DNA from: Candidatus Coproplasma stercoravium
Lineage (GTDB): Bacteria; Bacillota; Clostridia; Christensenellales; Borkfalkiaceae
Reading direction: 5' to 3'
Assembly (NCBI GenBank): GCA_018713165.1
Contig: DVFR01000019.1
Span: 1-64,000 of the forward strand
Length of the DNA stretch: 64,000 bases
A model generated the notes under the pieces. It did no database searches, was not told the origin of the DNA, and worked only from the letters and a program-made list of their open reading frames with translations. Positions 1 to 64,000 of this stretch are shown in pieces. Numbering within the stretch: the stretch's first letter is position 1; the number at the start of each line of letters is the position of its first letter. The position numbers and the translations under genes are program-made.

Positions 1-1
1 T

Positions 2-27
2 GGCGCGCCCGAAAAATCGGGCGCGCC
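2..27. terminator. GC-rich hairpin at window edge
   Basis: A perfect 11-bp stem (GGCGCGCCCGA and its complement) closes a 4-base A loop. No T-run follows on the + strand, so it is only a possible terminator or attenuator of a gene lying upstream of the window. Confidence 0.4.
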
Positions 28-116
28 GCCGCTTTGCTTCATATTGCAAAGTTTTATGTACTGATTTCTTATTTTTTTACAACTTTTTTACAATTTAAAG
101 CGCGATTTTTTTGTTT

Positions 117-149
117 TTGACTCCACAAATAAAAAATTTATGATATAAT
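117..149 (+). promoter_or_regulatory. Promoter of the phosphofructokinase gene
   Basis: TTGACT at 117-122 is followed after 16 nt by TATGAT (139-144). A perfect TATAAT overlaps at 144-149 but would need a 21-nt spacer. The region is strongly AT-rich, unlike the coding DNA. The start codon lies about 60 nt downstream. Confidence 0.6.
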
Positions 150-207
150 GGTTATGCTTTAAATCAGACAGGCTGCACGCCGTGTGGCGTACGGAGAGGA
201 AAAGGAT

Positions 208-1275
208 ATGAGGATAGGCATACTTACGAGCGGGGGCGACTGCCCCGGGCTCAACGCCGTTCTGCGCGGTTTTTGCAAGTGCGCTTTCAATATAATGAAG
301 GACGTGGAAATCTACGGCTTTCTGGAGGGCTACGCAGGACTTATAAATAAGGAATACAAAGTTCTCACCCCTGCCGACGTGGAGAACATTCTCGACCTCG
401 GCGGCACGATTCTGGGCACTTCCCGCCAGCCGTACAAGCTGATGACGGTGAAGGAGGGCGACGCGCCCACAAAGCTTGCCCAGATGGTGGAGAACTACAA
501 CAAGCTCAAACTCGACCTTCTGGTTACGCTCGGCGGGGCGGGCACTCACAAAACGGCCTCCCTGCTCTCCGTCGAGGGCTGCAACGTGATAGGGCTTCCC
601 AAGACGATTGACAACGATATCTACGGCACCGACGTAACTTTCGGTTTCCACACGGCGGTGGATATCGCCGCGGGCGCCATAAAGCGCATACGCACCACTG
701 CCGACAGTCATTCCCGCGTGTTCTTCGTGGAGGTTATGGGCAACAAGGTCGGCTGGCTCACGCTCTATTCGGGGCTCGCCGCCGGCGCCGACGCCATACT
801 CATTCCCGAAATTCCATACGACGAGGAGAAGCTTGCAGAGTTCATCAAAACGAAAAAGCAGTCCAGCCGCTCCGTGGTGATTGCCGTGGCGGAGGGCGTT
901 ATGAGCGTGCGCGAGGCGGCCATGTCGAAGAAGGAGCGCCGCGAATATCTCTCCTCGTTCGGTTCTGCCACCGCCGCGGAGAGGCTCACCGCCGTAATGA
1001 CGGATAAAACGGGAGTGCAGTGCCGCTCCACCGTGCTCGGACACATACAGCGCGGGGGAGAGCCCTGCGCCTACGATAAGTTTATATCCACCGAAATCGG
1101 CGCCTTCGGCGCGCACCTTGCAAAGGTGGGCAGGTACGGCGTTACGGTGTGTATCCGAAACAACAAGCTCGGCTACAACATGCTCGTCGATATAGCGGGC
1201 AAAACCAAGCGCGTCCCCGCAGACGGGCAGCTTGTGCTGCTGGCGAAGGATATGGGTATCTATTTTGGCGACTGA
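208..1275 (+). CDS. pfkA: 6-phosphofructokinase (group III type)
   Basis: Phosphorylates fructose 6-phosphate in the cytosol, the committed step of glycolysis. The 355-residue protein opens with the PFK motif SGGDCPGLNAVLRG (residues 8-21). The catalytic PKTIDND is at 131-137 and HIQRGGEP at 279-286. A Lys precedes TIDND (K132), as in PPi-type and group III enzymes, while G112 is the ATP-type residue, so the phosphoryl donor is uncertain. The metal-site motif reads GGAGTHKTA (109-117), with Ala where relatives I recall have Asn or Asp. Start 208 is chosen over an in-frame GTG at 184 because GGAGAGG sits 8 nt upstream of the ATG. Confidence 0.93.
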   Translation: MRIGILTSGGDCPGLNAVLRGFCKCAFNIMKDVEIYGFLEGYAGLINKEYKVLTPADVENILDLGGTILGTSRQPYKLMTVKEGDAPTKLAQMVENYNKLKLDLLVTLGGAGTHKTASLLSVEGCNVIGLPKTIDNDIYGTDVTFGFHTAVDIAAGAIKRIRTTADSHSRVFFVEVMGNKVGWLTLYSGLAAGADAILIPEIPYDEEKLAEFIKTKKQSSRSVVIAVAEGVMSVREAAMSKKERREYLSSFGSATAAERLTAVMTDKTGVQCRSTVLGHIQRGGEPCAYDKFISTEIGAFGAHLAKVGRYGVTVCIRNNKLGYNMLVDIAGKTKRVPADGQLVLLAKDMGIYFGD

Positions 1276-1280
1276 AAAAA

Positions 1281-1581
1281 TTCACGAAAAATCTTTGCTG
1301 GTGCCGCAAATCTTTTTCCGTGATTTTAAGGGCTTTGCCCTCGCGTGCACAATCTTAAGGGCTCTTTTATAGTCTAATTGTGCACGCTCACCCAGCGAGC
1401 CCGCTTTCGCGGCAAATTGAGTCGCGCTAACGCAGGGAAACCCTGCTTGCGCACGTTATTTATTTTTTAAACTGATAATGCCGAAGGACGGTAGCCCGAA
1501 TTTAGTTCGGGCGTTAAGCCGGACTACGACAATATAAATCTCACGGCAAAGATTTTTGCGAAGCAAAAAGATTTGCGTGAA
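1281..1581 (+). repeat. Palindrome-ended intergenic repeat, copy 1
   Basis: Fills most of the gap between pfkA and ppx. Each end is an imperfect hairpin beginning TTCACG/TCACGG and ending CGTGA (1281-1323 and 1540-1581). The body (about 1307-1450) contains GGGCTTTGCCCTCGCG, CGCTCACCCAGCGAGCCCGC and GGGAAACCCTGCTTGCGCA. The same blocks occur in the same order on the opposite strand at 35829-36054. Both copies start a few bases after a stop codon. No transposase is present, so a non-autonomous (MITE- or REP-like) element is likely. Confidence 0.7.
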
Positions 1582-1604
1582 CACTTTGTGGAGGAAAAAA
1601 AAGG

Positions 1605-2690
1605 ATGTATGCAGTTATAGACATAAGCTCTACGAGCGTTTCTATGCTCGTGTGCGGAAAAGACGGTGCGCACCCCGCCTATAAGTACAGAGAGAGCCTC
1701 TCCGCCCTGAGTTTTACCGAGGGCGGAAAACTTACCGAGCACGGCGTTGAAAAGCTGTGCGACAAGATTTCAATTTTCCAGGACCAGTGCAAAAAACTCG
1801 GGGTTGAAAAACTCTACGTAGTCTCCACCGCCGCAATGCGCTTTATCGACAACGCCGAAGAGGTGTTCAAAGCGATACGCGCAAAAACGGGCGCCGTCGT
1901 AAACCAGATTGACGGCGAAACGGAGGCATACTGCGACCTCGTCGCGAACGAAAAGTTCCGCTCTATGGAAAAGCCCGTTATAATCGATATCGGCGGCGCC
2001 AGCATAGAGATGTGCGACCTTTCTAAGGGCGGCAAAGAGGGCATTTACTGCCTCAATTTCGGCGCGCTCACGCTCCAGCGCAAGTTCGTCAAGAGCGTGT
2101 ATCCCGATAGAGAGGAGTGCTCGAAAATCAAAAAGTTTATCAAAAAGTCGCTTGCAAAGGCCGATGTGCCCCCGTTCGACGGCGGCACGGCGGTGCTCGT
2201 AGGCGCAACCACGCGCTCGGTGTACGAGATTTACCGCGACTACTACGATATCGAAGTTTCGGAGAATATGACGATAGAGCTCGAAAAGCTCAAAAAACTC
2301 GCCAAAAAACTGATAGAGGCGCCCGACAGGTCGCACCTTCTCATCAAAAACGCGCCCGAAAAGATATATTTCATCGTCGTCGCGCTCATAACGCTCGTCC
2401 AGCTCTTAAAGAAATTCGGTTTCACGAGCATCGCGGTCAGCGACGCGGGCGTTAAAGAGGGCTATCTGAAGCTCGCCCTTTCCGGCGAGGTGAAGGCGGA
2501 GATTTCGCCCTTCTTCCCCGAAAGGCCGGTAAAGGAGATAAAGAGCGCCGAGGAGCTGGTAGAGCATATAAAGCTGCGCCAGAAGGCGGGTAAGGCGCCC
2601 GTAAAAAAGAGAGAGGATAAACCCGCCGCGGAAAAATCCGAAGAAAAACCCGCGGAGGCGGCCAAACCTGCGGAAAAGCCCGCCGAATAA
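1605..2690 (+). CDS. ppx: Ppx/GppA family exopolyphosphatase
   Basis: Predicted to hydrolyse inorganic polyphosphate or pppGpp. The actin-fold phosphate-1 motif is MYAVIDISSTSVSMLV at the N-terminus, STAAMRF follows near residue 75, the catalytic-Glu region is QIDGETEAY (about 101-109) and the phosphate-2 loop is VIIDIGGASIEM (about 125-136). The last ~50 residues are a Lys/Ala/Pro/Glu-rich tail of low complexity. At 361 aa it is the short, Ppx-core form without the C-terminal HD domain of the E. coli enzyme. GGAGG lies just upstream of the ATG. The ppk gene follows 74 nt later, the usual polyphosphate pairing. Confidence 0.88.
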   Translation: MYAVIDISSTSVSMLVCGKDGAHPAYKYRESLSALSFTEGGKLTEHGVEKLCDKISIFQDQCKKLGVEKLYVVSTAAMRFIDNAEEVFKAIRAKTGAVVNQIDGETEAYCDLVANEKFRSMEKPVIIDIGGASIEMCDLSKGGKEGIYCLNFGALTLQRKFVKSVYPDREECSKIKKFIKKSLAKADVPPFDGGTAVLVGATTRSVYEIYRDYYDIEVSENMTIELEKLKKLAKKLIEAPDRSHLLIKNAPEKIYFIVVALITLVQLLKKFGFTSIAVSDAGVKEGYLKLALSGEVKAEISPFFPERPVKEIKSAEELVEHIKLRQKAGKAPVKKREDKPAAEKSEEKPAEAAKPAEKPAE

Positions 2691-2764
2691 CTCCGCAGTT
2701 TTATAAAGTATAATATATTGTAAATTAGCGTGCGGCGCTCTTTCCGCGCGCGGGCAAAGGAATT

Positions 2765-4837
2765 ATGGCAAACGATAAAACACCGATAAAGCTGATAAAG
2801 GGCGTATACGTAAACCGCGAACTCTCGTGGATAAAGTTCAACCTGCGCGTATTGGAGCAGGCGGCAGACGAGGATACGCCCGTACTCGAGAGGGGCAAAT
2901 TCCTCTCTATATTCACCTCGAACTTAGACGAATTTTTCATGGTGCGCATGGGCAGCCTCTATAACGAGGCGAAGATGCACCCCGACGCGTGCGACAACAA
3001 GACCAAGCTCACCTTCGGCATGCAGCTAAAAGCCATCGCCGAGAGGACGCCGAGGCTGTATGAGATGCGCGAGCACGTTTTCACGCACTTAAAGCGCGAC
3101 CTTTCGGAAGCGGGCATCAATATTTTAACGTACGACCAGCTCTCCGAAGGCAGAAAAGACGAGCTCAAAGCGCAGTTCAACGCAAGGGTTCTGCCCCTTC
3201 TCTCGCCCATGGTAATAGACGCAAAGCACCCGCTTTTAAGGTTTGAAAATTTAAGGTGCTACATGCTCTATAAATTGAAGAAGAACGACCATACGATGAT
3301 AGGCGTTATGGAGTTCTCCGATAAGCTCGACACCGTTTACCGCTTTTCCGGCGGCAAAAAATTCAGCTTTATCACGATGGAGGAGGTAATCAGGAACTTA
3401 GGTTATCTCGCATTTCCCGGCTATACGGCGACTTCCTCGATAATGATTCGCGTCACCCGCAACGCCGACATCGAAACGTACGTAGAGGACGCCGACATGG
3501 AATACAACAACGACTTCTCGCAGTATATGAAGAGCCAGGTCGAAACCCGTCTCGTGCAGAATGCGGTGAGGCTGGAAGTTTACGGCGAGAGCAAGTCGCT
3601 CATGAAGTTCGTCACCGAGGCGCTCGGCATAGAGGAGAACCTCATTTACAAGGTGCGTTCCAACTTCTCGTTCAAATATCTGTTCAGCCTTTCGAGGCGC
3701 ATAGACAAGGAACTCGCGGCCAGGCTCACTTATACGCCCTTCAAACCCAAGATATCCGAAAGGCTTGCAAAAGCCCCCTCAATGATTGACGAGGTGAGGA
3801 AGAAGGATATTCTTCTGCGATACCCCTTCGAGAGCATGGAGCCGCTCATCAAGCTTTTAAACGAGTGTGCCGACAGAAAGGACTGCATTGCCATAAAGAT
3901 AACCATATACCGACTTGCAGACCATTCGAGGATAGTCGAAGCCTTGAAACGCGCGAGCGAGAACGGAATCGACGTCACCGTGGTCATAGAGCTGTGCGCA
4001 AGGTTCGACGAGGAGAACAACCTCTACTTCGCGGGGCAGCTGCACGAGGCGGGCTGCAACATAATCTACGGAATGGAGAACTATAAGGTTCATTCCAAAA
4101 TAATCTCCATCGTGTTCTCCGACGAGGACGGCGGAATAAGCTATATAACCCACCTCGGCACGGGCAACTACAACGAGAGCACGGCAAAACAATATACCGA
4201 CTTGAACATAATAACCGCCGACCGCGCGATAGGCGAAGACGGCGCGGCGTTCTTCCGCAACGTTTCTATATCCAACGTCGACGGCGAATATTCGCGTTTG
4301 CAGATTGCGCCAAAATACTTCAAACAGAAGATTTTGGAGTGCCTCGATAACGAAATTGCCAAGGCAAAGGCGGGCAAAAAGGGACTGTTTATCGGCAAAA
4401 TGAACAGTCTTACCGATAAGGTGATAATCGATAAGCTCATAGAAGCTTCGTGCGCGGGCGTAAATATAAAGCTGATTATCCGCGGCATATGCTGCTTCCT
4501 TCCCGGCAAGGCGGGCAAGACGGAGAACATAAGCGTTATAAGCATAGTCGGCAGATTTTTGGAACATTCGCGCATATACTGCTTCGGCGAGGGCAAGGAG
4601 AGGGTTATGTATATCTCCTCCGCCGACCTCATGACGAGGAATACCGACAGGCGCGTCGAGATTGCCACGCCCGTCCTCGATAAGGACATCGAGAACGAGA
4701 TATATAAGATGCTCGAAATTATGCTCTCCGATAACGTTAACGCGCGCAGACTTCTCCCCGACGGCACGTACGAACGCGTCGAAAGCGAGAACGGCGAGAG
4801 AATCGATTCGCAGGACTACTTTTTAAAGCACGTATAA
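2765..4837 (+). CDS. ppk: Polyphosphate kinase 1
   Basis: Makes polyphosphate reversibly from ATP. The N-domain has NRELSWIKFNLRVLEQA (residues 17-33) and SNLDEFFMVRMG (52-63), both hallmarks of PPK1. The phosphorylated His of the PLD-like catalytic site is in YKVHSK (H443, equivalent to E. coli H435), followed by THLGTGNYNE. A second His, in HSRIYCFG (H601), matches the second catalytic His. Full length (690 aa) agrees with the family. AAAGG precedes the ATG. With ppx upstream it forms a polyphosphate synthesis/degradation pair. Confidence 0.96.
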   Translation: MANDKTPIKLIKGVYVNRELSWIKFNLRVLEQAADEDTPVLERGKFLSIFTSNLDEFFMVRMGSLYNEAKMHPDACDNKTKLTFGMQLKAIAERTPRLYEMREHVFTHLKRDLSEAGINILTYDQLSEGRKDELKAQFNARVLPLLSPMVIDAKHPLLRFENLRCYMLYKLKKNDHTMIGVMEFSDKLDTVYRFSGGKKFSFITMEEVIRNLGYLAFPGYTATSSIMIRVTRNADIETYVEDADMEYNNDFSQYMKSQVETRLVQNAVRLEVYGESKSLMKFVTEALGIEENLIYKVRSNFSFKYLFSLSRRIDKELAARLTYTPFKPKISERLAKAPSMIDEVRKKDILLRYPFESMEPLIKLLNECADRKDCIAIKITIYRLADHSRIVEALKRASENGIDVTVVIELCARFDEENNLYFAGQLHEAGCNIIYGMENYKVHSKIISIVFSDEDGGISYITHLGTGNYNESTAKQYTDLNIITADRAIGEDGAAFFRNVSISNVDGEYSRLQIAPKYFKQKILECLDNEIAKAKAGKKGLFIGKMNSLTDKVIIDKLIEASCAGVNIKLIIRGICCFLPGKAGKTENISVISIVGRFLEHSRIYCFGEGKERVMYISSADLMTRNTDRRVEIATPVLDKDIENEIYKMLEIMLSDNVNARRLLPDGTYERVESENGERIDSQDYFLKHV

Positions 4838-4886
4838 ATGTTGTTTCTTGCAAAAGGCGGCATAATATGCCTTAAACAATACAAAA

Positions 4887-4917
4887 AACAGCGGCATAAA
4901 AGCCGCTGTTTTTTTTG
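4887..4917 (+). terminator. Rho-independent terminator after ppk
   Basis: Stem AACAGCGGC / GCCGCTGTT with loop ATAAAA, followed by a run of eight T. It also lies just beyond the end of the convergent HTH gene. Confidence 0.9.
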
Positions 4918-4946
4918 TTTAATATGACCCGTGTTTTTTCAAGTGC

Positions 4947-5387
4947 TTATACTCTTCCGAGCATAGTATCTACCGAACAGTCGAAATATGCCGCTATTTT
5001 GACGAGATTGTCCATTGAAGGCGAGGTTTTGCCTTTAAGCCAACCGTGAAGAATGCTCCACGATATTCCCGTTTCCTCAACGAGAGTGCCCTGGCTTATG
5101 TTCCTTTCCTGCATAATGGCTTTAAGTCTTTCGCCGAAAGGAACGACGGGTTTGTATTCGACTTCCTCGCACGGATAATCCTTTAAACCGAGCAAAAAGT
5201 CTGCCGAGCAATTAAAAAATTCAACAAGTTTTATTAAGGTGTTGTAATTCGGCGCATTGTTCGCATTGAGAATATCCGAAAGTTTCGTGCGCCCCGTATT
5301 CAGTTTTTCGGCAAGCGATAGCTGATTTAAACCGCGTTCGTCCATAAGCTCTTGCAGGCTTTCAGATACTTTCGACAAAATAATCAT
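4947..5387 (-). CDS. Tandem-HTH XRE-family regulator
   Basis: A DNA-binding repressor-like protein of 146 aa made of two complete XRE/Cro helix-turn-helix units. Unit 1 covers about residues 8-70 (LQELMDERGLNQLSLAEKL, then NTGRTKLSDIL). Unit 2 covers about 85-146 (GERLKAIMQERNISQGTLVEE, then TGISWSILHGWLKGKTSPS). There is no ligand or protease domain. It is divergent from the 57-codon gene at 5531, and the shared 143-bp region holds a near-perfect 16-bp inverted repeat, so control of that promoter and of itself is likely. Confidence 0.85.
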   Translation of the reverse strand: MIILSKVSESLQELMDERGLNQLSLAEKLNTGRTKLSDILNANNAPNYNTLIKLVEFFNCSADFLLGLKDYPCEEVEYKPVVPFGERLKAIMQERNISQGTLVEETGISWSILHGWLKGKTSPSMDNLVKIAAYFDCSVDTMLGRV

Positions 5388-5416
5388 AACAAAGACCTTT
5401 TTCTACAATTTATTCT

Positions 5417-5460
5417 CTTCTGATTTGCGACATTTTTCTTGTCTTGTCGGAAATCAGAAG
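5417..5460. promoter_or_regulatory. Palindromic operator in the divergent promoter
   Basis: Arms CTTCTGATTTGCGACA (5417-5432) and TGTCGGAAATCAGAAG (5445-5460) match at 15 of 16 positions with a 12-nt centre. The right arm fills the spacer of the + strand promoter at 5439-5467. Placement between the tandem-HTH gene and its neighbour suggests a binding site for that regulator (inference). Confidence 0.75.
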
Positions 5461-5467
5461 TTATAAT
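5439..5467 (+). promoter_or_regulatory. Promoter of the 57-aa gene
   Basis: TTGTCT (5439-5444), 17-nt spacer, TATAAT (5462-5467). The spacer carries the right arm of the operator palindrome, so a bound repressor would block RNA polymerase. Confidence 0.7.
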
Positions 5468-5530
5468 ATAAACACACAAAGGTCAGCGCGCGGCAGTTGT
5501 GAATACAAATTGAAAAGGAACGTAAAAACT

Positions 5531-5704
5531 ATGACTCAAATGCAAAGCGAAAAATCCTACAAAATTGACGAAAAAAGTCTTTTAGAGGAAATTGTCATCA
5601 CAATCGGCGAATTTTTCGACTGTCGAATCGTCCGTAGCGGGGGAGAAGCTCTCTTGCGCTTCAACGACGGGCAAAAGTTCAAACTTTCAGTTACGGAACA
5701 ATAA
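5531..5704 (+). CDS. Small hypothetical protein, 57 aa
   Basis: I do not recognise this family. Translation from ATG 5531 gives a soluble, mixed-charge 57-residue protein (starts MTQMQSEKSYKIDEKS, contains EIVITIGEFFDCRIV and FNDGQKFKLSV), perhaps a small alpha/beta fold. An upstream in-frame ATG at 5444 is inside the promoter, before the likely transcription start, and is rejected; AAAAGGAA precedes 5531. It is followed by a terminator and controlled by the operator it shares with the divergent regulator. Confidence 0.6.
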   Translation: MTQMQSEKSYKIDEKSLLEEIVITIGEFFDCRIVRSGGEALLRFNDGQKFKLSVTEQ

Positions 5705-5710
5705 AGAGAA

Positions 5711-5746
5711 CGCCGCCTGTAAAATTTTGCAGGCGGCGCGCTTTTA
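5711..5746 (+). terminator. Terminator after the 57-aa gene
   Basis: Stem CGCCGCCTG / CAGGCGGCG around an AAAATTTT loop region, followed by CGCTTTTA. Confidence 0.75.
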
Positions 5747-5835
5747 GACGACGAAATGCAGCGCGTGCGCGTGGCGATAGAGGGGGTATGATTTTGATTG
5801 ACCCTATAATATGCCTTAATTAAAGCAAAATTCAA

Positions 5836-5876
5836 GCGGAGCGCGCCCGTGAAAGGGGCGCGCTCCGCGCTTTTTT
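5836..5876 (+). terminator. Terminator upstream of the SPFH gene
   Basis: A 13-bp GC stem (GCGGAGCGCGCCC and complement) is followed by GCTTTTTT. It insulates the cassette starting at 5983 from upstream transcription. Confidence 0.85.
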
Positions 5877-5886
5877 ATATCAGCCC

Positions 5887-5915
5887 TTTACAAATTTGCA
5901 GTTTTATGTTAATAT
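5887..5915 (+). promoter_or_regulatory. Promoter of the ESCRT/TIR-like cassette
   Basis: TTTACA (5887-5892), 17-nt spacer, TAATAT (5910-5915), directly after a strong terminator. It is the only convincing promoter I see before the eight same-strand genes at 5983-14481, whose gaps are 74-118 nt. Confidence 0.7.
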
Positions 5916-5982
5916 ATTAATCGGAGTAATGTTTCCGCGCAGGGGCTCCCCGCGCGGCATTCCCTTAAGGGAGGATTTTTAT

Positions 5983-6813
5983 ATGGCAACCGATTTGCAG
6001 GTCATTAAATACGAAGGCGACAACAGCGAACTTTTCAAGAGAATATGCGCCGACGGGCTCGACCCCGACGCAAAGCTCGTCGTGCCCGAAACCCACAACG
6101 CTATACTCATAAAAGACGGCGTTTTAATGGATACGCTCAACAGCGGCAGCTACGATATCTTTGAAGAGAAGTCGAGGCGCAAGTGCCGCAACGTGTCGGT
6201 CGAGGTGATTTATCTGTCTAAGACGGCGCGCCTCAAAGTTATGTGGGGCACCAAAACGCGCTTTTCCTTCCGTGACCCGCTTACCGACGTGCCCATAAAG
6301 GTGGGCGCGCACGGCGAGTTCGAGGTGCAGATTTGCAACCCGCGCAAGGCGTATATGGTGCTTATCGGCGCGGAGAACGAGTTCACGGTGCAGGACCTTA
6401 AAGACAGGCTGGCAACGCGCATGCTCAGCAAGGTCGAACCTGCGATAGCGGGCGCGATGCGCGCGGGCGGACTTACGTTCGACAGAATGAGCGAGCACAA
6501 GGACGAGATTGCGCAGTCAGTTCTGCCCGTGCTTTCAAAGATGTTCGAGGAGGACTACGGGCTTAAAATGTTCTCGTTCACCATCGCGAGCGTGGTTATT
6601 TCCGACGAGGATATCGCCGCGATAGAGGCGGCGCGCGCGGACGGAAACGTGCGCGGCGGCGTGTGTCCCCACTGCGGGGCGCCCTACGAAGAGGGCGCGA
6701 AGTTCTGCTCGGAGTGCGGCAGGGCGATATCGGGCAAGGTGTGCAAAAAGTGCGGCAAACTCAACGAGGACGACGCAAATTATTGCTCTTCCTGCGGCGA
6801 AAAGCTCGGCTGA
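5983..6813 (+). CDS. SPFH-domain protein with two C-terminal zinc ribbons
   Basis: A 276-aa protein of the bacterial SPFH (stomatin/prohibitin-like, YdjI-type) group, known or suspected to organise membrane patches. The SPFH domain covers about residues 5-215 (VVPETHNAILIKDG near 33-46; RFSFRDPLTDVPIKVG near 93-108). Two zinc ribbons follow: C228/C231/C242/C245 and C254/C257/C268/C271. No transmembrane helix is visible. Start 5983 follows GGGAGGA at 7 nt; an in-frame upstream start at 5896 lies inside the promoter. First gene of the cassette, and its zinc-ribbon theme recurs in three later genes. Confidence 0.87.
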   Translation: MATDLQVIKYEGDNSELFKRICADGLDPDAKLVVPETHNAILIKDGVLMDTLNSGSYDIFEEKSRRKCRNVSVEVIYLSKTARLKVMWGTKTRFSFRDPLTDVPIKVGAHGEFEVQICNPRKAYMVLIGAENEFTVQDLKDRLATRMLSKVEPAIAGAMRAGGLTFDRMSEHKDEIAQSVLPVLSKMFEEDYGLKMFSFTIASVVISDEDIAAIEAARADGNVRGGVCPHCGAPYEEGAKFCSECGRAISGKVCKKCGKLNEDDANYCSSCGEKLG

Positions 6814-6889
6814 GGCGGAAATTTACGGTAAAAACTTTGTATGCGCCCCGTGCGCATATACATAATTTATAAGTATAACGAGGTAAAAG

Positions 6890-7327
6890 ATGAACTTTTC
6901 TATGCTGGCGGCGCTGGAGCCGTACGAAATAGTCATAATAGTCGTCGTTGCGGCGGTGTTTGTGGGCATCATAATAGCGGCGCTCATATTTACGCGCAGG
7001 CGCAAGAGGAGCGTGGACGAAACGGTGCTCGAAAGCCGCGACGAGGTGAGCGAAAACGCGCACACAGTTCAGGTGCTCAAAGCGCTCGCGGAGGGCAAGA
7101 GCGAAGTTATCGCCGAGCTCGACGAGCTCTACGACAAGCTTTTGTATCTCACGCCCTCTGCCGACGACGAAGTCGCCGTTATCGACGAGAAGATAAAAAA
7201 CGCGCTCGGTGATATAAAGATAGAGCTCACCAAAACGCAGGGCAAGGACGACAGCGGCAAAACGGCGCAGTATATAGCCGATATAAAGGTATATATTGCC
7301 GAACGCGGCGTGTACACCGAAAGGTAA
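6890..7327 (+). CDS. Single-pass membrane protein of unknown function
   Basis: Not recognised as a known family. The 145-aa protein has one strong hydrophobic helix near residues 12-34 (EIVIIVVVAAVFVGIIIAAL) followed by a positive stop RRRKR, then a ~105-residue charged, helical cytosolic part (ELDELYDKLLYL, DEKIKNALGDIKIEL). That gives an N-out/C-in anchor topology by the positive-inside rule. GAGGT precedes the ATG. It lies between the SPFH protein and the two ESCRT-III-like proteins, so it may be their membrane partner (inference). Confidence 0.72.
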   Translation: MNFSMLAALEPYEIVIIVVVAAVFVGIIIAALIFTRRRKRSVDETVLESRDEVSENAHTVQVLKALAEGKSEVIAELDELYDKLLYLTPSADDEVAVIDEKIKNALGDIKIELTKTQGKDDSGKTAQYIADIKVYIAERGVYTER

Positions 7328-7407
7328 CGCGCCTCCCGCCGTACTGGAAGTGCCCAATATCGCATTCGGTCAAGGCGATATTTTCGTGAATTATAAAGGA
7401 GGTTTTT

Positions 7408-8016
7408 ATGTGGCCTTTTAAAAGTAAATACGATAAATTGAAGCGCGAGGACGTCGTCGACGCGATATGCAGCCTCGAAAAGCAGGAGGACGACCTCGAG
7501 GAGGCGATAAGCAGCCGTGCGAGGGAGATTGAGGAGCTGCTCGCAAAGGGCAGAAAGGAGACCAACCGCGAGCTCAAGCTCTTCTACGCCAAAAAGATAA
7601 CCTCCATGCGCGAGGAAAACCAGACCGACGTCAAGCGCGCGATGTATCTCATGTACAACATGAAGCTTCTGCGCAAGCTCAAGAGCACGATAGACGACAA
7701 CGAGTTTTTCATCAAAACGGGCAAGGTGTCGCTAGGCAATCTCCTCGCCGACCAGAAGGGGCTGGCGCAGTTTTTAAACAAGGCGCTCAATACCAAGGTG
7801 CGCAGCGAGCAGGTGCTCACCGACGCCGACGACACGTGGAACGAAATTCAGAGCGGCTACGAGGAGAACGAGCGCATTTACGGCGTCAACGAGCAGGACG
7901 ACGAGCTTCTCGCCATGTTTGAAACGGGCGAACAGCTCGACGCGGAGATGGGCGAGCTCGGCGTGAAAAACGAGGAAAAGAAGGCCGAGGCGCAGTCCGA
8001 CGAAAATTTACAATAG
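7408..8016 (+). CDS. ESCRT-III/Snf7-like helical protein A
   Basis: A 202-aa, almost wholly alpha-helical protein. It has a short amphipathic N-terminus (MWPFKSKYDKLKRED), a long charged helical pair (about residues 18-98), a break at TGKVSLGN (104-111), further helices to about 160, and an acidic C-terminus rich in Glu/Asp. Size, the hydrophobic MxxF start, the basic-then-acidic charge order and the helical hairpin resemble eukaryotic Snf7/CHMP and bacterial PspA/Vipp1 proteins. AAAGGAGG precedes the ATG. The next gene has the same design and a Vps4-like ATPase lies in the same cassette. The family call is by architecture only. Confidence 0.6.
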   Translation: MWPFKSKYDKLKREDVVDAICSLEKQEDDLEEAISSRAREIEELLAKGRKETNRELKLFYAKKITSMREENQTDVKRAMYLMYNMKLLRKLKSTIDDNEFFIKTGKVSLGNLLADQKGLAQFLNKALNTKVRSEQVLTDADDTWNEIQSGYEENERIYGVNEQDDELLAMFETGEQLDAEMGELGVKNEEKKAEAQSDENLQ

Positions 8017-8090
8017 ATTTGTATTGGCGCGGCAATATGCCGCAACGAACGCAATTTATAAATGCAAAAATTGTGTAAAGCGAGGATATT

Positions 8091-8675
8091 ATGGGGCTTT
8101 TTAAAAGCAGGGAAGAAAAGGAGTTTGAAAAAAAGCGGCTCATAAAGCGCACGGTCTACAATATGAACAAGCAGATTGACGCGCTCGAAGAGCAGAAAAA
8201 GGTGTTCGTGCAGAAGGCGGTTGAGGCGAAGAAGAACGGGCTCGAGGCGCAGTACAACCTCGCGCTCACCGGCTATAAGATGACCCTTTTGCAGCAGAAG
8301 CGCGCGCAGGAGATGCTTCTGAATTTTGAAATAACTTCGCAGATGAAGGATATGACGCTCATGACCAAGCAGTTTCTGGGCGGCATGAGCGTGTTGAGCC
8401 GCGAGATGGCAAAACTTGCCGACGATAAGGAGTTCATCGAGGTGCAGAAGCAGTTCGATATCGCCATGGGCAAGGCCGAACGCCAGGCGGAGCAGATGGA
8501 TTTATTTATGGAGACCAGCCAGGATTCGTTTGCCGACGCAGCCAAATCGGGCGCGGTTGACGACAAGGAGATAGAGCAGAGCATAGAACAGATGGCGGGC
8601 GCGGGAGAGTTTTCCGACGAGGCGATTGACAAGGAGCTCGAGGACCTCAAAAAGAAAATTCAGGCGCAGATATAG
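8091..8675 (+). CDS. ESCRT-III (Vps2/Vps24)-like protein B with MIM1-like tail
   Basis: A 194-aa helical protein starting MGLFKSREEK, very like the MGLFGK start of Vps24/CHMP3. Basic helix 1 is about residues 14-48 (MNKQIDALEEQKKVFVQKA). Helix 2 is 50-82, and the Met-rich middle (QMKDMTLMTKQF, GGMSVLSREMAKL) recalls the Vps2/CHMP2 core. The second half is acidic. The C-terminus carries D176-x-x-I179-x-x-E182-L183-x-x-L186-K187, which fits the MIM1 spacing [DE]xxLxxRLxxL[KR] except Glu for Arg. MIM1 is the motif by which ESCRT-III proteins bind the Vps4 MIT domain. I judge homology likely but unproven without structure search. Confidence 0.65.
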   Translation: MGLFKSREEKEFEKKRLIKRTVYNMNKQIDALEEQKKVFVQKAVEAKKNGLEAQYNLALTGYKMTLLQQKRAQEMLLNFEITSQMKDMTLMTKQFLGGMSVLSREMAKLADDKEFIEVQKQFDIAMGKAERQAEQMDLFMETSQDSFADAAKSGAVDDKEIEQSIEQMAGAGEFSDEAIDKELEDLKKKIQAQI

Positions 8676-8781
8676 CCCGTTTGCCGCTCTTTTTGAAGGC
8701 TGCCGCCGCGCGTTTTTTTCGCGTTTGCGCGGCAGAGTATTTTAGATTAATGCGCCGCAATACAGCGCGGCGGAGGTTTGA

Positions 8782-10485
8782 ATGAAAGCAAATAACGACG
8801 TTCGCCCCGTGTTCTGCGACACGTGCGGCGGGCCGCTCAGATATTCGCAGGACGGGTTGGAGGCAACCTGCCCCTACTGCGGAAACAGATATAATTTCAG
8901 GGGCGGCAAGAGCGAGGCGCTCTCGCTCGCGCTCAGCCGCGCAAATTCCTATCGTCTCAACTGCGATTTCGACGAGGCGATACGCGAATATACCCTTATC
9001 ACCGAACGCAACCCCGATGACGCAGAGGCGTGGTGGGGGCTGGCGCTCAGCAAATACGGCATCGAATACGTGCCCGACCCGCGCACGGGCATGCGCGTGC
9101 CCACCTGTCACCGCACCGTTAAGGAGAGCATACTTTGCGACGAAAGCTATTTAAACGCCATAAAATACGCCGCGCCCGCACAGGCGGAGTCGTACAGGCT
9201 GAAGGCCGAACAGATTGAGCGGCTCCAGTCGGGGATAAAGTCGCGGCTTGCTCAGGAGGAGAGTTTCGACGTGTTCCTCTGTTTCCGCTCGGCGGATAAA
9301 AACGGCGCGCCGACAAAAGAGCGCACCGTTGCGCGCAGGATTTACGACGAACTTACCCGCCGCGGCATAAACACCTTTTTCTCGGAAGAGAGTTTAAAGG
9401 GCAGGCTGGGCGAGGACTACGAGCCTATAATCTACAAGGCACTGTATAGCTGCAGATTTTTTATACTCATTGCCACCAGCGCCGAAAACGTGAACACGGC
9501 GTGGGTTAAAAACGAGTGGTCGCGCTTCCGCGACAGGGTGTATGAAGAGCGCCTGAGTTCGGCGTGCTGCGCCGTGTTCGAAAATATTACGCCCGCCGAC
9601 CTGCCTTCATTTTTGCGCGGGCAGGGCGTAAACCTTGCAAAGTACCCCGCAGGCGGGTATGAGATTGAAATAGCCGACGCGCTCGAACGGCGCTTCAAAA
9701 GCTTTGGCGAAGAGCGGCAGCCGCAGTATCGGGCCGATTCCCGCGACGGGCTCAACGCCCTTCTGGATAAGGGCAGGTACGCGCTCACGCGCGGCGACTT
9801 CGTTTCGGCGGCAGCGGCGTTCAGCTCTGCAATCGACGAGGACGGCGACTGCGGCGAGGCGTGGCTGGGCGCGTTCATGGCGGAGCTCGAGGTGCGCTCG
9901 ATAAAGAACGAAAAGAAGTTTGCGCAGGAAATTTCGAACAGGCTGTGGTCGTCGGGCACGACCGTCGCCGAATGCCGTCGCAGGCTGGCGGCGAACGAGC
10001 ACATTCTGTACGCGCTCTCGTCGCCCTACTATAAAAACGCCGTAAAGTATTCCACAGCGGCCATGGCGCGCACTCTTTCGGGCGCAAAGAGCTACATAAT
10101 GGACATGGCGGATAAGTGCAACGCCGCCCTTAAACTCAGTCTGAATGAATGCGCCTCGCGCGAGAGCGCGGCAAGCTCTGCAGAGAGCGGCTATAACGAA
10201 AGTTACCGGGGCGGTTACGACGACTACGACTATGATAATACTTCAAATACGGCGTCGAACGCCGCCGCTTTTGCGGGCGGCGCGATTGCCGGCGGACTTT
10301 TGGGCGCGTTTCTCGGCGGCAGGCGCAGAAGGCGCCGCCCGCCAGTTCATATGGGCTTTATGCCCCCGCCCAGGCCTCCCCGTCCCGCGCCCCCGCGCGG
10401 ACCGCGCGTAAGGCCTTTCGGCGGGCCCCGCGGGCCCCGTTTCGGCGGAGGCCCCCGCATGGGAGGCCCCCGCGGAAGAAGGTAG
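8782..10485 (+). CDS. Zinc-ribbon/TIR protein 1 with glycine-zipper and Arg/Pro/Gly tail
   Basis: A 567-aa multidomain protein. A zinc ribbon uses C12/C15/C30/C33, then a helical TPR-like segment spans about 43-155. The TIR domain is about 161-305 (SFDVFLCFRSAD at 161-172, FFILIATSAEN at 226-236, WVKNEW at 241-246). E245 aligns with the catalytic Glu of NADase TIRs, so NAD cleavage is possible. A second TPR-like region is about 324-370. A glycine-zipper hydrophobic stretch (about 495-513) leads into six Arg and a Pro/Gly/Arg tail. GGAGG precedes the ATG. The paralogue next door shares the first ~300 residues. Confidence 0.85.
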   Translation: MKANNDVRPVFCDTCGGPLRYSQDGLEATCPYCGNRYNFRGGKSEALSLALSRANSYRLNCDFDEAIREYTLITERNPDDAEAWWGLALSKYGIEYVPDPRTGMRVPTCHRTVKESILCDESYLNAIKYAAPAQAESYRLKAEQIERLQSGIKSRLAQEESFDVFLCFRSADKNGAPTKERTVARRIYDELTRRGINTFFSEESLKGRLGEDYEPIIYKALYSCRFFILIATSAENVNTAWVKNEWSRFRDRVYEERLSSACCAVFENITPADLPSFLRGQGVNLAKYPAGGYEIEIADALERRFKSFGEERQPQYRADSRDGLNALLDKGRYALTRGDFVSAAAAFSSAIDEDGDCGEAWLGAFMAELEVRSIKNEKKFAQEISNRLWSSGTTVAECRRRLAANEHILYALSSPYYKNAVKYSTAAMARTLSGAKSYIMDMADKCNAALKLSLNECASRESAASSAESGYNESYRGGYDDYDYDNTSNTASNAAAFAGGAIAGGLLGAFLGGRRRRRRPPVHMGFMPPPRPPRPAPPRGPRVRPFGGPRGPRFGGGPRMGGPRGRR

Positions 10486-10566
10486 CGCCGGGGGCAACGC
10501 GTTGCATATTCACGGATAATTGCGCTATATATGCGGGGCAATTTTATCCGAGGCAGAGGGAAATAT

Positions 10567-12297
10567 ATGAAAAATTACGTTCTTAACTGCGAATCGTGCG
10601 GCGGAGCGCTCGAATATTCGCCCGACGGGCTCTCGGCGGTCTGCCCGTACTGCGGCAATAAGTATAATTTCCGCGGAGCCAAGAGCGAGGCGCTCACTTT
10701 GGCGCTCAACCGTGCGAACGCCATGCGCGCGGCGTGCGACTTCGACGGCGCCATGCGCGAATATACTCTCATTACCGAACGCAATCCCGGCGACGCCGAG
10801 GCGTGGTGGGGGCTGGTTTTAAGCAAATACGGAATAGAGTACGTGCGCGACCCGCGTTCGGGTTTGCGCTTTCCCACCTGCCGCCGCACCATAAATAAAA
10901 GCATACTTTCGGACGAAAGTTATTTGAACGCCATAAAATATGCCGCGCCCGCACAGGCAGAGCAGTACAAATCGCGCGCGGCCGACATCGAGAGGCTTCA
11001 GAGCGCGATAAAGGCGCGGCTTGCGCAGGAGGAGGACTACGACGTGTTTCTCTCCTTCCGCTCGGCCGACGAAAACGGCGCGCCGACAAAAGAGCGCACT
11101 GTTGCGCGCAGAATATACGACGAACTCACCCGCCGCGGCATAAAGACCTTCTATTCGGAGGAGAGCTTAAAGGGCAGGCTGGGCGAGGACTATGAACCGA
11201 TAATCTACAAGGCGCTGTACAGCTGCAAATTTTTTATACTCATTGCCGCCTGCGCCGAAAATATAAACACGCCGTGGGTTAAAAACGAGTGGTCGCGCTT
11301 CCGCGACCGCGCGGAGGAAGAGGGGCTGTACGGCGCCTGCTGCGCCGTTTTTTGCGATATTTCTCCCTCCGACCTTCCGCCCTTTCTGCGTTCGCGGCAG
11401 GGCGTAAACCTTGCAAAGTATCCCGCAGGCGGGTATGAGATAGAACTTGCCGACAATATAGAGTCGCTCCTTTCGCGTTCATCCTTCCGCACGGCAGTAA
11501 AAACGGGCGCAAAGGCGCAGAATATTTCGGGCACGGCGTTGCTCACGCGGGCGTGGCAGGACCTCGCCGACGAAATGTACGAGAGCGCGAACACCAAATT
11601 TTTGCAGGCGCTCGAGGCAGACCCGTACTGCGGAGAGGCGTGGTGGGGTTGTTTCCTTGCGGGGCACAACGCGTACAGCGCGGGACTTGCCGCACAGAAT
11701 CTGACCTACGAGGACGCGCTCACGCTCAAAAACGACAGGAATCTGAAAAACGCCGAGAGGTACGGCGACGGGGAGCTCAAAGGCAAGGTGGCAAATTTCC
11801 GCAAAATGTGCGCCTTCCGCAGCAGCGAGCTTGCGGCGGCGTGCGATGCGGAGGCGAATGCGCTCGGCCGTTCCCTCGGGGAGCTGGCCGAACAGCGCAA
11901 AAGCGTTGCCGCCCTGCGCGAAAAGAAGTTCAAAAAGTTGGAGCGCTGCCGCAAAACGGCCTCGCGCGACCCTAAAATCATGATAAGGATGCTCGCAGTA
12001 GCAGTTATTTTCTTCATCATGATATTCAGCATAATAGGCGTGGTTGCCGAAGAAGCCGTGCTCTTCTACGTCGGTATGGGCATGGCGGGCATGTGCGCGC
12101 TGGCGATGATAATGAGTTATTTCGCAATGAAGCACAACGTCGCCGAGGCGAAGAGCCAGTCGGCACAGTTGGAGGCGGATATTGCCGGGCTTGACGAAAG
12201 GCTGAGAAAAATGGGCGAAGAGCGCGAAAAGGGCGAGATTGCCCTCGACGAAAAGAGAAGGCAGTCGGCGGCGTTCAAGGCAATATTCAATGTGTAA
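10567..12297 (+). CDS. Zinc-ribbon/TIR protein 2 with two-helix membrane anchor
   Basis: A 576-aa paralogue of the preceding gene. Zinc ribbon C8/C11/C26/C29, TPR-like region about 40-150, TIR domain about 157-302 (DYDVFLSFRSAD at 157-168; WVKNEW at 237-242 with candidate catalytic E241), TPR-like segment about 327-370. The C-terminal half differs: a basic coiled coil, two hydrophobic helices (about 471-492 and 497-520) and a final coiled coil (about 525-570). Start 10567 follows AGAGGGA; an in-frame ATG at 10531 has no ribosome site. Duplication followed by replacement of the C-terminus is the simplest history. Confidence 0.85.
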   Translation: MKNYVLNCESCGGALEYSPDGLSAVCPYCGNKYNFRGAKSEALTLALNRANAMRAACDFDGAMREYTLITERNPGDAEAWWGLVLSKYGIEYVRDPRSGLRFPTCRRTINKSILSDESYLNAIKYAAPAQAEQYKSRAADIERLQSAIKARLAQEEDYDVFLSFRSADENGAPTKERTVARRIYDELTRRGIKTFYSEESLKGRLGEDYEPIIYKALYSCKFFILIAACAENINTPWVKNEWSRFRDRAEEEGLYGACCAVFCDISPSDLPPFLRSRQGVNLAKYPAGGYEIELADNIESLLSRSSFRTAVKTGAKAQNISGTALLTRAWQDLADEMYESANTKFLQALEADPYCGEAWWGCFLAGHNAYSAGLAAQNLTYEDALTLKNDRNLKNAERYGDGELKGKVANFRKMCAFRSSELAAACDAEANALGRSLGELAEQRKSVAALREKKFKKLERCRKTASRDPKIMIRMLAVAVIFFIMIFSIIGVVAEEAVLFYVGMGMAGMCALAMIMSYFAMKHNVAEAKSQSAQLEADIAGLDERLRKMGEEREKGEIALDEKRRQSAAFKAIFNV

Positions 12298-12389
12298 AAA
12301 TATGCGGACGCGTTATAGCGCAGAGCGGTAAAATAACGGCTTAAATTAAATTGCCCCGCGCATATGCGCGAAGCAATCGGGGGTAAAAC

Positions 12390-13508
12390 ATGTACGACCT
12401 GAACATGAGCATGCTCAACGACCAGTTCAATATGTATTATGCCGCTGCAAAAAAGGCATACGAGGGCGGCAACGGCGCGCTTGCAAAGCGCAACTATATG
12501 CTCGCCGCCGAAACGCTGTTAAAGCTTGCCAAAAACTCCACTCCCAAGCTCAAAGAGGCGCGCGTCGAACGCGCCAAACGGCTCATATCCATAGCCGAAA
12601 ATATCGACGACGCGGTGGCGCGCAAAAAGTTCCCCGCGGGGGAGGACATGGAGGAGAAACAGGACGACGACGGCGGGCGCGAGTGGGCGGCGGCAGAGGT
12701 GCCCGACGTGCACTTTTCCGACATAGCGGGGCTGGACGACGTTAAAAAGGCGATAACCACCCGCATGATAAACCCCGTAAAGTACCCCGAAAAGTACAAA
12801 CTTTACAACAAAAAGACGGGCGGCGGCGTGCTGCTCTTCGGCCCTCCGGGGACGGGCAAGACGATGATTGCAAAGGCAATTGCCTGCGAGGTCGGCGCCA
12901 AATTTTATGCCGTAAAGGGCTCCGACGTGGTCAGCAAATGGGTGGGCGAATCGGAAAAGAACATAAACTCGCTCTTTGAAACGGCGCGCGCCGACGACCT
13001 TGCCATAATTTTTATCGACGAAATGGACTCGCTCATAGGCAGGCGCGGCGTGGATACTCACAACGACAAGCGCGTAAACGAATTTTTGCAGCAGATAGAC
13101 GGTTTTTCGGGCAAGAGCCCCAACCTTCTGCTTCTCGGCGCAACCAACCGCCCGTGGGATATCGACGGCGCGGCGCTCCGCCCGGGCAGGTTTTCGCAAA
13201 AGATATACGTACCCCTGCCCGACGAGCCCGCACGAAGATTTTTGTTTGAAAAGTCGCTCAAAGGCGCGCCCGTTGCCGATGACGTGGACGTCGGCGAGCT
13301 TGTAAAACTTACCGACGGCTATTCGGGCGCCGACATAGAGGAGGTGTGCGACCGCGCGAAAGAGGATCCGCTTTTAAAGTCCATCTCGACCGACTCCGTC
13401 GTGCCCGTAACGCGCGCCGACTTTTTAAACGCGCTCGAACTCGTCCCTCCCTCCGTATCCGAAAAGGAGATAGAGCGGTTTGAAAGGTTTATCGAAACGG
13501 GCGAGTAA
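12390..13508 (+). CDS. Vps4-like AAA ATPase with MIT-like N-terminal domain
   Basis: A 372-aa single-AAA protein. Residues about 10-75 form a predicted three-helix bundle with MIT-like spacing (AAAKKAYEGG, ALAKRNYMLAAETLLKLAK, RVERAKRLISIAENI). After an acidic linker the AAA core has Walker A GPPGTGKT (151-158), pore loop KWVGESEK (183-190, Vps4-like), Walker B IIFIDEMDSL (206-215), sensor-1 GATN (250-253), arginine fingers R264/R267 and VPLPDEPAR (274-282) as in the Vps4/katanin/spastin clade. ALRPGRF is closer to FtsH/Cdc48. It has no membrane helix or protease, so it is not FtsH. With two ESCRT-III-like genes in the same cassette, filament disassembly is the likely job. Confidence 0.82.
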   Translation: MYDLNMSMLNDQFNMYYAAAKKAYEGGNGALAKRNYMLAAETLLKLAKNSTPKLKEARVERAKRLISIAENIDDAVARKKFPAGEDMEEKQDDDGGREWAAAEVPDVHFSDIAGLDDVKKAITTRMINPVKYPEKYKLYNKKTGGGVLLFGPPGTGKTMIAKAIACEVGAKFYAVKGSDVVSKWVGESEKNINSLFETARADDLAIIFIDEMDSLIGRRGVDTHNDKRVNEFLQQIDGFSGKSPNLLLLGATNRPWDIDGAALRPGRFSQKIYVPLPDEPARRFLFEKSLKGAPVADDVDVGELVKLTDGYSGADIEEVCDRAKEDPLLKSISTDSVVPVTRADFLNALELVPPSVSEKEIERFERFIETGE

Positions 13509-13626
13509 AATATAAAAGGTGGATAAAAATAAAAAAATCATATCGCAATTTTTTTGCCTATGGGCGGTTAATTGCGGCATAGTGCGCGTGTAATTTATAA
13601 AAATTGTAAATTAACGGGGTGTAAAA

Positions 13627-14481
13627 ATGGGCAATATATGCAGAACGTGCGGCGGCGAGTGCGTGCTCGTCCGCGACGACGGCGAAGTTAAGGAATACAG
13701 ATGTGTCTGTTGCGACAATATCTATCTCGTGCGCAGGGGCGAACAGTTTCCCTCGTTTGAAGAGCGCAGGGCGGCTAAGCCCGCTTTCGCAAAGCCCGCC
13801 CCGCAGGCAGGCGGCGGAGACCCGGCGTTGCCGCGCGCCGTTAACGGATATACACGGGCCGAAAGGGCCGCGCCCGAAGAGACGGGCGGCGGGCGGCTGG
13901 ACGGCGCAGGCGTATACGCAAAGTGCATAAACAGCGTTATAGAGGTGCGCGCGCGCCGCAAAAATACAATTTTTTCGGGCTCGGGTTTCGTAATTGAAGG
14001 CGGATATGCCATAACCAACGCGCACGTCGTGGCGGAGGGCGGAACTCCTGCCGAAAGGATAGAGGCGTACGCCTGCGGCAAGACATTTACCGCCGTGATT
14101 GTGGAGGTTGGTACAAAGAAATTCGGCGATGACCTCGCGCTACTTAAACTTGCGGGCGCACCCGCGGAGCTTAAAGCCGTTAAGTTTGCCGAAGAGGATG
14201 AGATAAAGAACGGGCAGACGCTGTTCGTCATAGGCAACTCGCTCGGCGGCGGCACCTGCATAACCAGCGGAATCGTGTCGGACAGGCGCCGCACGCTCGA
14301 AGGCAAGCCCAGGCTGATGACCGACTGCGCCGTAAACCGCGGCAACTCGGGCGGCCCCGTGTTCAACGACCGCGGCGAGGTCGCGGGGGCGATTGTCGCC
14401 GTTACCACGACGGCTGAGGGAATGAACTACGCCGTACCCGTCGACGTCGTGCAAAAATTCATAAAATTCTGCGGCCTCTGA
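13627..14481 (+). CDS. Zinc-ribbon trypsin-like serine protease
   Basis: A 284-aa cytosolic protease of the trypsin/DegP-like fold. The N-terminal zinc ribbon uses C5/C8/C26/C29, then a Pro/Ala/Gly-rich linker (about 45-92). The catalytic triad is H133 (ITNAHVV), D169 (DDLALLKL) and S241 (NRGNSGGPVF), all intact. No signal peptide, transmembrane helix or PDZ domain is present, unlike HtrA proteins, so it should act inside the cell. It closes the cassette and shares the zinc-ribbon start with both TIR proteins, suggesting recruitment to the same complex. Targets unknown. Confidence 0.84.
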   Translation: MGNICRTCGGECVLVRDDGEVKEYRCVCCDNIYLVRRGEQFPSFEERRAAKPAFAKPAPQAGGGDPALPRAVNGYTRAERAAPEETGGGRLDGAGVYAKCINSVIEVRARRKNTIFSGSGFVIEGGYAITNAHVVAEGGTPAERIEAYACGKTFTAVIVEVGTKKFGDDLALLKLAGAPAELKAVKFAEEDEIKNGQTLFVIGNSLGGGTCITSGIVSDRRRTLEGKPRLMTDCAVNRGNSGGPVFNDRGEVAGAIVAVTTTAEGMNYAVPVDVVQKFIKFCGL

Positions 14482-14523
14482 TTGGTTAAAATAATACAGC
14501 GGCTGTTTACGGAGCAAAACTGT

Positions 14524-14564
14524 GCCCGCGCCTTTAAAGTTTAAGCAAGGCGCGGGCGTTTTGT
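14524..14564 (+). terminator. Terminator closing the ESCRT/TIR-like cassette
   Basis: Stem GCCCGCGCCTT / AAGGCGCGGGC with a 12-nt loop, followed by GTTTTG. The T-run is short. Confidence 0.65.
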
Positions 14565-14643
14565 ATGCTCCTCAAAGCCGTGGCGTTTGCGGCATGAGTA
14601 ATCGGCGTGAACTTAATTTCACAAAACTTTAACCGCCGCGGTA

Positions 14644-14672
14644 TTGACAGAACGGCTTTTCGGTCATATAAT
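14644..14672 (+). promoter_or_regulatory. Consensus promoter of the MacB-type ABC operon
   Basis: TTGACA (14644-14649), 17-nt spacer, TATAAT (14667-14672): a perfect sigma-A promoter, about 95 nt before the start codon. Confidence 0.88.
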
Positions 14673-14710
14673 GAAATTGAAAATATGTAAACGGTAAAAA
14701 TTATTAACGG

Positions 14711-14756
14711 CATTGTCATATTTTTTGATAACAAATAATGCGTTTATATGACAATG
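14711..14756. promoter_or_regulatory. Inverted repeat before the ABC operon start
   Basis: Arms CATTGTCATAT (14711-14721) and ATATGACAATG (14746-14756) are perfect 11-bp complements separated by 24 nt, ending one base before the GGGGAGGA ribosome site. It may bind the MarR protein encoded at the end of the operon, or act as an RNA hairpin controlling translation. Confidence 0.6.
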
Positions 14757-14768
14757 CGGGGAGGACTT

Positions 14769-15470
14769 ATGAGTTTCGTTCAGTTTACAGACGTGTGCAA
14801 GTACTACACCATGGGCGACAACGTGATAAAGGCCGCCAACGGCGTAAATTTCACCATTGAAAAGGGCGAATTCTGCGTAATCGTCGGCCCTTCGGGTGCC
14901 GGCAAAACCACCGTTTTAAACATGCTGGGCGGCATGGACGGCGTAACTTCGGGTGAAATTCTCGTCGACGGGGTTAAGGTAAGCGACTTCAACGAAAAAA
15001 AGCTCACCGAATACCGCCGCTACGCCGTTGGTTTCGTGTTCCAGTTTTATAACCTCATTCAGAACCTTACGGCGATAGAAAACGTGGAGATTGCGTCGGA
15101 GATATGCAAAAACCCGCTCGATGCGGCGCAGACCCTCGTCGAGGTCGGACTTTCAGACAGAATGAAGAATTTCCCCGCCCAGCTCTCGGGCGGCGAACAG
15201 CAGAGGGTATCCATTGCCCGCGCGATTGCCAAAAACCCCAAACTGCTCCTCTGCGACGAGCCCACGGGCGCGCTCGACTACGAGACGGGCAAAAATATTT
15301 TAAAACTTCTGCACGACGTCTGCCGCCACAACGAAAAGACGGTAATAGTCATAACGCATAACTCTGCAATCACGCAGATGGCCGACAGGGTAATACACAT
15401 AAAGAACGGCACGGTCGTGGGGGAAGAGGTTAATTCCAGTCCTATGACTGTTGAAGAGATTGAGTGGTAA
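14769..15470 (+). CDS. ABC transporter ATP-binding protein, MacB/LolD type
   Basis: Energises the large FtsX-type permease encoded downstream. The 233-aa protein has Walker [10 protein letters not shown] (about 41-49), Q-loop QFYNLIQN, signature LSGGEQQR, Walker [13 protein letters not shown] and the H-loop in VITHN, all intact. The MacB/LolD subfamily is indicated by [12 protein letters not shown]. Start 14769 is chosen because GGGGAGGA lies 3-11 nt upstream; an earlier in-frame start at 14748 falls inside the inverted repeat. A dispersed repeat separates it from the permease. Confidence 0.93.
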
Positions 15471-15483
15471 TTCCCGCTTTGAT

Positions 15484-15584
15484 AAGCTTCGCAATACTGT
15501 GTCGCACTGCGGTAACCTTCGGTCATTTACGCTCAGGTAAACTCCCTCAGGCTGTCCTCGCACTCCTTGTCTTGCTCGCTTCTG
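15484..15584 (+). repeat. Dispersed intergenic repeat 'GCAATACTGTGT', copy 1
   Basis: About 100 bp shared with 44450-44552: GCAATACTGTGT, then TTCGGTCAT, ACTCCCTCA and CTTGTCTTGCT.GCTTCTG in the same order and spacing. This copy sits inside an operon, between the ATPase and permease genes. Confidence 0.75.
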
Positions 15585-15650
15585 AAAACGGGAAGGGTTT
15601 GCAAAATTTTCACCTTTTCAGTGTGCATATTGCCTTTTTAAGAGGTCACT

Positions 15651-18344
15651 ATGAAAAAATTCTCAAAAAATATAGCCAAAGAATTTAAAAACAGTTTCGG
15701 CAGGTTCCTCGCCATAATGGCGATAATCGCGCTCGGCGTGGGATTTCTGATAGGCGTTACCCAGGCCACGCCCGATATGAAAACTTCGATGTCGGACTAC
15801 CTGATTGACAACGCCGCGTACGACGTCGACGTAAAGGCAACATACGGGCTTACGCAGTCGGATATAAACAACATAGCCTCGCTCAAAGACGACGACGGCA
15901 ACGACGTCGTGGAGGCATATATGCCCGTCGTAACCAGCTCGGTTATGGCCAATATCGGCGGCGCGGTGAGCCGGTCGGCGGTAAATCTGATAGGACTCGA
16001 CTTCTCGCTCGCGCGCGCGGATGAGCCCTCCGAAAATTATCTCAACCGCTTCACGCTCATAGAGGGCGCGTTCCCCGCGGAGGGTAATACCGATTCCGAC
16101 GGCAACGTAATTCCTTTCGCGCAGCAGGTTGTGGCGGAGCGCTCCAACAACTATTTCGAAACCGTTCAGGTGGGCGATAAAATCACCCTTGCCGAAAGTA
16201 TCGGCACCGACAACAGCACTTACGGCGACATATATGCGCAGACGGAGTTCACCGTGGTGGGCATAGTTTCCACGCCCGACTACTACTATACCGACGCGCG
16301 CGAAGTGACTACGATAGGCACGGGCGTCGTAAGCCTCGTAATGTACGGCAACTACGTGCCCGGCGATACCGAAAACAGCGTTTATAACCTCACAAAGACG
16401 GGCACGCTGTTTTATGCGTTGAATTTAAGCATATTCGGGAGCACCCCGATAAGGGAAGAGTCGATAGGCTATACCGACCTTTGGGTACAGGTTGCAGATT
16501 CGGAGGACTACGAACGCTTTTACACGAGCTATAAAGACCATGTTCTTGCATTGTCGGCGTATATAGAAGATTTGGGTAATGAGATAAACGCCGAGGTAAA
16601 TACAGCCATCGAAGATAATGCGTTAATAGGTTCAATGGTTCCCGCAAACGCGAGCTGGTACGTTTTAGACAGGGCGAGCAGCAACGTAAGCTACGTCAGC
16701 TTCGACATGAACGTCGAAAAGGTGGAGGACATAGCGGGCATATTCCCCATATTCTTCATCGTCGTTGCGGCGCTCGTCGCGCTCACTTCTATGACGAAGA
16801 TGGTCGAAGAGGACAGAATGCAGATAGGCACTTTAAAGGCGCTCGGCTACAGCGAAGGCAGGATAATGCTCAAATATCTCGTCTACTGCGTGCTCGCCTG
16901 CCTCATAGGCGTAGTGGTGGGTATTCTGCTCGGCTTCTCGATAATGCCCACCATATTCTGGAACGCCTACGCCACAATGTATTACCTGCCCGAGCTGTAT
17001 CTCGGCTTCTCGTGGTGGCTGGCGCTGGCGGTAATATTCGGCTCGCTCGCGATAACCATTCTGGTCACCGTGTTCGCCTGCCGCTCGACCACCAAAGAAA
17101 AGCCCTCCAAGCTCATGCAGCCCAAGGCGCCGAAGCCCGGCAAGCGCATTCTTTTAGAGCGCTGCACCCCTGTATGGAAGAGGATAAAGTTCAAGTGGAA
17201 GGCGACTATCCGCAACATATTCCGCTATAAAAAGAATATGATTCTCACCATAATCTCCGTTATGGGCTGCACCGCGCTTATACTCACGGGCTTTGGCCTC
17301 GGCGACAGCGTTGCGGCGGTAACCGACCTGCAGTATAACGACATAATCTTCTACGATACTATAATAAGCCACGCGTCCTCTCAGGAGGAGGGGGCGGGAG
17401 AAGAGCTCGACGCATACCTTGCGCAGCTCGACAAAGACAGATATCTCGACGTTTACAGCGAGAGCGGCCAGCTCGTCTTGGGCGACTCGCGCGAGAGCGT
17501 CGATATGTATCTCGTCGAAAACCAGGACGAATTTTCAAATTTCGTAAGCCTGCACGACAGGCGCACCGGCGAGAGGCTTGACGCTTCGTCAAACGGCATA
17601 ATAATACCCGAAAATATCGCAACGGTATATGATATTTCGGCGGGCGACAGCATAACTTACGTGACTGCAGACAGAATCCAGCTCGAACTCACCGTTACGG
17701 GCGTGTGCGAATACTACACGGGCTCGCAGGTGTATATGAGCGTTTCCAACTTCGCCTCGGCGGTGGAGGCGGCGGGCGGCACAGCCGATACCGCGGCAAA
17801 TTCCTACCTCATAAAATACGGCTACGGCGAGGACGAAGCGGCGATAAACTCCGCGGCGGAAACTCTTCTCTCCGACCCCGCCGTCACGGGGGTTGAATTC
17901 ACCTACACCACGCTCCGCACCTTCGACGCGTTAAACGATACGATGAGCTTTGTAATACTCATTCTCGTGGTATGCGCAGGCGCGCTCGCGGCGATAGTTC
18001 TCTATAACCTCACCAACATAAATATAGACGAGCGGCGCAAGGAAATTGCCACGCTTCGCGTTCTCGGCTACACCAAATGGGAAGTCGCGGGATATATCTA
18101 CCGCGAAAGCGGCATTTTAACGGTGGTCGGTGCGCTGTTCGGCCTTCTGGGCGGCTGGCTGCTGCACATGTATATCGTAGGCAGGGTAAACAGCGTGTGG
18201 ATGATGTTCGGCAAGGCGATAGCTCCTTTAAGCTTCCTATGGGCGTTGCTTATTACGATAGGTTTCGCGATTGTCGTATATGCCTTCATGCTGATAAAGC
18301 TGTACAGGATAAACATGGCAGAATCGCTCAAATCAAACGAATAA
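15651..18344 (+). CDS. ABC transporter permease, two FtsX domains
   Basis: An 897-aa integral membrane protein of the MacB/FtsX superfamily, partner of the preceding ATPase. An N-terminal helix (about 17-37, FLAIMAIIALGVGFLIGV) is followed by a ~310-residue extracytoplasmic domain. Three helices of FtsX domain 1 lie at about 360-480 (IAGIFPIFFIVVAALVALTS onward). A second N-helix is near 535, followed by a second external domain and FtsX domain 2 at about 765-890. The duplicated layout is typical of Gram-positive exporters for peptides or lipids and of antibiotic-sensing transporters. Substrate unknown. Gap to the ATPase is 180 nt because of the repeat insertion. Confidence 0.92.
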   Translation: MKKFSKNIAKEFKNSFGRFLAIMAIIALGVGFLIGVTQATPDMKTSMSDYLIDNAAYDVDVKATYGLTQSDINNIASLKDDDGNDVVEAYMPVVTSSVMANIGGAVSRSAVNLIGLDFSLARADEPSENYLNRFTLIEGAFPAEGNTDSDGNVIPFAQQVVAERSNNYFETVQVGDKITLAESIGTDNSTYGDIYAQTEFTVVGIVSTPDYYYTDAREVTTIGTGVVSLVMYGNYVPGDTENSVYNLTKTGTLFYALNLSIFGSTPIREESIGYTDLWVQVADSEDYERFYTSYKDHVLALSAYIEDLGNEINAEVNTAIEDNALIGSMVPANASWYVLDRASSNVSYVSFDMNVEKVEDIAGIFPIFFIVVAALVALTSMTKMVEEDRMQIGTLKALGYSEGRIMLKYLVYCVLACLIGVVVGILLGFSIMPTIFWNAYATMYYLPELYLGFSWWLALAVIFGSLAITILVTVFACRSTTKEKPSKLMQPKAPKPGKRILLERCTPVWKRIKFKWKATIRNIFRYKKNMILTIISVMGCTALILTGFGLGDSVAAVTDLQYNDIIFYDTIISHASSQEEGAGEELDAYLAQLDKDRYLDVYSESGQLVLGDSRESVDMYLVENQDEFSNFVSLHDRRTGERLDASSNGIIIPENIATVYDISAGDSITYVTADRIQLELTVTGVCEYYTGSQVYMSVSNFASAVEAAGGTADTAANSYLIKYGYGEDEAAINSAAETLLSDPAVTGVEFTYTTLRTFDALNDTMSFVILILVVCAGALAAIVLYNLTNINIDERRKEIATLRVLGYTKWEVAGYIYRESGILTVVGALFGLLGGWLLHMYIVGRVNSVWMMFGKAIAPLSFLWALLITIGFAIVVYAFMLIKLYRINMAESLKSNE

Positions 18345-18399
18345 AAGAAAGGCGGCGCCGCACACGCGGCGCCTGCCGCTTAAAAAACGGGAGAATGTT

Positions 18400-18858
18400 A
18401 TGGATAAAATACAGTTGCGCGATGCGCTGATGGCACAGCTCTGGCGAATGTACAAGATGGATATAATGCTGTACCTGCGCGAATTTTTAGTGGGCGAAAC
18501 GGCGCTTTTAGAGTGCATAGCTTCGCACGGGGAGGAGCTGACCCCCTCTGCCATAAGCGACGAGGCGCACCTCAGCCGCGCTCGCACGGCTACCATACTG
18601 CGCGCTCTGCGCGAAAAGGAATATATAACCATGGACGTCGCCGACGACGACAGGCGCAAGATGAACGTGCGTATAACGGAGGCGGGCATAAAGCACCTTG
18701 CCGAAAAGCACGGATTCCTCGCCTCGTATTTCGATAAATACGTAGAGGTGCTCGGCGAAAAGAACATTTCCGAACTCACCGCCCTTTTAAAGCTCACCGC
18801 CGACAGCGAGAGCAAGCTTAAAGGCAGGTTTCCCGAAGAGCCTTCAAACGGCGATTAG
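18400..18858 (+). CDS. MarR-family transcriptional regulator
   Basis: A 152-aa winged-helix regulator. The recognition helix is about residues 50-70 (TPSAISDEAHLSRARTATIL) and the wing is DVADDDRRKMNVRITEAG (about 79-96), the typical MarR DDRR signature. It is the last gene of the ABC operon and probably controls it, perhaps through the inverted repeat at 14711-14756. Confidence 0.88.
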   Translation: MDKIQLRDALMAQLWRMYKMDIMLYLREFLVGETALLECIASHGEELTPSAISDEAHLSRARTATILRALREKEYITMDVADDDRRKMNVRITEAGIKHLAEKHGFLASYFDKYVEVLGEKNISELTALLKLTADSESKLKGRFPEEPSNGD

Positions 18859-18920
18859 TTTAAATTCGCCCGCACATATGCCGCAGTTATTGTGGGTATT
18901 GCGGTAAATAAAAAGCGGAC

Positions 18921-19228
18921 AAGCCCCCTTTGTGTAAAGGCGGACGAATTATCTCACATTAAGCCCCCTTGTGTAAAGGCGGAGAATTATCTCACATCAA
19001 GCCCCCTTGTGTAAAGGCGGAGAATTATCTCACATCAAGCCCCCTTGTGTAAAGGCGGAGAATTATCTCACATCAAGCCCCCTTGTGTAAAGGCGGACGA
19101 ATTTTCTCGCATCAAGCCCCCTTGTGTAAAGGCGGACGAATTTTCTCGCATCAAGCCCCCTTGTGTAAAGGCGGACGAATTTTCTCGCATCAAGCCCCCC
19201 TTGTGTAAAGGGGGGAATTAAAGGGGGG
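18921..19228. repeat. Eight-unit 38-40 bp tandem array
   Basis: Units start at 18921, 18961, 18999, 19037, 19075, 19114, 19153 and 19192. Each reads AAGCCCCCTTGTGTAAAGGC followed by GGAGAATTATCTCACATC or GGACGAATTTTCTCGCATC. Units 2-4 are identical, as are 5-7, which points to recent block duplication. The last unit decays into AAAGGGGGGAATTAAAGGGG. There are no unique spacers. The core CCCTTGTGTAAAGG matches the dispersed element seen at 44590. Confidence 0.95.
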
Positions 19229-19239
19229 ATTGTAGGCGG

Positions 19240-19490
19240 AAGAGCCGCCGTAGTAAATAAAATAAGGTAACAATCCCTCAGTCAGAATCTTGCGGTTCAG
19301 CCGGCTCCCTTTATACAAGGGAGCCTGTAATGCGGAAATAAAGTCCGCAAGGCTGAGGACAAAGAGGAATAAGATTTCTCCGCTCACTTCGTTCGGTTTG
19401 CGGTTTCCCTTCGGGAGCCTCCGCAAAGCGTCACTTCGTTCGGTCGAAATGACGGTGTGTGGCGGGATTACGAAATGCCTTGCCCGTCAT
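19240..19490. repeat. Degenerate dispersed repeat fragments
   Basis: Contains AATCCCTCAGTCAGAA, GGCTCCCTTTATACAAGGGAGCC, TCACTTCGTTCGGT (twice) and GGTCGAAATGACGG. These strings recur, in part, in the 44580-44760 and 51430-51580 gaps. No credible gene is seen; short ORFs here are made of repeat sequence. Confidence 0.6.
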
Positions 19491-19534
19491 TAAAAAAGCG
19501 GCTTAGCTGACGGCTATATACGGCTATATAAAAT

Positions 19535-19566
19535 AAAAATCCCGCAAAAAATTGCGGGGTTTTTAT
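19535..19566 (-). terminator. Terminator of the DUF378 gene
   Basis: Read on the minus strand: CCCCGCAAT / ATTGCGGG-type stem followed by ATTTTTATTTT. It lies just past the stop codon of the minus-strand gene. Confidence 0.8.
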
Positions 19567-19586
19567 TTTAAAATCAGTCACGCGGA

Positions 19587-19835
19587 TTATCTGTGCGCCC
19601 TCTCTTCGCGCATATCGTCGTGGCGGGAAAGGCGCAGCCCCCAGCCCGTGATTATGGGCGAGATTATAAGCCAGAGCGCGGCGATGGCTATAATGATATA
19701 CAGCGTTATCGCGCCCGCGGTGCGGGGACCCTGAAAAATCCAGCTCACGAGGTTGAAATCGAACAAGCCGTAAAGCCCCCAGTTGAGTGCGCCTATTATG
19801 CACAGAATATAGGCGATAAAGTTTGCAACTAACAT
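19587..19835 (-). CDS. DUF378 (YuzA-like) small membrane protein
   Basis: An 82-aa protein with two hydrophobic helices (about 3-24 and 40-62). The signature IIGALNWGLYGLFDFNLVSWIF is characteristic of the DUF378 family, whose function is unknown. The C-terminus is charged (RLSRHDDMREERAHR). AAGGAGAAAAAG precedes the ATG on the minus strand. It is a monocistronic gene with its own terminator. Confidence 0.88.
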   Translation of the reverse strand: MLVANFIAYILCIIGALNWGLYGLFDFNLVSWIFQGPRTAGAITLYIIIAIAALWLIISPIITGWGLRLSRHDDMREERAHR

Positions 19836-19887
19836 AAAGCTTTTTCTCCTTGATATTGAGCATGTGCGTTCCGATAAAAATTATGTA

Positions 19888-19916
19888 TTGCAATCGGCGG
19901 CGGCATATGCTAAAAT
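19888..19916 (+). promoter_or_regulatory. Promoter of the GH3 glycosidase gene
   Basis: TTGCAA (19888-19893), 17-nt spacer, TAAAAT (19911-19916). Transcription would begin near 19923, so the gene has either almost no leader or starts at a later Met. Confidence 0.65.
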
Positions 19917-19918
19917 AA

Positions 19919-22276
19919 ATGTATATGAAAGAGAACAAAAAGGGCGGAATACCCGCCGAAGGTTCAAAAGAAAATTTAAAAGATATGGCAGAGCGCTTAA
20001 CGGGGCTCGATTTCTGGCGCTCCCGCCCGTTTGATAATCAGGGTGTCGGCTGCGTGCGCTTTTCCGACGGCCCTCACGGCCTTCGCGTTCAGGCGGGCGC
20101 GGCGGATAATTTCGGGCTCGAACGCTCGCTCCCCGCAACGTGCTTTCCCACTCTCGCGGCGCAGGCTTCGTCGTGGGATAAGGAGCTTTTATACCAAACG
20201 GGCGTAAGGCTCGCCGAAGAGGCGGCGTATTTCGGCGTAAACGTCTTGCTCGGTCCGGGCGTGAACATAAAGCGCAACCCGCTCTGTGGCAGAAATTTCG
20301 AGTATCTCTCCGAAGAGCCCTACCTTGCGGGCGAGCTTGCCGCGCAGTATATCCGCGGCGTGCAGGGCGGGGGCGTGGCTTGCTGCGTAAAGCACTTCTG
20401 CGCCAACAACCGCGAGTTTGCGCGCACGGTGTATTCGAGCGAGGTTTCCGAAAGCGCCCTGCGCGATATCTATCTCGCCCCGTTCGAGGCGGCGGTGGAG
20501 GAGGGCGGCGTCGCCGCAGTGATGACCTCGTACAACAAGCTCAACGGCACGTACTGCTCGGAAAACAAGCGGCTTATTTCAGACATATTGCGGGGCGAAT
20601 GGGGCTTTGACGGCATAGTTATATCCGACTGGGTCGGCACGAGCGACCGCGTTGCGGGCGTAAAAGCGGGAGAAGATTTGGAGATGCCCCGCTGCAATCT
20701 CACCGTCGACGAAATTGTTGCCGCCGTGGAGAGCGGCGACCTTGCAAAAGAGGACATAAAAAAGTGCAACGACCGCCTCGCGGAATTTGCACAAAAGTAT
20801 TCCCGTCCCGCCGGCGACGGGTTCGACGGCGAGGAGCACCTCGCCTTTGCGCGCAAAGCGGCGGGGGAGTGCGCAGTCCTTCTTAAAAACGAGGGCGCGC
20901 TGCCGTTTGCAAAGGGGGAGCAGATTGCGGTGCTCGGCGACCTCGCGGCGCAGCCGCACATACAGGGCGGCGGCTCTTCGCGCGTGAACGTGCGCGCCGC
21001 CGACGATATTTTGTCCTGCCTGTCGCAGAAATTCGGCGTAACTTTCGCGCGGGGCTACCGCAGGGACGGCAGGGCGGATAAAAAACTTAAAAAACAGGCG
21101 CTTAAACTTGCCGCGCAGGCAAAGACGGTGGTCTGTTTTATGGGACTGACCGAGCGGGAGGACGCCGAGGGCGCCGACAGGGAAAACCTTTTGCTGCCCG
21201 CATGCCAGACCGAGCTGTTAGCCGAGCTGTACGCCTCCGGCATAAAGCCCGTGGTGGTGCTGTGCTCGGGTTCCGCCGTAGACTGCGGCTGGGATAAATT
21301 TGCCTCCGCGCTTTTATATCTCCCGCTTACGGGCGCGGGCACGGGCGGAGCGCTCGCCTCCATTCTCTGCGGCGAGGTCAATCCTTCGGGCAAGCTTGCC
21401 GAAACCTTCCCGCTCAGCTATTCCGACGTGCCCTGCGGCGAAACTTTTGCAAAAGACCCCTATATATGCCGCTACGAAGAGGATATTCTGGTGGGCTACC
21501 GCTGGTACGACGCCGCCTCTCTTTCGGTGAAATATCCCTTCGGGCACGGACTCTCGTACACACAGTTTGCATATTCCGACCTCGAATGCAACGGCGATAT
21601 CGTAAAATTCAAGGTGAAAAATACCGGTTCCCGTGCAGGCGCCGAGGTCGTTCAGGTATATATATGCCCGCCCGACTGCGGCATAGCCTTCCCCGAAAAG
21701 AAGCTCGCCGCATTCAAAAAGCTGTTTTTGTCCGTGGGAGAGGAGCGCGAAGTCGAGCTCGTTTTAAGCGGGCGCGCCCTGCGCGCATACGACGAAAAGC
21801 GCGACAGATTCGTGCTCTTCGGCGGCAGTTACGGCGTAAAGGTTGGCGCGTCCTCGCGCGATATCCGCCTCGAAGGACGGACTTACCTCGATGGCGAACT
21901 TCCGGAAGAGGGCAGCGGCACGGCTTTGCGCGAAGAGATAATAAAGAGGGTGAAATCGTGCGAAAGAGCGGCGGATATGCCCAAACCAACGCAAAAAAAG
22001 AGAGGGGAGCGCGTGGAAATTTCCATGCACAGCCCGCTGATTGCGCTGAAAGACGCAAAGGGCGCCGCGGGCAGGCTGATATATAAAATAGCCGATTTTT
22101 ATTGCACGGGCAAAAAGCAGACCGCGCTTTTAACGTTCAGGTATATAACCGTGCGTTCGGCAATGCAGTACGCGGGGTTCAACCTTGCGCAGGCGCACGG
22201 CTTTATCGACGCATGCAACGGCAAATTCTTTAAGGGACTCAAAAAGATAATAACCAAAAAAGAGGGCAAGAAATGA
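19919..22276 (+). CDS. Glycoside hydrolase family 3 (beta-glucosidase-like)
   Basis: Predicted intracellular beta-glycosidase; there is no signal peptide. The TIM-barrel domain has FSDGPHGLR (about 47-55), GPGVNIKRNPLCGRNFEY (about 116-133) and the nucleophile D237 in GIVISDWVG. The second alpha/beta domain includes GGGSSRVN and LPLTGAGTGGA, and a fibronectin-III-like domain begins near 555 (VKFKVKNTGSRAGAEVVQVY). The last ~95 residues are an extra C-terminal extension I do not recognise. The start is uncertain: ATG 19919 is upstream of the predicted transcription start; ATG 19925 or 19985 are alternatives. panE-like overlaps its stop by 4 nt. Confidence 0.9.
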   Translation: MYMKENKKGGIPAEGSKENLKDMAERLTGLDFWRSRPFDNQGVGCVRFSDGPHGLRVQAGAADNFGLERSLPATCFPTLAAQASSWDKELLYQTGVRLAEEAAYFGVNVLLGPGVNIKRNPLCGRNFEYLSEEPYLAGELAAQYIRGVQGGGVACCVKHFCANNREFARTVYSSEVSESALRDIYLAPFEAAVEEGGVAAVMTSYNKLNGTYCSENKRLISDILRGEWGFDGIVISDWVGTSDRVAGVKAGEDLEMPRCNLTVDEIVAAVESGDLAKEDIKKCNDRLAEFAQKYSRPAGDGFDGEEHLAFARKAAGECAVLLKNEGALPFAKGEQIAVLGDLAAQPHIQGGGSSRVNVRAADDILSCLSQKFGVTFARGYRRDGRADKKLKKQALKLAAQAKTVVCFMGLTEREDAEGADRENLLLPACQTELLAELYASGIKPVVVLCSGSAVDCGWDKFASALLYLPLTGAGTGGALASILCGEVNPSGKLAETFPLSYSDVPCGETFAKDPYICRYEEDILVGYRWYDAASLSVKYPFGHGLSYTQFAYSDLECNGDIVKFKVKNTGSRAGAEVVQVYICPPDCGIAFPEKKLAAFKKLFLSVGEEREVELVLSGRALRAYDEKRDRFVLFGGSYGVKVGASSRDIRLEGRTYLDGELPEEGSGTALREEIIKRVKSCERAADMPKPTQKKRGERVEISMHSPLIALKDAKGAAGRLIYKIADFYCTGKKQTALLTFRYITVRSAMQYAGFNLAQAHGFIDACNGKFFKGLKKIITKKEGKK

Positions 22277-23283
22277 GGGTGGCGATATACGGCGCGGGAG
22301 CGATGGGAACGGTGCTCGGCGCATTTATAACAAAAAACGGCGGCAAGGTCGACCTTATAACGCGCAATAAAGAGCACGTCGCCGTGCTCAGAGAGGGCGG
22401 TGCGCACATAACGGGCACCGTAGATTTCACCGTGCCCGTGTCGGCTCTTCTTCCCGAGGAGATGGAGGGGCGGTACGATATAATATTTTTGATGACAAAA
22501 CAGCGGCACAACGCCGAAATACTCGATTTTCTCCTTCCCTTTTTAAGTGACGGCGGTGTAGTGTGCACCACGCAGAACGGACTGCCAGAGCCCTCCGTCG
22601 CCGAAGTCGTGGGGGAAGAGCGCTGCTGCGGCTGCGCCGTGTCGTGGGGCGCGACGTTCGTCGGCAGGGGAGAGGCAAAGCTCACCACCCGCCCCGACGG
22701 GCTGGAATTCGCCCTCGGCACGCTCTATAAAAATACAGGAAAGCTCGCCGCCGTCGCCTCGGTGCTCTCGCTCATGGGCAGGGTGCGCACGGAGAGCAAC
22801 TTTATCGGCGCGCGCTGGTCTAAGCTTGCAATAAACTGCGCCTTTTCGGGTCTTTCGGCGATAAGCGGCTTAACTTACGGGCAGATATGCGACGATAAGT
22901 ATGCGCGCAAAGTCGCGCAGGCAATACTCAACGAGTGTTTCTGCGTGGCAAGGGCGTGCGGCATCCGCCCCGGCAGGGTGCAGGGGCACGACGTGGCTAA
23001 GATACTCGGCTACCGCACGGCGCTCAAAAGGCGCATATCCTACGCGCTCATTCCCGTGGCAATGAAAAAGCACCGCGCGCTAGTTTCGGGCATGTATTAC
23101 GATTTAAAGGCGGGGCGCGTGTGCGAAACCGACCTCGTGAACGGCGTTGTATCGCGCTACGGCGCGCGCGTCTGCGCTCCCGCAAGGCTCAACGAGCTCG
23201 TGCAGGAGATAGCGCACGAAATAGAGCGCGGCGAACGGAAAATTATGCCCGAAAACATAAAAGAGTTTGAAAAATATATTTAA
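22273..23283 (+). CDS. panE: Ketopantoate reductase family (2-dehydropantoate 2-reductase)
   Basis: Would reduce ketopantoate to pantoate with NADPH for coenzyme A synthesis. The Rossmann motif IYGAGAMGTVLGAFI is at residues 5-19. The helical C-terminal domain has NFIGARWSKLAINCAFSGLSA (about 176-196), the usual K-N pair of the ApbA/PanE fold. At 336 aa it is somewhat longer than typical (~300). ATGA overlap with the GH3 gene implies translational coupling. Because the neighbour is a glycosidase rather than panB/panC, another 2-keto substrate is possible. Confidence 0.83.
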   Translation: MRVAIYGAGAMGTVLGAFITKNGGKVDLITRNKEHVAVLREGGAHITGTVDFTVPVSALLPEEMEGRYDIIFLMTKQRHNAEILDFLLPFLSDGGVVCTTQNGLPEPSVAEVVGEERCCGCAVSWGATFVGRGEAKLTTRPDGLEFALGTLYKNTGKLAAVASVLSLMGRVRTESNFIGARWSKLAINCAFSGLSAISGLTYGQICDDKYARKVAQAILNECFCVARACGIRPGRVQGHDVAKILGYRTALKRRISYALIPVAMKKHRALVSGMYYDLKAGRVCETDLVNGVVSRYGARVCAPARLNELVQEIAHEIERGERKIMPENIKEFEKYI

Positions 23284-23383
23284 AGCGGCGCGCATTTCCG
23301 CTTGTCCCCGCTTTTTGTTGCAAATATTTTTTTGCAGTGCTATAATTTTTTAATAAACGTAAAGTTTTTTATCGGTGCGTATT

Positions 23384-24316
23384 ATGGAAGAAATATATTA
23401 TCCCTCGTCCGACGGCTCTCATACCGTCCACGCGGTCATATGGCGCCCGCAGGGCGACGTATGCGCCATTTTGCAGATAATTCACGGCATGGAGGAGTAT
23501 TGCATGCGCTACGCCCCGTTTGCCGAAGAGGCGGCAAAGCGCGGCATTTTAGTCTGCGCCGAAGACCACCTCGGGCACGGCGGCACCGCATGCGGCGACT
23601 GGGGCCACTTCCCCGAAAACGGGCAGGAGTATGTTTTAAAGGACATAGCCGAGCTCACTTCGCACGCAAAGGCGATAGCCCCCGGGGTGCCGTACTTTGT
23701 GATGGGGCACAGCATGGGGTCGTTCTTCTGCCGCGAATATATCGCCCGCCACAGCGGTTTTTCGGGTGCGATAATCATGGGCACGGGCTTCAAAGACCCC
23801 GTAACGCTCTTTTTTGCGCGCCTTATAACGGCAATAACGGGCGGCACGCGCGGCTGGGAGCACAAGAGCAGGTTTATCTCAAAACTCGCCTTCGGCTCTT
23901 ACAACAAAAAGTTCAGGCCCGTACGCACGGGCTACGAATGGCTCTCCAAAAACGCCGAAAACGTCGACGCGTACGTCGCCGACGAAAAGTGCGGCTTCGG
24001 CTTTACCTGCGGCGGCTTTATGGGGCTGTTCAACATAATAAAGATGGCGTGCTCCAAGAGTGCGTTCGCCCGCGTGGACAAGTCGCTCCCCCTGTTTATC
24101 GTGGCGGGAGAGGACGACCCCGTCGGCGACTACGGCAGGGGCGTTAAAAAGACGTACGAAAAGTATGTAAAGGCGGGCGTAAAGGACGTCCGGCTCAAAC
24201 TCTATTCGGGCGCGCGGCACGAAATTCTCAACGACGACTGCCGCGAAGCCGCCGTGCGCGACGCGTTATCCTTCGTGTGCGAAAAAGCGGGCATATCCTT
24301 TAAAGAACAGTTTTAG
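23384..24316 (+). CDS. Alpha/beta hydrolase, monoacylglycerol-lipase-like
   Basis: A 310-aa cytosolic serine hydrolase of the Hydrolase_4 (lysophospholipase/MGL) type. Oxyanion region IIHGMEEYCMRY (about 34-45), HLGHG, nucleophile in VMGHSMGSF, acid in VAGEDDPVGDYG and His in YSGARHEIL near the C-terminus. These match the MGL family order. Start 23384 (ATG) is preferred to the GTG at 23375, though neither has a strong ribosome site. First of three alpha/beta hydrolases in a row. Confidence 0.87.
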   Translation: MEEIYYPSSDGSHTVHAVIWRPQGDVCAILQIIHGMEEYCMRYAPFAEEAAKRGILVCAEDHLGHGGTACGDWGHFPENGQEYVLKDIAELTSHAKAIAPGVPYFVMGHSMGSFFCREYIARHSGFSGAIIMGTGFKDPVTLFFARLITAITGGTRGWEHKSRFISKLAFGSYNKKFRPVRTGYEWLSKNAENVDAYVADEKCGFGFTCGGFMGLFNIIKMACSKSAFARVDKSLPLFIVAGEDDPVGDYGRGVKKTYEKYVKAGVKDVRLKLYSGARHEILNDDCREAAVRDALSFVCEKAGISFKEQF

Positions 24317-24397
24317 TTTATATGCGTGCAGGGCGCACGCGCGGTTTTACTTCGGGTTTGTTGCGGCGGCCGCCGCTTTAATAAAGAGGGCTTTTTT

Positions 24398-25159
24398 ATG
24401 GTTAAAGAGTGGGATATCACGATTCCGCAACTTACGGGCGAACGCACGCGCAGGGCGTATGTGTACCTCCCGAACGATTATGAAGAGGATTCCGAAAGGC
24501 GCTATCCCGTTATGTATATGTTCGACGGGCACAACCTTTTTTTCGACAGCGAGGCGACTTACGGCAAGAGCTGGGGCATAGGGGAATACCTCGACTATAC
24601 CAACACGAAACTTATCGTCGCGGCGGTGGAGTGCAACACCGTCGGGAACGGCAGGCTGGAGGAGTATTCTCCGATAAACTTTTATATGCCCGACGGCACC
24701 TTTATCCGCGGCAGGGGCAAAAAGTATATGGACTGGCTGGTCGGCGAGTTCAAGCCGTTTATCGATTCAAATTTCCGTACCCTGCCCGACAGGCTGAATA
24801 CGGCAATCGGCGGCAGTTCCATGGGCGGGCTGATGACCATGTACGCGCTCGCCGCGTACAACCGCTTCTTCTCGCGCGGGGCGGCGCTTTCGCCGAGCCT
24901 GTGGGTGGGCGGAGAAACTCCCGCGTTTTTAACCAGGGCAAAATTCGGCAGGGCGACCCTTTTATACATGGACTACGGCAGCAAGGAGTTTAAAAATCAC
25001 TCCGCGCAGAAAAAAATTTTTGCCGACGTCGCCGCCGACCTCATTCAAAAGGGCGTGTTCGTAACCTCGCGCATAGTGCCCTACGGCACCCATTGCGAGG
25101 CGTCGTGGCAGAGGCAGCTGCCCGTGTTTATGTCGGCCCTGGGGTTTGAAGGGGAGTAA
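24398..25159 (+). CDS. Esterase (PF00756 / Fes-like alpha/beta hydrolase)
   Basis: A 253-aa intracellular esterase. RRAYVYLPNDYEE and YPVMYMFDGHNLFFD (about 36-50) are typical of the esterase D/Fes/antigen-85 fold. The nucleophile elbow is GGSSMGGLM and the catalytic His lies in PYGTHCEASWQRQLP near the end. AAAGAGG sits 9 nt before ATG 24398, so the longer in-frame start at 24326 is rejected. The true substrate (acyl, feruloyl or peptide ester) is unknown. Confidence 0.87.
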   Translation: MVKEWDITIPQLTGERTRRAYVYLPNDYEEDSERRYPVMYMFDGHNLFFDSEATYGKSWGIGEYLDYTNTKLIVAAVECNTVGNGRLEEYSPINFYMPDGTFIRGRGKKYMDWLVGEFKPFIDSNFRTLPDRLNTAIGGSSMGGLMTMYALAAYNRFFSRGAALSPSLWVGGETPAFLTRAKFGRATLLYMDYGSKEFKNHSAQKKIFADVAADLIQKGVFVTSRIVPYGTHCEASWQRQLPVFMSALGFEGE

Positions 25160-25292
25160 GCGGGGCTATGCCCCGCAACGTTGCGCGGGCGCAACTTACT
25201 GTATGCGCCGCAGGCGCATTCATCGCGTACGCCGCAGGCGTACTTATCGCTTTTGAGCGCTATATCGACATCGGGAGAAAAGAGGATTTTTA

Positions 25293-26045
25293 ATGCAGAT
25301 AAATTACGGAAAATTTTATTCGCGGCACTTAAAACGCGAAATGGAATATAAAATTTACGGCACGGGCGGCAAACCCGTGCTCGCAATACCCTGCCAGGGC
25401 GGCAGATTTTACGAGTTCGAGGATATGCGCATGCTCGATATTTACGCACCGTATATCGAGGACGGGCGCATTCAGGTTTTCACGATAGACAGCATCGATA
25501 ACGAAACTCTCTTCGGCAGCGGCGGCGCTCGCGAGAGAATATGCCGCCACGAAGCGTGGGTCAACTATATAATGGAGGAGGCAATTCCCCATTTTTCGCA
25601 CATAAACACGCAGGCAAACGGCTGGGAGATAAAGTTCCTCGCCGTCGGGCTGAGCCTCGGCGCGCTCCACGCCGCAACGCTCTTTTTCCGCTATCCCGAC
25701 GTGTTCGACGGCCTGCTCGCGCTCAGCGGCGTTTATACAAACGAATACTGCTTCGGAAATTATCACGACGATTTGACCTATATCAACTCGCCCCAGCAGT
25801 TCGTTGCAAACATGCCCGCAGGGCACCCTTACATCGAAAAGTACAACTCGGGCAGAATCATTCTGTGCGTCGGCCGGGGCGCGTGGGAGAACGAAACGCT
25901 CGAAAGCACGGCGGCGTTCGAAAAAATTTTAAGGCAAAAGGGCATAAACGCCTGGGTCGATTTCTGGGGCGGCGACGTCCGTCACGACTGGGACTGGTGG
26001 TTTATACAGGCTTCGTATTTTTTGCCCAAAATTTTGAATTACTGA
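25293..26045 (+). CDS. Second putative esterase, alpha/beta hydrolase fold
   Basis: A 250-aa protein related to the esterase family but more diverged. The strand-plus-oxyanion region is KPVLAIPCQGGRFYEFEDM (about 26-44). The elbow is AVGLSLGALHAA, with Ser as nucleophile, and HDWDWW near the C-terminus carries the likely catalytic His. A ribosome site AAAGAGG precedes the ATG. Separated by 133 nt from the previous esterase and followed by an ATP-grasp gene; together they look like a small pathway that makes and breaks ester or amide bonds (inference). Confidence 0.8.
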   Translation: MQINYGKFYSRHLKREMEYKIYGTGGKPVLAIPCQGGRFYEFEDMRMLDIYAPYIEDGRIQVFTIDSIDNETLFGSGGARERICRHEAWVNYIMEEAIPHFSHINTQANGWEIKFLAVGLSLGALHAATLFFRYPDVFDGLLALSGVYTNEYCFGNYHDDLTYINSPQQFVANMPAGHPYIEKYNSGRIILCVGRGAWENETLESTAAFEKILRQKGINAWVDFWGGDVRHDWDWWFIQASYFLPKILNY

Positions 26046-26219
26046 GCGGCTTAACAGCTGTTGCAGCAAAAAGGGCGGCACATATGCCGCAACTATTTGT
26101 ATGAAACGGCGCGTTTGCGCCGAAAAAAATAAAGCTTTCAGCGACGGGCAAAAACATATGGCGGTAAATATGCCGCACATTATAATTCAGCAAATTAAAC
26201 TGCTGAAGGGAGAAATATT

Positions 26220-27413
26220 ATGAAAAATTTTGTGTTCATCTCGCCCAACTTTCCCACAAACTACTGGAAGTTCTGCAAGGAACTCAGGGGTAACGGGCTC
26301 AACGTGCTCGGCGTGGGCGATTGCCCCTACGACGAGCTCAACCCCGAACTCAAACTCAGCCTCACCGAATATTACAGGGTAAACTCTCTCGAAAATTACG
26401 ACGAGGTGTACCGCGCTGTGGCGCTCTTTGCCTTCAAATACGGCAGGATTGATTTTATAGAGAGCAACAACGAATACTGGCTGGAGCTCGACGCAAAGCT
26501 GCGCACCGATTTCAACGTGTGCTCAGGCTTCAAGGAAGAGGACATGGCGCGCGTAAAGCACAAGTCGAAGATGAAGGAGTACTACAAAAAGGCGTGCGTG
26601 GTAACGGCGCGCTACTGCATGGCGACTTCCGTGGAAGAGTGCAAAAAGTTTATCGCAAAGGTGGGCTATCCCGTTATTGTGAAGCCCGACAACGGAGTGG
26701 GCGCAAACGACACCTACAAGCTCTCCTCCGACGAGGAGCTCAAAAAGTTCTTCAACGAAAAGCCTCCCGTCGAGTACATTATGGAGGAGTTTGTCGAGGC
26801 GGAGGTCAACTCTTACGACGCGATAATCAACTCGAAGGGCGAGCCGATATTTGAAACGGGAAACGTAACCCCCATGTCTATCATGGACATAGTGAACACC
26901 AACGGCAACAGCATATATTATATAGTAAACGAGCTTGCGCCCGACGTCAAAGACGCGGGCAGGCGCACCGTTAAGGCGTTCGGCGTGAAGAGCCGCTTCG
27001 TCCACTTCGAGTTTTTCCGCCTCACAAAGGACCAGTATCTCGGCAAAAAGGGCGACGTGATTGCCCTCGAGGTGAACATGCGCCCCTGCGGCGGCTTCTC
27101 GCCCGATATGATGAACTACGCTAACTCCACCGACGTGTATAAGATATGGGCCGACATGATTGCGTACGACAGCACTCTCGTCCCCACGGGCGAAAAGTTC
27201 TACTGCGCGTATGCCGGCAGGCGCGACGGCAAGCAGTTCGAGTACAGCGGGGAGGATATAGAGCGCAAATACGCCGCCAATTTAAAGGCGGTCGACCGCA
27301 TTCCCGACGCCCTCGCCGCGGCGATGGGCAACACCATGTATCTTGCCAACTTCAAAACCAAAGAGGAGATGAACGCCTTCTATAAAGACGTTTTATTGAC
27401 GAAGGAAATTTAA
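26220..27413 (+). CDS. ATP-grasp ligase of unknown substrate
   Basis: A 397-aa carboxylate-amine/thiol ligase-type protein. The N-terminal Rossmann-like preATP domain begins FVFISPNFPTNYWKFCKEL. The ATP-grasp fold spans about 115-310: KMKEYYKKACV, YPVIVKPDNGVGANDTY (phosphate-binding loop region, about 150-166), YIMEEFVEAEVNSYDA and IALEVNMRPCGGFSPD with the metal-binding E and N. AAGGGAGAAA precedes the ATG. It resembles the CarB-like ATP-grasp proteins often annotated without known substrate. A bidirectional terminator follows. Confidence 0.88.
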   Translation: MKNFVFISPNFPTNYWKFCKELRGNGLNVLGVGDCPYDELNPELKLSLTEYYRVNSLENYDEVYRAVALFAFKYGRIDFIESNNEYWLELDAKLRTDFNVCSGFKEEDMARVKHKSKMKEYYKKACVVTARYCMATSVEECKKFIAKVGYPVIVKPDNGVGANDTYKLSSDEELKKFFNEKPPVEYIMEEFVEAEVNSYDAIINSKGEPIFETGNVTPMSIMDIVNTNGNSIYYIVNELAPDVKDAGRRTVKAFGVKSRFVHFEFFRLTKDQYLGKKGDVIALEVNMRPCGGFSPDMMNYANSTDVYKIWADMIAYDSTLVPTGEKFYCAYAGRRDGKQFEYSGEDIERKYAANLKAVDRIPDALAAAMGNTMYLANFKTKEEMNAFYKDVLLTKEI

Positions 27414-27435
27414 ATTTTTAAAAAATACAAAGGCT

Positions 27436-27480
27436 TAAAGCGCCGCGCGGCAGAAAAATTTCTGCCGCGCGGCGCTTTAA
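27436..27480. terminator. Bidirectional terminator between convergent genes
   Basis: A ~20-bp perfect stem (TAAAGCGCCGCGCGGCAGAA and complement) with a tiny loop, followed by AATTTTTATTT on the + side and preceded by TTTAAAAAATAC on the other. Confidence 0.88.
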
Positions 27481-27483
27481 TTT

Positions 27484-27744
27484 TTATTTCAAAGTAATTT
27501 TTCTTGCGGCAAACCACATTGCCAGCGCGGCGATAAACGCCATAAACGAAACGAGCATGTTCATGCTGAAAATGTTTGCGCTGCTGCCGCTGTACTCCAC
27601 CCCGGGGATTCGCCACCTCACTTCTATCCGGAAGGGCGATTCGTACCATGCCGAGATGCTGTATCCCTCGGGCGGGAAAAAGGCGTATTGGAAGAGCTGC
27701 GCGCAGGGTATCAGCCAGCACAGCCCGAGCACGGCGACGAACAC
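27484..27744 (-). CDS. Small two-helix membrane protein (GTG start)
   Basis: Unrecognised 86-aa protein with hydrophobic segments at about 2-20 (FVAVLGLCWLIPCAQLFQYA) and 60-80 (MNMLVSFMAFIAALAMWFAA), and between them a short external loop (YSISAWYESPFRIEVRW). The only start in frame is GTG at 27744; upstream the frame stays open for a few codons (CWYDWV) to a stop, so the gene may be 5'-truncated. It lies just downstream of the methyltransferase gene on the same strand. Confidence 0.5.
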   Translation of the reverse strand: MFVAVLGLCWLIPCAQLFQYAFFPPEGYSISAWYESPFRIEVRWRIPGVEYSGSSANIFSMNMLVSFMAFIAALAMWFAARKITLK

Positions 27745-27817
27745 CCAGTCGTACCAACAGCGTATGCCGCGCGTCGCCGCGCTTTAACGGCACGATATTG
27801 CGCCGCATTATGATATT

Positions 27818-28690
27818 TCAATTTTTTATCCCGCGCACAAACATTATCAGGCTGACCGCCGTGTCCCACTGTTTTTCTCCGCGTTCGTATAAGTTAAGGC
27901 GCCCGTCATACTTTTTATTTATAAGTTCCGTCATCTTTTCTATATCTTTCGCGGCAACGTACTCGGGCATGGAGCGGGCGACGTTTTGCAAACAGTCCAG
28001 GGCAGATTTGCGGCCTTCCTCTATTATGTCGCGCGCCAGCGCCGAAAATTTTTTATCGTCGGGCGTCAGCCCCACAGCAAGATAGTCGCAGGTTACCTCC
28101 CCGAATCCGAATTGTTCCATGGCGGCGGGCAGTTCCGCCTCGGTTAAAGGATATCTGCGCACGGCGTACTTTGTTAAAGTGTCGTCATGCTCTGCCACCC
28201 TGCGCCAGAACCCCTCTTCAAAACCGTTTTCATCAAGGCATGGTGCCTTTACTTCGGCAGTTGTGCGGTTGGAGAGCACAATGCACGCGCCACCGCTCTT
28301 TAAAACGCGCAACTGTTCGCCGAAAAATTTTTTTGGTTCTATGTGTTCGCTCACCGTGTATGAGATGGTCACGTCGAATGTGCCGTTCTGAAAGGGCAGC
28401 GCCGTAGCGTCTCCCTCAAAAAATTCTATGCCCTTCTCGTGTTCGCGGGCAAAATTTATAAAGTTGCTGTCGCGGTCGAGTCCATATATCTCCGCCTTTG
28501 GGTACCAGCGGTGCAACGCGCCCGCCAGCGCCCCGGGGCCGCACCCCACCTCAAGTATTTTAAGCCTGCGCCTGTCGTCAAGCTTTAAAAGAGCCCTGTA
28601 TCTCTCTGCAAATAGTTCGCTAAAGCGCAGTTTGCGGCTGTAGTACAGCGTGTTTGCCCCCTGAATGAATTGCGACCACACGGTGTTCAT
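27818..28690 (-). CDS. Class I SAM-dependent methyltransferase
   Basis: A 290-aa methyltransferase. SAM motif I is LKILEVGCGPGALAGAL (about 43-59), the acidic residue of motif II is in IYGLDRDSNF, motif III is FEGDATALPF and motif IV FDVTISYTVSEH. The C-terminal ~120 residues form a substrate cap. It looks like the UbiE/Methyltransf_11 group; the substrate is unknown. A run of nine G (minus strand, 28699-28707), 8 nt before the ATG, serves as the only possible ribosome site and could vary in length. Confidence 0.88.
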   Translation of the reverse strand: MNTVWSQFIQGANTLYYSRKLRFSELFAERYRALLKLDDRRRLKILEVGCGPGALAGALHRWYPKAEIYGLDRDSNFINFAREHEKGIEFFEGDATALPFQNGTFDVTISYTVSEHIEPKKFFGEQLRVLKSGGACIVLSNRTTAEVKAPCLDENGFEEGFWRRVAEHDDTLTKYAVRRYPLTEAELPAAMEQFGFGEVTCDYLAVGLTPDDKKFSALARDIIEEGRKSALDCLQNVARSMPEYVAAKDIEKMTELINKKYDGRLNLYERGEKQWDTAVSLIMFVRGIKN

Positions 28691-28840
28691 AAATTGTTCC
28701 CCCCCCCGGCATATGGTGACGATATATTAACATAGCAATACGTTGCTGTCAAGTACGGCGGAAATTTAAACGCGGCAAAAGTTCTAAACGGCGCGGATGG
28801 CAAATAAAATAGCGTATACGAAATATTTGCGGAGGGTGGT

Positions 28841-29941
28841 ATGCTCGACAGTGAAGTTTGCAAAGATTTGAATTCGCGCCTTGGCGGCGCTACCGTTGCC
28901 GTGCGGGGCGACGGGGAGCTGTATTCGGCGCTGTGCGCAGGCAGTTGCGAAGGCCTCAGCTTTTCGGAGGAGGAAAAGGGCTGCGGCGCGCTTATATTTA
29001 CCGAAAAGGACGGGGCAGACTATGCCGCCGTTGCGGACGGCAGACCCTTTGTTATAATATCTGGCGACGGCGCCCCGCTCGAAAAGAAGTACGGCTGTGC
29101 CTGCACGGCGCCTGTGCCCTGGGACGACGGCGCGCTGAATGCTCTTTTAAGATTGCTCGCGGGCGAGTTCTGCGTGCGTTCGGTGAATATCGACGTGCCC
29201 GAATGGATGCGCTTTCTGCCGCAGGACAGTTCGGCAATCTCCGAACTTATCGAAAAGGTGCGCGCCGCGTGTTCTTCGGTAAAAAAAGTAAAGGATATCT
29301 CCTCGCTCGGTTCTGTTACCGAGGGCACAAAATACTGGTCGCCCGCAACGGAGCTCACCATCGATTTTTCGACGGGCGACGCGCATATCGCGTGTTTTGC
29401 GCAGGAAGGTATATTTTTTGACATGCTCTCCGAAATTGCGGGCGACGGAATTGACGGCGAGTATTCGTTGATGCGCTACGTCCGCTCCGCGGCGGAAGCA
29501 AAGCGCGGGTACGAAAAGGTGCGCGACGCGCTCGACTGCGCCCGCGTCAACGGTTACGGCATAGTCACGCCCGCGGATGAAGATTTGAGCTACGAACAGC
29601 CCTGCGTTGTAAAACAGGGTTCTTCCGTAGGCATAAAGCTGCGCGCCTCGGCGCCTACTTACCATATTATAAGAGTGGATGTCTCGGGCGAGGTCAGTCC
29701 CATAATGGGCGAAAGCGCCCAGAGCGAAAGCCTCGTTTCAAATATGATGAGCGGGTTCGAGAAAAACCCCGAGGAGACGTGGAACACCGACGTGTTCGGC
29801 AGGTCTTTAAAGTCGATGGTGCAGGAGGGGCTGAACGCGAAGGTAAATTCCATTCAGGAGGAAACGCGCTCCAAACTCAGAAAGGCGATAACGCGCATGG
29901 CTAACGAGGGTAAGGGCGGGGTCATTTGTATAATACTTTAA
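28841..29941 (+). CDS. spoIVA: SpoIVA homologue without a P-loop
   Basis: SpoIVA builds the basement layer of the spore coat on the forespore membrane by ATP-driven polymerisation. This 366-aa protein matches the SpoIVA middle and C-terminal domains: VNIDVPEWMRFL (115-126; B. subtilis VNVNLPSWVMVL), KRGYEKVRDAL, GYGIVTPADEDLS (238-250), TWNTDVFGRSLKSMVQEG (313-330) and the end GKGGVICIIL (357-366; B. subtilis SGGLIAIIL). The N-terminal ATPase is reduced from about 235 to about 110 residues. Where Walker A GAVRTGKST is expected it reads VAVRGDGEL (19-27). So it is probably a non-ATPase paralogue or partner of a full SpoIVA. GGAGG precedes the ATG. Confidence 0.85.
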   Translation: MLDSEVCKDLNSRLGGATVAVRGDGELYSALCAGSCEGLSFSEEEKGCGALIFTEKDGADYAAVADGRPFVIISGDGAPLEKKYGCACTAPVPWDDGALNALLRLLAGEFCVRSVNIDVPEWMRFLPQDSSAISELIEKVRAACSSVKKVKDISSLGSVTEGTKYWSPATELTIDFSTGDAHIACFAQEGIFFDMLSEIAGDGIDGEYSLMRYVRSAAEAKRGYEKVRDALDCARVNGYGIVTPADEDLSYEQPCVVKQGSSVGIKLRASAPTYHIIRVDVSGEVSPIMGESAQSESLVSNMMSGFEKNPEETWNTDVFGRSLKSMVQEGLNAKVNSIQEETRSKLRKAITRMANEGKGGVICIIL

Positions 29942-29952
29942 GTGTTCACAAA

Positions 29953-29983
29953 AATGCCGCGCAAGCCGTTGCGCGGCATTTTT
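29953..29983 (+). terminator. Terminator after the SpoIVA-like gene
   Basis: Stem AATGCCGCGCAA / TTGCGCGGCATT with loop GCCG, followed by TTT. Confidence 0.85.
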
Positions 29984-30129
29984 GAGGCGGAGAAACTAAG
30001 GTCTCGCGCGGCATGCGGTGTATAAACCGCCGCGCTCGGTCACCGCTCGTTCTCTGATTTGCCCTCGCTCATCTCACAGCGACATTGCTTGCGCTTTTCA
30101 CGTCGTTATTTTAATAAAAAATTATTTTT

Positions 30130-30160
30130 GCGGAGTAAAATCAGATTACTCCGCTTTTTT
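30130..30160 (+). terminator. Orphan terminator
   Basis: GCGGAGTAA / TTACTCCGC-type stem followed by TTTTTT. No gene lies between it and the terminator at 29953, so it may end a short RNA or be a backup terminator. Confidence 0.7.
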
Positions 30161-31025
30161 ATTTTCTGCAAAATATGTCGGAAAATATAAAATGCCGTCG
30201 TATGCGCCGAGTGCGCCAAAATTCATATAAAAAGGCGTTTTGCCGCTTTTATGCATATGTGTTGCCGCTAAGATGCGCCAAAAATAATATGCGGGTTTAA
30301 CAAGGTGAACAAAAACGCATTTATTTTGCAATACATATGAAAAAGGGCGGCGGATATGCGCGGAATACTTGCGCGCCCGCGCATTAAAGCCGCGCCGCAT
30401 ATTTATCGCCGCGCATATAAAAACGGAGGAGGGGGAGGGCATATTTGTACGGGTGCAGGCAAATAAAAAATACGGTATTTTTGCGGCATATGAATTAAAA
30501 TTAATTTAATATTTTCGTCGCATATGTATTTGTATTCAGATTTTATTTACCGCATATGTCTGCGCGCGGCAAAATTAAAATATTTATCTGCGCGACGGGT
30601 GATATCGGACAAAATAAATATGTTTAAAAATAAATATGCGCCGAGATTTATTTTATCGCGTTATATGCGCTTAAAAAATATGCGTTCAGGCGGCAAAAGG
30701 CAGCTTTCCCTCTCCCCTTCCGTGTGGGGATAATCTGCCGCCCGATTGTGGAGATGTGGGCGGCGACGAATATGAATGAGGGCGGCTTTTCGCGGAGATT
30801 TTACAAAATTCCGCAAAATAATGCAAATTTTTTGTGAATAAACCGTTTATCGGGCGGCATATATATGCCGCCCGATACTCTGTAATTCCACATAAAAATT
30901 ATGCCGCCGACGGTTATTTTTCCGTCGGCGGCGATTGGCTGTATTACGGCGCGCGGGCTTTAAATTACCGCATGCATTGCCGCGCTCCCGTAAATACAGT
31001 TATTGGTGAATTTTCGTGAACCCCT
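30161..31025. other. Long AT-rich stretch without a credible gene
   Basis: About 860 bp with no ORF that has a ribosome site and family-like content. It is rich in ATATG/CATAT words and in Arg/Lys/Ile/Tyr-type nonsense ORFs. Two hairpins stand out: a perfect 30-bp palindrome at 30848-30877 (TATCGGGCGGCATAT and complement) and a GCCGCCGACGG stem at 30903-30932. It may be decayed gene sequence or hold an unrecognised RNA. Confidence 0.5.
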
Positions 31026-32807
31026 TTACTCTCCCGCGAACTGCGAGTTGTAAAGGCTTGCGTAGAATCCGTTCTGCGCCAAAAGTTCCTCGTGTTTGCC
31101 CTGCTCGACGATGTTGCCGTCGCGCATTACCAGAATGAGGTCGGCGTTCTTTATCGTAGACAGCCTGTGCGCGATTACGAAGCTCGTTCTGCCGCGCGTG
31201 AGGTTATCCATAGCCGTCTGGATTATCTCCTCCGTGCGGGTATCGACGTTGGAGGTCGCCTCGTCGAGTATAAGCATTGGCGCGTTTTCAATCATCGCAC
31301 GGGCGATGGTTATAAGCTGTTTCTGTCCGCCCGAAATTTCGTCGCCGTTTTCGACGTAGTGGTCGAGCCCGCCGGGCTGGGTGGATATATAGTGCGTTAT
31401 TCCCGCCGCGTCGCACGCCTTTTTAATCTCTTCGTCGGTTGCCTGCTCAGAATACACTATGTTTTCGCGCAGGGTACCTTCAAACATCCAAGTGTCCTGC
31501 AAAACCATGCCGAACAGGTCGTGCACCTCCTCGCGCGGCATATCCTTTATCGAAACGCCGTCTATGGTTATGTCGCCGCTGTTCACCTCGTAGAACCTCA
31601 TCAGAAGGTTTACCATGGTGGTCTTGCCTGCGCCCGTGGGGCCGACTATAGCGACCTTCCAGCCCGGCTGAACCTTTGCGGAGAAGTCGGGAATTATAAC
31701 CCTGTCGTCGTTGTAGCCGAATTTTACGTGTTTGAATTCAACTTCGCCGCGCACGCCTTCGGTGAGCTTGCGCTCCTTTCCGCTCTCGTCCTCAAGCTCC
31801 TCTTCGCCGAGGAATGCGAACACCCTGCCGCTCGCCGCCGCCGCGCTCTGCAAAACGTTTGCCGCCTGCGCAATCTGCGAGAGGGGGCTCTGGAAGAGGT
31901 TTACGTACACGAGGAAGGCGGAGAGGGTGCCGAACGTCACGCCGCTTTCGGGGGTGCTTATCAGTATGCCTGCAACCACGCACACCGCCGCATACGCGAA
32001 GTATGAGATGAAAGTCATCGCGGGCTGCATTATGCCCGAGAGCGCCTGCGAGAGGAAAGTCGATTTCTTCAATCTCTTATTCGTCTTTCCGAAGTCCTCG
32101 CCCGTGCGTTTTTCGGCGTTGAACGCCTTTATCACGAGCTGGCCGGAGTAGTTTTCTTCGACCTTGCCGTTGAGCACCGCCAGTTCGTCCTGCTGTTTTC
32201 TGAACTGCGGCTGCGAGAACTTCATTATAACCATTAAAAGTATGGCCATAAAGGGCACGATGATAAGCACGGTGAGGGCGAGCTGCCAGCAGCTCACGAA
32301 CATGGCAATCAGCACGCCTGTGAGCATGCATACCGACTGCACCACCATAGACACCGCCTGCTGCATGGAGTTGCCTATCGTGTCGACGTCGTTTGTCACG
32401 CGCGAGAGGGTGTCGCCGTAGGCGTGGGAGTCGAAGTATTTTAAGGGCACTTTGTTTATCTTCTGCGAAATCTCCGAGCGCAGCCCGCGGCACAGCCTCT
32501 GGGATACGGTCGTCATTATAAAGCCAGAAACGTACGTGCACAGCGCGTTGCTTGCGTAGAATACTATCAGTATTACGGCAAAGCGGGCAAGCTCGTTCAT
32601 ATCTATGGGTATGCCGCCCGTAATTACGTTTACGAGGTCGGAGAGTATCTGCGGCGCAAAGATGGAAATAAGCGTCGCGCCCACTGTAAATACCAGCGAA
32701 ATTATCACGGGTATGAGGTAGCGGCTCATGTATACTGCGAGCTTGCCGATATTTCTTTTGAATTCGCCTTTTTTCAGCTTCTCTCCGCTGTATCTTGCAG
32801 GTTTCAT
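31026..32807 (-). CDS. ABC exporter half-transporter, consensus site subunit
   Basis: A 593-aa fused membrane-ATPase half-transporter, downstream member of a heterodimer. Six helices lie in residues about 25-320. The ATPase has Walker A GPTGAGKTT, signature ISGGQKQL, Walker B MLILDEATSNVD with the catalytic Glu intact, and the switch His in IAHRLST. The layout resembles BmrCD/LmrCD/TM287-288 type multidrug exporters. It overlaps the upstream subunit gene by 4 nt (stop/start ATGA), so the two are co-translated. Likely controlled by the MarR gene at 35128. Confidence 0.93.
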   Translation of the reverse strand: MKPARYSGEKLKKGEFKRNIGKLAVYMSRYLIPVIISLVFTVGATLISIFAPQILSDLVNVITGGIPIDMNELARFAVILIVFYASNALCTYVSGFIMTTVSQRLCRGLRSEISQKINKVPLKYFDSHAYGDTLSRVTNDVDTIGNSMQQAVSMVVQSVCMLTGVLIAMFVSCWQLALTVLIIVPFMAILLMVIMKFSQPQFRKQQDELAVLNGKVEENYSGQLVIKAFNAEKRTGEDFGKTNKRLKKSTFLSQALSGIMQPAMTFISYFAYAAVCVVAGILISTPESGVTFGTLSAFLVYVNLFQSPLSQIAQAANVLQSAAAASGRVFAFLGEEELEDESGKERKLTEGVRGEVEFKHVKFGYNDDRVIIPDFSAKVQPGWKVAIVGPTGAGKTTMVNLLMRFYEVNSGDITIDGVSIKDMPREEVHDLFGMVLQDTWMFEGTLRENIVYSEQATDEEIKKACDAAGITHYISTQPGGLDHYVENGDEISGGQKQLITIARAMIENAPMLILDEATSNVDTRTEEIIQTAMDNLTRGRTSFVIAHRLSTIKNADLILVMRDGNIVEQGKHEELLAQNGFYASLYNSQFAGE

Positions 32808-34675
32808 AAGCCGAGTTCCTCCTTCGAGAGCTGTGAAAGCGCAATTTCCCTGTAAACGTCGCAGGTTTTGAGCAGCTCTTCGTGCGTGCCCTCTCCAACG
32901 GCCTTGCCCTGGTCGAGCACTATTATCTTGTCGGCGTCCATTATCGTGCCTATGCGCTGCGCCACTATCAGGTTGGTTGCGCCGCTCATCTTCTCCTTAA
33001 GGTTTTCGCGCACTTTTTTGTCGGTCTTGTAGTCGAGCGCCGAGAATGAATCGTCGAAAATCATAATCTCCGGCTTCTGCGCAACGGCGCGGGCAATGGA
33101 AAGCCTCTGTTTCTGTCCGCCCGAAACGTTTTTACCGCCCTGCGATATCATGCTTGCGTAGCCCTCGGTCATTTCGTTTATAAAGCCGTCCGCCTCGGCA
33201 ACTTTCGCCGCCTCGATTATCTCGTCGCGGTCTGCCTTGCCGCCGAAGCCTATGTTCTCGGCAACCGTGCCCGAAAACAGCACGCCCTTCTGCGGAACGT
33301 AGCCTATCTTGTCGCGCAGCGTGCTCTGCTTTATGTCTTTTACGTTCACGCCGTCGACCAGCACTTCGCCCTCGGTCGCGTCGTAAAAGCGGGGAACGAG
33401 GTTTATGAGGGTAGATTTGCCCGAACCCGTGCTGCCGATAAAGGCGATGGTCTGCCCCTTTTCGGCGCGGAAAGAGATGTGTTCGAACACGTCCGCGTCG
33501 GCGTCGGGGTAGCGGAAGCTTACGTCTTTAAACTCCACTGTGCCCTCTTCGGTGAGCGGCTTTTCCGTCTCGGGGTCGGCGATGGAGAGGGGAGTGTCGA
33601 GCACTTCATTGATTCTCTTTGCCGCAACCTGCGCGCGGGGGAGAAGTATGAACATCATGAGCAGCATCAGAAATGCCATTACCACCTGCGAGGCGAGCGT
33701 CATAAAGGATACAATCGTCTGGTATTCAATTTCGCCCGCGTTCATGAGCGAAGCGCCTATCCAGTATATGGCGAGGGTAAGCCCGTTCATAACCAGCATC
33801 ATCACGGGGCTCATCAGCGCCATAACCCTGCCCGTAAACAGCTGGGTTCTGGTAAAGTCGTCGTTTACCTTGCTGAACTTCGCCTGCTGGTAATTTTCGG
33901 CGTTGTATGCGCGCACCACGCGTATGCCCGTAAGATTTTCGCGCGTGACGCCGTTCAACCTGTCGGTGAGCTTCTGCATGAGCTTGAATTTAGGCATTAC
34001 GGTGAGCATTATGGCGAGAATGCATACTATGAGTATGACTATCGCTATTGCCGTCGCAAGCGTAAGTTCCCCGCTGGACGCGTTTATCTTGCATATCGCC
34101 CAGATTGCCATTATGGGCGCGTATATCAGCATGCGCAGCACGAGTATGTTGGCCATATGCACCTGCTGAATGTCGTTCGTCGTTCGCGTTATCAGCGAGG
34201 CGGTGGAGAATTTGTTTACTTCCGCTATCGAAAAGCTCTCCACCTTGGAATATACTTTGCCCCTCAGCGTGGCCGAAAGACGGCTCGCCACGAAGGACGC
34301 GGCTATTCCCGAAGCCGCCTGGCACAGCGCGGCGCATACGGCGAACACGAGCATGAATCCGCCCTCCGTCCATATGTCGGCGGCGGAGGCGTTCTGCACG
34401 GCAATCAGCGCCGCCTGCAAGGCCTCGGCGGAGCCGTACGCCACGCCGTATACCGGCAGCAGCGTGGAAACGTAAGTAAGGTCGGATATCCTCGTCCAGT
34501 CGACGAATTCGCCGAATACGTTTGTGCGAAGGTTTACGTTGGTTATGGCGCCCACTATGTTTGAAATCTGGTCGGTCAGCTCCATGGTGAAATATACCTG
34601 TGCGACCGTGATTCCCACAATGAGCGCGATTAGCAGCCAATCGAGCGCCTTCAGGTTCTTGTACAGTTTAACCAT
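32804..34675 (-). CDS. ABC exporter half-transporter, degenerate site subunit
   Basis: A 623-aa half-transporter with six membrane helices, the first two separated by a ~100-residue loop (about 37-115, including WTRISDLTYVSTLLPVYG). The ATPase has Walker A GSTGSGKST and signature NVSGGQKQR, but Walker B ends IMIFDDSFSALD: the catalytic Glu is replaced by Asp, as in the degenerate half of heterodimeric exporters. The switch region is IVAQRIGT, with Gln instead of His, a second degenerate feature. Three nucleotides separate it from the MarR gene. Confidence 0.93.
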   Translation of the reverse strand: MVKLYKNLKALDWLLIALIVGITVAQVYFTMELTDQISNIVGAITNVNLRTNVFGEFVDWTRISDLTYVSTLLPVYGVAYGSAEALQAALIAVQNASAADIWTEGGFMLVFAVCAALCQAASGIAASFVASRLSATLRGKVYSKVESFSIAEVNKFSTASLITRTTNDIQQVHMANILVLRMLIYAPIMAIWAICKINASSGELTLATAIAIVILIVCILAIMLTVMPKFKLMQKLTDRLNGVTRENLTGIRVVRAYNAENYQQAKFSKVNDDFTRTQLFTGRVMALMSPVMMLVMNGLTLAIYWIGASLMNAGEIEYQTIVSFMTLASQVVMAFLMLLMMFILLPRAQVAAKRINEVLDTPLSIADPETEKPLTEEGTVEFKDVSFRYPDADADVFEHISFRAEKGQTIAFIGSTGSGKSTLINLVPRFYDATEGEVLVDGVNVKDIKQSTLRDKIGYVPQKGVLFSGTVAENIGFGGKADRDEIIEAAKVAEADGFINEMTEGYASMISQGGKNVSGGQKQRLSIARAVAQKPEIMIFDDSFSALDYKTDKKVRENLKEKMSGATNLIVAQRIGTIMDADKIIVLDQGKAVGEGTHEELLKTCDVYREIALSQLSKEELGL

Positions 34676-34678
34676 CGG

Positions 34679-35128
34679 TTATCTCCCAATTAAATTTTCT
34701 GTTTTCTTTTCAAGCCTTGCAAGCATTTTTTCGTTGCAGGTAAGAAAGATTTTCCTCTCTTCGTCGCTCAGGGCGCCCAGTGCCTCGGCTACGTCGGAAA
34801 TAAATTCCTTTCTGTGCTGCACCAGCGTATGTTCGCCCTTTGCCGTAATGATAACGCTCACCGTCCTGCCCTGCTTTTCGCGGCGGATATAGCCGTCCTC
34901 TTCGAGCGGTTTCAATAGCCTGCTCACGTTCGGTAGCGCCAGCCCCGAATGCCTGGCAATCTCGGATACGGTTACGGGCCTTCCCGTGCGCGTTTCGTAG
35001 TCGCGCAGGCTTCCGAGTATGGTGAAAATTTTTCCTCCGTCGTCGGAGTGCGACTTGTATTTACGAACGCACGCCCTCATTCTCAGCATGAGTGAAACTA
35101 CAAGCTCGGCGTCCTTTACCTCGTCCAT
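34679..35128 (-). CDS. MarR-family regulator of the ABC exporter
   Basis: A 149-aa winged-helix regulator, first gene of the exporter operon. The recognition helix is in VSEIARHSGLALPNVSRLLKPL (about 58-79) and the wing is GYIRREKQGRTVSVIITAKG (about 84-103). It starts after GGAGGAGGC. A perfect 14-bp palindrome overlaps the transcription start just upstream, so autoregulation is likely, with relief by a transported drug or lipid. Confidence 0.9.
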   Translation of the reverse strand: MDEVKDAELVVSLMLRMRACVRKYKSHSDDGGKIFTILGSLRDYETRTGRPVTVSEIARHSGLALPNVSRLLKPLEEDGYIRREKQGRTVSVIITAKGEHTLVQHRKEFISDVAEALGALSDEERKIFLTCNEKMLARLEKKTENLIGR

Positions 35129-35149
35129 GCCTCCTCCTTGCGTAAATAG

Positions 35150-35202
35150 TTATCATTTGATAATTGTTTTATCATTATATGCCGCGCCGCAGGCGCTGTC
35201 AA
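35150..35202 (-). promoter_or_regulatory. MarR operon promoter with operator
   Basis: On the minus strand: TTGACA (35202-35197), 17-nt spacer, TATAAT (35179-35174), then the perfect palindrome TTATCATTTGATAA (35150-35163) starting about 10 nt beyond the -10 box, at the expected +1 to +20. That is the usual MarR operator position. Confidence 0.88.
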
Positions 35203-35361
35203 CGGTTTTGCCGTGACCGCCGGGTTTATTCACTAACTTTTCAAAATGTTCATTCGGGTTTAAAAAAATGAAACGGCGGTGAATGGGGGAGAGGGTGCGT
35301 TTGCCGTTCCGCCCCCCCGCATATGCCCTTTTTACGGCGGCTTTGCCGACGGTATATAAAT

Positions 35362-35397
35362 AACCAGCCCCGCGGCGCCGCCGCGGGGCTGGTTTTA
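35362..35397. terminator. Terminator hairpin below the 36-aa ORF
   Basis: AACCAGCCCCGCGGC and complement form a 15-bp stem. It is followed by ATTTATAT on the minus strand and TTA on the plus strand. Confidence 0.65.
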
Positions 35398-35408
35398 TGA
35401 ATATTTAA

Positions 35409-35519
35409 TTATTTATTTTTATCGCGTGCCGACTCCTCGTCTTTCGCCCTCAGCGAGGCAATATATTCGCTGTATTGCCTGTCGTTGAGTTTAATGATTT
35501 TTTTCTTTTTTCCGGACAT
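35409..35519 (-). CDS. Very small basic protein, 36 aa
   Basis: Begins MSGKKKKIIKLNDRQYSEYI and ends in the charged LRAKDEESARDKNK. A perfect GGAGGT lies 6 nt before the ATG on the minus strand and a terminator hairpin follows the stop. The basic N-terminus followed by one amphipathic helix would fit a regulatory or nucleic-acid-binding peptide. I do not recognise the family. The ribosome site is the main evidence. Confidence 0.6.
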   Translation of the reverse strand: MSGKKKKIIKLNDRQYSEYIASLRAKDEESARDKNK

Positions 35520-35828
35520 AAATTACCTCCGCATTTTTTATTTGATTATGGGCGCGGAGGCGTATTTTTATTCGGGAAATCGAAATTAATTTATTATCGC
35601 ATGCGTGCGTATGAAATTATTTTTGGTAAATAAGGAGCGGCGGATGATGCCGTCCCTTTGCCGCGCCTGCGCGCGAGATTTTTCTGCCGTTTCCCTTCTG
35701 GAGACATCTGCCGCTTTCCATAAATGGAAGCCTTCGGCAGAGCAGCATTTTTTTCGCGCGGCAGAGCAGTACTTCGCTCGCGCGGCTTCGCTCAAAATGA
35801 CGAAGGTATATGAGCTCAACCCCAAAAT

Positions 35829-36054
35829 CACGAAGATTTTACTTCGTCACCAGAAGGAAAATCTGTGAGTAAAATTAATAGCGTTTCAAGCAGGGTTTCC
35901 TTGCGCAGAAAGACTCTATTTGCTGCGAAAGCGGGCTCACTGGGTGAGCGCGCACAATTATATTTTAAGAGAGCCCTTAAAATTGTGCGCGCGAGGGCAA
36001 AGCCCTTGAAATCACGGAATTTGTCGTGCGTCACCAGCACGAGAAATTCGTGAA
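35829..36054 (-). repeat. Palindrome-ended intergenic repeat, copy 2
   Basis: Reverse-oriented counterpart of 1281-1581. End hairpins: 35829-35868 (TCACGAAGATTTTACTTC with GAAGGAAAATCTGTGA) and 36012-36053 (TCACGGAATTTGTCGTGC with GCACGAGAAATTCGTGA), both with loop GTCACCA. The body has the blocks AAGCAGGGTTTCC, GCGGGCTCACTGGGTGAGCG and GCGAGGGCAAAGCCCTT, the complements of those in copy 1. It ends 6 nt from the serA stop codon. Confidence 0.7.
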
Positions 36055-36059
36055 CTCTT

Positions 36060-37223
36060 TCACAGCGAACGCACGCGCAGCACGCCCTCGACGGCGGTTA
36101 TCGCCTCAACCGTCTTTGCGGGAATGTCGCCGTCGATTTCGAGTATCGAGCAGGCGTAATCGCCGCGGCTCGAGCTTGCCATGTGCGCGATGTTCAGCCC
36201 CTGCTGGGATATTGCCGAGGTGAATTTTGTGATTATGTTCTTTACGTTGCGGTGCAGTATGCAAACCCTGCCCTTGCCTTCGTCGCGCGCGAGCGAAACG
36301 GAGGGGTAGTTTACGCTGTTGGCAATATTCCCGTTTTCGATGTAGTCGACGAGCTGGTGCGCCGCCATAACCGCGCAGTTGTCCTCCGCCTCGGGCGTGC
36401 TTGCGCCGAGATGGGGCACGCATATGCAGTTTTTAACGCCTATGAGCTTGTCGTTGGGGAAGTCGGTTATGTACCTGCCTACCTTGCCGCTTTCGAGCGC
36501 CTCTATCATGTCGTCGGTGTTCACGAGCTCGCCGCGGCTGTTGTTGATGATTACCACGCCGTCCTTCATCTGCGCGATGGTGTCTTTGTTAATCATTCCC
36601 TTAGTGTCGGGAGTGAGGGGAACGTGCATGGTTATAAAGTCGGCGTTCTTATATATGTCCTCGCGTTCGGGCACGACTTTAATGTGCGGCGAGAGCGCGA
36701 GCGCGTTCATGGTGGAAAGGTAGGGGTCGGTGCCCGTCACCTCCATGTTAAGTCCGTATGCGGCGTTTGCAACGGCGACGCCTATCGCGCCCAGACCTAT
36801 AACGCCGAGCATCTTGCCCTTTATCTCGCTGCCGACGAATTTCGACTTGCCTTTCTCCACGAGTTTGCCTACGTTTTCGCCCTCGCCCTTTAAGGTTTTA
36901 ACCCAGTCTATCGCGTCGGTAATCTTTCTGCCGCCGAGGAAGAGTTCGCATATAACGAGCTCTTTTACGGCGTTGGCGTTGGCGCCGGGAGTATTGAACA
37001 CTACTATGCCTTTTTCGGCATAGTCGGCTACGGGTATGTTGTTGGTGCCCGCGCCTGCGCGCGCAACCGCGACCAGCCTGTCGCCCGGTTTATAGTCGGC
37101 CATCTGCGCCGAGCGCACCATTATGCCGTCGGGATTTTCGCAACTGTCGCCGTAGCCGTATCCCGCAAATATCGCGTCGGCGAGCGGGCTTATCGCGTTT
37201 AATTTAAGTATCTGTTTTGCCAT
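36060..37223 (-). CDS. serA: D-3-phosphoglycerate dehydrogenase
   Basis: Oxidises 3-phosphoglycerate with NAD+, first step of serine synthesis. The 387-aa protein has the NAD-binding motif GVIGLGAIGVAVAN (about 139-152), the catalytic NNSRGELVN segment and HLGAST near residue 271, plus a C-terminal ACT domain (VCILHRNVKNIITKFTSA onward, about 317-387), usually the serine feedback site. It lacks the intervening ASB domain of long forms. Preceded by GGGGGAC and placed 21 nt after serC, so serC-serA form an operon. Confidence 0.96.
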   Translation of the reverse strand: MAKQILKLNAISPLADAIFAGYGYGDSCENPDGIMVRSAQMADYKPGDRLVAVARAGAGTNNIPVADYAEKGIVVFNTPGANANAVKELVICELFLGGRKITDAIDWVKTLKGEGENVGKLVEKGKSKFVGSEIKGKMLGVIGLGAIGVAVANAAYGLNMEVTGTDPYLSTMNALALSPHIKVVPEREDIYKNADFITMHVPLTPDTKGMINKDTIAQMKDGVVIINNSRGELVNTDDMIEALESGKVGRYITDFPNDKLIGVKNCICVPHLGASTPEAEDNCAVMAAHQLVDYIENGNIANSVNYPSVSLARDEGKGRVCILHRNVKNIITKFTSAISQQGLNIAHMASSSRGDYACSILEIDGDIPAKTVEAITAVEGVLRVRSL

Positions 37224-37244
37224 CTTTTTGTCCCCCTTTCAGGT

Positions 37245-38318
37245 TTATTTGTTTTCGAGTTCGAATTTCTTCATGAACTCTATGAGCGCCTTCACGCCCT
37301 CGACGGGCATGGCGTTGTATATCGAAGCCCTCATGCCGCCGACGAGCCTGTGCCCCTTTAAGGATACAAGTCCCGCCTTCTTTGCCTCGGCGATGAATTT
37401 TGCGTCGAGCTCGGCCGAAGGGGTCACGAAGGGCACGTTCATTATCGAACGGAATTCCTTTACGACGTTGTTTTTGAACAGCGAAGAATTGTCGATAAAG
37501 TCGTACAAGAGCCCCGCCTTGTATTCGTCGAGCTCGTTCATCGCCTTAACGCCGCCCTTTGCCTTCAAATCCTGCAATACGAGGTCGGCCATGTATATGG
37601 AGAAGCAGGGAGGGGTGTTGTAGAGCGAGCCGTTCTCGTCCTGTATCTTCCATTTGAGCATGGTGGGGCAAATTTTCAGCGGGTCCTGAATGAGGTCGCG
37701 CTTTGCAATCACAATCGTGACACCCGCGGGCGCGAGGTTCTTCTGCGCGCCTGCGTATATCACGCCGAACTTTTTAACGTCTATCTCGCGGGAGAATATC
37801 TCCGACGACATGTCGGCGACGAGCGGAGCTTTGCATTCGGGGAACTTCGCGTACCTCGTGCCGAATATGGTGTTGTTGGAGGTTATGTGAACGTAGTCGG
37901 CGTCCTCGGAGTAGCTGAGCTTGCCGACGTCGGGTATGTAGGTGTAAGTCTTGTCGGAACTGTCGCCAATCTTAACCGCCTCGCCGTAAATCTGGCCTTC
38001 CTGCCATGCCTTTTTGGCAAAGTTGCCGGTAACGATGTAGTCGGCCTTGCCGTTGTGCATCATGTTGAGGGGCACGGCCGCGAACTGGGTGGAGGCTCCG
38101 CCCTGCACGAATATAACGGCATAGTCGTCGGGCACGTTCAGAAGTTCGCGCACGAGCGTCTCCGCGTCTTTGACTACGGCGTCGAAAGCCTTGTCGCGGT
38201 GCGAAATTTCGGTGACCGACATTCCCGTTCCCGCAAAATCGAGGAACTCTTTCTGCGCCTTTTCCAAAACAGAGAGGGGCAGGGTCGAAGGCCCTGCGGA
38301 AAAGTTGTAAACTCTCAT
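37245..38318 (-). CDS. serC: Phosphoserine aminotransferase
   Basis: PLP enzyme that transfers an amino group from glutamate to 3-phosphohydroxypyruvate. The start MRVYNFSAGPSTLP is the family hallmark. VQGGASTQFAAVPLNM is at about 70-85 and the PLP lysine is in YAGAQKNLAPAG. At 357 aa it fits the family. ATG 38318 follows GGGAGA at 8 nt; the longer frame to 38375 would begin in the 5' UTR. First gene of serC-serA. Confidence 0.96.
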   Translation of the reverse strand: MRVYNFSAGPSTLPLSVLEKAQKEFLDFAGTGMSVTEISHRDKAFDAVVKDAETLVRELLNVPDDYAVIFVQGGASTQFAAVPLNMMHNGKADYIVTGNFAKKAWQEGQIYGEAVKIGDSSDKTYTYIPDVGKLSYSEDADYVHITSNNTIFGTRYAKFPECKAPLVADMSSEIFSREIDVKKFGVIYAGAQKNLAPAGVTIVIAKRDLIQDPLKICPTMLKWKIQDENGSLYNTPPCFSIYMADLVLQDLKAKGGVKAMNELDEYKAGLLYDFIDNSSLFKNNVVKEFRSIMNVPFVTPSAELDAKFIAEAKKAGLVSLKGHRLVGGMRASIYNAMPVEGVKALIEFMKKFELENK

Positions 38319-38428
38319 AATTCCTATCTCCCAAAAATAAAATTTTACGATGAGGCGGAGCGCGGAGAGGACCAAAAGTCCGCCCGTCCGCGCCGCAGCG
38401 CGTCGCGCTGTGACCGTATAATGACTTT

Positions 38429-38457
38429 ATTATACTACAGTGCTCGCCAAATTTCAA
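38429..38457 (-). promoter_or_regulatory. Promoter of serC-serA
   Basis: On the minus strand: TTGAAA (38457-38452), 17-nt spacer, TATAAT (38434-38429). The ~105-nt leader has no T-box features. Confidence 0.78.
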
Positions 38458-38614
38458 CTTCAGAGAGCAAATTGTTCGATATTTTTTTAGCAAAAAGCGT
38501 ATGCGCGCGCCGCAAAAGCCGCGCAAAACGGCGCAAAAATGTGATGGGTGCGGCATATTGGCGCACCAATTAAAAAAAATTTGCGCTATTTTGCAAAAAT
38601 TTTCGGCAATTATA

Positions 38615-38643
38615 TTTACAATTTTGGTTTTTTGGTGTAGAAT
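38615..38643 (+). promoter_or_regulatory. Promoter of the acidic repeat protein gene
   Basis: TTTACA (38615-38620), 17-nt spacer, TAGAAT (38638-38643), within an AT-rich gap. Confidence 0.65.
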
Positions 38644-38716
38644 TATTTTGTAAGCAAAACGTGCGGCGATATATTAAACGGTATAAAATAGACTCGCCGC
38701 CCTGAGAGGTGCAATT

Positions 38717-41700
38717 ATGGCAGGTATCTTCAACAAGAAAAACGATAACGGCCGGCAGACGACTTACGCCACCAAGGCAGACGTAATACTGCAGCGCCAG
38801 GCCGAAATCGTCGGTAAACTCGACATGCTGCTCGCCGGGCAGAAGCCCGCGCCCGACAATTCGGTTGCCGATAAGGTGAACGAAAAACTCGCGCAGGAGC
38901 TCTCCTACCTCAGCAAACAGAACAGCGCCATCTTCGAGAAAGTTCTCGCCGAGAACGCCCAGCTCAGGAGGGAGATAAACTTCGTGTCCGCCCAGTGCGA
39001 AAACGTGTTCGTCAAACTCTCGGGCATGATATCCTCGCTCGAAGAAAAGATAAGCGAGTCTGCAATCGACTACGACAAAGTAGCGGAGGCAGCGCAGGAA
39101 CATACCGAGGCCGCCGCCGCGGACGCGGAGCCCGCGTTCGACGACGAGGTTGCGCCCGCCGCAGTGACGGAGGAGGCAGAGGGCGACGAACAGCTCACCA
39201 TCTCCTCAAACGGCTACATAGATTACGACGAACTTGCCGACCGCCTTGCAGGCAAGCTCGAAGAGAAGGGGCTTTTAAGCGGGCTCGACTATGACGGGCT
39301 TGCAAAGAAGGTTGCCGACAGCATGCCTCCCCGGGAGGTCATCTCGCCCGACTACATAGCGTCCAAGGTTGCCGAGCAAATCGTCATACCCCAGGTTGTC
39401 GTGGGCGAAAACGGAGAGGCTAAGCCCATAGAGGTTCACGCCACCGCCGAAGTCGACTACGACGAGATAGCAAACCGCGTAGCCGAAAAGCTCGCGCCCG
39501 CAGCTTCTTCCGAAGAGGTTGTGGAGGCCGCGGCCGAACAAACCGCAGAGCAGACGGAGGGTACCGGCTCCGACGCGCTCGCCGACGAGATTGCGCGCAA
39601 GGTAAGCGCGCTCTCGCCCAACGATTTCGACATCATAGTGGACGACGAAGGCTGCCGTTCGCTTGCCGAGGCCGTGGTTGAAAATCTCGACTACGACCGC
39701 ATAATCGAAAAGCTCGCCGCAAAGGGCGTCGCGGGCGAAGTTGCCGTAACCGACGCTGCCGCCGAGGAAACCGAACCTGCCGGCGCAGACGAGATTGCCC
39801 AGCTCGTATCCGACAAGCTCGCCGCAAACGGCATCAACGAAGAGGCGATTGCCGACAAGACAGCGGCGGCGCTCTCCAACTGCATGCCCGAAGTCGACGG
39901 CGACGAAATTGCCGACAAGGTTGCCGCGGCAGTTCTCGCGTCGATACCCGCGACCGAGATTGACTACGACGCAATCATAAACGGCGTTGCCGAAAAACTC
40001 GGAGGAAAGGCCGAAACCGTCGAAACTTCTTCCGAAGAGGTCGTTCCAGCCGCGGATACCGACGAGGTTGCGGACGACTACGATATCGTCATAGACGAAG
40101 AAGGTCTCAAAAAGATAACCGAAAGCATCTCGTGGAAAGTTACGGCGTCTACCAACGCCATGCTCGAGGGCATGGACGACAAGCTCGCCGCAATGAAGAG
40201 AGAGCTTGAAGAGATGCGCTCCGCGCTCGCCGAAGAGAAGGCGGCAGACGAAGTTGCCGACGAGATAAACGAAGAGGCAGCCGAAACGACAGAGGCCGCG
40301 GTTGAAGAGACTGCCGAAGAAGCTCCCGCCGCAGTTTCCGCAGACGTCGACGAGATAGCGCGCAAGATAGACGAACTCACCGCCCGCATCGACGAGCTGC
40401 TCACCCCCGACGAGGAGGACTATGAAGAATCCGCCGAAGAGACTGCCGCACCCGTTGCAGACGTAAGCGGAGAGATTGGCGAAATTAACCGCAAGATAGA
40501 CGAACTCACCGCCCGCTTCGAGGAACTCATCTCCGCAGACGAAGAGCCCGAAGAGGAAGGCGAAGAGGTTGCCGAGGCAGAAAACGCCGAAGAAGCTCCC
40601 GCTCCCGCGGTTGCAACGAGCGAGGAAGTAAATGAGCTCGGACGCAAGATAGACGAACTCACCGCCCGCTTCGAGGAGCTCATCTCCGCAGACGAAGAGC
40701 CCGAAGAGGAAGGCGAAGAGACTGCCGAGGCCGAAAACGCCGAAGAGGCGGAGGGCGAGGACGAAGTTAAGGCCGAACTCGAGGCTATAAGGACGGCGCT
40801 CGACGAGATAAGGCACGACCCCGCAATCCAGGAGCTGAAAGGCGAAGTCGCCGAGCTCACCGCAAGGATTGACGAGCTGTTTGCCGAACCCGAAGAGGCG
40901 GAGGTTGCCGAGGGCGAAGAGGAAACCGACCCCGTACAGGCGGAATTTGACGAAATAAAGGAAAAGCTCGAAGAGATAAGAAACGACCCCGCGCTCCAGG
41001 AGCTGAAGGGCGAGGTTGCCGAACTCACCGCGAGGATTGACGAGCTTGTAGCCCGCGGCGCGGAAGAGAGCGCAGAGGCCGAAGAGTCCGAACCGGCAGA
41101 CGACGCGGCGCTCGGCGAAATAAAGGAAGAGATTGAAGATATAAACAGGCAGCTCGACCAGATTAAGGCGATGCTTGCCGCGGGCGCGGTTGTCGCGGCA
41201 GCCGCCGCGGCTCAGCCCGAAGAGGAAGCGGAGCAGGAAGAACCCGTTGAGGAAGAACCTGCCGAAGAACCCGTTGCCGAAGAAGTTGTAGAAGAAGTTG
41301 CCGAAGAGGCGGAAGAGCCCGTTGAAGAAGTTTCGGAGGAAACCTCAGAGGAAACCGCCGAAGAGGTTGCAGTCGAAGAGCCCGAAACTGTAGAGGAGTC
41401 CGAAGAGGAGACGGCCGTTGAAGCTGCGGAAGAATCTGCAGAAGAGCCCGCTGAAGAGGCTGCGTCTGAAGAGCCCGCGGCAGAGGACGAGGGCGAAGAG
41501 GAAGAAGAACAGCTTGTAACCGTCAGCGACATTGTCGACGAGAGCGAACTTTCAGACGAGCCCGAGGACGAAGTTCTCGAAAACATCTTCGACGACGTGG
41601 AGGAACAGACGGTTAAGGGTGAAGCGCAGCCCGACGGAATACCCGGCATAAGCAACGGCGGCGTCGACTTCGCCAACATGATGAAGTACAACCGCAGTTT

Positions 41701-42151
41701 CATCGCAAGAATTATCCAGAGCAGCGACGACGTAAAGCGCTACTACGGCCAGATAAAGAATGCGATGCTTGCATACAAAAAGGTAAACTCCTCCATAGCG
41801 TGGGGCGCCGAGCGCTTCAATAAGGGCAGGGAGACGATAGCAAAACTCAAAATCAGGGGTAAGACGCTCTGCCTGTACCTCAACCTCGACCCCAATGAAT
41901 TCAAAACTTCCGTTTACCACCAGATAGACGTATCCGACAACAAGTCGATGCACGGTACGCCGATGATGGTAAAGGTAAAGAGCCCTCTCGGCGTTAAAAA
42001 GGCGATTCGCCTGATAGACGCCATGCTCGCAAAGCGCAACGGCGAAAAGAGACCCATACAGGAGAGGGATTACGCGGCTATGTATCCTTACGAAACGATT
42101 GAAGAGCTCATCGAAGACGGACTCGTTAAGGACGTAAGCAAGAACAAGTAA
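38717..42151 (+). CDS. Very acidic 1144-aa repeat protein with conserved C-terminal domain
   Basis: A large soluble protein without signal peptide or membrane helix. The N-terminal ~115 residues are a coiled coil. The region ~170-480 repeats a short unit of the form DYDELADRLAGKLEEKG, DYDEIANRVAEKL and so on, about seven times. Region ~540-830 holds four or more units of KIDELTARFEELISADEE or GEVAELTARIDEL. An almost pure Glu/Ala/Val stretch runs to ~960. The C-terminal ~170 residues are folded and conserved-looking (YNRSFIARIIQSSDDVKRYY, IRGKTLCLYLNLDP, HQIDVSDNKS), a domain I recall from many clostridial proteins of unknown role. A scaffold or filament function is only a guess. Confidence 0.87.
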   Translation: MAGIFNKKNDNGRQTTYATKADVILQRQAEIVGKLDMLLAGQKPAPDNSVADKVNEKLAQELSYLSKQNSAIFEKVLAENAQLRREINFVSAQCENVFVKLSGMISSLEEKISESAIDYDKVAEAAQEHTEAAAADAEPAFDDEVAPAAVTEEAEGDEQLTISSNGYIDYDELADRLAGKLEEKGLLSGLDYDGLAKKVADSMPPREVISPDYIASKVAEQIVIPQVVVGENGEAKPIEVHATAEVDYDEIANRVAEKLAPAASSEEVVEAAAEQTAEQTEGTGSDALADEIARKVSALSPNDFDIIVDDEGCRSLAEAVVENLDYDRIIEKLAAKGVAGEVAVTDAAAEETEPAGADEIAQLVSDKLAANGINEEAIADKTAAALSNCMPEVDGDEIADKVAAAVLASIPATEIDYDAIINGVAEKLGGKAETVETSSEEVVPAADTDEVADDYDIVIDEEGLKKITESISWKVTASTNAMLEGMDDKLAAMKRELEEMRSALAEEKAADEVADEINEEAAETTEAAVEETAEEAPAAVSADVDEIARKIDELTARIDELLTPDEEDYEESAEETAAPVADVSGEIGEINRKIDELTARFEELISADEEPEEEGEEVAEAENAEEAPAPAVATSEEVNELGRKIDELTARFEELISADEEPEEEGEETAEAENAEEAEGEDEVKAELEAIRTALDEIRHDPAIQELKGEVAELTARIDELFAEPEEAEVAEGEEETDPVQAEFDEIKEKLEEIRNDPALQELKGEVAELTARIDELVARGAEESAEAEESEPADDAALGEIKEEIEDINRQLDQIKAMLAAGAVVAAAAAAQPEEEAEQEEPVEEEPAEEPVAEEVVEEVAEEAEEPVEEVSEETSEETAEEVAVEEPETVEESEEETAVEAAEESAEEPAEEAASEEPAAEDEGEEEEEQLVTVSDIVDESELSDEPEDEVLENIFDDVEEQTVKGEAQPDGIPGISNGGVDFANMMKYNRSFIARIIQSSDDVKRYYGQIKNAMLAYKKVNSSIAWGAERFNKGRETIAKLKIRGKTLCLYLNLDPNEFKTSVYHQIDVSDNKSMHGTPMMVKVKSPLGVKKAIRLIDAMLAKRNGEKRPIQERDYAAMYPYETIEELIEDGLVKDVSKNK

Positions 42152-42175
42152 AATATAAACAATTTTACAAAAAGA

Positions 42176-42224
42176 GGGGGTTGATATATTTTTTATCAAC
42201 CCCCGAAATTTAGTTTTAAGATTT
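42176..42224 (+). terminator. Terminator after the acidic repeat gene
   Basis: GGGGGTTGATA / TATCAACCCCC stem with a TATTTT loop; the T-tract after it is interrupted (GAAATTTAGTTTT). Confidence 0.6.
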
Positions 42225-42404
42225 TTTTCTTTATTCCGGTCAGAGAGCTTTTTTTGGGGGGATTGATTTGGGAATATGCGGCAATCACCGCATATTCATT
42301 CGCCGCGCGGCGCGGTTTAACGCCGCGGAAAATACATAGCGCGCTTTGCCGCGCGCATAATTTTATTGTACGGCGCGGACAGCTGCGCCGAGGGAGTATA
42401 CAGA

Positions 42405-44417
42405 TTGGAAAACGATAACAAAAAAAAGACGCCGAAACTGCGCATAGGCCGCGTCGGCAAACCCTCCGAGGGTACTCCGCTCGTTCAGTCGGGCGGCTTC
42501 TCACAGTTTTTGTACCTCGGAAATTCGGGCGACAAGGGCGATGAAGAAAAGCCCGCAAAGCAGCCCAAAAAGCGCGGACGCACAGATTCGGCAAGCACGG
42601 ATAACGCAGCCGCCGCAGACGAAAACCAGGCAAAGAGGGGCGGCAAGAGCCGCCGTGAAAAGAACGGCGCGCGCGACGGACAGCCCGAGACTAAAAAACT
42701 CCGCCTCAAAAAGGGCGGCGGCGATTTGCCCGCGGATGAAAAACCCGCCCGCAAAACGCGCGCAAAGAGGGAAAAGCAGGTTAAAATAATTTTCCTCGGC
42801 GGCGTGGGCGAGATTGGCAAAAATATGACGGCGATTGAGTACGGCGAGGATATAATCATAATCGACGCGGGCATAATCTTCCCCGACGAAGAACTGCCCG
42901 GAATCGACCTCGTCGCGCCCGATATATCCTACCTCGTCGCAAACAAGCACAAGGTAAAGGCGCTGCTTCTGACGCACGGACACGAGGACCACATAGGCGG
43001 AGTGCCCTATTTCCTGCGCGAGATAAACGTGCCCGTATACGGCACGCGCCTCACGCTCGCGCTCGTCGACAACAAGCTGCGCGAGCACCGCATAAACGAC
43101 GCGAAAGAGATAATAGTCGCCCCCGGCGACCGCGTAAAGATTGGCGCGTTCGACGTGCTGTTCGTAAACGTAAACCACTCTATAGCGGGCGCCGTCGCGC
43201 TCGCGATAGATACGCCGCAGGGGCTTATATTCCACAGCGGCGACTTCAAGATTGACCTCACGCCCGTGGCGGGCGAACCCATCGATTTAAAGACGATAGG
43301 CGACATAGGCGAGCACGGCGTTTTGTGCTATCTCGGCGAGAGCACGAACATAGAGCGCCCCGGCTACACCATGAGCGAAAAGACGGTCGGCAGCACGCTC
43401 GACAGGCTTTTCAACGAAAATTCCACCCGCAGGCTTATCATCGCCACCTTTGCCTCCAACGTGCACAGATTGCAGCAGATAATCGACCTTGCGGTAAAAT
43501 ACAAGCGCAAAGTCGCGCTCTCGGGCAGGAGCATGCTCAACGTCGTCGACGCCGCCGAAAATATAGGCGATTTGAATATCCCCGACGGCGTGCTCGTCGA
43601 CGTATCCCGCACCAAAAAGATACCCGACAGCGGGCTTGTGATAGTTTCCACAGGCAGCCAGGGCGAGCCGATGAGCGCTCTCACGCGCATGGCAAACGGC
43701 GAAAACCCCTCGGTTACCGTCGGCGAGAACGATACGATAATCATCTCCGCTTCTCCCATACCCGGCAACGAAAAGGGCATTTACAACGTAATAAACAACC
43801 TCTACCGCAAGGGCGCGAACGTCGTGTATGAAAGTCTCGAAAATATCCACGTTTCAGGTCACGCCTGCCGCGAAGAGCACAAAATAATGCACAGGCTGTT
43901 AAAGCCCAAATTCTTCATTCCCGTGCACGGCGAATACAGGCACCTCAAAAAGCACGCCCAGCTCGCGCGCGAACTCGGTATGAAGGAGAGCAATATCTTC
44001 CTTCCCGATATCGGCAACTGCGTGATGCTCACGTCGGAAACGCTCCGCCAGGGCGACAACGTGCCTTCGGGCTCCCGCCTCATCGACGGCGACGGCATAG
44101 AGGACGAAAAGGCGAGCACGGTAATGCAGGACAGGCGCCAGCTCGCCTCCGACGGACTCTTTATAGTTTCGGTAGTGGTTTCGGGCGGCGAAGTTATAGG
44201 CGAACCCGCCGTCAACAGCCGCGGCTTTATTTTCGGTTTCCACAAGGACTACCTCGCCGAAATCCGTTCGGTAATACAGAACGCGATAGAGGGCTACGAC
44301 CTCTCAATCGGCAGTGTGGACGAGCTCAAGCGCGCAATAAAGCGCACGCTTAAAAATTATCTCTTAAAGAAAACTAAGCAGAGCCCGATGATAGTGCCCG
44401 TCGTAGTTGAATTATAA
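42405..44417 (+). CDS. rnj: Ribonuclease J with long basic N-terminal extension
   Basis: An exo/endoribonuclease of Gram-positive mRNA decay and rRNA maturation. The metallo-beta-lactamase core begins at VKIIFLGGVGEIGKNMT (about residue 126); the metal motif HGHEDH is 191-196. The beta-CASP domain and C-terminal LKNYLLKKTKQSPMIVPVVVEL follow. The first ~125 residues are a Lys/Arg/Ala/Pro-rich low-complexity extension not in the usual ~555-aa enzyme. AGGGAG sits 8 nt before a TTG at 42405, giving 670 aa; another TTG at 42366 lacks a ribosome site. Confidence 0.93.
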   Translation: MENDNKKKTPKLRIGRVGKPSEGTPLVQSGGFSQFLYLGNSGDKGDEEKPAKQPKKRGRTDSASTDNAAAADENQAKRGGKSRREKNGARDGQPETKKLRLKKGGGDLPADEKPARKTRAKREKQVKIIFLGGVGEIGKNMTAIEYGEDIIIIDAGIIFPDEELPGIDLVAPDISYLVANKHKVKALLLTHGHEDHIGGVPYFLREINVPVYGTRLTLALVDNKLREHRINDAKEIIVAPGDRVKIGAFDVLFVNVNHSIAGAVALAIDTPQGLIFHSGDFKIDLTPVAGEPIDLKTIGDIGEHGVLCYLGESTNIERPGYTMSEKTVGSTLDRLFNENSTRRLIIATFASNVHRLQQIIDLAVKYKRKVALSGRSMLNVVDAAENIGDLNIPDGVLVDVSRTKKIPDSGLVIVSTGSQGEPMSALTRMANGENPSVTVGENDTIIISASPIPGNEKGIYNVINNLYRKGANVVYESLENIHVSGHACREEHKIMHRLLKPKFFIPVHGEYRHLKKHAQLARELGMKESNIFLPDIGNCVMLTSETLRQGDNVPSGSRLIDGDGIEDEKASTVMQDRRQLASDGLFIVSVVVSGGEVIGEPAVNSRGFIFGFHKDYLAEIRSVIQNAIEGYDLSIGSVDELKRAIKRTLKNYLLKKTKQSPMIVPVVVEL

Positions 44418-44449
44418 CAACATTCTAATTGCATCGCTTTCCCTTGTAT

Positions 44450-44552
44450 AAGCGGCGCAATACTGTGTTGCGTTTGCGGCTTCGTTCGGTCATGTACGTC
44501 TTTGTACACTCCCTCACGACATTCCGCACGCGCCTTGTCTTGCTTGCTTCTG
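44450..44552 (+). repeat. Dispersed intergenic repeat 'GCAATACTGTGT', copy 2
   Basis: Same order of blocks as 15484-15584: GCAATACTGTGTTGCG, TTCGTTCGGTCATGTACG, ACTCCCTCACGAC and CTTGTCTTGCTTGCTTCTG. Confidence 0.75.
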
Positions 44553-44587
44553 CAAGGGGTATCGGTGCGGGGATTGTTGTAGTTAAA

Positions 44588-44756
44588 AGGCTCCCTTGTG
44601 TAAAGGGACGAACATTGCTATTCTACAAACAGCGGATACCCGCTGTTTGAGCAATGTGAGATGAGCAAACACAAAGTGAAAGGCGTTTGCGGTGACCGAA
44701 AACGGCGTTTCCCTTGCGCCGTTTGAGAATGGCGACGGAGTCGACTGAGGGATTGT
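44588..44756. repeat. Dispersed repeat with GGCTCCCTTGTGTAAAGGGA core
   Basis: Starts AGGCTCCCTTGTGTAAAGGG and ends GACTGAGGGATTGT, with an internal hairpin CAGCGGATACCCGCTG. The same start and end words occur, reversed, at 19270-19325, and partly in 51470-51580. The core matches the unit of the tandem array at 18921. Confidence 0.65.
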
Positions 44757-44788
44757 ATCGGTGTCAGTTACCCGCATGGTTTAAATAT

Positions 44789-45454
44789 ATGGACGAATTT
44801 TCATATGCGCACAGAGACACCTCTCCCGAAAGTTCGGGCAAGGGGCTGGCGCGCTTCAACAAACCGAATATCCCGCCCGAACTTCAGGCGGTGCGCGAGG
44901 GCGCCTTTGAACGCGAAATTCCCGTCGCGGGCGACGACACGCTCTGCTTTTTAATGGCCCAGGTCGCCGCCGTAAAGCCGAAGAGAATTTTAGAGCTCGG
45001 CACGGCGGTCGGCACTACTGCCGCGGCGATGGCGCTCGTCTGCCCCGACGCGGAGATTGTCACCGTGGAAAAGGACGAGAGATTCTACAAAGAGGCGATA
45101 AAAACCTTTCAGCTCTGCTGCCCGAATGCAAAAATAAAGCCGATATTCGGCGACGCGGGCGAGGTGATAGAGGTGCTCGCGGGCGTGTTTGATTTTATAT
45201 TTATGGACAGCGCCAAGGTGCAGTATATAAAGTATCTGCCCCGTTTAAAACAGCTCCTGCCGCGGGGAGGCGTGCTCGCCGCCGACGACGTGCTCCTCTT
45301 CGGCTGGGCAAGCGGCGAGGCTGAAGTGCCCAAAAAGCGCAGAATGTTCGCCGCGCACATAGAGGAGTACCTTGCGGCGGTCTCCTCCGACGAAGAACTC
45401 ATAACCTCGGTGATAAAGGTGGGCGACGGAATCGCCCTTTCCGTAAAAAAATAG
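44789..45454 (+). CDS. trmR: tRNA 5-hydroxyuridine methyltransferase TrmR
   Basis: A 221-aa class I O-methyltransferase of the COMT-like (YrrM) group. SAM motif I is RILELGTAVGTTAAAMAL (about 68-85), with VTVEKDERFY (acidic residue binding the ribose) and FDFIFMDSAKVQYIKYL. Family members methylate 5-hydroxyuridine at tRNA position 34 to 5-methoxyuridine. The identification rests on the U32-family trhP gene 2 nt downstream, as in B. subtilis yrrM-yrrN-yrrO. ATG 44789 is chosen since the longer frame (44714) begins inside the repeat element. Confidence 0.85.
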   Translation: MDEFSYAHRDTSPESSGKGLARFNKPNIPPELQAVREGAFEREIPVAGDDTLCFLMAQVAAVKPKRILELGTAVGTTAAAMALVCPDAEIVTVEKDERFYKEAIKTFQLCCPNAKIKPIFGDAGEVIEVLAGVFDFIFMDSAKVQYIKYLPRLKQLLPRGGVLAADDVLLFGWASGEAEVPKKRRMFAAHIEEYLAAVSSDEELITSVIKVGDGIALSVKK

Positions 45455-45456
45455 TC

Positions 45457-46653
45457 ATGAACAACGTTGAACTTCTTGCCCCTGCGGGCAACTTTTCAAA
45501 ATTAAAAACGGCAATCTACTTCGGCGCCGACGCTGCGTATCTCGGCGGAAAAGATTTTTCCCTGCGCTCGTTTGCCGATAACTTTTCGCGCGAGGAGCTT
45601 ACGGAGGCGGTGAAATACGCGCATGCGCGCGGCAAAAAGGTGTACGTTACGGTGAATATCTACGCCCGCAACGGCGACCTTGAAAAGATGGAGGACTACT
45701 TTGCCTTCCTCGCGGAGAGCGGTGCCGACGCGGCGCTCATTTCCGACCCCGGCGTTTTATACGCCGCAAAAAAAGCCGCCCCGCGCCTTGCCGTGCATAT
45801 CTCCACGCAGGCAAACGTCACCAACAAATACGCCGTAAAATTCTGGCGCGAGATGGGGGCGGAGAGGGTCGTGCTCGCGCGCGAACTTTCGCTTGCCGAA
45901 ATTGCCGAAATCCACGCCTTTGTCCCCGATATCGAGCTCGAGGCGTTCGTCCACGGCGCAATGTGCATCTCATATTCGGGCAGGTGCCTCTTATCGGATT
46001 ATCTCGCGGGTCGCCCTTCGAACCGCGGCGAGTGCGCGCAGGCGTGCCGCTGGAACTATTCGCTCCGCAGAAACGACGGCGAAAACGGCGGGTGGCTCCC
46101 GATAGAAGAGGACGAAAGGGGCGCATATATCCTCAATTCAAAGGATTTGAACATGTCGGCATATCTTAGCGAAATGCGCGCCGCAGGCGTGTATTCCTTT
46201 AAGATAGAGGGCAGAATGAAGAGTGAATATTACCTTGCGACCGTGATAAACGCCTACCGCAGGTGTATCGACGGCGGCTTTACCCCCGCCGTGGAGAGGG
46301 AGCTTTTAACTGCCGCCCACCGCGACTATACCACGGCGTACGCCCTGGGCGAAAACCACGAAACGGTGAACTACTCAAACAGCCAGACGAAGGGCGACTG
46401 CGATTACATAGGCAACGTCATCGGCTGTGAAAACGGCTTTGCAAAGATTGAGATGCGCGGCAGATTTTACGCGGGGGACGAGCTTGAAGTGCTCTCGCCC
46501 TCGGATAATTTCGGCAAGTCGTTCACGGTTACCGAGGTGTACGATTCGAACGGCGAACCCGTCTCCGACTGCAAGCGCGTGCAGGAGGTGTACAGCGTAA
46601 AGTGCCCCTATGCACTCTCCGCGGGCGATATCGTGCGCCGCAGAAAAAAATAA
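45457..46653 (+). CDS. trhP: U32 peptidase family, tRNA wobble-uridine hydroxylation protein TrhP
   Basis: A 398-aa U32-family protein; in B. subtilis and E. coli the TrhP members convert tRNA U34 to 5-hydroxyuridine using prephenate-dependent chemistry. LLAPAGNFSKLKTAIYFGADAAYLG is the U32 start. Four Cys likely hold an Fe-S cluster: C170, C177, C193, C197 (in HGAMCISYSGRC and GECAQAC). KIEGRMKSEYYLATV follows. B. subtilis splits this job between two proteins; here one gene is present. Two bases after trmR. The older label 'collagenase-like protease' should be avoided. Confidence 0.88.
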   Translation: MNNVELLAPAGNFSKLKTAIYFGADAAYLGGKDFSLRSFADNFSREELTEAVKYAHARGKKVYVTVNIYARNGDLEKMEDYFAFLAESGADAALISDPGVLYAAKKAAPRLAVHISTQANVTNKYAVKFWREMGAERVVLARELSLAEIAEIHAFVPDIELEAFVHGAMCISYSGRCLLSDYLAGRPSNRGECAQACRWNYSLRRNDGENGGWLPIEEDERGAYILNSKDLNMSAYLSEMRAAGVYSFKIEGRMKSEYYLATVINAYRRCIDGGFTPAVERELLTAAHRDYTTAYALGENHETVNYSNSQTKGDCDYIGNVIGCENGFAKIEMRGRFYAGDELEVLSPSDNFGKSFTVTEVYDSNGEPVSDCKRVQEVYSVKCPYALSAGDIVRRRKK

Positions 46654-46757
46654 TTTTTTAATTTGATATATGCGTATATGTCCATAAAAATATATACGCA
46701 TATTTGCATTTAACCCCAATATATGCCGCAAATAACGCTTTTTTTGGTGAAAAAAAT

Positions 46758-47981
46758 ATGGATTATCCCGTAAAAAATATTTATAAAGAACTCAAAAATA
46801 AAAAGGCCGTCGTCGCCGTTCCCGGCTCTAAAAGCATAACGGCGCGCGCACTCTTCATCGCCGCGCTGGCAAAGGGTACGTCCACGCTGTACGGCGCGGG
46901 GCTTTCGGACGACTGCCTCACCTTTATCGACTGCCTTAAAAGTTTAGGCATAAACGTATATTTAAACGGCACCACGGTAACGGTTGAGGGTTGCGGCGGA
47001 AGGCTGCCCGTAAAGAGCGGCGAGGTGTACGTGGGCAGCGCGGGCACGGCGGCGCGCTTTATAACCGCTCTTCTGGCCTTTTCGGAGGGCGAATTTGTCG
47101 TGCGGTCATCTGAACAGATGAAAAAGCGGCCTATGGGCGGCCTGATTTCGGCGCTTGAAAAGGCGGGCGCATGTTTTGAGTTTTTGGAGCGCGAGGACTG
47201 CTTTCCCTTTAAAATTTGCGGCACCTCCGCGCCTGCGAAGGAGATTACCGTAGATATCACCAAAAGCAGCCAGTTCATGTCGGCAGTTTTAATGGCGGGC
47301 GTGTGTGCCGCCGGCGGCATGACGGTAAAAGCTGTCGGCAGCCACGGCATGGACTACATAAATATGACGTGCGATATCATGTGGTCGTTCGGCGTTGAAG
47401 TTTATGCGGGGGACGGCGGCGTATATGCGGTAAACGGCACATATTCGGCACGCAAATACGATATCGAGCCCGATATCTCCGCCGCGTGCTACTTCTATGC
47501 AATCAACAGAATACTCGGCACGGATATAAAAGTAAAGGGCGTTATGCCGCACACCTGCCAGGGCGATATTCAGTTTATAAAGCTCATGCAGGGCGGCTTC
47601 GACGGCGGCGAGATAAACATGTCGTCATTCTCCGACCAGGCACTCACGATGGCGGCAATTGCGCCCTATTTTTCAAAACCCACGCACATATGCGGTATCG
47701 AACATATCCGCGGGCAGGAGTGCGACAGAATAGCGGCAATCGTTAAAAACCTGCGCGCCATGGGCGTTGAATGCGAAGAGAGCGCAGGCGGGGTGACGAT
47801 ATACCCTTCGCAGCCGAAGCCTGCGGACATAGATACTTTCGGCGACCACAGAGTTGCCATGAGCTTTGCGGTAACGGGTCTGCGCGCCGACGGCATCGTT
47901 ATAAAAAATGCCGAAGTGTGCTCTAAAACGTTCGGCGAATTTTTTGGGGTTTTAAACGGGCTCATTGCAGAGCTTGCCTGA
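46758..47981 (+). CDS. aroA: 3-phosphoshikimate 1-carboxyvinyltransferase (EPSP synthase)
   Basis: Joins PEP and shikimate 3-phosphate in the shikimate pathway. The 407-aa protein has PGSKSITARALFIAALAKG (about 23-41), the GSAGTAARF PEP loop, SSQFMSAVLMAG and DHRVAMSFAVTGL near the end, covering both inside-out barrel domains. ATG 46758 is the likely start; the longer frame from 46704 enters an intergenic repeat word. No other aro gene is in the window, but TrhP needs prephenate, so the neighbourhood may be meaningful. Confidence 0.94.
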   Translation: MDYPVKNIYKELKNKKAVVAVPGSKSITARALFIAALAKGTSTLYGAGLSDDCLTFIDCLKSLGINVYLNGTTVTVEGCGGRLPVKSGEVYVGSAGTAARFITALLAFSEGEFVVRSSEQMKKRPMGGLISALEKAGACFEFLEREDCFPFKICGTSAPAKEITVDITKSSQFMSAVLMAGVCAAGGMTVKAVGSHGMDYINMTCDIMWSFGVEVYAGDGGVYAVNGTYSARKYDIEPDISAACYFYAINRILGTDIKVKGVMPHTCQGDIQFIKLMQGGFDGGEINMSSFSDQALTMAAIAPYFSKPTHICGIEHIRGQECDRIAAIVKNLRAMGVECEESAGGVTIYPSQPKPADIDTFGDHRVAMSFAVTGLRADGIVIKNAEVCSKTFGEFFGVLNGLIAELA

Positions 47982-48048
47982 TAGCCGCTGCGCCCGGCAG
48001 GTTGAGTCAGCTGTATGAATGTTATTAAGTTGATATTAAGTTATAATT

Positions 48049-48092
48049 GCCCCTGCGGCGCCGAAAATTTTTCGGCGCCGCAGGGGCGTTTT
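48049..48092 (+). terminator. Terminator after aroA
   Basis: A ~19-bp stem (GCCCCTGCGGCGCCGAAAA and complement) followed by GTTTTTG. Confidence 0.92.
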
Positions 48093-48210
48093 TGTACAAC
48101 GTATAGCCCGAGGCGATTTCATGCGCCCGCGGCACAAATACTGCCGCCCGCATTACGCAGAGGCAATTTTTACAAATTAAAATATTTTCAGGTTAAAATA
48201 ATTTTTCCTA

Positions 48211-48239
48211 TTGCATATTTGTGCATAAGATGATATAAT
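48211..48239 (+). promoter_or_regulatory. Promoter of the pilin-like gene
   Basis: TTGCAT (48211-48216), 17-nt spacer, TATAAT (48234-48239). Start of transcription near 48246 leaves a ~100-nt leader before AAAGGAGG. Confidence 0.75.
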
Positions 48240-48346
48240 ACTTATACGGCAGAATCATTTTCGTATTTCCGTGTCAATCAGATTTTTGCGCGGCGCGCGT
48301 GCAATATGCGTCGGCGTGAAAAAATATATTAAAGGAGGGCATTTTT

Positions 48347-50016
48347 ATGATGCTCAAAAACGTAAAAATGCCGATGACAGCGGGGGGGGTACAAGTAGCC
48401 GCCGCTCCTTAAAATCGGCGCTCAAACGCGGCTTTACTATTATGGAGCTCGTAATAGTGATAGCGGTAATCGCGGTGCTTGCCGCCGTACTTATTCCCAC
48501 TTTCGCCAATATCACCGAAAGGGCGAATGAGAGTAATGACACGCAGCTTGTTCGTAACCTTAATACTGCTTTACTTGTAGATGGTGAAAGTCACGAGACT
48601 ATGCAAGACGCTTTGGAAGCAGTGCGCGAGTCGGGTTATGATGTCGCGAAAATTAATGCCAGCGCAACAAATAGCGAAATACTTTGGGATAGCGCAAATG
48701 ATGTCTTCTGTTATAAGAACGGAGATGAGATTAAATATATTCCTGAAAGCTCGCTTGCGGTTGCTAATCCCGAACCTTATCAGTTTTGGCAGATTTCCGA
48801 TAGTGTAAGCGATACGTATTCAACATATCTTTATAATTACACTGGTAATGGTGTAATTGAAAATCTCACTACCGGGTTGGACGTCGGCGAGGAAACGGGT
48901 ATTACTGAAATTACATATGACCGTTCAACTGCAACTGATGCCAGAGAGGTAACCATTCGCACCAATGGCGGAGAGTTAAACATAAATGCCGCAAATGATG
49001 TTGTCAATCATTATGGTGCAGCAAGTATTGTTGATATAACTGCTATTGACACCGAATCCTTCCATGAGTTTGGAAATGTTTCGTGGTTCCGCATAGTTAC
49101 GGGACATGTTGTGCTCGAAAGCGATAGCAATGTTTTGTCTATGTGCATTCAGGCTGTAAACAACGAGGTAAAGGCAAATATAACGAAACACGAAAATGCC
49201 TTTGTTAAGGACTATAAGACATTTCAGGGGGATAAAAAGGCTTCAAGTGTTCTTGTAAATGGTGAGACGGTTGTGATTACCGATTTGCCTATATCTCAGG
49301 CCGCATTCGGGAAAGATAACGAAATTGTTTTAACAGGTGGTGTTGCTGAAACAAGTGGAGTGCAATTTTTAAAACTATCCGAAGCTTGTCGCAATGCAAC
49401 TGCTGGAGGGACAGTAAAATTACTGCAAGATATTTACTTAACTTCAGTTTTGCAAGTTCAAAAGGAATTAACTATCGATTTGAATGGTTACGGGATATAT
49501 AGTAATATCGAAAGCGGGATAGCTAGTGGAGATATAACAAATAGTGATATAAATAAGTCTGCAATGATTTTAGTGTCATCAAAAGACGGCAACCTTACAG
49601 TTGTGGACAGTAGCCCTGATAAAACTGGCGTAATTGATATACAAGAGGGAAATGAAGGGTTTGCTATAACAGTTCACGGGAATGAACAAACTGGTGGAGG
49701 ACGAGCTAAGCTTACCATAGAGGCTGGTACAATAATTGGCAATATGCATTCGGTATTTGTCGGATATGGCGAATTGATTGTTAACGGAGGAACGTTTAGA
49801 ATTTATACCGATGACAGTAGCGAGTATGTATCTATCAACTGTGAAGACACACGTTTTGCGGCAAGGACGGCAACAGTTTCTATAACAGGCGGCAGATTCT
49901 ACAAGTTTGACCCCACAAAGAGTGCGGAGGCAGGCAACCCCAGCTTTGTGGCTGAAGGCTATGAGGTTTTGCCCGAAGATTCAGATGGCTATTTTGAAGT
50001 TGTTAAAAGTAATTAA
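48347..50016 (+). CDS. Type IV pilin-like protein; G8 tract puts its start out of frame
   Basis: Prepilin with cleavage site KRG^FTIMELVIVIAVIAVLAAV: Gly-Phe at the junction, Glu at +5, then a ~20-residue hydrophobic helix. After it lies a ~490-residue external domain with beta-helix-like segments (GGTVKLLQDIYLTSVLQV, LIVNGGTFRIYT, VSITGGRFYKF). The only good ribosome site (AAAGGAGG 48331-48338) serves ATG 48347, but this frame stops at 48411 unless the eight-G tract (48372-48379) gains one or loses two bases, which would join it to the pilin frame. The in-frame alternative, GTG 48271, has no ribosome site. From about residue 60 onward codon use turns AT-rich. Confidence 0.72.
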
Positions 50017-50038
50017 ATAAAACTCATATCTTTCGATT

Positions 50039-50073
50039 TATGCGCCCGCGGCGAACGCCGCGGGCGCATTTCT
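50039..50073 (+). terminator. Terminator after the pilin-like gene
   Basis: TGCGCCCGCGGCG / CGCCGCGGGCGCA stem with a 3-nt loop, followed by TTTCT. Confidence 0.82.
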
Positions 50074-50360
50074 ATAATTGCAAAATTTTAATTTGCCCCG
50101 CATATATGCCGCAAATAACGCTAATTTTTTATGTAAAATATTAAAATTACCGGCAAAAATCAATCCGCCCCGAAATTTCGCGTGCGGTGACGGCGGCTGA
50201 AATATTGAAACATTTTCAACAATTTTATAAATTAATGCGTAAAAAATAGACAAAATAATTTAAAAAATGTAATATAATATCCGTCTGTTTTATGCTCCGT
50301 TTATTTTTGCGGGGTAAAATAAAAAACGGTGCCGCAAGTGTGCGGCTACGGTGTTTTGCT

Positions 50361-51311
50361 ATGACGTTGGAATATTTCAGTACCTTCTATTTCGTGTATC
50401 CCGCGCTGTGCGTGGCGGCCTTTTTTATTCTGTTCTTCGTTCTGCGGGGGCGCAGCAAAAAAACGGTCTATTGGGTGCTCTTTGCCCTGCTTGCGCTCAA
50501 CTTTGTGCTGCACTTCGTAAAGCTCGCCTTTCCGCCCTACGTCGACGGTCTCCCCGGCACGATTCGCAAGGCGACTTTCGAAAATATCTGCGCGGTGAGC
50601 ACGCTCGTGTTTCCTTTCCTCATGCTCTCAAAAAAGCCGCTTTTGTGGGACTATATGTTCTATATCGGCGTTATAAGCGGCTTTGCCGCCATGTTTGTGC
50701 CCATGAACATAATCGGGCTGGGCGTGTTCGAGTTCGAAACGATACGTTTTTATATCTGCCACGGTTCGCTGTGGATAGCGCCCCTTTTAATGGTGCTCTT
50801 TAAAGTTCACACCTTAAACTACCGCAGGGTGTTCAAAGTAATTTTGCTGTATTTCGCCTGCCTGTTCCTCATTCTGTTCAACGAAATCGTGCTCATGGTG
50901 ATAGGCTGGGTTGCTCCGCCCGAATCGTTCGAGGGCACGCTGTGGGACTATTTTCTGAGCAACGTAGAGCGCAACAGCGGCTTTATCTTCGGCCCTCCTC
51001 CCGAGTTGGAGCAGATTGCGCAGTTCCTGCTCGTGCTCACGCCGTCATTCTTCAAACCGGGGAAATATATCGACGTATACATGCCCGTGCTGTGGGAGGT
51101 CGTTCCCGTGCTGATATACGGCATGATTGGCGGCACGGCGATAAGCGCGATTTGGGACCATAAACGCATGGCGGAGGATATCGCAAAAGTAAAGGCGTAC
51201 TTCGGCAAAAAGTTCAAACGCGCAAGGCTCGGCCGTGCAAAGAGCAGGTTTGCAAAGCCCGTTTTCAACAGCGGAAAGCGCCTGCGCAGGGCTAAACTCA
51301 ACAGATTTTAA
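50361..51311 (+). CDS. YwaF/TMEM164-like membrane protein, paralogue 1
   Basis: A 316-aa polytopic membrane protein of the YwaF (TIGR02206)/TMEM164-like group, function unknown in bacteria. About seven helices lie in residues 10-280. Family-like points are ALNFVLHFVKLAFPPY (His-containing helix 2-3), ENICAVSTLVFPFLML, YMFYIGVISGFAAM and IRFYICHGSLWIAPLLMV. A basic tail rich in Lys/Arg ends the protein. The ATG is taken at 50361; no clear ribosome site. It is paired with a paralogue at 51801. Confidence 0.8.
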   Translation: MTLEYFSTFYFVYPALCVAAFFILFFVLRGRSKKTVYWVLFALLALNFVLHFVKLAFPPYVDGLPGTIRKATFENICAVSTLVFPFLMLSKKPLLWDYMFYIGVISGFAAMFVPMNIIGLGVFEFETIRFYICHGSLWIAPLLMVLFKVHTLNYRRVFKVILLYFACLFLILFNEIVLMVIGWVAPPESFEGTLWDYFLSNVERNSGFIFGPPPELEQIAQFLLVLTPSFFKPGKYIDVYMPVLWEVVPVLIYGMIGGTAISAIWDHKRMAEDIAKVKAYFGKKFKRARLGRAKSRFAKPVFNSGKRLRRAKLNRF

Positions 51312-51343
51312 GCGTGAATAAACTTACGGATTTTAATTTAAGT

Positions 51344-51386
51344 ATGCCGCCGCGCGGAAATTTTTCCGCGCGGCGGCATTTCTTTT
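51344..51386 (+). terminator. Terminator after paralogue 1
   Basis: ATGCCGCCGCGCGGAAA and complement form a 17-bp stem followed by TTCTTTT. Confidence 0.88.
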
Positions 51387-51429
51387 AGTGTTTGTGTGCC
51401 TCCGGCGCAAAGCGCCTGAGGGACTGAAA

Positions 51430-51640
51430 CGTAAATTTATCCGATTTTAATCCCCCTTTTGATTTCCCCATTTAAAAAGGGGGACTGGTTAGTTGGCGCT
51501 TTACACAAATGGGACTGACGGCATAAAGCCTCCTTTTTTAAAGGGAGGTGGCACGCGCAGCGTGACGGAGGGATTGACCTCCGTTAACAGAGTGAGCCTG
51601 GGCGGCGCGACTATTGACCTACGGAAGCTTAACGGAGAGC
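51430..51640. repeat. Dispersed repeat fragment
   Basis: Includes TTTAAAAAGGGGGACTGGT, CTCCTTTTTTAAAGGGAGG, GGCACGCGCAGCGTGACGG and GAGGGATTGACC, a type of intergenic repeat related to the elements at 19240 and 44588. No credible gene is present. Confidence 0.55.
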
Positions 51641-51674
51641 CCGGATACTTCGGCACATTTTGCGCAAATTACCG

Positions 51675-51703
51675 TTGCGCGCACGCGCGAAAGGTGGTAT
51701 AAT
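51675..51703 (+). promoter_or_regulatory. Promoter of paralogue 2
   Basis: TTGCGC (51675-51680), 17-nt spacer, TATAAT (51698-51703). Confidence 0.65.
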
Positions 51704-51800
51704 AAAAATGTATTACCCGTGAGCATACTACCCGTGCGGCTCATTTTTATTTTGCGGCCGCGAGGTGTGCGCCCGTCGGGCGCAAAAAAAAGGTGAGTGC

Positions 51801-52730
51801 ATGACGTTTGACCCTACCAACCCATATTATTACATGTACCCGATACTCGGCATGGCGGTGTTTGCCCTGCTCTATTTCGTGCTCCGCGCAAGGAGCGCCC
51901 GCACGCAGAATGTCGTGCTCTTTTTGCTGCTTGCGGCAAACTTCGCGCTCCACTTTTTAAAGCTGCTCTTCCCGCCGTACAACACAGAGGGCAAGTTCGA
52001 CTACTATATCCAGACGATAACGCCCGAAAACGTGTGTGCGATAAACACGATGATTTTCCCCTTTTTATTCCTGTCAAAGAACGGGGCGCTGCGCGACTAT
52101 ATGTTCTACATCGGCGTGATAAGCGGAATCGCCGCAAGCTGGATACCCATGTCGATTGACGACGCGGGCGTGTTCGATTTCGACACCATCCGCTACTATT
52201 CCTGCCACACCGTGCTGTGGGCTGTGCCGCTACTAATGGTAGTGCTCGGCAGGCATAAGCTAAATTACCGCCGCATAATCTTCGTTCCGCTCATATACAT
52301 TCTCGACCTTGTCGTGATTGTCGCCAACGAATCGCTCCTCGTCGCGCTCGGGCTGGAAAAGGCAAACCAGATTTTATCGTACGGCAACGGCGGCATGGCG
52401 TTTGCGCCCTACCACAGCCTCGAAGATACCGCCATACTCGATTTTCTGCTCATATTCGTGCCGTCGTGGTTCAAACCATCGGCGGAAAACGCAAACTACG
52501 CTCCCGCGCTGTGGCAGCTCGGACCGGCGGTCATTCTCGGCTGCCCGCTCGGCTTTTTAATGTGCCTTTACTGGGAGTGGCGGCACTTCTTTGACGACGT
52601 TAAAAGGTTGTTTTTGTTCCTTTCGCGCCCGTTCACGGCATACCGTTTCGGGCGGAGGAAAATAAAGTTTTACGGCGCCGAAAAAAACCGTGTGCGCGGC
52701 AGGCGCGTGCGCGCGGGCAGGGTGCGCTGA
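51801..52730 (+). CDS. YwaF/TMEM164-like membrane protein, paralogue 2
   Basis: A 309-aa polytopic membrane protein, paralogous to the gene at 50361. Shared blocks: NFALHFLKLLFPPYN, ENVCAINTMIFPFLFL, RDYMFYIGVISGIAASWIPM, HTVLWAVPLLMVVL and KLNYRRI. The C-terminus is basic (RVRGRRVRAGRVR). AGGTGAG precedes ATG 51801; the upstream in-frame start at 51765 has no ribosome site. The pair arose by tandem duplication and each copy has its own promoter or terminator. Confidence 0.82.
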   Translation: MTFDPTNPYYYMYPILGMAVFALLYFVLRARSARTQNVVLFLLLAANFALHFLKLLFPPYNTEGKFDYYIQTITPENVCAINTMIFPFLFLSKNGALRDYMFYIGVISGIAASWIPMSIDDAGVFDFDTIRYYSCHTVLWAVPLLMVVLGRHKLNYRRIIFVPLIYILDLVVIVANESLLVALGLEKANQILSYGNGGMAFAPYHSLEDTAILDFLLIFVPSWFKPSAENANYAPALWQLGPAVILGCPLGFLMCLYWEWRHFFDDVKRLFLFLSRPFTAYRFGRRKIKFYGAEKNRVRGRRVRAGRVR

Positions 52731-52870
52731 AACTTGCGGCGCGGCGCGCCGCAAATTAATAAAATATATATAAAATAAGTCGCGCGCGGTACAAACGGAA
52801 TCGCATTTTTCTATAAGTTGGGCTTATATTCAATATAAAAACTTGCGAAAAACAACCGTGCCGATATTGT

Positions 52871-52899
52871 TTGACAGCATAATTTATTTATTTTATAAT
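52871..52899 (+). promoter_or_regulatory. Consensus promoter of glnN
   Basis: Perfect TTGACA (52871-52876), 17-nt spacer, TATAAT (52894-52899), followed by a ~130-nt leader. Confidence 0.9.
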
Positions 52900-52974
52900 T
52901 TTGGTGTAATCGCAAACGGGAGTGCGGAACGCGCGTTGCGTTCCCGCCCCGAAGTGAAAGATAAGGGGAGAAAG

Positions 52975-53013
52975 ATGAGAGAGCCCCGAAATAACGTTTA
53001 CGGAAAAAAATAA
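52975..53013 (+). CDS. Putative 12-aa leader peptide upstream of glnN
   Basis: [12 protein letters not shown] then stop. AAGGGGAG lies 4-12 nt before the ATG and the stop is 23 nt before the glnN ATG. A GGAACGCGC/GCGTTCC hairpin precedes it. With a strong promoter and its own ribosome site it could couple translation to nitrogen status, but no amino-acid run typical of attenuation is seen. Confidence 0.4.
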
Positions 53014-53036
53014 AATTTTTAAAGGAGAAAAGATAT

Positions 53037-55118
53037 ATGAATCTTCCCGAAAAGTTCGGCGAAAACGTATTCAACGACGCCGTGCAGAAGGAAAGGCTCC
53101 CCAAGGAAGTGTACAAATCGCTCCGTGCCACGATTGAGGCGGGCACGCAGCTCGACGTATCGATAGCGGGCGCCGTCGCCGCCGCCATGAAGGACTGGGC
53201 GGTATCCAAGGGCGCAACGCACTATACGCACTGGTTCCAGCCTCTCACGGGCCTCACCGCGGAAAAGCACGACAGCTTCATAGAGCCCGAGGGCGACAAG
53301 GTTATAATGCGCCTCACGGGCAAGAGCCTGATAGTCGGCGAACCCGACGCGTCCAGCTTCCCTTCGGGCGGTTCGAGGGCAACGTACATGGCGCGCGGCT
53401 ATACGGCGTGGGACCCCACGTCGCCCGCGTTCGTTAAGGGCACCACGCTCTACATACCCTCAATCTTCGTCTCCTACACGGGCGAAACGCTCGACAAAAA
53501 GTCGCCCGTTTTAAAGTCGATGAAGGCGCTCGACATGCAGGCCAAGAGAATTTTAAAGCTCTTCGGCATAGAGTGCAAAAAGGTTACGACGACCGTCGGC
53601 CCCGAACAGGAATACTTCCTCATATCGGAAGAGGAGTATTATAAGAGGATAGACCTCAGAATGACGGGCAGAACGCTGTTCGGCGCGCCCGTTCTCCGCG
53701 GGCAGGAGCTTGAAGACCACTACTTCGGCACCATAAAGCCCACCATAGCCGAATATATGGCCGACCTCGACGAAACCCTGTGGTCGTACGGCATACCCTC
53801 CAAGACGAGGCACAACGAGGTTGCGCCCGCCCAGCACGAGATGGCGCCCGTTTACCAGACCACCAACGTCGCGATTGACTCCAACATGCTCACCATGGAG
53901 CTGATGAAGAAGGTCGCCCAGAAGCACGGGCTCGTGTGCCTGCTCCACGAAAAGCCCTTCGAGGGCATAAACGGTTCGGGCAAGCACAACAACTGGTCGA
54001 TGTCGACCGATACGGGGCTCAACCTCCTCGACCCCGGCCCCAACCCCGAAAAGAACACGCTCTTCATGCTCGTCCTTGCCGCGGTTATCAAGGCGGTCGA
54101 CGACTATCAGGGCATTTTAAGGGGCGCTGTCGCCTCTGCGGGCAACGACCACCGTCTCGGCGCCAACGAGGCGCCTCCCGCAATCATCTCGGTATATCTC
54201 GGCGACCAGCTCGGCGAGCTCGTCGACAGCATTGCAAACGGCAGGGACTACGTACCCTTCCGCGCGCAGGAGGGCTCGATAGGCGTGCCCGAATCGCCCA
54301 TTTTCCCCAAGGACGCGTCCGACAGGAACAGGACTTCGCCGTTTGCGTTCACGGGCAACAAATTCGAGTTCAGAATGCTCGGTTCGCAGTTCAACGTTGC
54401 CGACGCCAACATCGTGCTCAACACGATAATCGCCGACGCCTTCTCTGAATTTGCCGACAAGCTCGAGGGCGCGAAGGATATCGAGGGCGCGGCGCGCAAG
54501 CTCATCACCGAAACGATAAAGGCGCACAAGCGCATAATCTTCAACCTCGACGGCTACGGCCCCGCATGGGAGCCCGAAGCGGAGAGGAGGGGACTTCTCA
54601 ACAACAAAAATACCGCCGACGCCACCGACGTATTCTATGAAAAGAAGAATATCGACGTGTTCGTGAACCAGGGCGTTTACACCGAGGCCGAGGCCGTGGC
54701 TCGCGCCAACGTAAGGCTGGAGAACTACATCAAGATAATAAATATCGAAGCGCTCACCATGCTTAAAATGGCTAAGCAGGATATAATCCCCGCCGTATCC
54801 GACTATGTTGCCGAGCTGTGCTCCAACGTGGCTGCAAAGAAGGCGATATCCGAAAATATTCCCTGCGAGACCGAAAAGGCGCTCATCACCAGGCTCTCCG
54901 CCCTCAACGACGGCTTCGCAAAAGAGGTTGCAAAGCTCGAGGGGATTCTGAACGGCATAGACAAGGAGGACGTCCGCCCCGCGTCGAAGGCGATGGCGCA
55001 CGAAGTCATTCCCCAGATGCAGGCCGTTAGGAAGATTGCCGACGAGATGGAGACGCTCACCTCCGAGGACTACTGGCCCTATCCTTCCTATACCGAAATT
55101 CTTTACAGCGTAAAGTAA
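53037..55118 (+). CDS. glnN: Glutamine synthetase type III
   Basis: Makes glutamine from glutamate, ammonium and ATP. The 693-aa length and the motifs [20 protein letters not shown] (about 113-132), [24 protein letters not shown] and [13 protein letters not shown] are specific for GSIII (GlnN), not the ~470-aa GSI. AAAGGAG lies 9 nt before the ATG. It is the head of a nitrogen region with amt-PII downstream and glutamate synthase at the window end. Confidence 0.97.
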
Positions 55119-55194
55119 TCGGCGCGGGAATATGGCAAAAGTAACGCCTCTTGCGGGCGGCAAAAAGCCTTTGTAATTAAATAAAAAACAGTGC

Positions 55195-55250
55195 AGGCGC
55201 GCGGCTGTTGCCGCAGGCAAAACCCGCGCGCCTTAAACTTTATCTTTTTT
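55195..55250 (+). terminator. Terminator after glnN
   Basis: AGGCGCGCGG (55195-55204) pairs with CCGCGCGCCT (55224-55233), followed by TAAACTTTATCTTTTTT. Confidence 0.75.
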
Positions 55251-55426
55251 GGCAACAATATAATAATTATTTATATCTTATATAATTAAAAACAATATCA
55301 TGGAGGCTGTGCAGAGCGGATAATAACCTGTAAAAAAGGTTCGGCGTGTGTGCGGAAAAATTCAATAGGGCCGCACATATGCCGCAGTTAATGAGGTTTT
55401 TAGATTTTTTTGGAGGATAAATATTT

Positions 55427-57217
55427 ATGACATGGACGACATGGCTTCTTATCGGTGCGGCTCTCGTCTTTCTGATGCAGTGCGGTTTCGCAATGGTAGA
55501 GACGGGCTTCACCAGGGCCAAAAACACCGGCAACATTCTGTTTAAGAATTTTGTCGACTTCTGCATCGGCTGCGTATGCTTTTTGTTCCTCGGCTTCGGA
55601 CTGATGATGGGCGTAGACTACGTGGCGGGCTTCATCGGCGTTCCCAACCTCGACATATTCACCTGCTTCGATACATTGTTCGCAGGCGAAGAGGCTGTGG
55701 GCGCGGAGGTCTATGAAGCGGCGGTTACCACCGCGTCGAGCTTCACGTTCAACCTGGTGTTCTGCGCAACGGCGGCGACGATAGTTTCGGGCGCCATGGC
55801 AGAGCGCACCCGCTTCCTCGCATACTGCATATATTCGGCGATGATTTCGCTCATAGTATATCCCGTTGAGGCGGGCTGGGTATGGAACTCGCAGGGCTGG
55901 CTCGTAAACCTCGGCGTCGGATTCGTCGATTTCGCGGGTTCCGGCGCAATACATATGGTCGGCGGCACGGCTTCGCTCATCGGCATAATCTTCCTCGGCG
56001 CGCGCATAGGTAAGTTCGAGCGCGACGAAAGCGGAAAGGTTGTAAAAGTAAACGCCATTCAGGGCCACAACATGACGATAGGCGCCCTCGGCGTGCTTCT
56101 CCTCTGGTTCGGCTGGTACGGCTTCAACGGCGCCGCCGCAACCGAAACCGGTCAGCTTGCAAGAATCTTCGTCACCACGACGATTGCTCCCTCGGTGGCG
56201 CTCCTCGTCGTCATGATATACACGTGGATACGCAACAAAAAGCCCGACCTTGTTATGAGCATGAACGCCTCGCTTGCAGGTCTCGTAGGCGTAACCGCGG
56301 GCTGCTCCAACGTGGATATAATCGGCTCGCTGGTAATCGGCGTGGTATCGGGCTTCCTCGTTATGGGCGTAACGTGGCTTTTAGAGCACGTTCTTCATCT
56401 CGACGACTGCGTCGGCGCCGTGCCCGTGCACTTTGCAAACGGCATCTGGGGCATAATCGCCGTAGGACTGTTCGACGTTGAAAACGGCCTCTTCTACTCG
56501 GGCAACGCCGAGCTTCTCGGAATTCAGCTCCTCGGCGTAATAACCATACTCGCATGGACGGCGGTATGGATGACGATATTCTTCGCGGCAATCAAATACG
56601 TGCCCGTAATGATAAAGTATAAGACGGTTAAGCCTTCCGAAATAATTGCCTACGGCAAGACGTGGAACGGCCTCCGTTGCAATCCCGAGGAGGAGATTAT
56701 CGGCCTCGACATCAGCGAACACGGCCTCACTTCGTCCTATCCCGACTTCGTTCCCTCGATACCTTCATACGACGGCGAGGGCGAAAACGTGGATATTTCG
56801 GGCGTGGTTCCCGCAACAATCGACCTTGCTCCCGCAAACGAGACCAAGTATACCAAGGTTACTATCGTAACAGGCCAGGATAAATTCCTTACTTTAAAGG
56901 ACGCAATGGCAAAGATAGGCGTGACCGGCATGACCGTCACCAACGTTATGGGTTGCGGCACGCAGGCAGGCAAGACCGGGCAGTACAGGGGCGTTAAAAC
57001 GACCATGCGCCTTATCCCCAAGGTTCAGGTAGAAATCGTGGTAAGCACGGTAGACCCCAAGCTTGTGGTTGCAGTTGCGCAGAAGGTGCTCGACGACGGC
57101 AAGTACGGCGCAGGCAAGATATTCGTTTCGGGAATCGAAAACGTAATGCGCGTGCGCACCGGCGAAACGGGCGTAGACGCGCTCACCAACGAGCCCGAGC
57201 CCTCGCCCGCGAAATGA
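55427..57217 (+). CDS. amt: Ammonium transporter fused to a PII signalling domain
   Basis: A 596-aa membrane protein. Residues ~1-420 are an 11-helix Amt channel; the pore His residues are in GAIHMVGGTAS and VPVHFANGIWG. A ~50-residue linker (~425-480) leads to a GlnB/PII domain at about 484-590: YTKVTIVTGQDKFLTLKDAM, GVTGMTVTNVMGCGTQ and T-loop GQYRGVKT, then KIFVSGIENVMRVRTGE. The T-loop Tyr is kept, so ligand sensing is probably intact. Free PII normally binds and closes Amt; here it is covalently attached. GGAGG precedes the ATG. Confidence 0.95.
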   Translation: MTWTTWLLIGAALVFLMQCGFAMVETGFTRAKNTGNILFKNFVDFCIGCVCFLFLGFGLMMGVDYVAGFIGVPNLDIFTCFDTLFAGEEAVGAEVYEAAVTTASSFTFNLVFCATAATIVSGAMAERTRFLAYCIYSAMISLIVYPVEAGWVWNSQGWLVNLGVGFVDFAGSGAIHMVGGTASLIGIIFLGARIGKFERDESGKVVKVNAIQGHNMTIGALGVLLLWFGWYGFNGAAATETGQLARIFVTTTIAPSVALLVVMIYTWIRNKKPDLVMSMNASLAGLVGVTAGCSNVDIIGSLVIGVVSGFLVMGVTWLLEHVLHLDDCVGAVPVHFANGIWGIIAVGLFDVENGLFYSGNAELLGIQLLGVITILAWTAVWMTIFFAAIKYVPVMIKYKTVKPSEIIAYGKTWNGLRCNPEEEIIGLDISEHGLTSSYPDFVPSIPSYDGEGENVDISGVVPATIDLAPANETKYTKVTIVTGQDKFLTLKDAMAKIGVTGMTVTNVMGCGTQAGKTGQYRGVKTTMRLIPKVQVEIVVSTVDPKLVVAVAQKVLDDGKYGAGKIFVSGIENVMRVRTGETGVDALTNEPEPSPAK

Positions 57218-57251
57218 TTAAATTTGCTCACACCGCTCTCTCATAGATACA

Positions 57252-57296
57252 AAGAAAGGCCCGTGCGCGATAAGCGCGCGGGCCTTTCTTGTTTTT
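57252..57296 (+). terminator. Terminator after amt-PII
   Basis: AAGAAAGGCCCG / CGGGCCTTTCTT outer stem with an inner GCGCG pair, followed by GTTTTT. Confidence 0.93.
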
Positions 57297-57382
57297 ACCA
57301 CATAATTGGCGTATGCATTATGTTTTAAAATAACAATAACCAAAAATAAAAACAACTAAAACAAAATTTTATCGTCGGGTGC

Positions 57383-57411
57383 TTGACTTTTTAAAAATTT
57401 AGTGCTAAAAC
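57383..57411 (+). promoter_or_regulatory. Possible promoter of the small membrane protein gene
   Basis: TTGACT (57383-57388), 17-nt spacer, TAAAAC (57406-57411), in a very AT-rich gap. Confidence 0.5.
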
Positions 57412-57501
57412 ATATGTAAAATTGTATCGGTACAAAAAATAGGTCTAATATTGTATTAAAGCCTATTAAAAACAATATATAAACAAGTGAAGGAGGTATA
57501 T

Positions 57502-57741
57502 ATGAAGTATATCGGACTTATTTTATGCGGCATTGCCATGTTTTTGTTCAGCATAATGGGTTTTGAAATTTACGCCTATGGCGGAGTGGATACCTATTAT
57601 GAAATGCAGGTAGCAGGTATGGTGCTCGGCCTTATATTCAGCATCGGCGGTGTAGTAGGGCTTTGGGTTTCTGAGCTTGTGAAGTTTATAAAGACCAGAA
57701 AGAATAAAAACGGCGACTCAAAAAATCACGAAGAAAAATAA
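57502..57741 (+). CDS. Small two-helix membrane protein
   Basis: Unrecognised 79-aa protein with helices at about 4-24 (IGLILCGIAMFLFSIMGFEI) and 37-60 (GMVLGLIFSIGGVVGLWV) and a Lys-rich charged C-terminus. AAGGAGGT lies 4-12 nt before ATG 57502; an in-frame GTG at 57487 is rejected. It is followed 13 nt later by a secreted protein gene of the same AT-rich composition, probably one operon. Confidence 0.75.
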   Translation: MKYIGLILCGIAMFLFSIMGFEIYAYGGVDTYYEMQVAGMVLGLIFSIGGVVGLWVSELVKFIKTRKNKNGDSKNHEEK

Positions 57742-57754
57742 TATGAGGTGTAAA

Positions 57755-58606
57755 ATGACTAGAGTTAGGAATTTTTTATGCGTTGTATTAACGTTGATTA
57801 TTGCGTGTCTTTGCACGGTTGTAGCATTGCCTGCATCCGCAGAAGAAATTAATGTGGCTGATATGAAAGAATATTTGCGCGAGATAGATATCCCTGAAGA
57901 GTTCTTGGATACTATTGATGAGACAGGTGTTCAAGATATGTATTATAAGCTACATAATCATAATGTAAGTGTTGATGTTTATCAAACTACAACGCTTCCG
58001 GCTGAAGGAGTAAAAAATACTCGCGCAGGGATATCTGAGGACGCGCTTAAATTTTCTATGGTGGTTACTTCAATCTTTCCTGACGATGAAGGAACGCAAC
58101 CATTAAAATATGTTGGTATATTTGTAAGCTATCAATGGTTACAAAGGCCGGCTGATTATAAGACTGACGGTATAATCATAAGTTGGGATTCTGATGTGTT
58201 TGTGTATCAGACAAATTCATTTGGCTCGTATAGTTTGTCTGAATATGCGGAAAATAATGTTGTAAAAGATAGTGTAAGCTTTACAGGAGAGCGCCCTAAT
58301 TTAATTTCATTGAATTCTTTGGGTTATGACATCCCTTTATCAAAAGTACACGGTAAATTGCCGACTGCACTAAATGGTTATGCAAGTATTAACTTGTTGC
58401 CCACCCATAATCCTCTTTATCGTGGTGGTTCCAATAAAACAATTTTTATTGCGCAATATAGTCATCTATACAATAAGTATCAGGCTCAAGTCGGTTTCAC
58501 GTTCACATATAATGGTTATGTAGAACCAACGGTAACGTTTTTAGTAACCGAGGATACAAGCACTGCTGCCATTTCCACAAATTATTCGTATCGTTATGAC
58601 AATTGA
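57755..58606 (+). CDS. Secreted hypothetical protein
   Basis: A 283-aa protein with a clear signal peptide (MTRVRNFLCVVLTLIIACLC, cleavage likely after ALPASA). The mature part is rich in Tyr, Ser, Asn and Thr (VGIFVSYQWLQRPADYKTDG, ISWDSDVFVYQTNSFGSY). I do not recognise the family. GAGGTG ends 4 nt before ATG 57755; the frame also opens at ATG 57743 but with no ribosome site. Codon use is markedly AT-rich compared with the chromosome around it, suggesting recent transfer. Confidence 0.75.
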   Translation: MTRVRNFLCVVLTLIIACLCTVVALPASAEEINVADMKEYLREIDIPEEFLDTIDETGVQDMYYKLHNHNVSVDVYQTTTLPAEGVKNTRAGISEDALKFSMVVTSIFPDDEGTQPLKYVGIFVSYQWLQRPADYKTDGIIISWDSDVFVYQTNSFGSYSLSEYAENNVVKDSVSFTGERPNLISLNSLGYDIPLSKVHGKLPTALNGYASINLLPTHNPLYRGGSNKTIFIAQYSHLYNKYQAQVGFTFTYNGYVEPTVTFLVTEDTSTAAISTNYSYRYDN

Positions 58607-58647
58607 AAGCGGGAATATATAGTCCGGCAAATATTCATAAAATAACA

Positions 58648-58690
58648 AAAATACGCAGTTTGCTTTATAGCAGGCTGCGTATTTTGTGTG
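58648..58690 (+). terminator. Terminator after the secreted protein gene
   Basis: AAAATACGCAG / CTGCGTATTTT stem with an inner TGC/GCA pair, followed by GTGTGTT. Confidence 0.75.
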
Positions 58691-58741
58691 TTAAAACAGA
58701 CTTATAATTGGCAGTATTTATCGGTAGATATATTTAAGATT

Positions 58742-58770
58742 TTGACAAAGCGTGCGGGCGGTGCTATAAT
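58742..58770 (+). promoter_or_regulatory. Consensus promoter of the ClC gene
   Basis: Perfect TTGACA (58742-58747), 17-nt spacer, TATAAT (58765-58770). Confidence 0.92.
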
Positions 58771-58807
58771 ACAAGCGAAAAATGAGAGATTGATTTTCGG
58801 AGAGGTT

Positions 58808-60421
58808 ATGGGCGGCAAATCAAAATTCAAAAAGAAGCTGGGCGCGCTTAAAGAGTACGGCGTAAACCTCATTGCTTTGAGCATACTCACGGGTCTTTTC
58901 GCGGGCGCGGTGGTCACGCTGTACAACATCGTAACGGGCATAGGGGAGGAGAAATCGGTCGAACTCTACTCCCTCGTGCGGGAGAACCCCGCGTTCGTTC
59001 CCCTGCTGTTTTTAGGGCTGGTTGCGGGCGCGTTCGTGATAGGCACGGCAACGCGCTTCATTCCCATGATACGCGGCAGCGGCGTGCCGCAGATAGAGGG
59101 CGCCGCGCGCGGCGTGCTCCGCTTTAAGTGGTACACCGTAATGTGCTCAATGTTCGCCGCCTCGGTTGCCTGCATATTTATGGGCTTGCCTGCGGGAAGC
59201 GAGGGCCCCTCGCTCGAGATAGGCGGCTGCGCGGGCGACGCCGTGGGCACTACATTAAAGCGTTCGCTCATGGTGCGCAGGTTGCAGATAGCCGCAGGCT
59301 CTTCCGCAGGCCTTGCCGCCGCCTTCAACGCGCCCGTCACGGGACTTGTGTTCGCGATGGAGGAGGCCTTCCGCTCGTTCTCGGCGCAGGTTTTCACTTG
59401 TTCGGCGGTAAGCGTGCTCGTGTCGCTCACGGTGCGCAACCTCATGCGCGCGGCAATGGGCTTTTCGACGGGTTTCACGTTCACCACTTTCGAGTTTTCG
59501 CCCATGGAGCCCATGGGTTACCTCTACACGGCGATAGCCGCCCTCGCCGCCGCCCTTCTGGGCGTGGCGTTCTACCACATCATGCTGCTTGCGCGCAAGG
59601 GCTTCGCAAAACTGACTTTTTTGAAGGGAGTGGGCAAATACGTCGTTCCCTTCTGCATTGCGGGCGCGTTCGGGCTTATATCTTCGTACGCCATGGGCGG
59701 CGGGCATGAATTTATCCAGTCGCTCGGCTCGCTTTACGACGGGGAGTTTGAAAAAATCTTCGGCATATCCGTCGCGGCAACGCTCGCGATAGTAGTCGTT
59801 TTCCGCTTTATTTCCACCATACTTGCCGTCGGATGCGGCATGCCGTACGGCATTTTCGTGCCCGTGCTTGCCACGGGCGCGGGGTTGGGTGCGCTGCTCT
59901 GTACGGGATTTTCCGCTGCGGGAATGGATTCCGCCATGGCGGACTATATAATCGTGATAACTATGGCGGCTTACTTCACCACCGTGGTGCGCGCGCCGAT
60001 AACGGCGATTGTTATGATTTTCGAGTTCACGGGTCAGTTCCAGAATCTTCTGCCCGCCCTGCTCGGCGTGGGCATAGGCTTTATCGTCGGCGAACTCTTC
60101 CGCACGCAGTCGGTATTTGAAAAGTGCCTCGAACTAATCGTGCGCGACCAGCGCGTAAAACTCGGCGCCGAAAAGCGCAGGGTGTGCCTTGCCGTGGAGG
60201 AGGGCTCGTATGCCGACGGCAGGAGTATCCGCTCGGTGCTCTGGCCTGCGGGCGGCATAGTCGCCGAAGTCGTAACGCCCGACGGCGCCCGTTTCGTCCC
60301 CGACGGCAAAACTGTTTTAAAAGCGGGCGATAATATCACTTTCGAGTGCGTCGCCGTTTCCGAAGAGGACGTAAAAAATTATCTCTCCGACGTCGTCGGC
60401 ACGGCGGAAAAGCAGGAATAA
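58808..60421 (+). CDS. ClC-type chloride channel/antiporter with TrkA-C domain
   Basis: A 537-aa membrane protein. Anion-pathway motifs are present in order: GSGVPQIEG, PAGSEGPSLEIGG (gating Glu kept, pointing to H+/Cl- exchange or fluoride/chloride channel activity) and GMPYGIFVPVLATGAG. The C-terminal ~75 residues (AEVVTPDGARFVPDGKTVLKAGD) are a TrkA-C/RCK-type regulatory domain in place of CBS domains. CGGAGAGG precedes ATG 58808; the longer frame from 58688 crosses the promoter. Confidence 0.94.
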   Translation: MGGKSKFKKKLGALKEYGVNLIALSILTGLFAGAVVTLYNIVTGIGEEKSVELYSLVRENPAFVPLLFLGLVAGAFVIGTATRFIPMIRGSGVPQIEGAARGVLRFKWYTVMCSMFAASVACIFMGLPAGSEGPSLEIGGCAGDAVGTTLKRSLMVRRLQIAAGSSAGLAAAFNAPVTGLVFAMEEAFRSFSAQVFTCSAVSVLVSLTVRNLMRAAMGFSTGFTFTTFEFSPMEPMGYLYTAIAALAAALLGVAFYHIMLLARKGFAKLTFLKGVGKYVVPFCIAGAFGLISSYAMGGGHEFIQSLGSLYDGEFEKIFGISVAATLAIVVVFRFISTILAVGCGMPYGIFVPVLATGAGLGALLCTGFSAAGMDSAMADYIIVITMAAYFTTVVRAPITAIVMIFEFTGQFQNLLPALLGVGIGFIVGELFRTQSVFEKCLELIVRDQRVKLGAEKRRVCLAVEEGSYADGRSIRSVLWPAGGIVAEVVTPDGARFVPDGKTVLKAGDNITFECVAVSEEDVKNYLSDVVGTAEKQE

Positions 60422-60446
60422 ATGCACGGTTGATTTTATAATAAAT

Positions 60447-60484
60447 TTTCAAATGCCTGCGGCATATGCCGCAGGCATTTGAAA
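60447..60484. terminator. Bidirectional terminator (perfect palindrome)
   Basis: TTTCAAATGCCTGCGGCA and its complement form an ~18-bp perfect stem; it separates the ClC gene from the convergent acyltransferase. The TTT/AAA flanks allow termination both ways. Confidence 0.75.
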
Positions 60485-60519
60485 TTTAAAGTATATTTTA
60501 GTGAATGTAAACGGGAGTG

Positions 60520-61632
60520 TTATTGACCGGAGGGGTCGCCTGTTTTCTGCCGACGGTATTTTTTTACGGCGCGCATAAAGAGCCTTTCAATCATTTCCGA
60601 AAGCCTGTTTACGGCGCGACCGAGAGTGAATTTATACAACGTGCCGAGTGCGAAAGAGGCGGCAAACAGTATCGCTGCGAGCAGGAATATAAACGGTATC
60701 AGGTATTCTATTCCGAAAGAGTTTATCACCCATTCGTAGTATCGCGGCTGTATATATGTGGCAAACAGCACGTTGCGGTGAATTATGTAAATCAGCATGG
60801 AAAGCGAGGCGACGTGGTTGACGCCGCGGTTTATATAATGCTTCATGTTGGCAAGGTTTATAAGCGAAACCGCAAAAGCGAGGATAATTGGGCAATATAT
60901 GTGCACGTAGCCGAGCATTTTGCCGTCGAAATAGTCGGTGTGCAGTCCGATAAAGTTTATCGCCGTTTTAAAAATCAGATACGCCGCCACGCTGCAGACG
61001 CAAAGTATTATGTTGGCTTTTTTTGATGAGGTGAACGCCGCGGCGTATCTTTTAATCCACGATACGGCAAAATATGCGGCGACAAAGATAAGCAGCTTGT
61101 TTACGCCGAGCTGAGTGTTCGTTATCCACATAAGTATATAGCAATGGACGAACAGTATGCCCGCGAGTATGCCGTGACCGAGCTTGTCGAGTCTGTTTAT
61201 GAGAAAATTCAGAAGGGGGTGTATGGCATAGAATACGAGGTAGTAGCTTATATACCAGTTGTTTTGGAACAGGGTGGGAAATATCTGCCGCACTATCGTG
61301 CCCGCCGAAAGGTCATAGCCGAGCGCCAGCACCGTGACGAGCCAAATCACGGAAACTATGAACACCGTGATTATCATGTAGCATATCTTTTTTACGCTCG
61401 CCCCGCGGTTGCTTCCCGAGAGGTACCAGCACGAACATGTCAGAAAGAGCACGTCGCCTATGAGCCCCGTCCCGCTCAGAAGACCGATAAAAAAGAAATT
61501 TACGTTGTCTGTCGGGCTCAGATTGTCATACCCTTCAACATTCATGGCGTCGGGCACGGCGTGCGTTATAACGACCAGCACGATTGCCAGTATCTTTATC
61601 CATTCTGCCGCCGAATTGCGTTCAACTGCCAT
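60520..61632 (-). CDS. Acyltransferase family 3 membrane protein
   Basis: A 370-aa protein with ~10 predicted helices, of the OafA/YrhL-like Acyl_transf_3 family that O-acetylates cell-surface sugars. The start AAEWIKILAIVLVVITHAVP carries the catalytic-type His after helix 1. FQNNWYISYYLVFYAIHPLLN is the family's central W-Y-hydrophobic motif. AAGGGGGAA precedes the ATG on the minus strand. There is no glycan operon around it, so its substrate is unknown. Confidence 0.85.
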   Translation of the reverse strand: MAVERNSAAEWIKILAIVLVVITHAVPDAMNVEGYDNLSPTDNVNFFFIGLLSGTGLIGDVLFLTCSCWYLSGSNRGASVKKICYMIITVFIVSVIWLVTVLALGYDLSAGTIVRQIFPTLFQNNWYISYYLVFYAIHPLLNFLINRLDKLGHGILAGILFVHCYILMWITNTQLGVNKLLIFVAAYFAVSWIKRYAAAFTSSKKANIILCVCSVAAYLIFKTAINFIGLHTDYFDGKMLGYVHIYCPIILAFAVSLINLANMKHYINRGVNHVASLSMLIYIIHRNVLFATYIQPRYYEWVINSFGIEYLIPFIFLLAAILFAASFALGTLYKFTLGRAVNRLSEMIERLFMRAVKKYRRQKTGDPSGQ

Positions 61633-61912
61633 AAAAATTCCCCCTTTTGCGTTTTGTCGTGTGCATAAAAATTAATTTATGCGTACTTTTAACGTGCCGT
61701 ATGCGCGCTCTGCGTGCGTTGCGCGTCAAAAAAATTATATACTCATCAGGGGTTTGTTGTCAACTTCGGTGGCGGCGGCGATATTTGCAGATACCGTTCT
61801 GCTGTTTTAAGACGATATGAGCGGGCATTGCTATAAGTTGAACTTATATTTCGTATTAATATAATCGAATGACGGGGGGAGGGGCAAATTGGCTTTTGCC
61901 AAACATTTACGC

Positions 61913-61941
61913 TTGACTTAAACTATCATTTTTTATATAAT
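61913..61941 (+). promoter_or_regulatory. Promoter of the glutamate synthase genes
   Basis: TTGACT (61913-61918), 17-nt spacer, TATAAT (61936-61941). Confidence 0.85.
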
Positions 61942-61971
61942 AACATAGGAATTTAACAAAGCATTTTAAAC

Positions 61972-61991
61972 GCGGGCGTGCCCGCATTTTT
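61972..61991 (+). terminator. Early hairpin in the glutamate synthase leader
   Basis: GCGGG-CGTG-CCCGC followed by ATTTTT, about 25 nt after the predicted transcription start. It may attenuate transcription of the long (~140 nt) GC-rich leader. Confidence 0.5.
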
Positions 61992-62089
61992 ATGCGCCGC
62001 TATGCGCAAGGCGTTAAATCGGGCGTATTTTTCCTGCGCGCGGCGGCGCGCTTATATTTTTTGCGGGTTTTTGCCCGCGCGGAGCGCAT

Positions 62090-63211
62090 ATGTTTACGTC
62101 GGAAAACGGATATCCGCCCGTTGAGGGCGAGGTAAGAATACCTTCGGGTTGCGCGGTAAGCGCCATAATCGACAGGAGCGGCAGGCCCATGACGGGCGAA
62201 AAAATTATCCGCTCAATCGCCACCATGCACGACCGTTCCAACGGCCTCGGCGGCGGCTTTGCAGGCTACGGCATTTATCCCGACTATAAGGATTACTACG
62301 CCTTTCACCTCTTTTTCGACAGCCGCACCGCGCGCAAGGAGACAGAGGACTACCTCGCCGCGCATTTCGAGGTGGTGTATTCCTCCGAAATGAAGACGAG
62401 GAAGGTAAAGGGAATCACGGGCGAACCGCTCATATTCCGCTACTTTTTGTACCCCCTTTCAAAGCGCCTTGCCAACTCCCTTTTAGACGAGGAGCAGTAC
62501 GTCGTCAAGTGCGTCAACAGGATAAACACCGATATAAAGGGCGCGTTCGTGTTCTCCAGCGGCAAAAATATGGGCATTTTCAAGGGCGTGGGCTTCCCCG
62601 AGGACATAGGCAGATTCTACCTTCTGGACGAAGAGTATGAGGGATATATGTGGACGAGCCACGGCAGATATCCCACCAACACCCCCGGCTGGTGGGGCGG
62701 TGCGCACCCCTTCGGGCTGCTTTCCTATTCCGTAGTGCACAACGGCGAAATATCTTCGTACGACGCCAACCGCCGCTACATAGAGATGTTCGGCTACAAG
62801 TGCAATCTGCAGACCGATACCGAAGTTATAACTTACGTAATAGACTTCCTTTTAAGGGTTAAAAAACTTACGCTCGAAGAGGTCGCAAAGGTCATTTCGG
62901 CCTCCTTCTGGTCGACGATAAACGACAAGAGCGAGGAGGAGAAGAGGCAGGAGATTTTTCTGAGGAAGGCGTTTCCGTCCCTTCTGATAAACGGGCCGTT
63001 CTCGATAATTTTCGGCTTCGAGGGCGGAATGATGGCGCTCAACGACAGGCTCAAACTCCGCTCCATGGTGTGCGCCGAAAAGGGCGATTTGGCGTTCGTA
63101 TCCTCCGAGGAGTGCGGAATAAGGGTGATTGAACCCGAGCTCGACAATATCTTTGCGCCCGCGGGCGGCCAGCCCGTCATATATACCCTGCGCGAAGGAG
63201 TAGACAGATGA
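62090..63211 (+). CDS. Glutamine amidotransferase subunit of split glutamate synthase
   Basis: A 373-aa class II (Ntn-type) glutamine amidotransferase, the glutaminase part of archaeal-type split GltS. The catalytic Cys appears as C21 in IPSGCAVSAIIDR rather than directly after the start Met, which implies an N-terminal propeptide that is removed. TSHGRYPTNTPGWWGGAHPF carries the conserved Arg and Asn-type glutamine site, and VVHNGEISSYDANRRY with LQTDTEVI continues the fold. ATGA overlap with the FMN subunit shows coupling. Together they pass ammonia to 2-oxoglutarate. Confidence 0.9.
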   Translation: MFTSENGYPPVEGEVRIPSGCAVSAIIDRSGRPMTGEKIIRSIATMHDRSNGLGGGFAGYGIYPDYKDYYAFHLFFDSRTARKETEDYLAAHFEVVYSSEMKTRKVKGITGEPLIFRYFLYPLSKRLANSLLDEEQYVVKCVNRINTDIKGAFVFSSGKNMGIFKGVGFPEDIGRFYLLDEEYEGYMWTSHGRYPTNTPGWWGGAHPFGLLSYSVVHNGEISSYDANRRYIEMFGYKCNLQTDTEVITYVIDFLLRVKKLTLEEVAKVISASFWSTINDKSEEEKRQEIFLRKAFPSLLINGPFSIIFGFEGGMMALNDRLKLRSMVCAEKGDLAFVSSEECGIRVIEPELDNIFAPAGGQPVIYTLREGVDR

Positions 63212-64000
63212 AAAACATGTATATTCCCGCAGAATACGAGGTCGTGCGCAGCGCGGAACTGTGCACGTCGTGCAGGCTGTGCGAAAAGCAGTGCGCCAAC
63301 GAGGTGCACAAGTTCGACGAAAAACTCGGCAGAATGACTGCCGACAGTTCAAAATGCGTAAACTGCCACCGCTGCGTGTGCATGTGCCCCACGCGCGCGC
63401 TGAAAATCGTTAAGAGCGACGACACTTACAAGCTCAACTACAACTGGCCCGTTCAGGCGATGAACGAGGTTTACAGGCAGGCGGGTTCGGGCGGCGTTTT
63501 GCTCTCCTCCATGGGCACCCCCACCGAAAACCCCATATATTTCAATAAAATTCTCGTAAACGCGTCGCAGGTTACCAACCCGCCCATAGACCCCCTCCGC
63601 GAGCCTATGGAGACCACCGTTTACCTCGGCAAAAAGGACGTAGAGATAAAGAGGGACGCGCAGGGTCGCCTCAAAGACAACCTGCCTCCCCAGCTCAGGC
63701 TAACCACTCCCATAATGTTTTCTGCGATGAGCTACGGCTCTATCTCATACAACGCGCACGAGGCGCTCGCAAGGGCGGCGGAAGAGCTCGGCATTTTCTA
63801 CAACACGGGCGAGGGCGGACTGCATACCGACTTTTATAAGTACGGCAGGAACACCATCGTGCAGGTTGCGTCGGGCAGGTTCGGCGTGCACGAACAGTAT
63901 CTGATGACCGCCGCCGCGATAGAGATAAAGATGGGTCAGGGCGCAAAGCCGGGCATAGGCGGACACCTGCCCGGAATGAAGATATCCGACGACGTTTCGA
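63208..64000 (+). CDS. gltB: Glutamate synthase FMN/ferredoxin-domain subunit (partial)
   Basis: Runs off the window end (264 codons seen, no stop). Residues 19-29 and 50-60 hold two 4Fe-4S motifs: C19/C22/C25/C29 and C50/C53/C56/C60. The FMN-binding barrel begins near 150: LTTPIMFSAMSYGSISYNA, NTGEGGLHTDF, and IEIKMGQGAKPGIGGHLPG. This is the archaeal-type ferredoxin-domain GltB. It starts inside the stop codon of the amidotransferase gene. Confidence 0.92.
   Translation, partial: MKNMYIPAEYEVVRSAELCTSCRLCEKQCANEVHKFDEKLGRMTADSSKCVNCHRCVCMCPTRALKIVKSDDTYKLNYNWPVQAMNEVYRQAGSGGVLLSSMGTPTENPIYFNKILVNASQVTNPPIDPLREPMETTVYLGKKDVEIKRDAQGRLKDNLPPQLRLTTPIMFSAMSYGSISYNAHEALARAAEELGIFYNTGEGGLHTDFYKYGRNTIVQVASGRFGVHEQYLMTAAAIEIKMGQGAKPGIGGHLPGMKISDDVS

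What the first reader, a model, noticed from the sequence alone, without database searches (positions are those of the whole stretch)
5983..14481. Bacterial ESCRT-III/Vps4-like core joined to TIR effectors, SPFH and a protease
Eight same-strand genes behind one promoter combine two Snf7/Vps24-like helical proteins, a Vps4-like AAA ATPase with an MIT-like N-terminus, two TIR proteins with candidate catalytic Glu, an SPFH scaffold, a membrane peptide and a triad-intact protease. ESCRT-III/Vps4 pairs are classic in eukaryotes and Asgard archaea; bacteria are known for PspA/Vipp1 without Vps4. TIR NADases are common antiphage effectors. I know of no described system with this exact set. Inference: membrane damage or phage attack is sensed, filaments and ATPase remodel the membrane, TIR proteins deplete NAD.
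Basis: partly seen in the sequence, partly recalled or inferred. Interest (0 to 1): 0.95.

Follow-up and report, generated by a model that had tools for sequence, protein, structure and literature searches.

The report
Bacterial ESCRT-like operon with TIR proteins
Uncultured gut Clostridia carry a conserved gene set that looks like the membrane-remodelling ESCRT machinery of archaea and eukaryotes (filament proteins plus an ATPase), tied to a membrane scaffold and to immune-type TIR proteins, although a recent survey placed ESCRT-III/Vps4 systems only in archaea and eukaryotes.

Summary
In detail: eight same-strand genes lie at 5983-14481. The core (SPFH, small membrane protein, helical H1, helical H2, AAA ATPase) keeps that order in 62 of 63 related loci with enough flank, all from uncultured gut Clostridia of the same order. 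H1 and H2 are ESCRT-III-like. Foldseek's eight best PDB hits for H1 are all archaeal CdvB2; those for H2 are led by Asgard, human and Vipp1 ESCRT-III. Two diverged H2 relatives pass Pfam's Snf7 cut-off, and H2 ends in a conserved MIM1-like helix. The ATPase has an MIT-like N-terminus (moderate evidence), but its AAA domain does not group with true Vps4. Relatives swap motors: ESCRT-III-like domains are fused to classical AAA, RuvB-like or FtsK motors. TIR and protease genes are variable partners, and the TIR catalytic Glu is lost throughout a second subtype. I read it as an ESCRT-like membrane-remodelling module with independently recruited motors, anchored by SPFH and often wired to TIR and protease outputs. 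An anti-phage role is plausible, not shown. The literature found places ESCRT-III+Vps4 systems only in archaea and eukaryotes.

The parts
5836..5868 (+). terminator-like stem-loop (13-bp stem, 12 G-C) upstream of the operon
5887..5915 (+). promoter-like site (9 of 12, TG before second hexamer); not above chance frequency
5983..6813 (+). SPFH (Band_7_1) protein with C-terminal double zinc ribbon
   Evidence: Pfam 3.6e-15 and 1.3e-15; first gene of the conserved core
6890..7327 (+). small single-TM protein (TM from about residue 14), conserved second gene of the core
   Evidence: hydropathy; conserved
7408..8016 (+). H1, ESCRT-III-like helical protein
   Evidence: AlphaFold hairpin 13-50/54-96; Foldseek top 8 all CdvB2; profile match to H2 over 163 columns
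8091..8675 (+). H2, ESCRT-III-like helical protein
   Evidence: AlphaFold; Foldseek top hits Asgard ESCRT-IIIB, CHMP2A/3, Vipp1; Pfam Snf7 in homologues
8625..8654 (+). MIM1-like C-terminal helix of H2, residues 179-188 IDKELEDLKK
   Evidence: 53 of 59 homologues against 2% in shuffled tails
8782..10485 (+). TIR1: N-terminal zinc ribbon, TPR, TIR domain (candidate catalytic E245), hydrophobic Ala/Gly stretch and Arg/Pro-rich tail
10531..12297 (+). TIR2: zinc ribbon, TPR, TIR domain (candidate catalytic E253), two C-terminal TM helices
12390..13508 (+). classical AAA ATPase, Walker A GPPGTGKT and Walker B IIFIDE
   Evidence: Pfam 1.3e-40; NCBIfam CdvC aligned 6-369, 218 bits; tree
12390..12608 (+). 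MIT-like N-terminal domain of the ATPase
   Evidence: Pfam MIT in 5 of 12 homologues, best 1.9e-4; PDB hit 2mpk E 0.0084; TPR alternative in diverged members
13627..14481 (+). zinc ribbon + trypsin-like (HtrA-type) protease, triad intact, no PDZ found, no TM predicted

Best explanation
A bacterial ESCRT-like membrane-remodelling module. The SPFH protein and the single-pass protein mark a patch of the inner membrane. H1 and H2, two ESCRT-III-like subunits, co-polymerise there. The AAA ATPase docks on H2's MIM1-like tail through its MIT-like domain and extracts subunits, driving filament turnover and membrane remodelling or repair. Membrane-linked zinc-ribbon/TPR/TIR proteins and the zinc-ribbon protease are recruited to the same patch as outputs (in this window NADase-competent by motif), giving a response to membrane damage or invasion. 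Shown: gene set and order, ESCRT-III-like fold and family signal, motor domain, TIR and protease motifs. Inferred: polymerisation, MIT-MIM docking, membrane site, trigger, NAD cleavage, phage defence. The ATPase looks like an independently recruited motor rather than a Vps4 orthologue.
For: Core of five genes in fixed order in 62 of 63 loci. H1: Foldseek top 8 all archaeal ESCRT-III CdvB2, prob 0.91-1.00. H2: top hits Asgard ESCRT-IIIB, CHMP2A-CHMP3, Vipp1, Loki CHMP4-7. Pfam Snf7 passed by two homologues, 34.0 and 27.9 bits against cut-off 27.3. Deep H2 profile matches ESCRT-III references at 34.2 against at most 17.4 in shuffles, and H1 aligns with H2 over 163 columns. MIM1-like tail 53 of 59. 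MIT-like N-terminus. Direct fusions of ESCRT-III-like domains to AAA, RuvB-like and FtsK motors. TIR Glu present in window and 40 other linked proteins or copies. SPFH recruits the ESCRT-III homologue PspA in B. subtilis (PMC8581546).
Against: Structure models have moderate confidence (pLDDT 66.8 and 64.0) and no Foldseek E-value below 0.001. H1 and H2 of the window have no significant Pfam hit of their own. The AAA domain does not group with Vps4. The MIT-like domain of diverged members scores as TPR. A whole subtype lacks the TIR Glu. No known defence system is recognised.
Confidence: 0.6

Rival explanations
1. Envelope-maintenance system with no immune role. The ESCRT-like core repairs or partitions the membrane, like PspA with its SPFH partner YdjI, and the TIR domains are protein-interaction scaffolds.
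For: A subtype of about 35 loci keeps the whole core but its TIR-like domain has lost the Glu and is linked to a GLUG-type protein. SPFH-PspA precedent (PMC8581546). The own genome has no PspA_IM30 protein, so this could fill that role.
Against: In the other subtype the catalytic Glu is conserved in nearly every linked TIR, and an HtrA-like protease with intact triad is frequent. Patchy distribution, 14 of 151 genomes in the family, is unlike housekeeping.
Confidence: 0.27
2. True Vps4 and ESCRT-III acquired from archaea by horizontal transfer.
For: NCBIfam CdvC aligns to nearly the full ATPase, 6-369 of 372, 218 bits. Vps4_C over cut-off. H1 is closest in fold to archaeal CdvB2.
Against: The AAA tree puts Vps4, p97 and FtsH together at 98/97, apart from these ATPases. 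CDC48 scores higher than CdvC. Motors are exchanged among relatives. Caveat: no archaeal CdvC in the tree.
Confidence: 0.12
3. H1 and H2 are unrelated helical hairpins; the ESCRT-III likeness is a fold-level coincidence.
For: Only moderate model confidence; helical bundles give middling Z by chance (notes). PDB sequence profile searches found no ESCRT-III chain.
Against: Snf7 cut-off passed by two homologues over 126-151 residues. ESCRT-III ranks first for two separate proteins. Profile match well above shuffled and reversed controls. MIM1-like tail beside an MIT-like ATPase.
Confidence: 0.08

Closest known systems
Archaeal/eukaryotic ESCRT-III + Vps4 (CdvB/CdvC)
   Same: Paired ESCRT-III-like proteins next to an ATPase with MIT-like N-terminus; MIM1-like tail.
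   Different: Bacterial; AAA domain not grouped with Vps4; SPFH, TIR and protease partners; other motors in relatives. [quoted passage not shown]
B. subtilis ydjFGHI (PspA + SPFH-zinc ribbon YdjI)
   Same: SPFH protein with zinc ribbon encoded with an ESCRT-III superfamily protein (PMC8581546, PMC11237479).
   Different: PspA rather than Snf7-like subunits; no MIT-AAA ATPase, TIR or protease.
VPS4-like AAA proteins in bacteria (PMC11237479, e.g. ACB74714.1)
   Same: MIT-AAA type ATPase in bacteria.
   Different: There snf7 is reported as displaced by an unrelated TPR+6TM gene; here two ESCRT-III-like genes are present.
IetAS and TIR-based anti-phage systems
   Same: AAA ATPase with a serine protease; TIR domain with WxxxE Glu. 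The ATPase hits PADLOC IetA models (8.9e-38).
   Different: IetA NCBIfam score 112 against cut-off 510; trypsin-like protease; ESCRT-like core; part of the TIR-like domains lack the Glu.
Toll-like receptors (architecture only)
   Same: Some linked proteins combine TIR, TM and leucine-rich repeats.
   Different: Reverse domain order (TIR N-terminal), BspA-type repeats; analogy only.

Membership tests
ESCRT-III superfamily | long helical hairpin followed by short helices | tested here: met
   AlphaFold models and Foldseek/VIA ranks; confidence moderate
ESCRT-III superfamily | Pfam Snf7 match | tested here: met
   by homologues L192 (34.0 bits) and L186 (27.9; cut-off 27.3); the window proteins themselves fall below it
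ESCRT-III superfamily | C-terminal MIT-interacting motif | tested here: met
   MIM1-like spacing in 53 of 59 H2 homologues; binding untested
ESCRT-III superfamily | polymerisation on membranes | not testable with these tools
   needs biochemistry
Vps4 | N-terminal MIT domain | tested here: inconclusive
   MIT in 5 of 12 and PDB MIT hits, but TPR models in diverged members; not modelled
Vps4 | AAA domain grouping with Vps4 | tested here: not met
   tree; archaeal CdvC not available
Vps4 | Vps4 C-terminal helix (PF09336) | tested here: met
   26.1 bits against 21.3; also rings in M. jannaschii, so weakly discriminating
PspA/Vipp1 | PspA_IM30 (PF04012) match | tested here: not met
   no match in the own genome
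TIR NADase | TIR domain with catalytic Glu | tested here: met
   window TIR1 E245 and TIR2 E253; lost in the second subtype
TIR NADase | NAD hydrolysis | not testable with these tools
   needs enzyme assay
known anti-phage systems (PADLOC, NCBIfam) | match to a complete described system | tested here: not met
   only partial TIR, AAA and protease matches
HtrA protease | trypsin-like domain with triad | tested here: met
   Trypsin_2 9.6e-29; H, D, S motifs in sequence
HtrA protease | PDZ domain | tested here: not met
   none among Pfam matches
SPFH / YdjI-like | Band_7 domain plus C-terminal zinc ribbon | tested here: met

The most novel reading that the evidence does not exclude
This order of gut Clostridia evolved its own family of ESCRT systems: one conserved ESCRT-III-like filament set driven by several independently recruited motors (classical AAA, CbxX-type, RuvB-like, FtsK) through MIT-like domains or direct fusion, serving as the membrane-sensing core of an immune system with TIR proteins and TIR-TM-LRR receptors.
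Probability: 0.35. Interest if true: 0.95.

Novelty: new variant of a known kind. Interest (0 to 1): 0.87.

Why it matters
[quoted passage not shown] A bacterial ESCRT-III-like pair with a dedicated MIT-type ATPase, conserved across some 80 species, would revise that view. It would also offer a testable case of independent recruitment of ESCRT motors and link ESCRT-type membrane remodelling to TIR proteins in bacteria.

Tried and rejected
PDB sequence searches with H1/H2 profiles gave no ESCRT-III chain; the similarity shows only by fold, Pfam Snf7 and profile-profile comparison. Early hhalign runs with shallow alignments were near noise and became clear only with the diverse H2 set. A viral-contig scan found no homologue. 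Class-wide (391 genomes) and phylum-wide (398) samples found none outside the order. Strict Vps4 orthology rejected by tree. Universal NAD depletion rejected by the Glu-less subtype. PspA identity rejected. Upstream neighbours are shared by about half of the locus pairs whose H2 is at least 80% identical and rarely below that, so there is no fixed site; defence-island enrichment was not measured. No Rfam or tRNA features in the window.
Full report
Observation. Pfam confirms SPFH with a C-terminal double zinc ribbon, two zinc-ribbon/TPR/TIR proteins, a classical AAA ATPase and a trypsin-like protease (which also has an N-terminal zinc-ribbon-like Cys motif in its sequence); the two helical proteins and the small membrane protein have no significant family. 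A terminator-like stem-loop precedes the operon (5836-5868), and a perfect TTGACA-17-TATAAT site for the next unit follows it (14644-14672). The promoter-like site before the first gene (9/12) is not above chance frequency.

Conservation. H2 homologues occur in 14 of 151 genomes of the family, two of them weak. Class-wide (391 genomes) only three hit, all in the same order. A phylum-wide sample gave none besides the own genome. A pattern scan of 84,980 species genomes kept 80 of 88 loci, nearly all labelled uncultured Clostridia, Christensenella or Ca. Coproplasma/Caccovivens MAGs; more diverged relatives would escape such a scan. In 62 of 63 loci with enough flank the order SPFH - TM protein - H1 - H2 - AAA is complete. 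TIR/zinc-ribbon proteins and the protease vary in number and place. The operon is therefore a five-gene core with exchangeable partners.

ESCRT-III. AlphaFold with homologue alignments gives a long hairpin plus shorter helices for both proteins (H2 pLDDT 66.8, pTM 0.44; H1 64.0, 0.50). For H1 the eight best Foldseek hits in the PDB are all archaeal CdvB2 filaments, prob 0.91-1.00. For H2 the top includes Asgard ESCRT-IIIB, CHMP2A-CHMP3, Vipp1 and Loki CHMP4-7, and the nine best VIA rows are all ESCRT-III. No E-value is below 0.001, and Z around 10 is within the range of unrelated helical bundles, so sequence support matters. Pfam Snf7 is the family most often hit by H2 homologues (7 of 12; 11 of 59; 8 of 31 diverged ones). 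Two pass its curated cut-off of 27.3 bits: L192 with 34.0 and L186 with 27.9 over profile positions 4-151 of 171. A deep H2 profile aligns to CHMP3/Vps24/Snf7/Shrub at score 34.2 (best of 40 shuffles 17.4, reversed 14.7), and H1 and H2 profiles align colinearly over 163 columns, E 0.0014 against 0.28 reversed. The CHMP3 and Snf7 references were recalled from memory and checked against PDB chains, to which they match almost or fully along the stretch used. H2's variable C-terminus ends in a conserved helix with MIM1 spacing: 53 of 59 against 2% in shuffled tails.

The motor. NCBIfam CdvC aligns to the ATPase from residue 6 to 369 of 372 (218 bits), CDC48 to its AAA part (244 bits). The N-terminus resembles MIT: 5 of 12 members hit Pfam MIT, best 1.9e-4; PDB hits include chitin synthase 1 chain 2mpk, known to me as an MIT domain, at 0.0084, next to unrelated chains of similar E-value, and Vps4 MIT domains at 0.9-5. 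More diverged members favour TPR models, so MIT is likely but not proven. A tree of the AAA domain with human and yeast Vps4, p97/Cdc48 and FtsH puts all references in one clade (98/97) apart from these ATPases; archaeal CdvC was not available and long branches are present. The Vps4_C match is weakly discriminating, as it also rings in M. jannaschii. The motor is best called Vps4-like in architecture, not a Vps4 orthologue.

Swappable motors. With a diverged ESCRT-III-like domain as query, 35 of 347 genomes of the order match, in 20 of 137 sampled genera. In those loci ESCRT-III-like domains are fused to a classical AAA (L031), to a RuvB-like AAA (L186) and to FtsK/SpoIIIE motors with Pfam E 2e-28 to 8e-47 (L184, L191, L197, L032). 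The MIT-like domain sits on classical AAA proteins, on what I read as a CbxX-type ATPase (L186, profile E 1e-15) and weakly on a RuvB-like one (L198, E 0.003). Fusion of filament and motor is contextual evidence that they work together; the diversity of motors argues for repeated recruitment.

TIR partners. Both window TIRs carry the WVKNE glutamate. Across 78 zinc-ribbon proteins (the two of the window included) the aligned residue is Glu in 42, Gln in 1 and hydrophobic in 35; most of the latter are the ~1250-aa proteins that follow the ATPase in one subtype. Of 90 linked records (some duplicated) 73 have a predicted TM helix and 15 contain LRR-like repeats, several in the order TIR - TM - LRR; in one protein Pfam LRR_5 is 1e-48 and TIR_2 9e-10. 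A cytoplasmic TIR end and an outside recognition end is inferred, not shown.

Mechanism. Best supported: a membrane patch marked by SPFH and the TM protein, an H1/H2 polymer, ATPase-driven turnover through MIT-like/MIM1-like contact, and recruitment of TIR and protease outputs. SPFH recruitment of an ESCRT-III homologue has precedent in B. subtilis YdjI/PspA (PMC8581546). Surveillance of membrane damage or phage is the most natural reading of TIR + protease + patchy distribution, but the Glu-less subtype keeps a repair or scaffold role open.

Novelty. [quoted passage not shown] PMC11237479 reports VPS4-like ATPases in bacteria, but with snf7 displaced, and some PspA/Snf7-like genes beside other AAA proteins. 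Searches found no description of this set; only openly licensed papers were searchable.

Noticed in passing
L184:9769-11670, L191:9219-10754, L197:876-2798, L032:3975-6434: ESCRT-III-like domain fused to an FtsK/SpoIIIE motor (Pfam 2e-28 to 8e-47).
   Followed up: partly
L186:7966-9633 and L198:5791-8325: ESCRT-III-like domain fused to a RuvB-like AAA, and an MIT-like domain on a RuvB-like protein.
   Followed up: partly
L123:13504-17940; also L130, L145, L060, L061, L183: Operon-linked proteins with TIR, TM helices and BspA-type leucine-rich repeats, the domain set of a Toll-like receptor in reverse order.
   Followed up: partly
L031:3341-16048: Variant cluster with what read as three TerD-like genes plus ESCRT-III-like, ESCRT-III-AAA fusion, MIT-AAA, protease and SPFH genes; the TerD naming is by eye.
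   Followed up: no
L053, L054, L055 around the AAA gene: MIT-like AAA (37-40% identical) with protease and/or LRR-type neighbour and no ESCRT-III gene recognised nearby; short contigs limit this.
   Followed up: partly
L084:11754-15569 and other ~1250-aa subtype II proteins: Zinc ribbon, TPR, Glu-less TIR-like domain, TM helices and a GLUG-type C-terminus (Pfam 7.4e-4, just below cut-off).
   Followed up: partly
window 6864-6872, 8053-8061, 13592-13600: AATTTATAA occurs upstream of three operon genes; five copies in the window against 1.1 expected.
   Followed up: no
own genome G000: No PspA_IM30 match and no FtsH over cut-off in the held assembly (94% complete); may be assembly gaps.
   Followed up: no
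window 14644-14672: Perfect consensus sigma-70 promoter-like site upstream of the ABC-transporter genes that follow.
   Followed up: no
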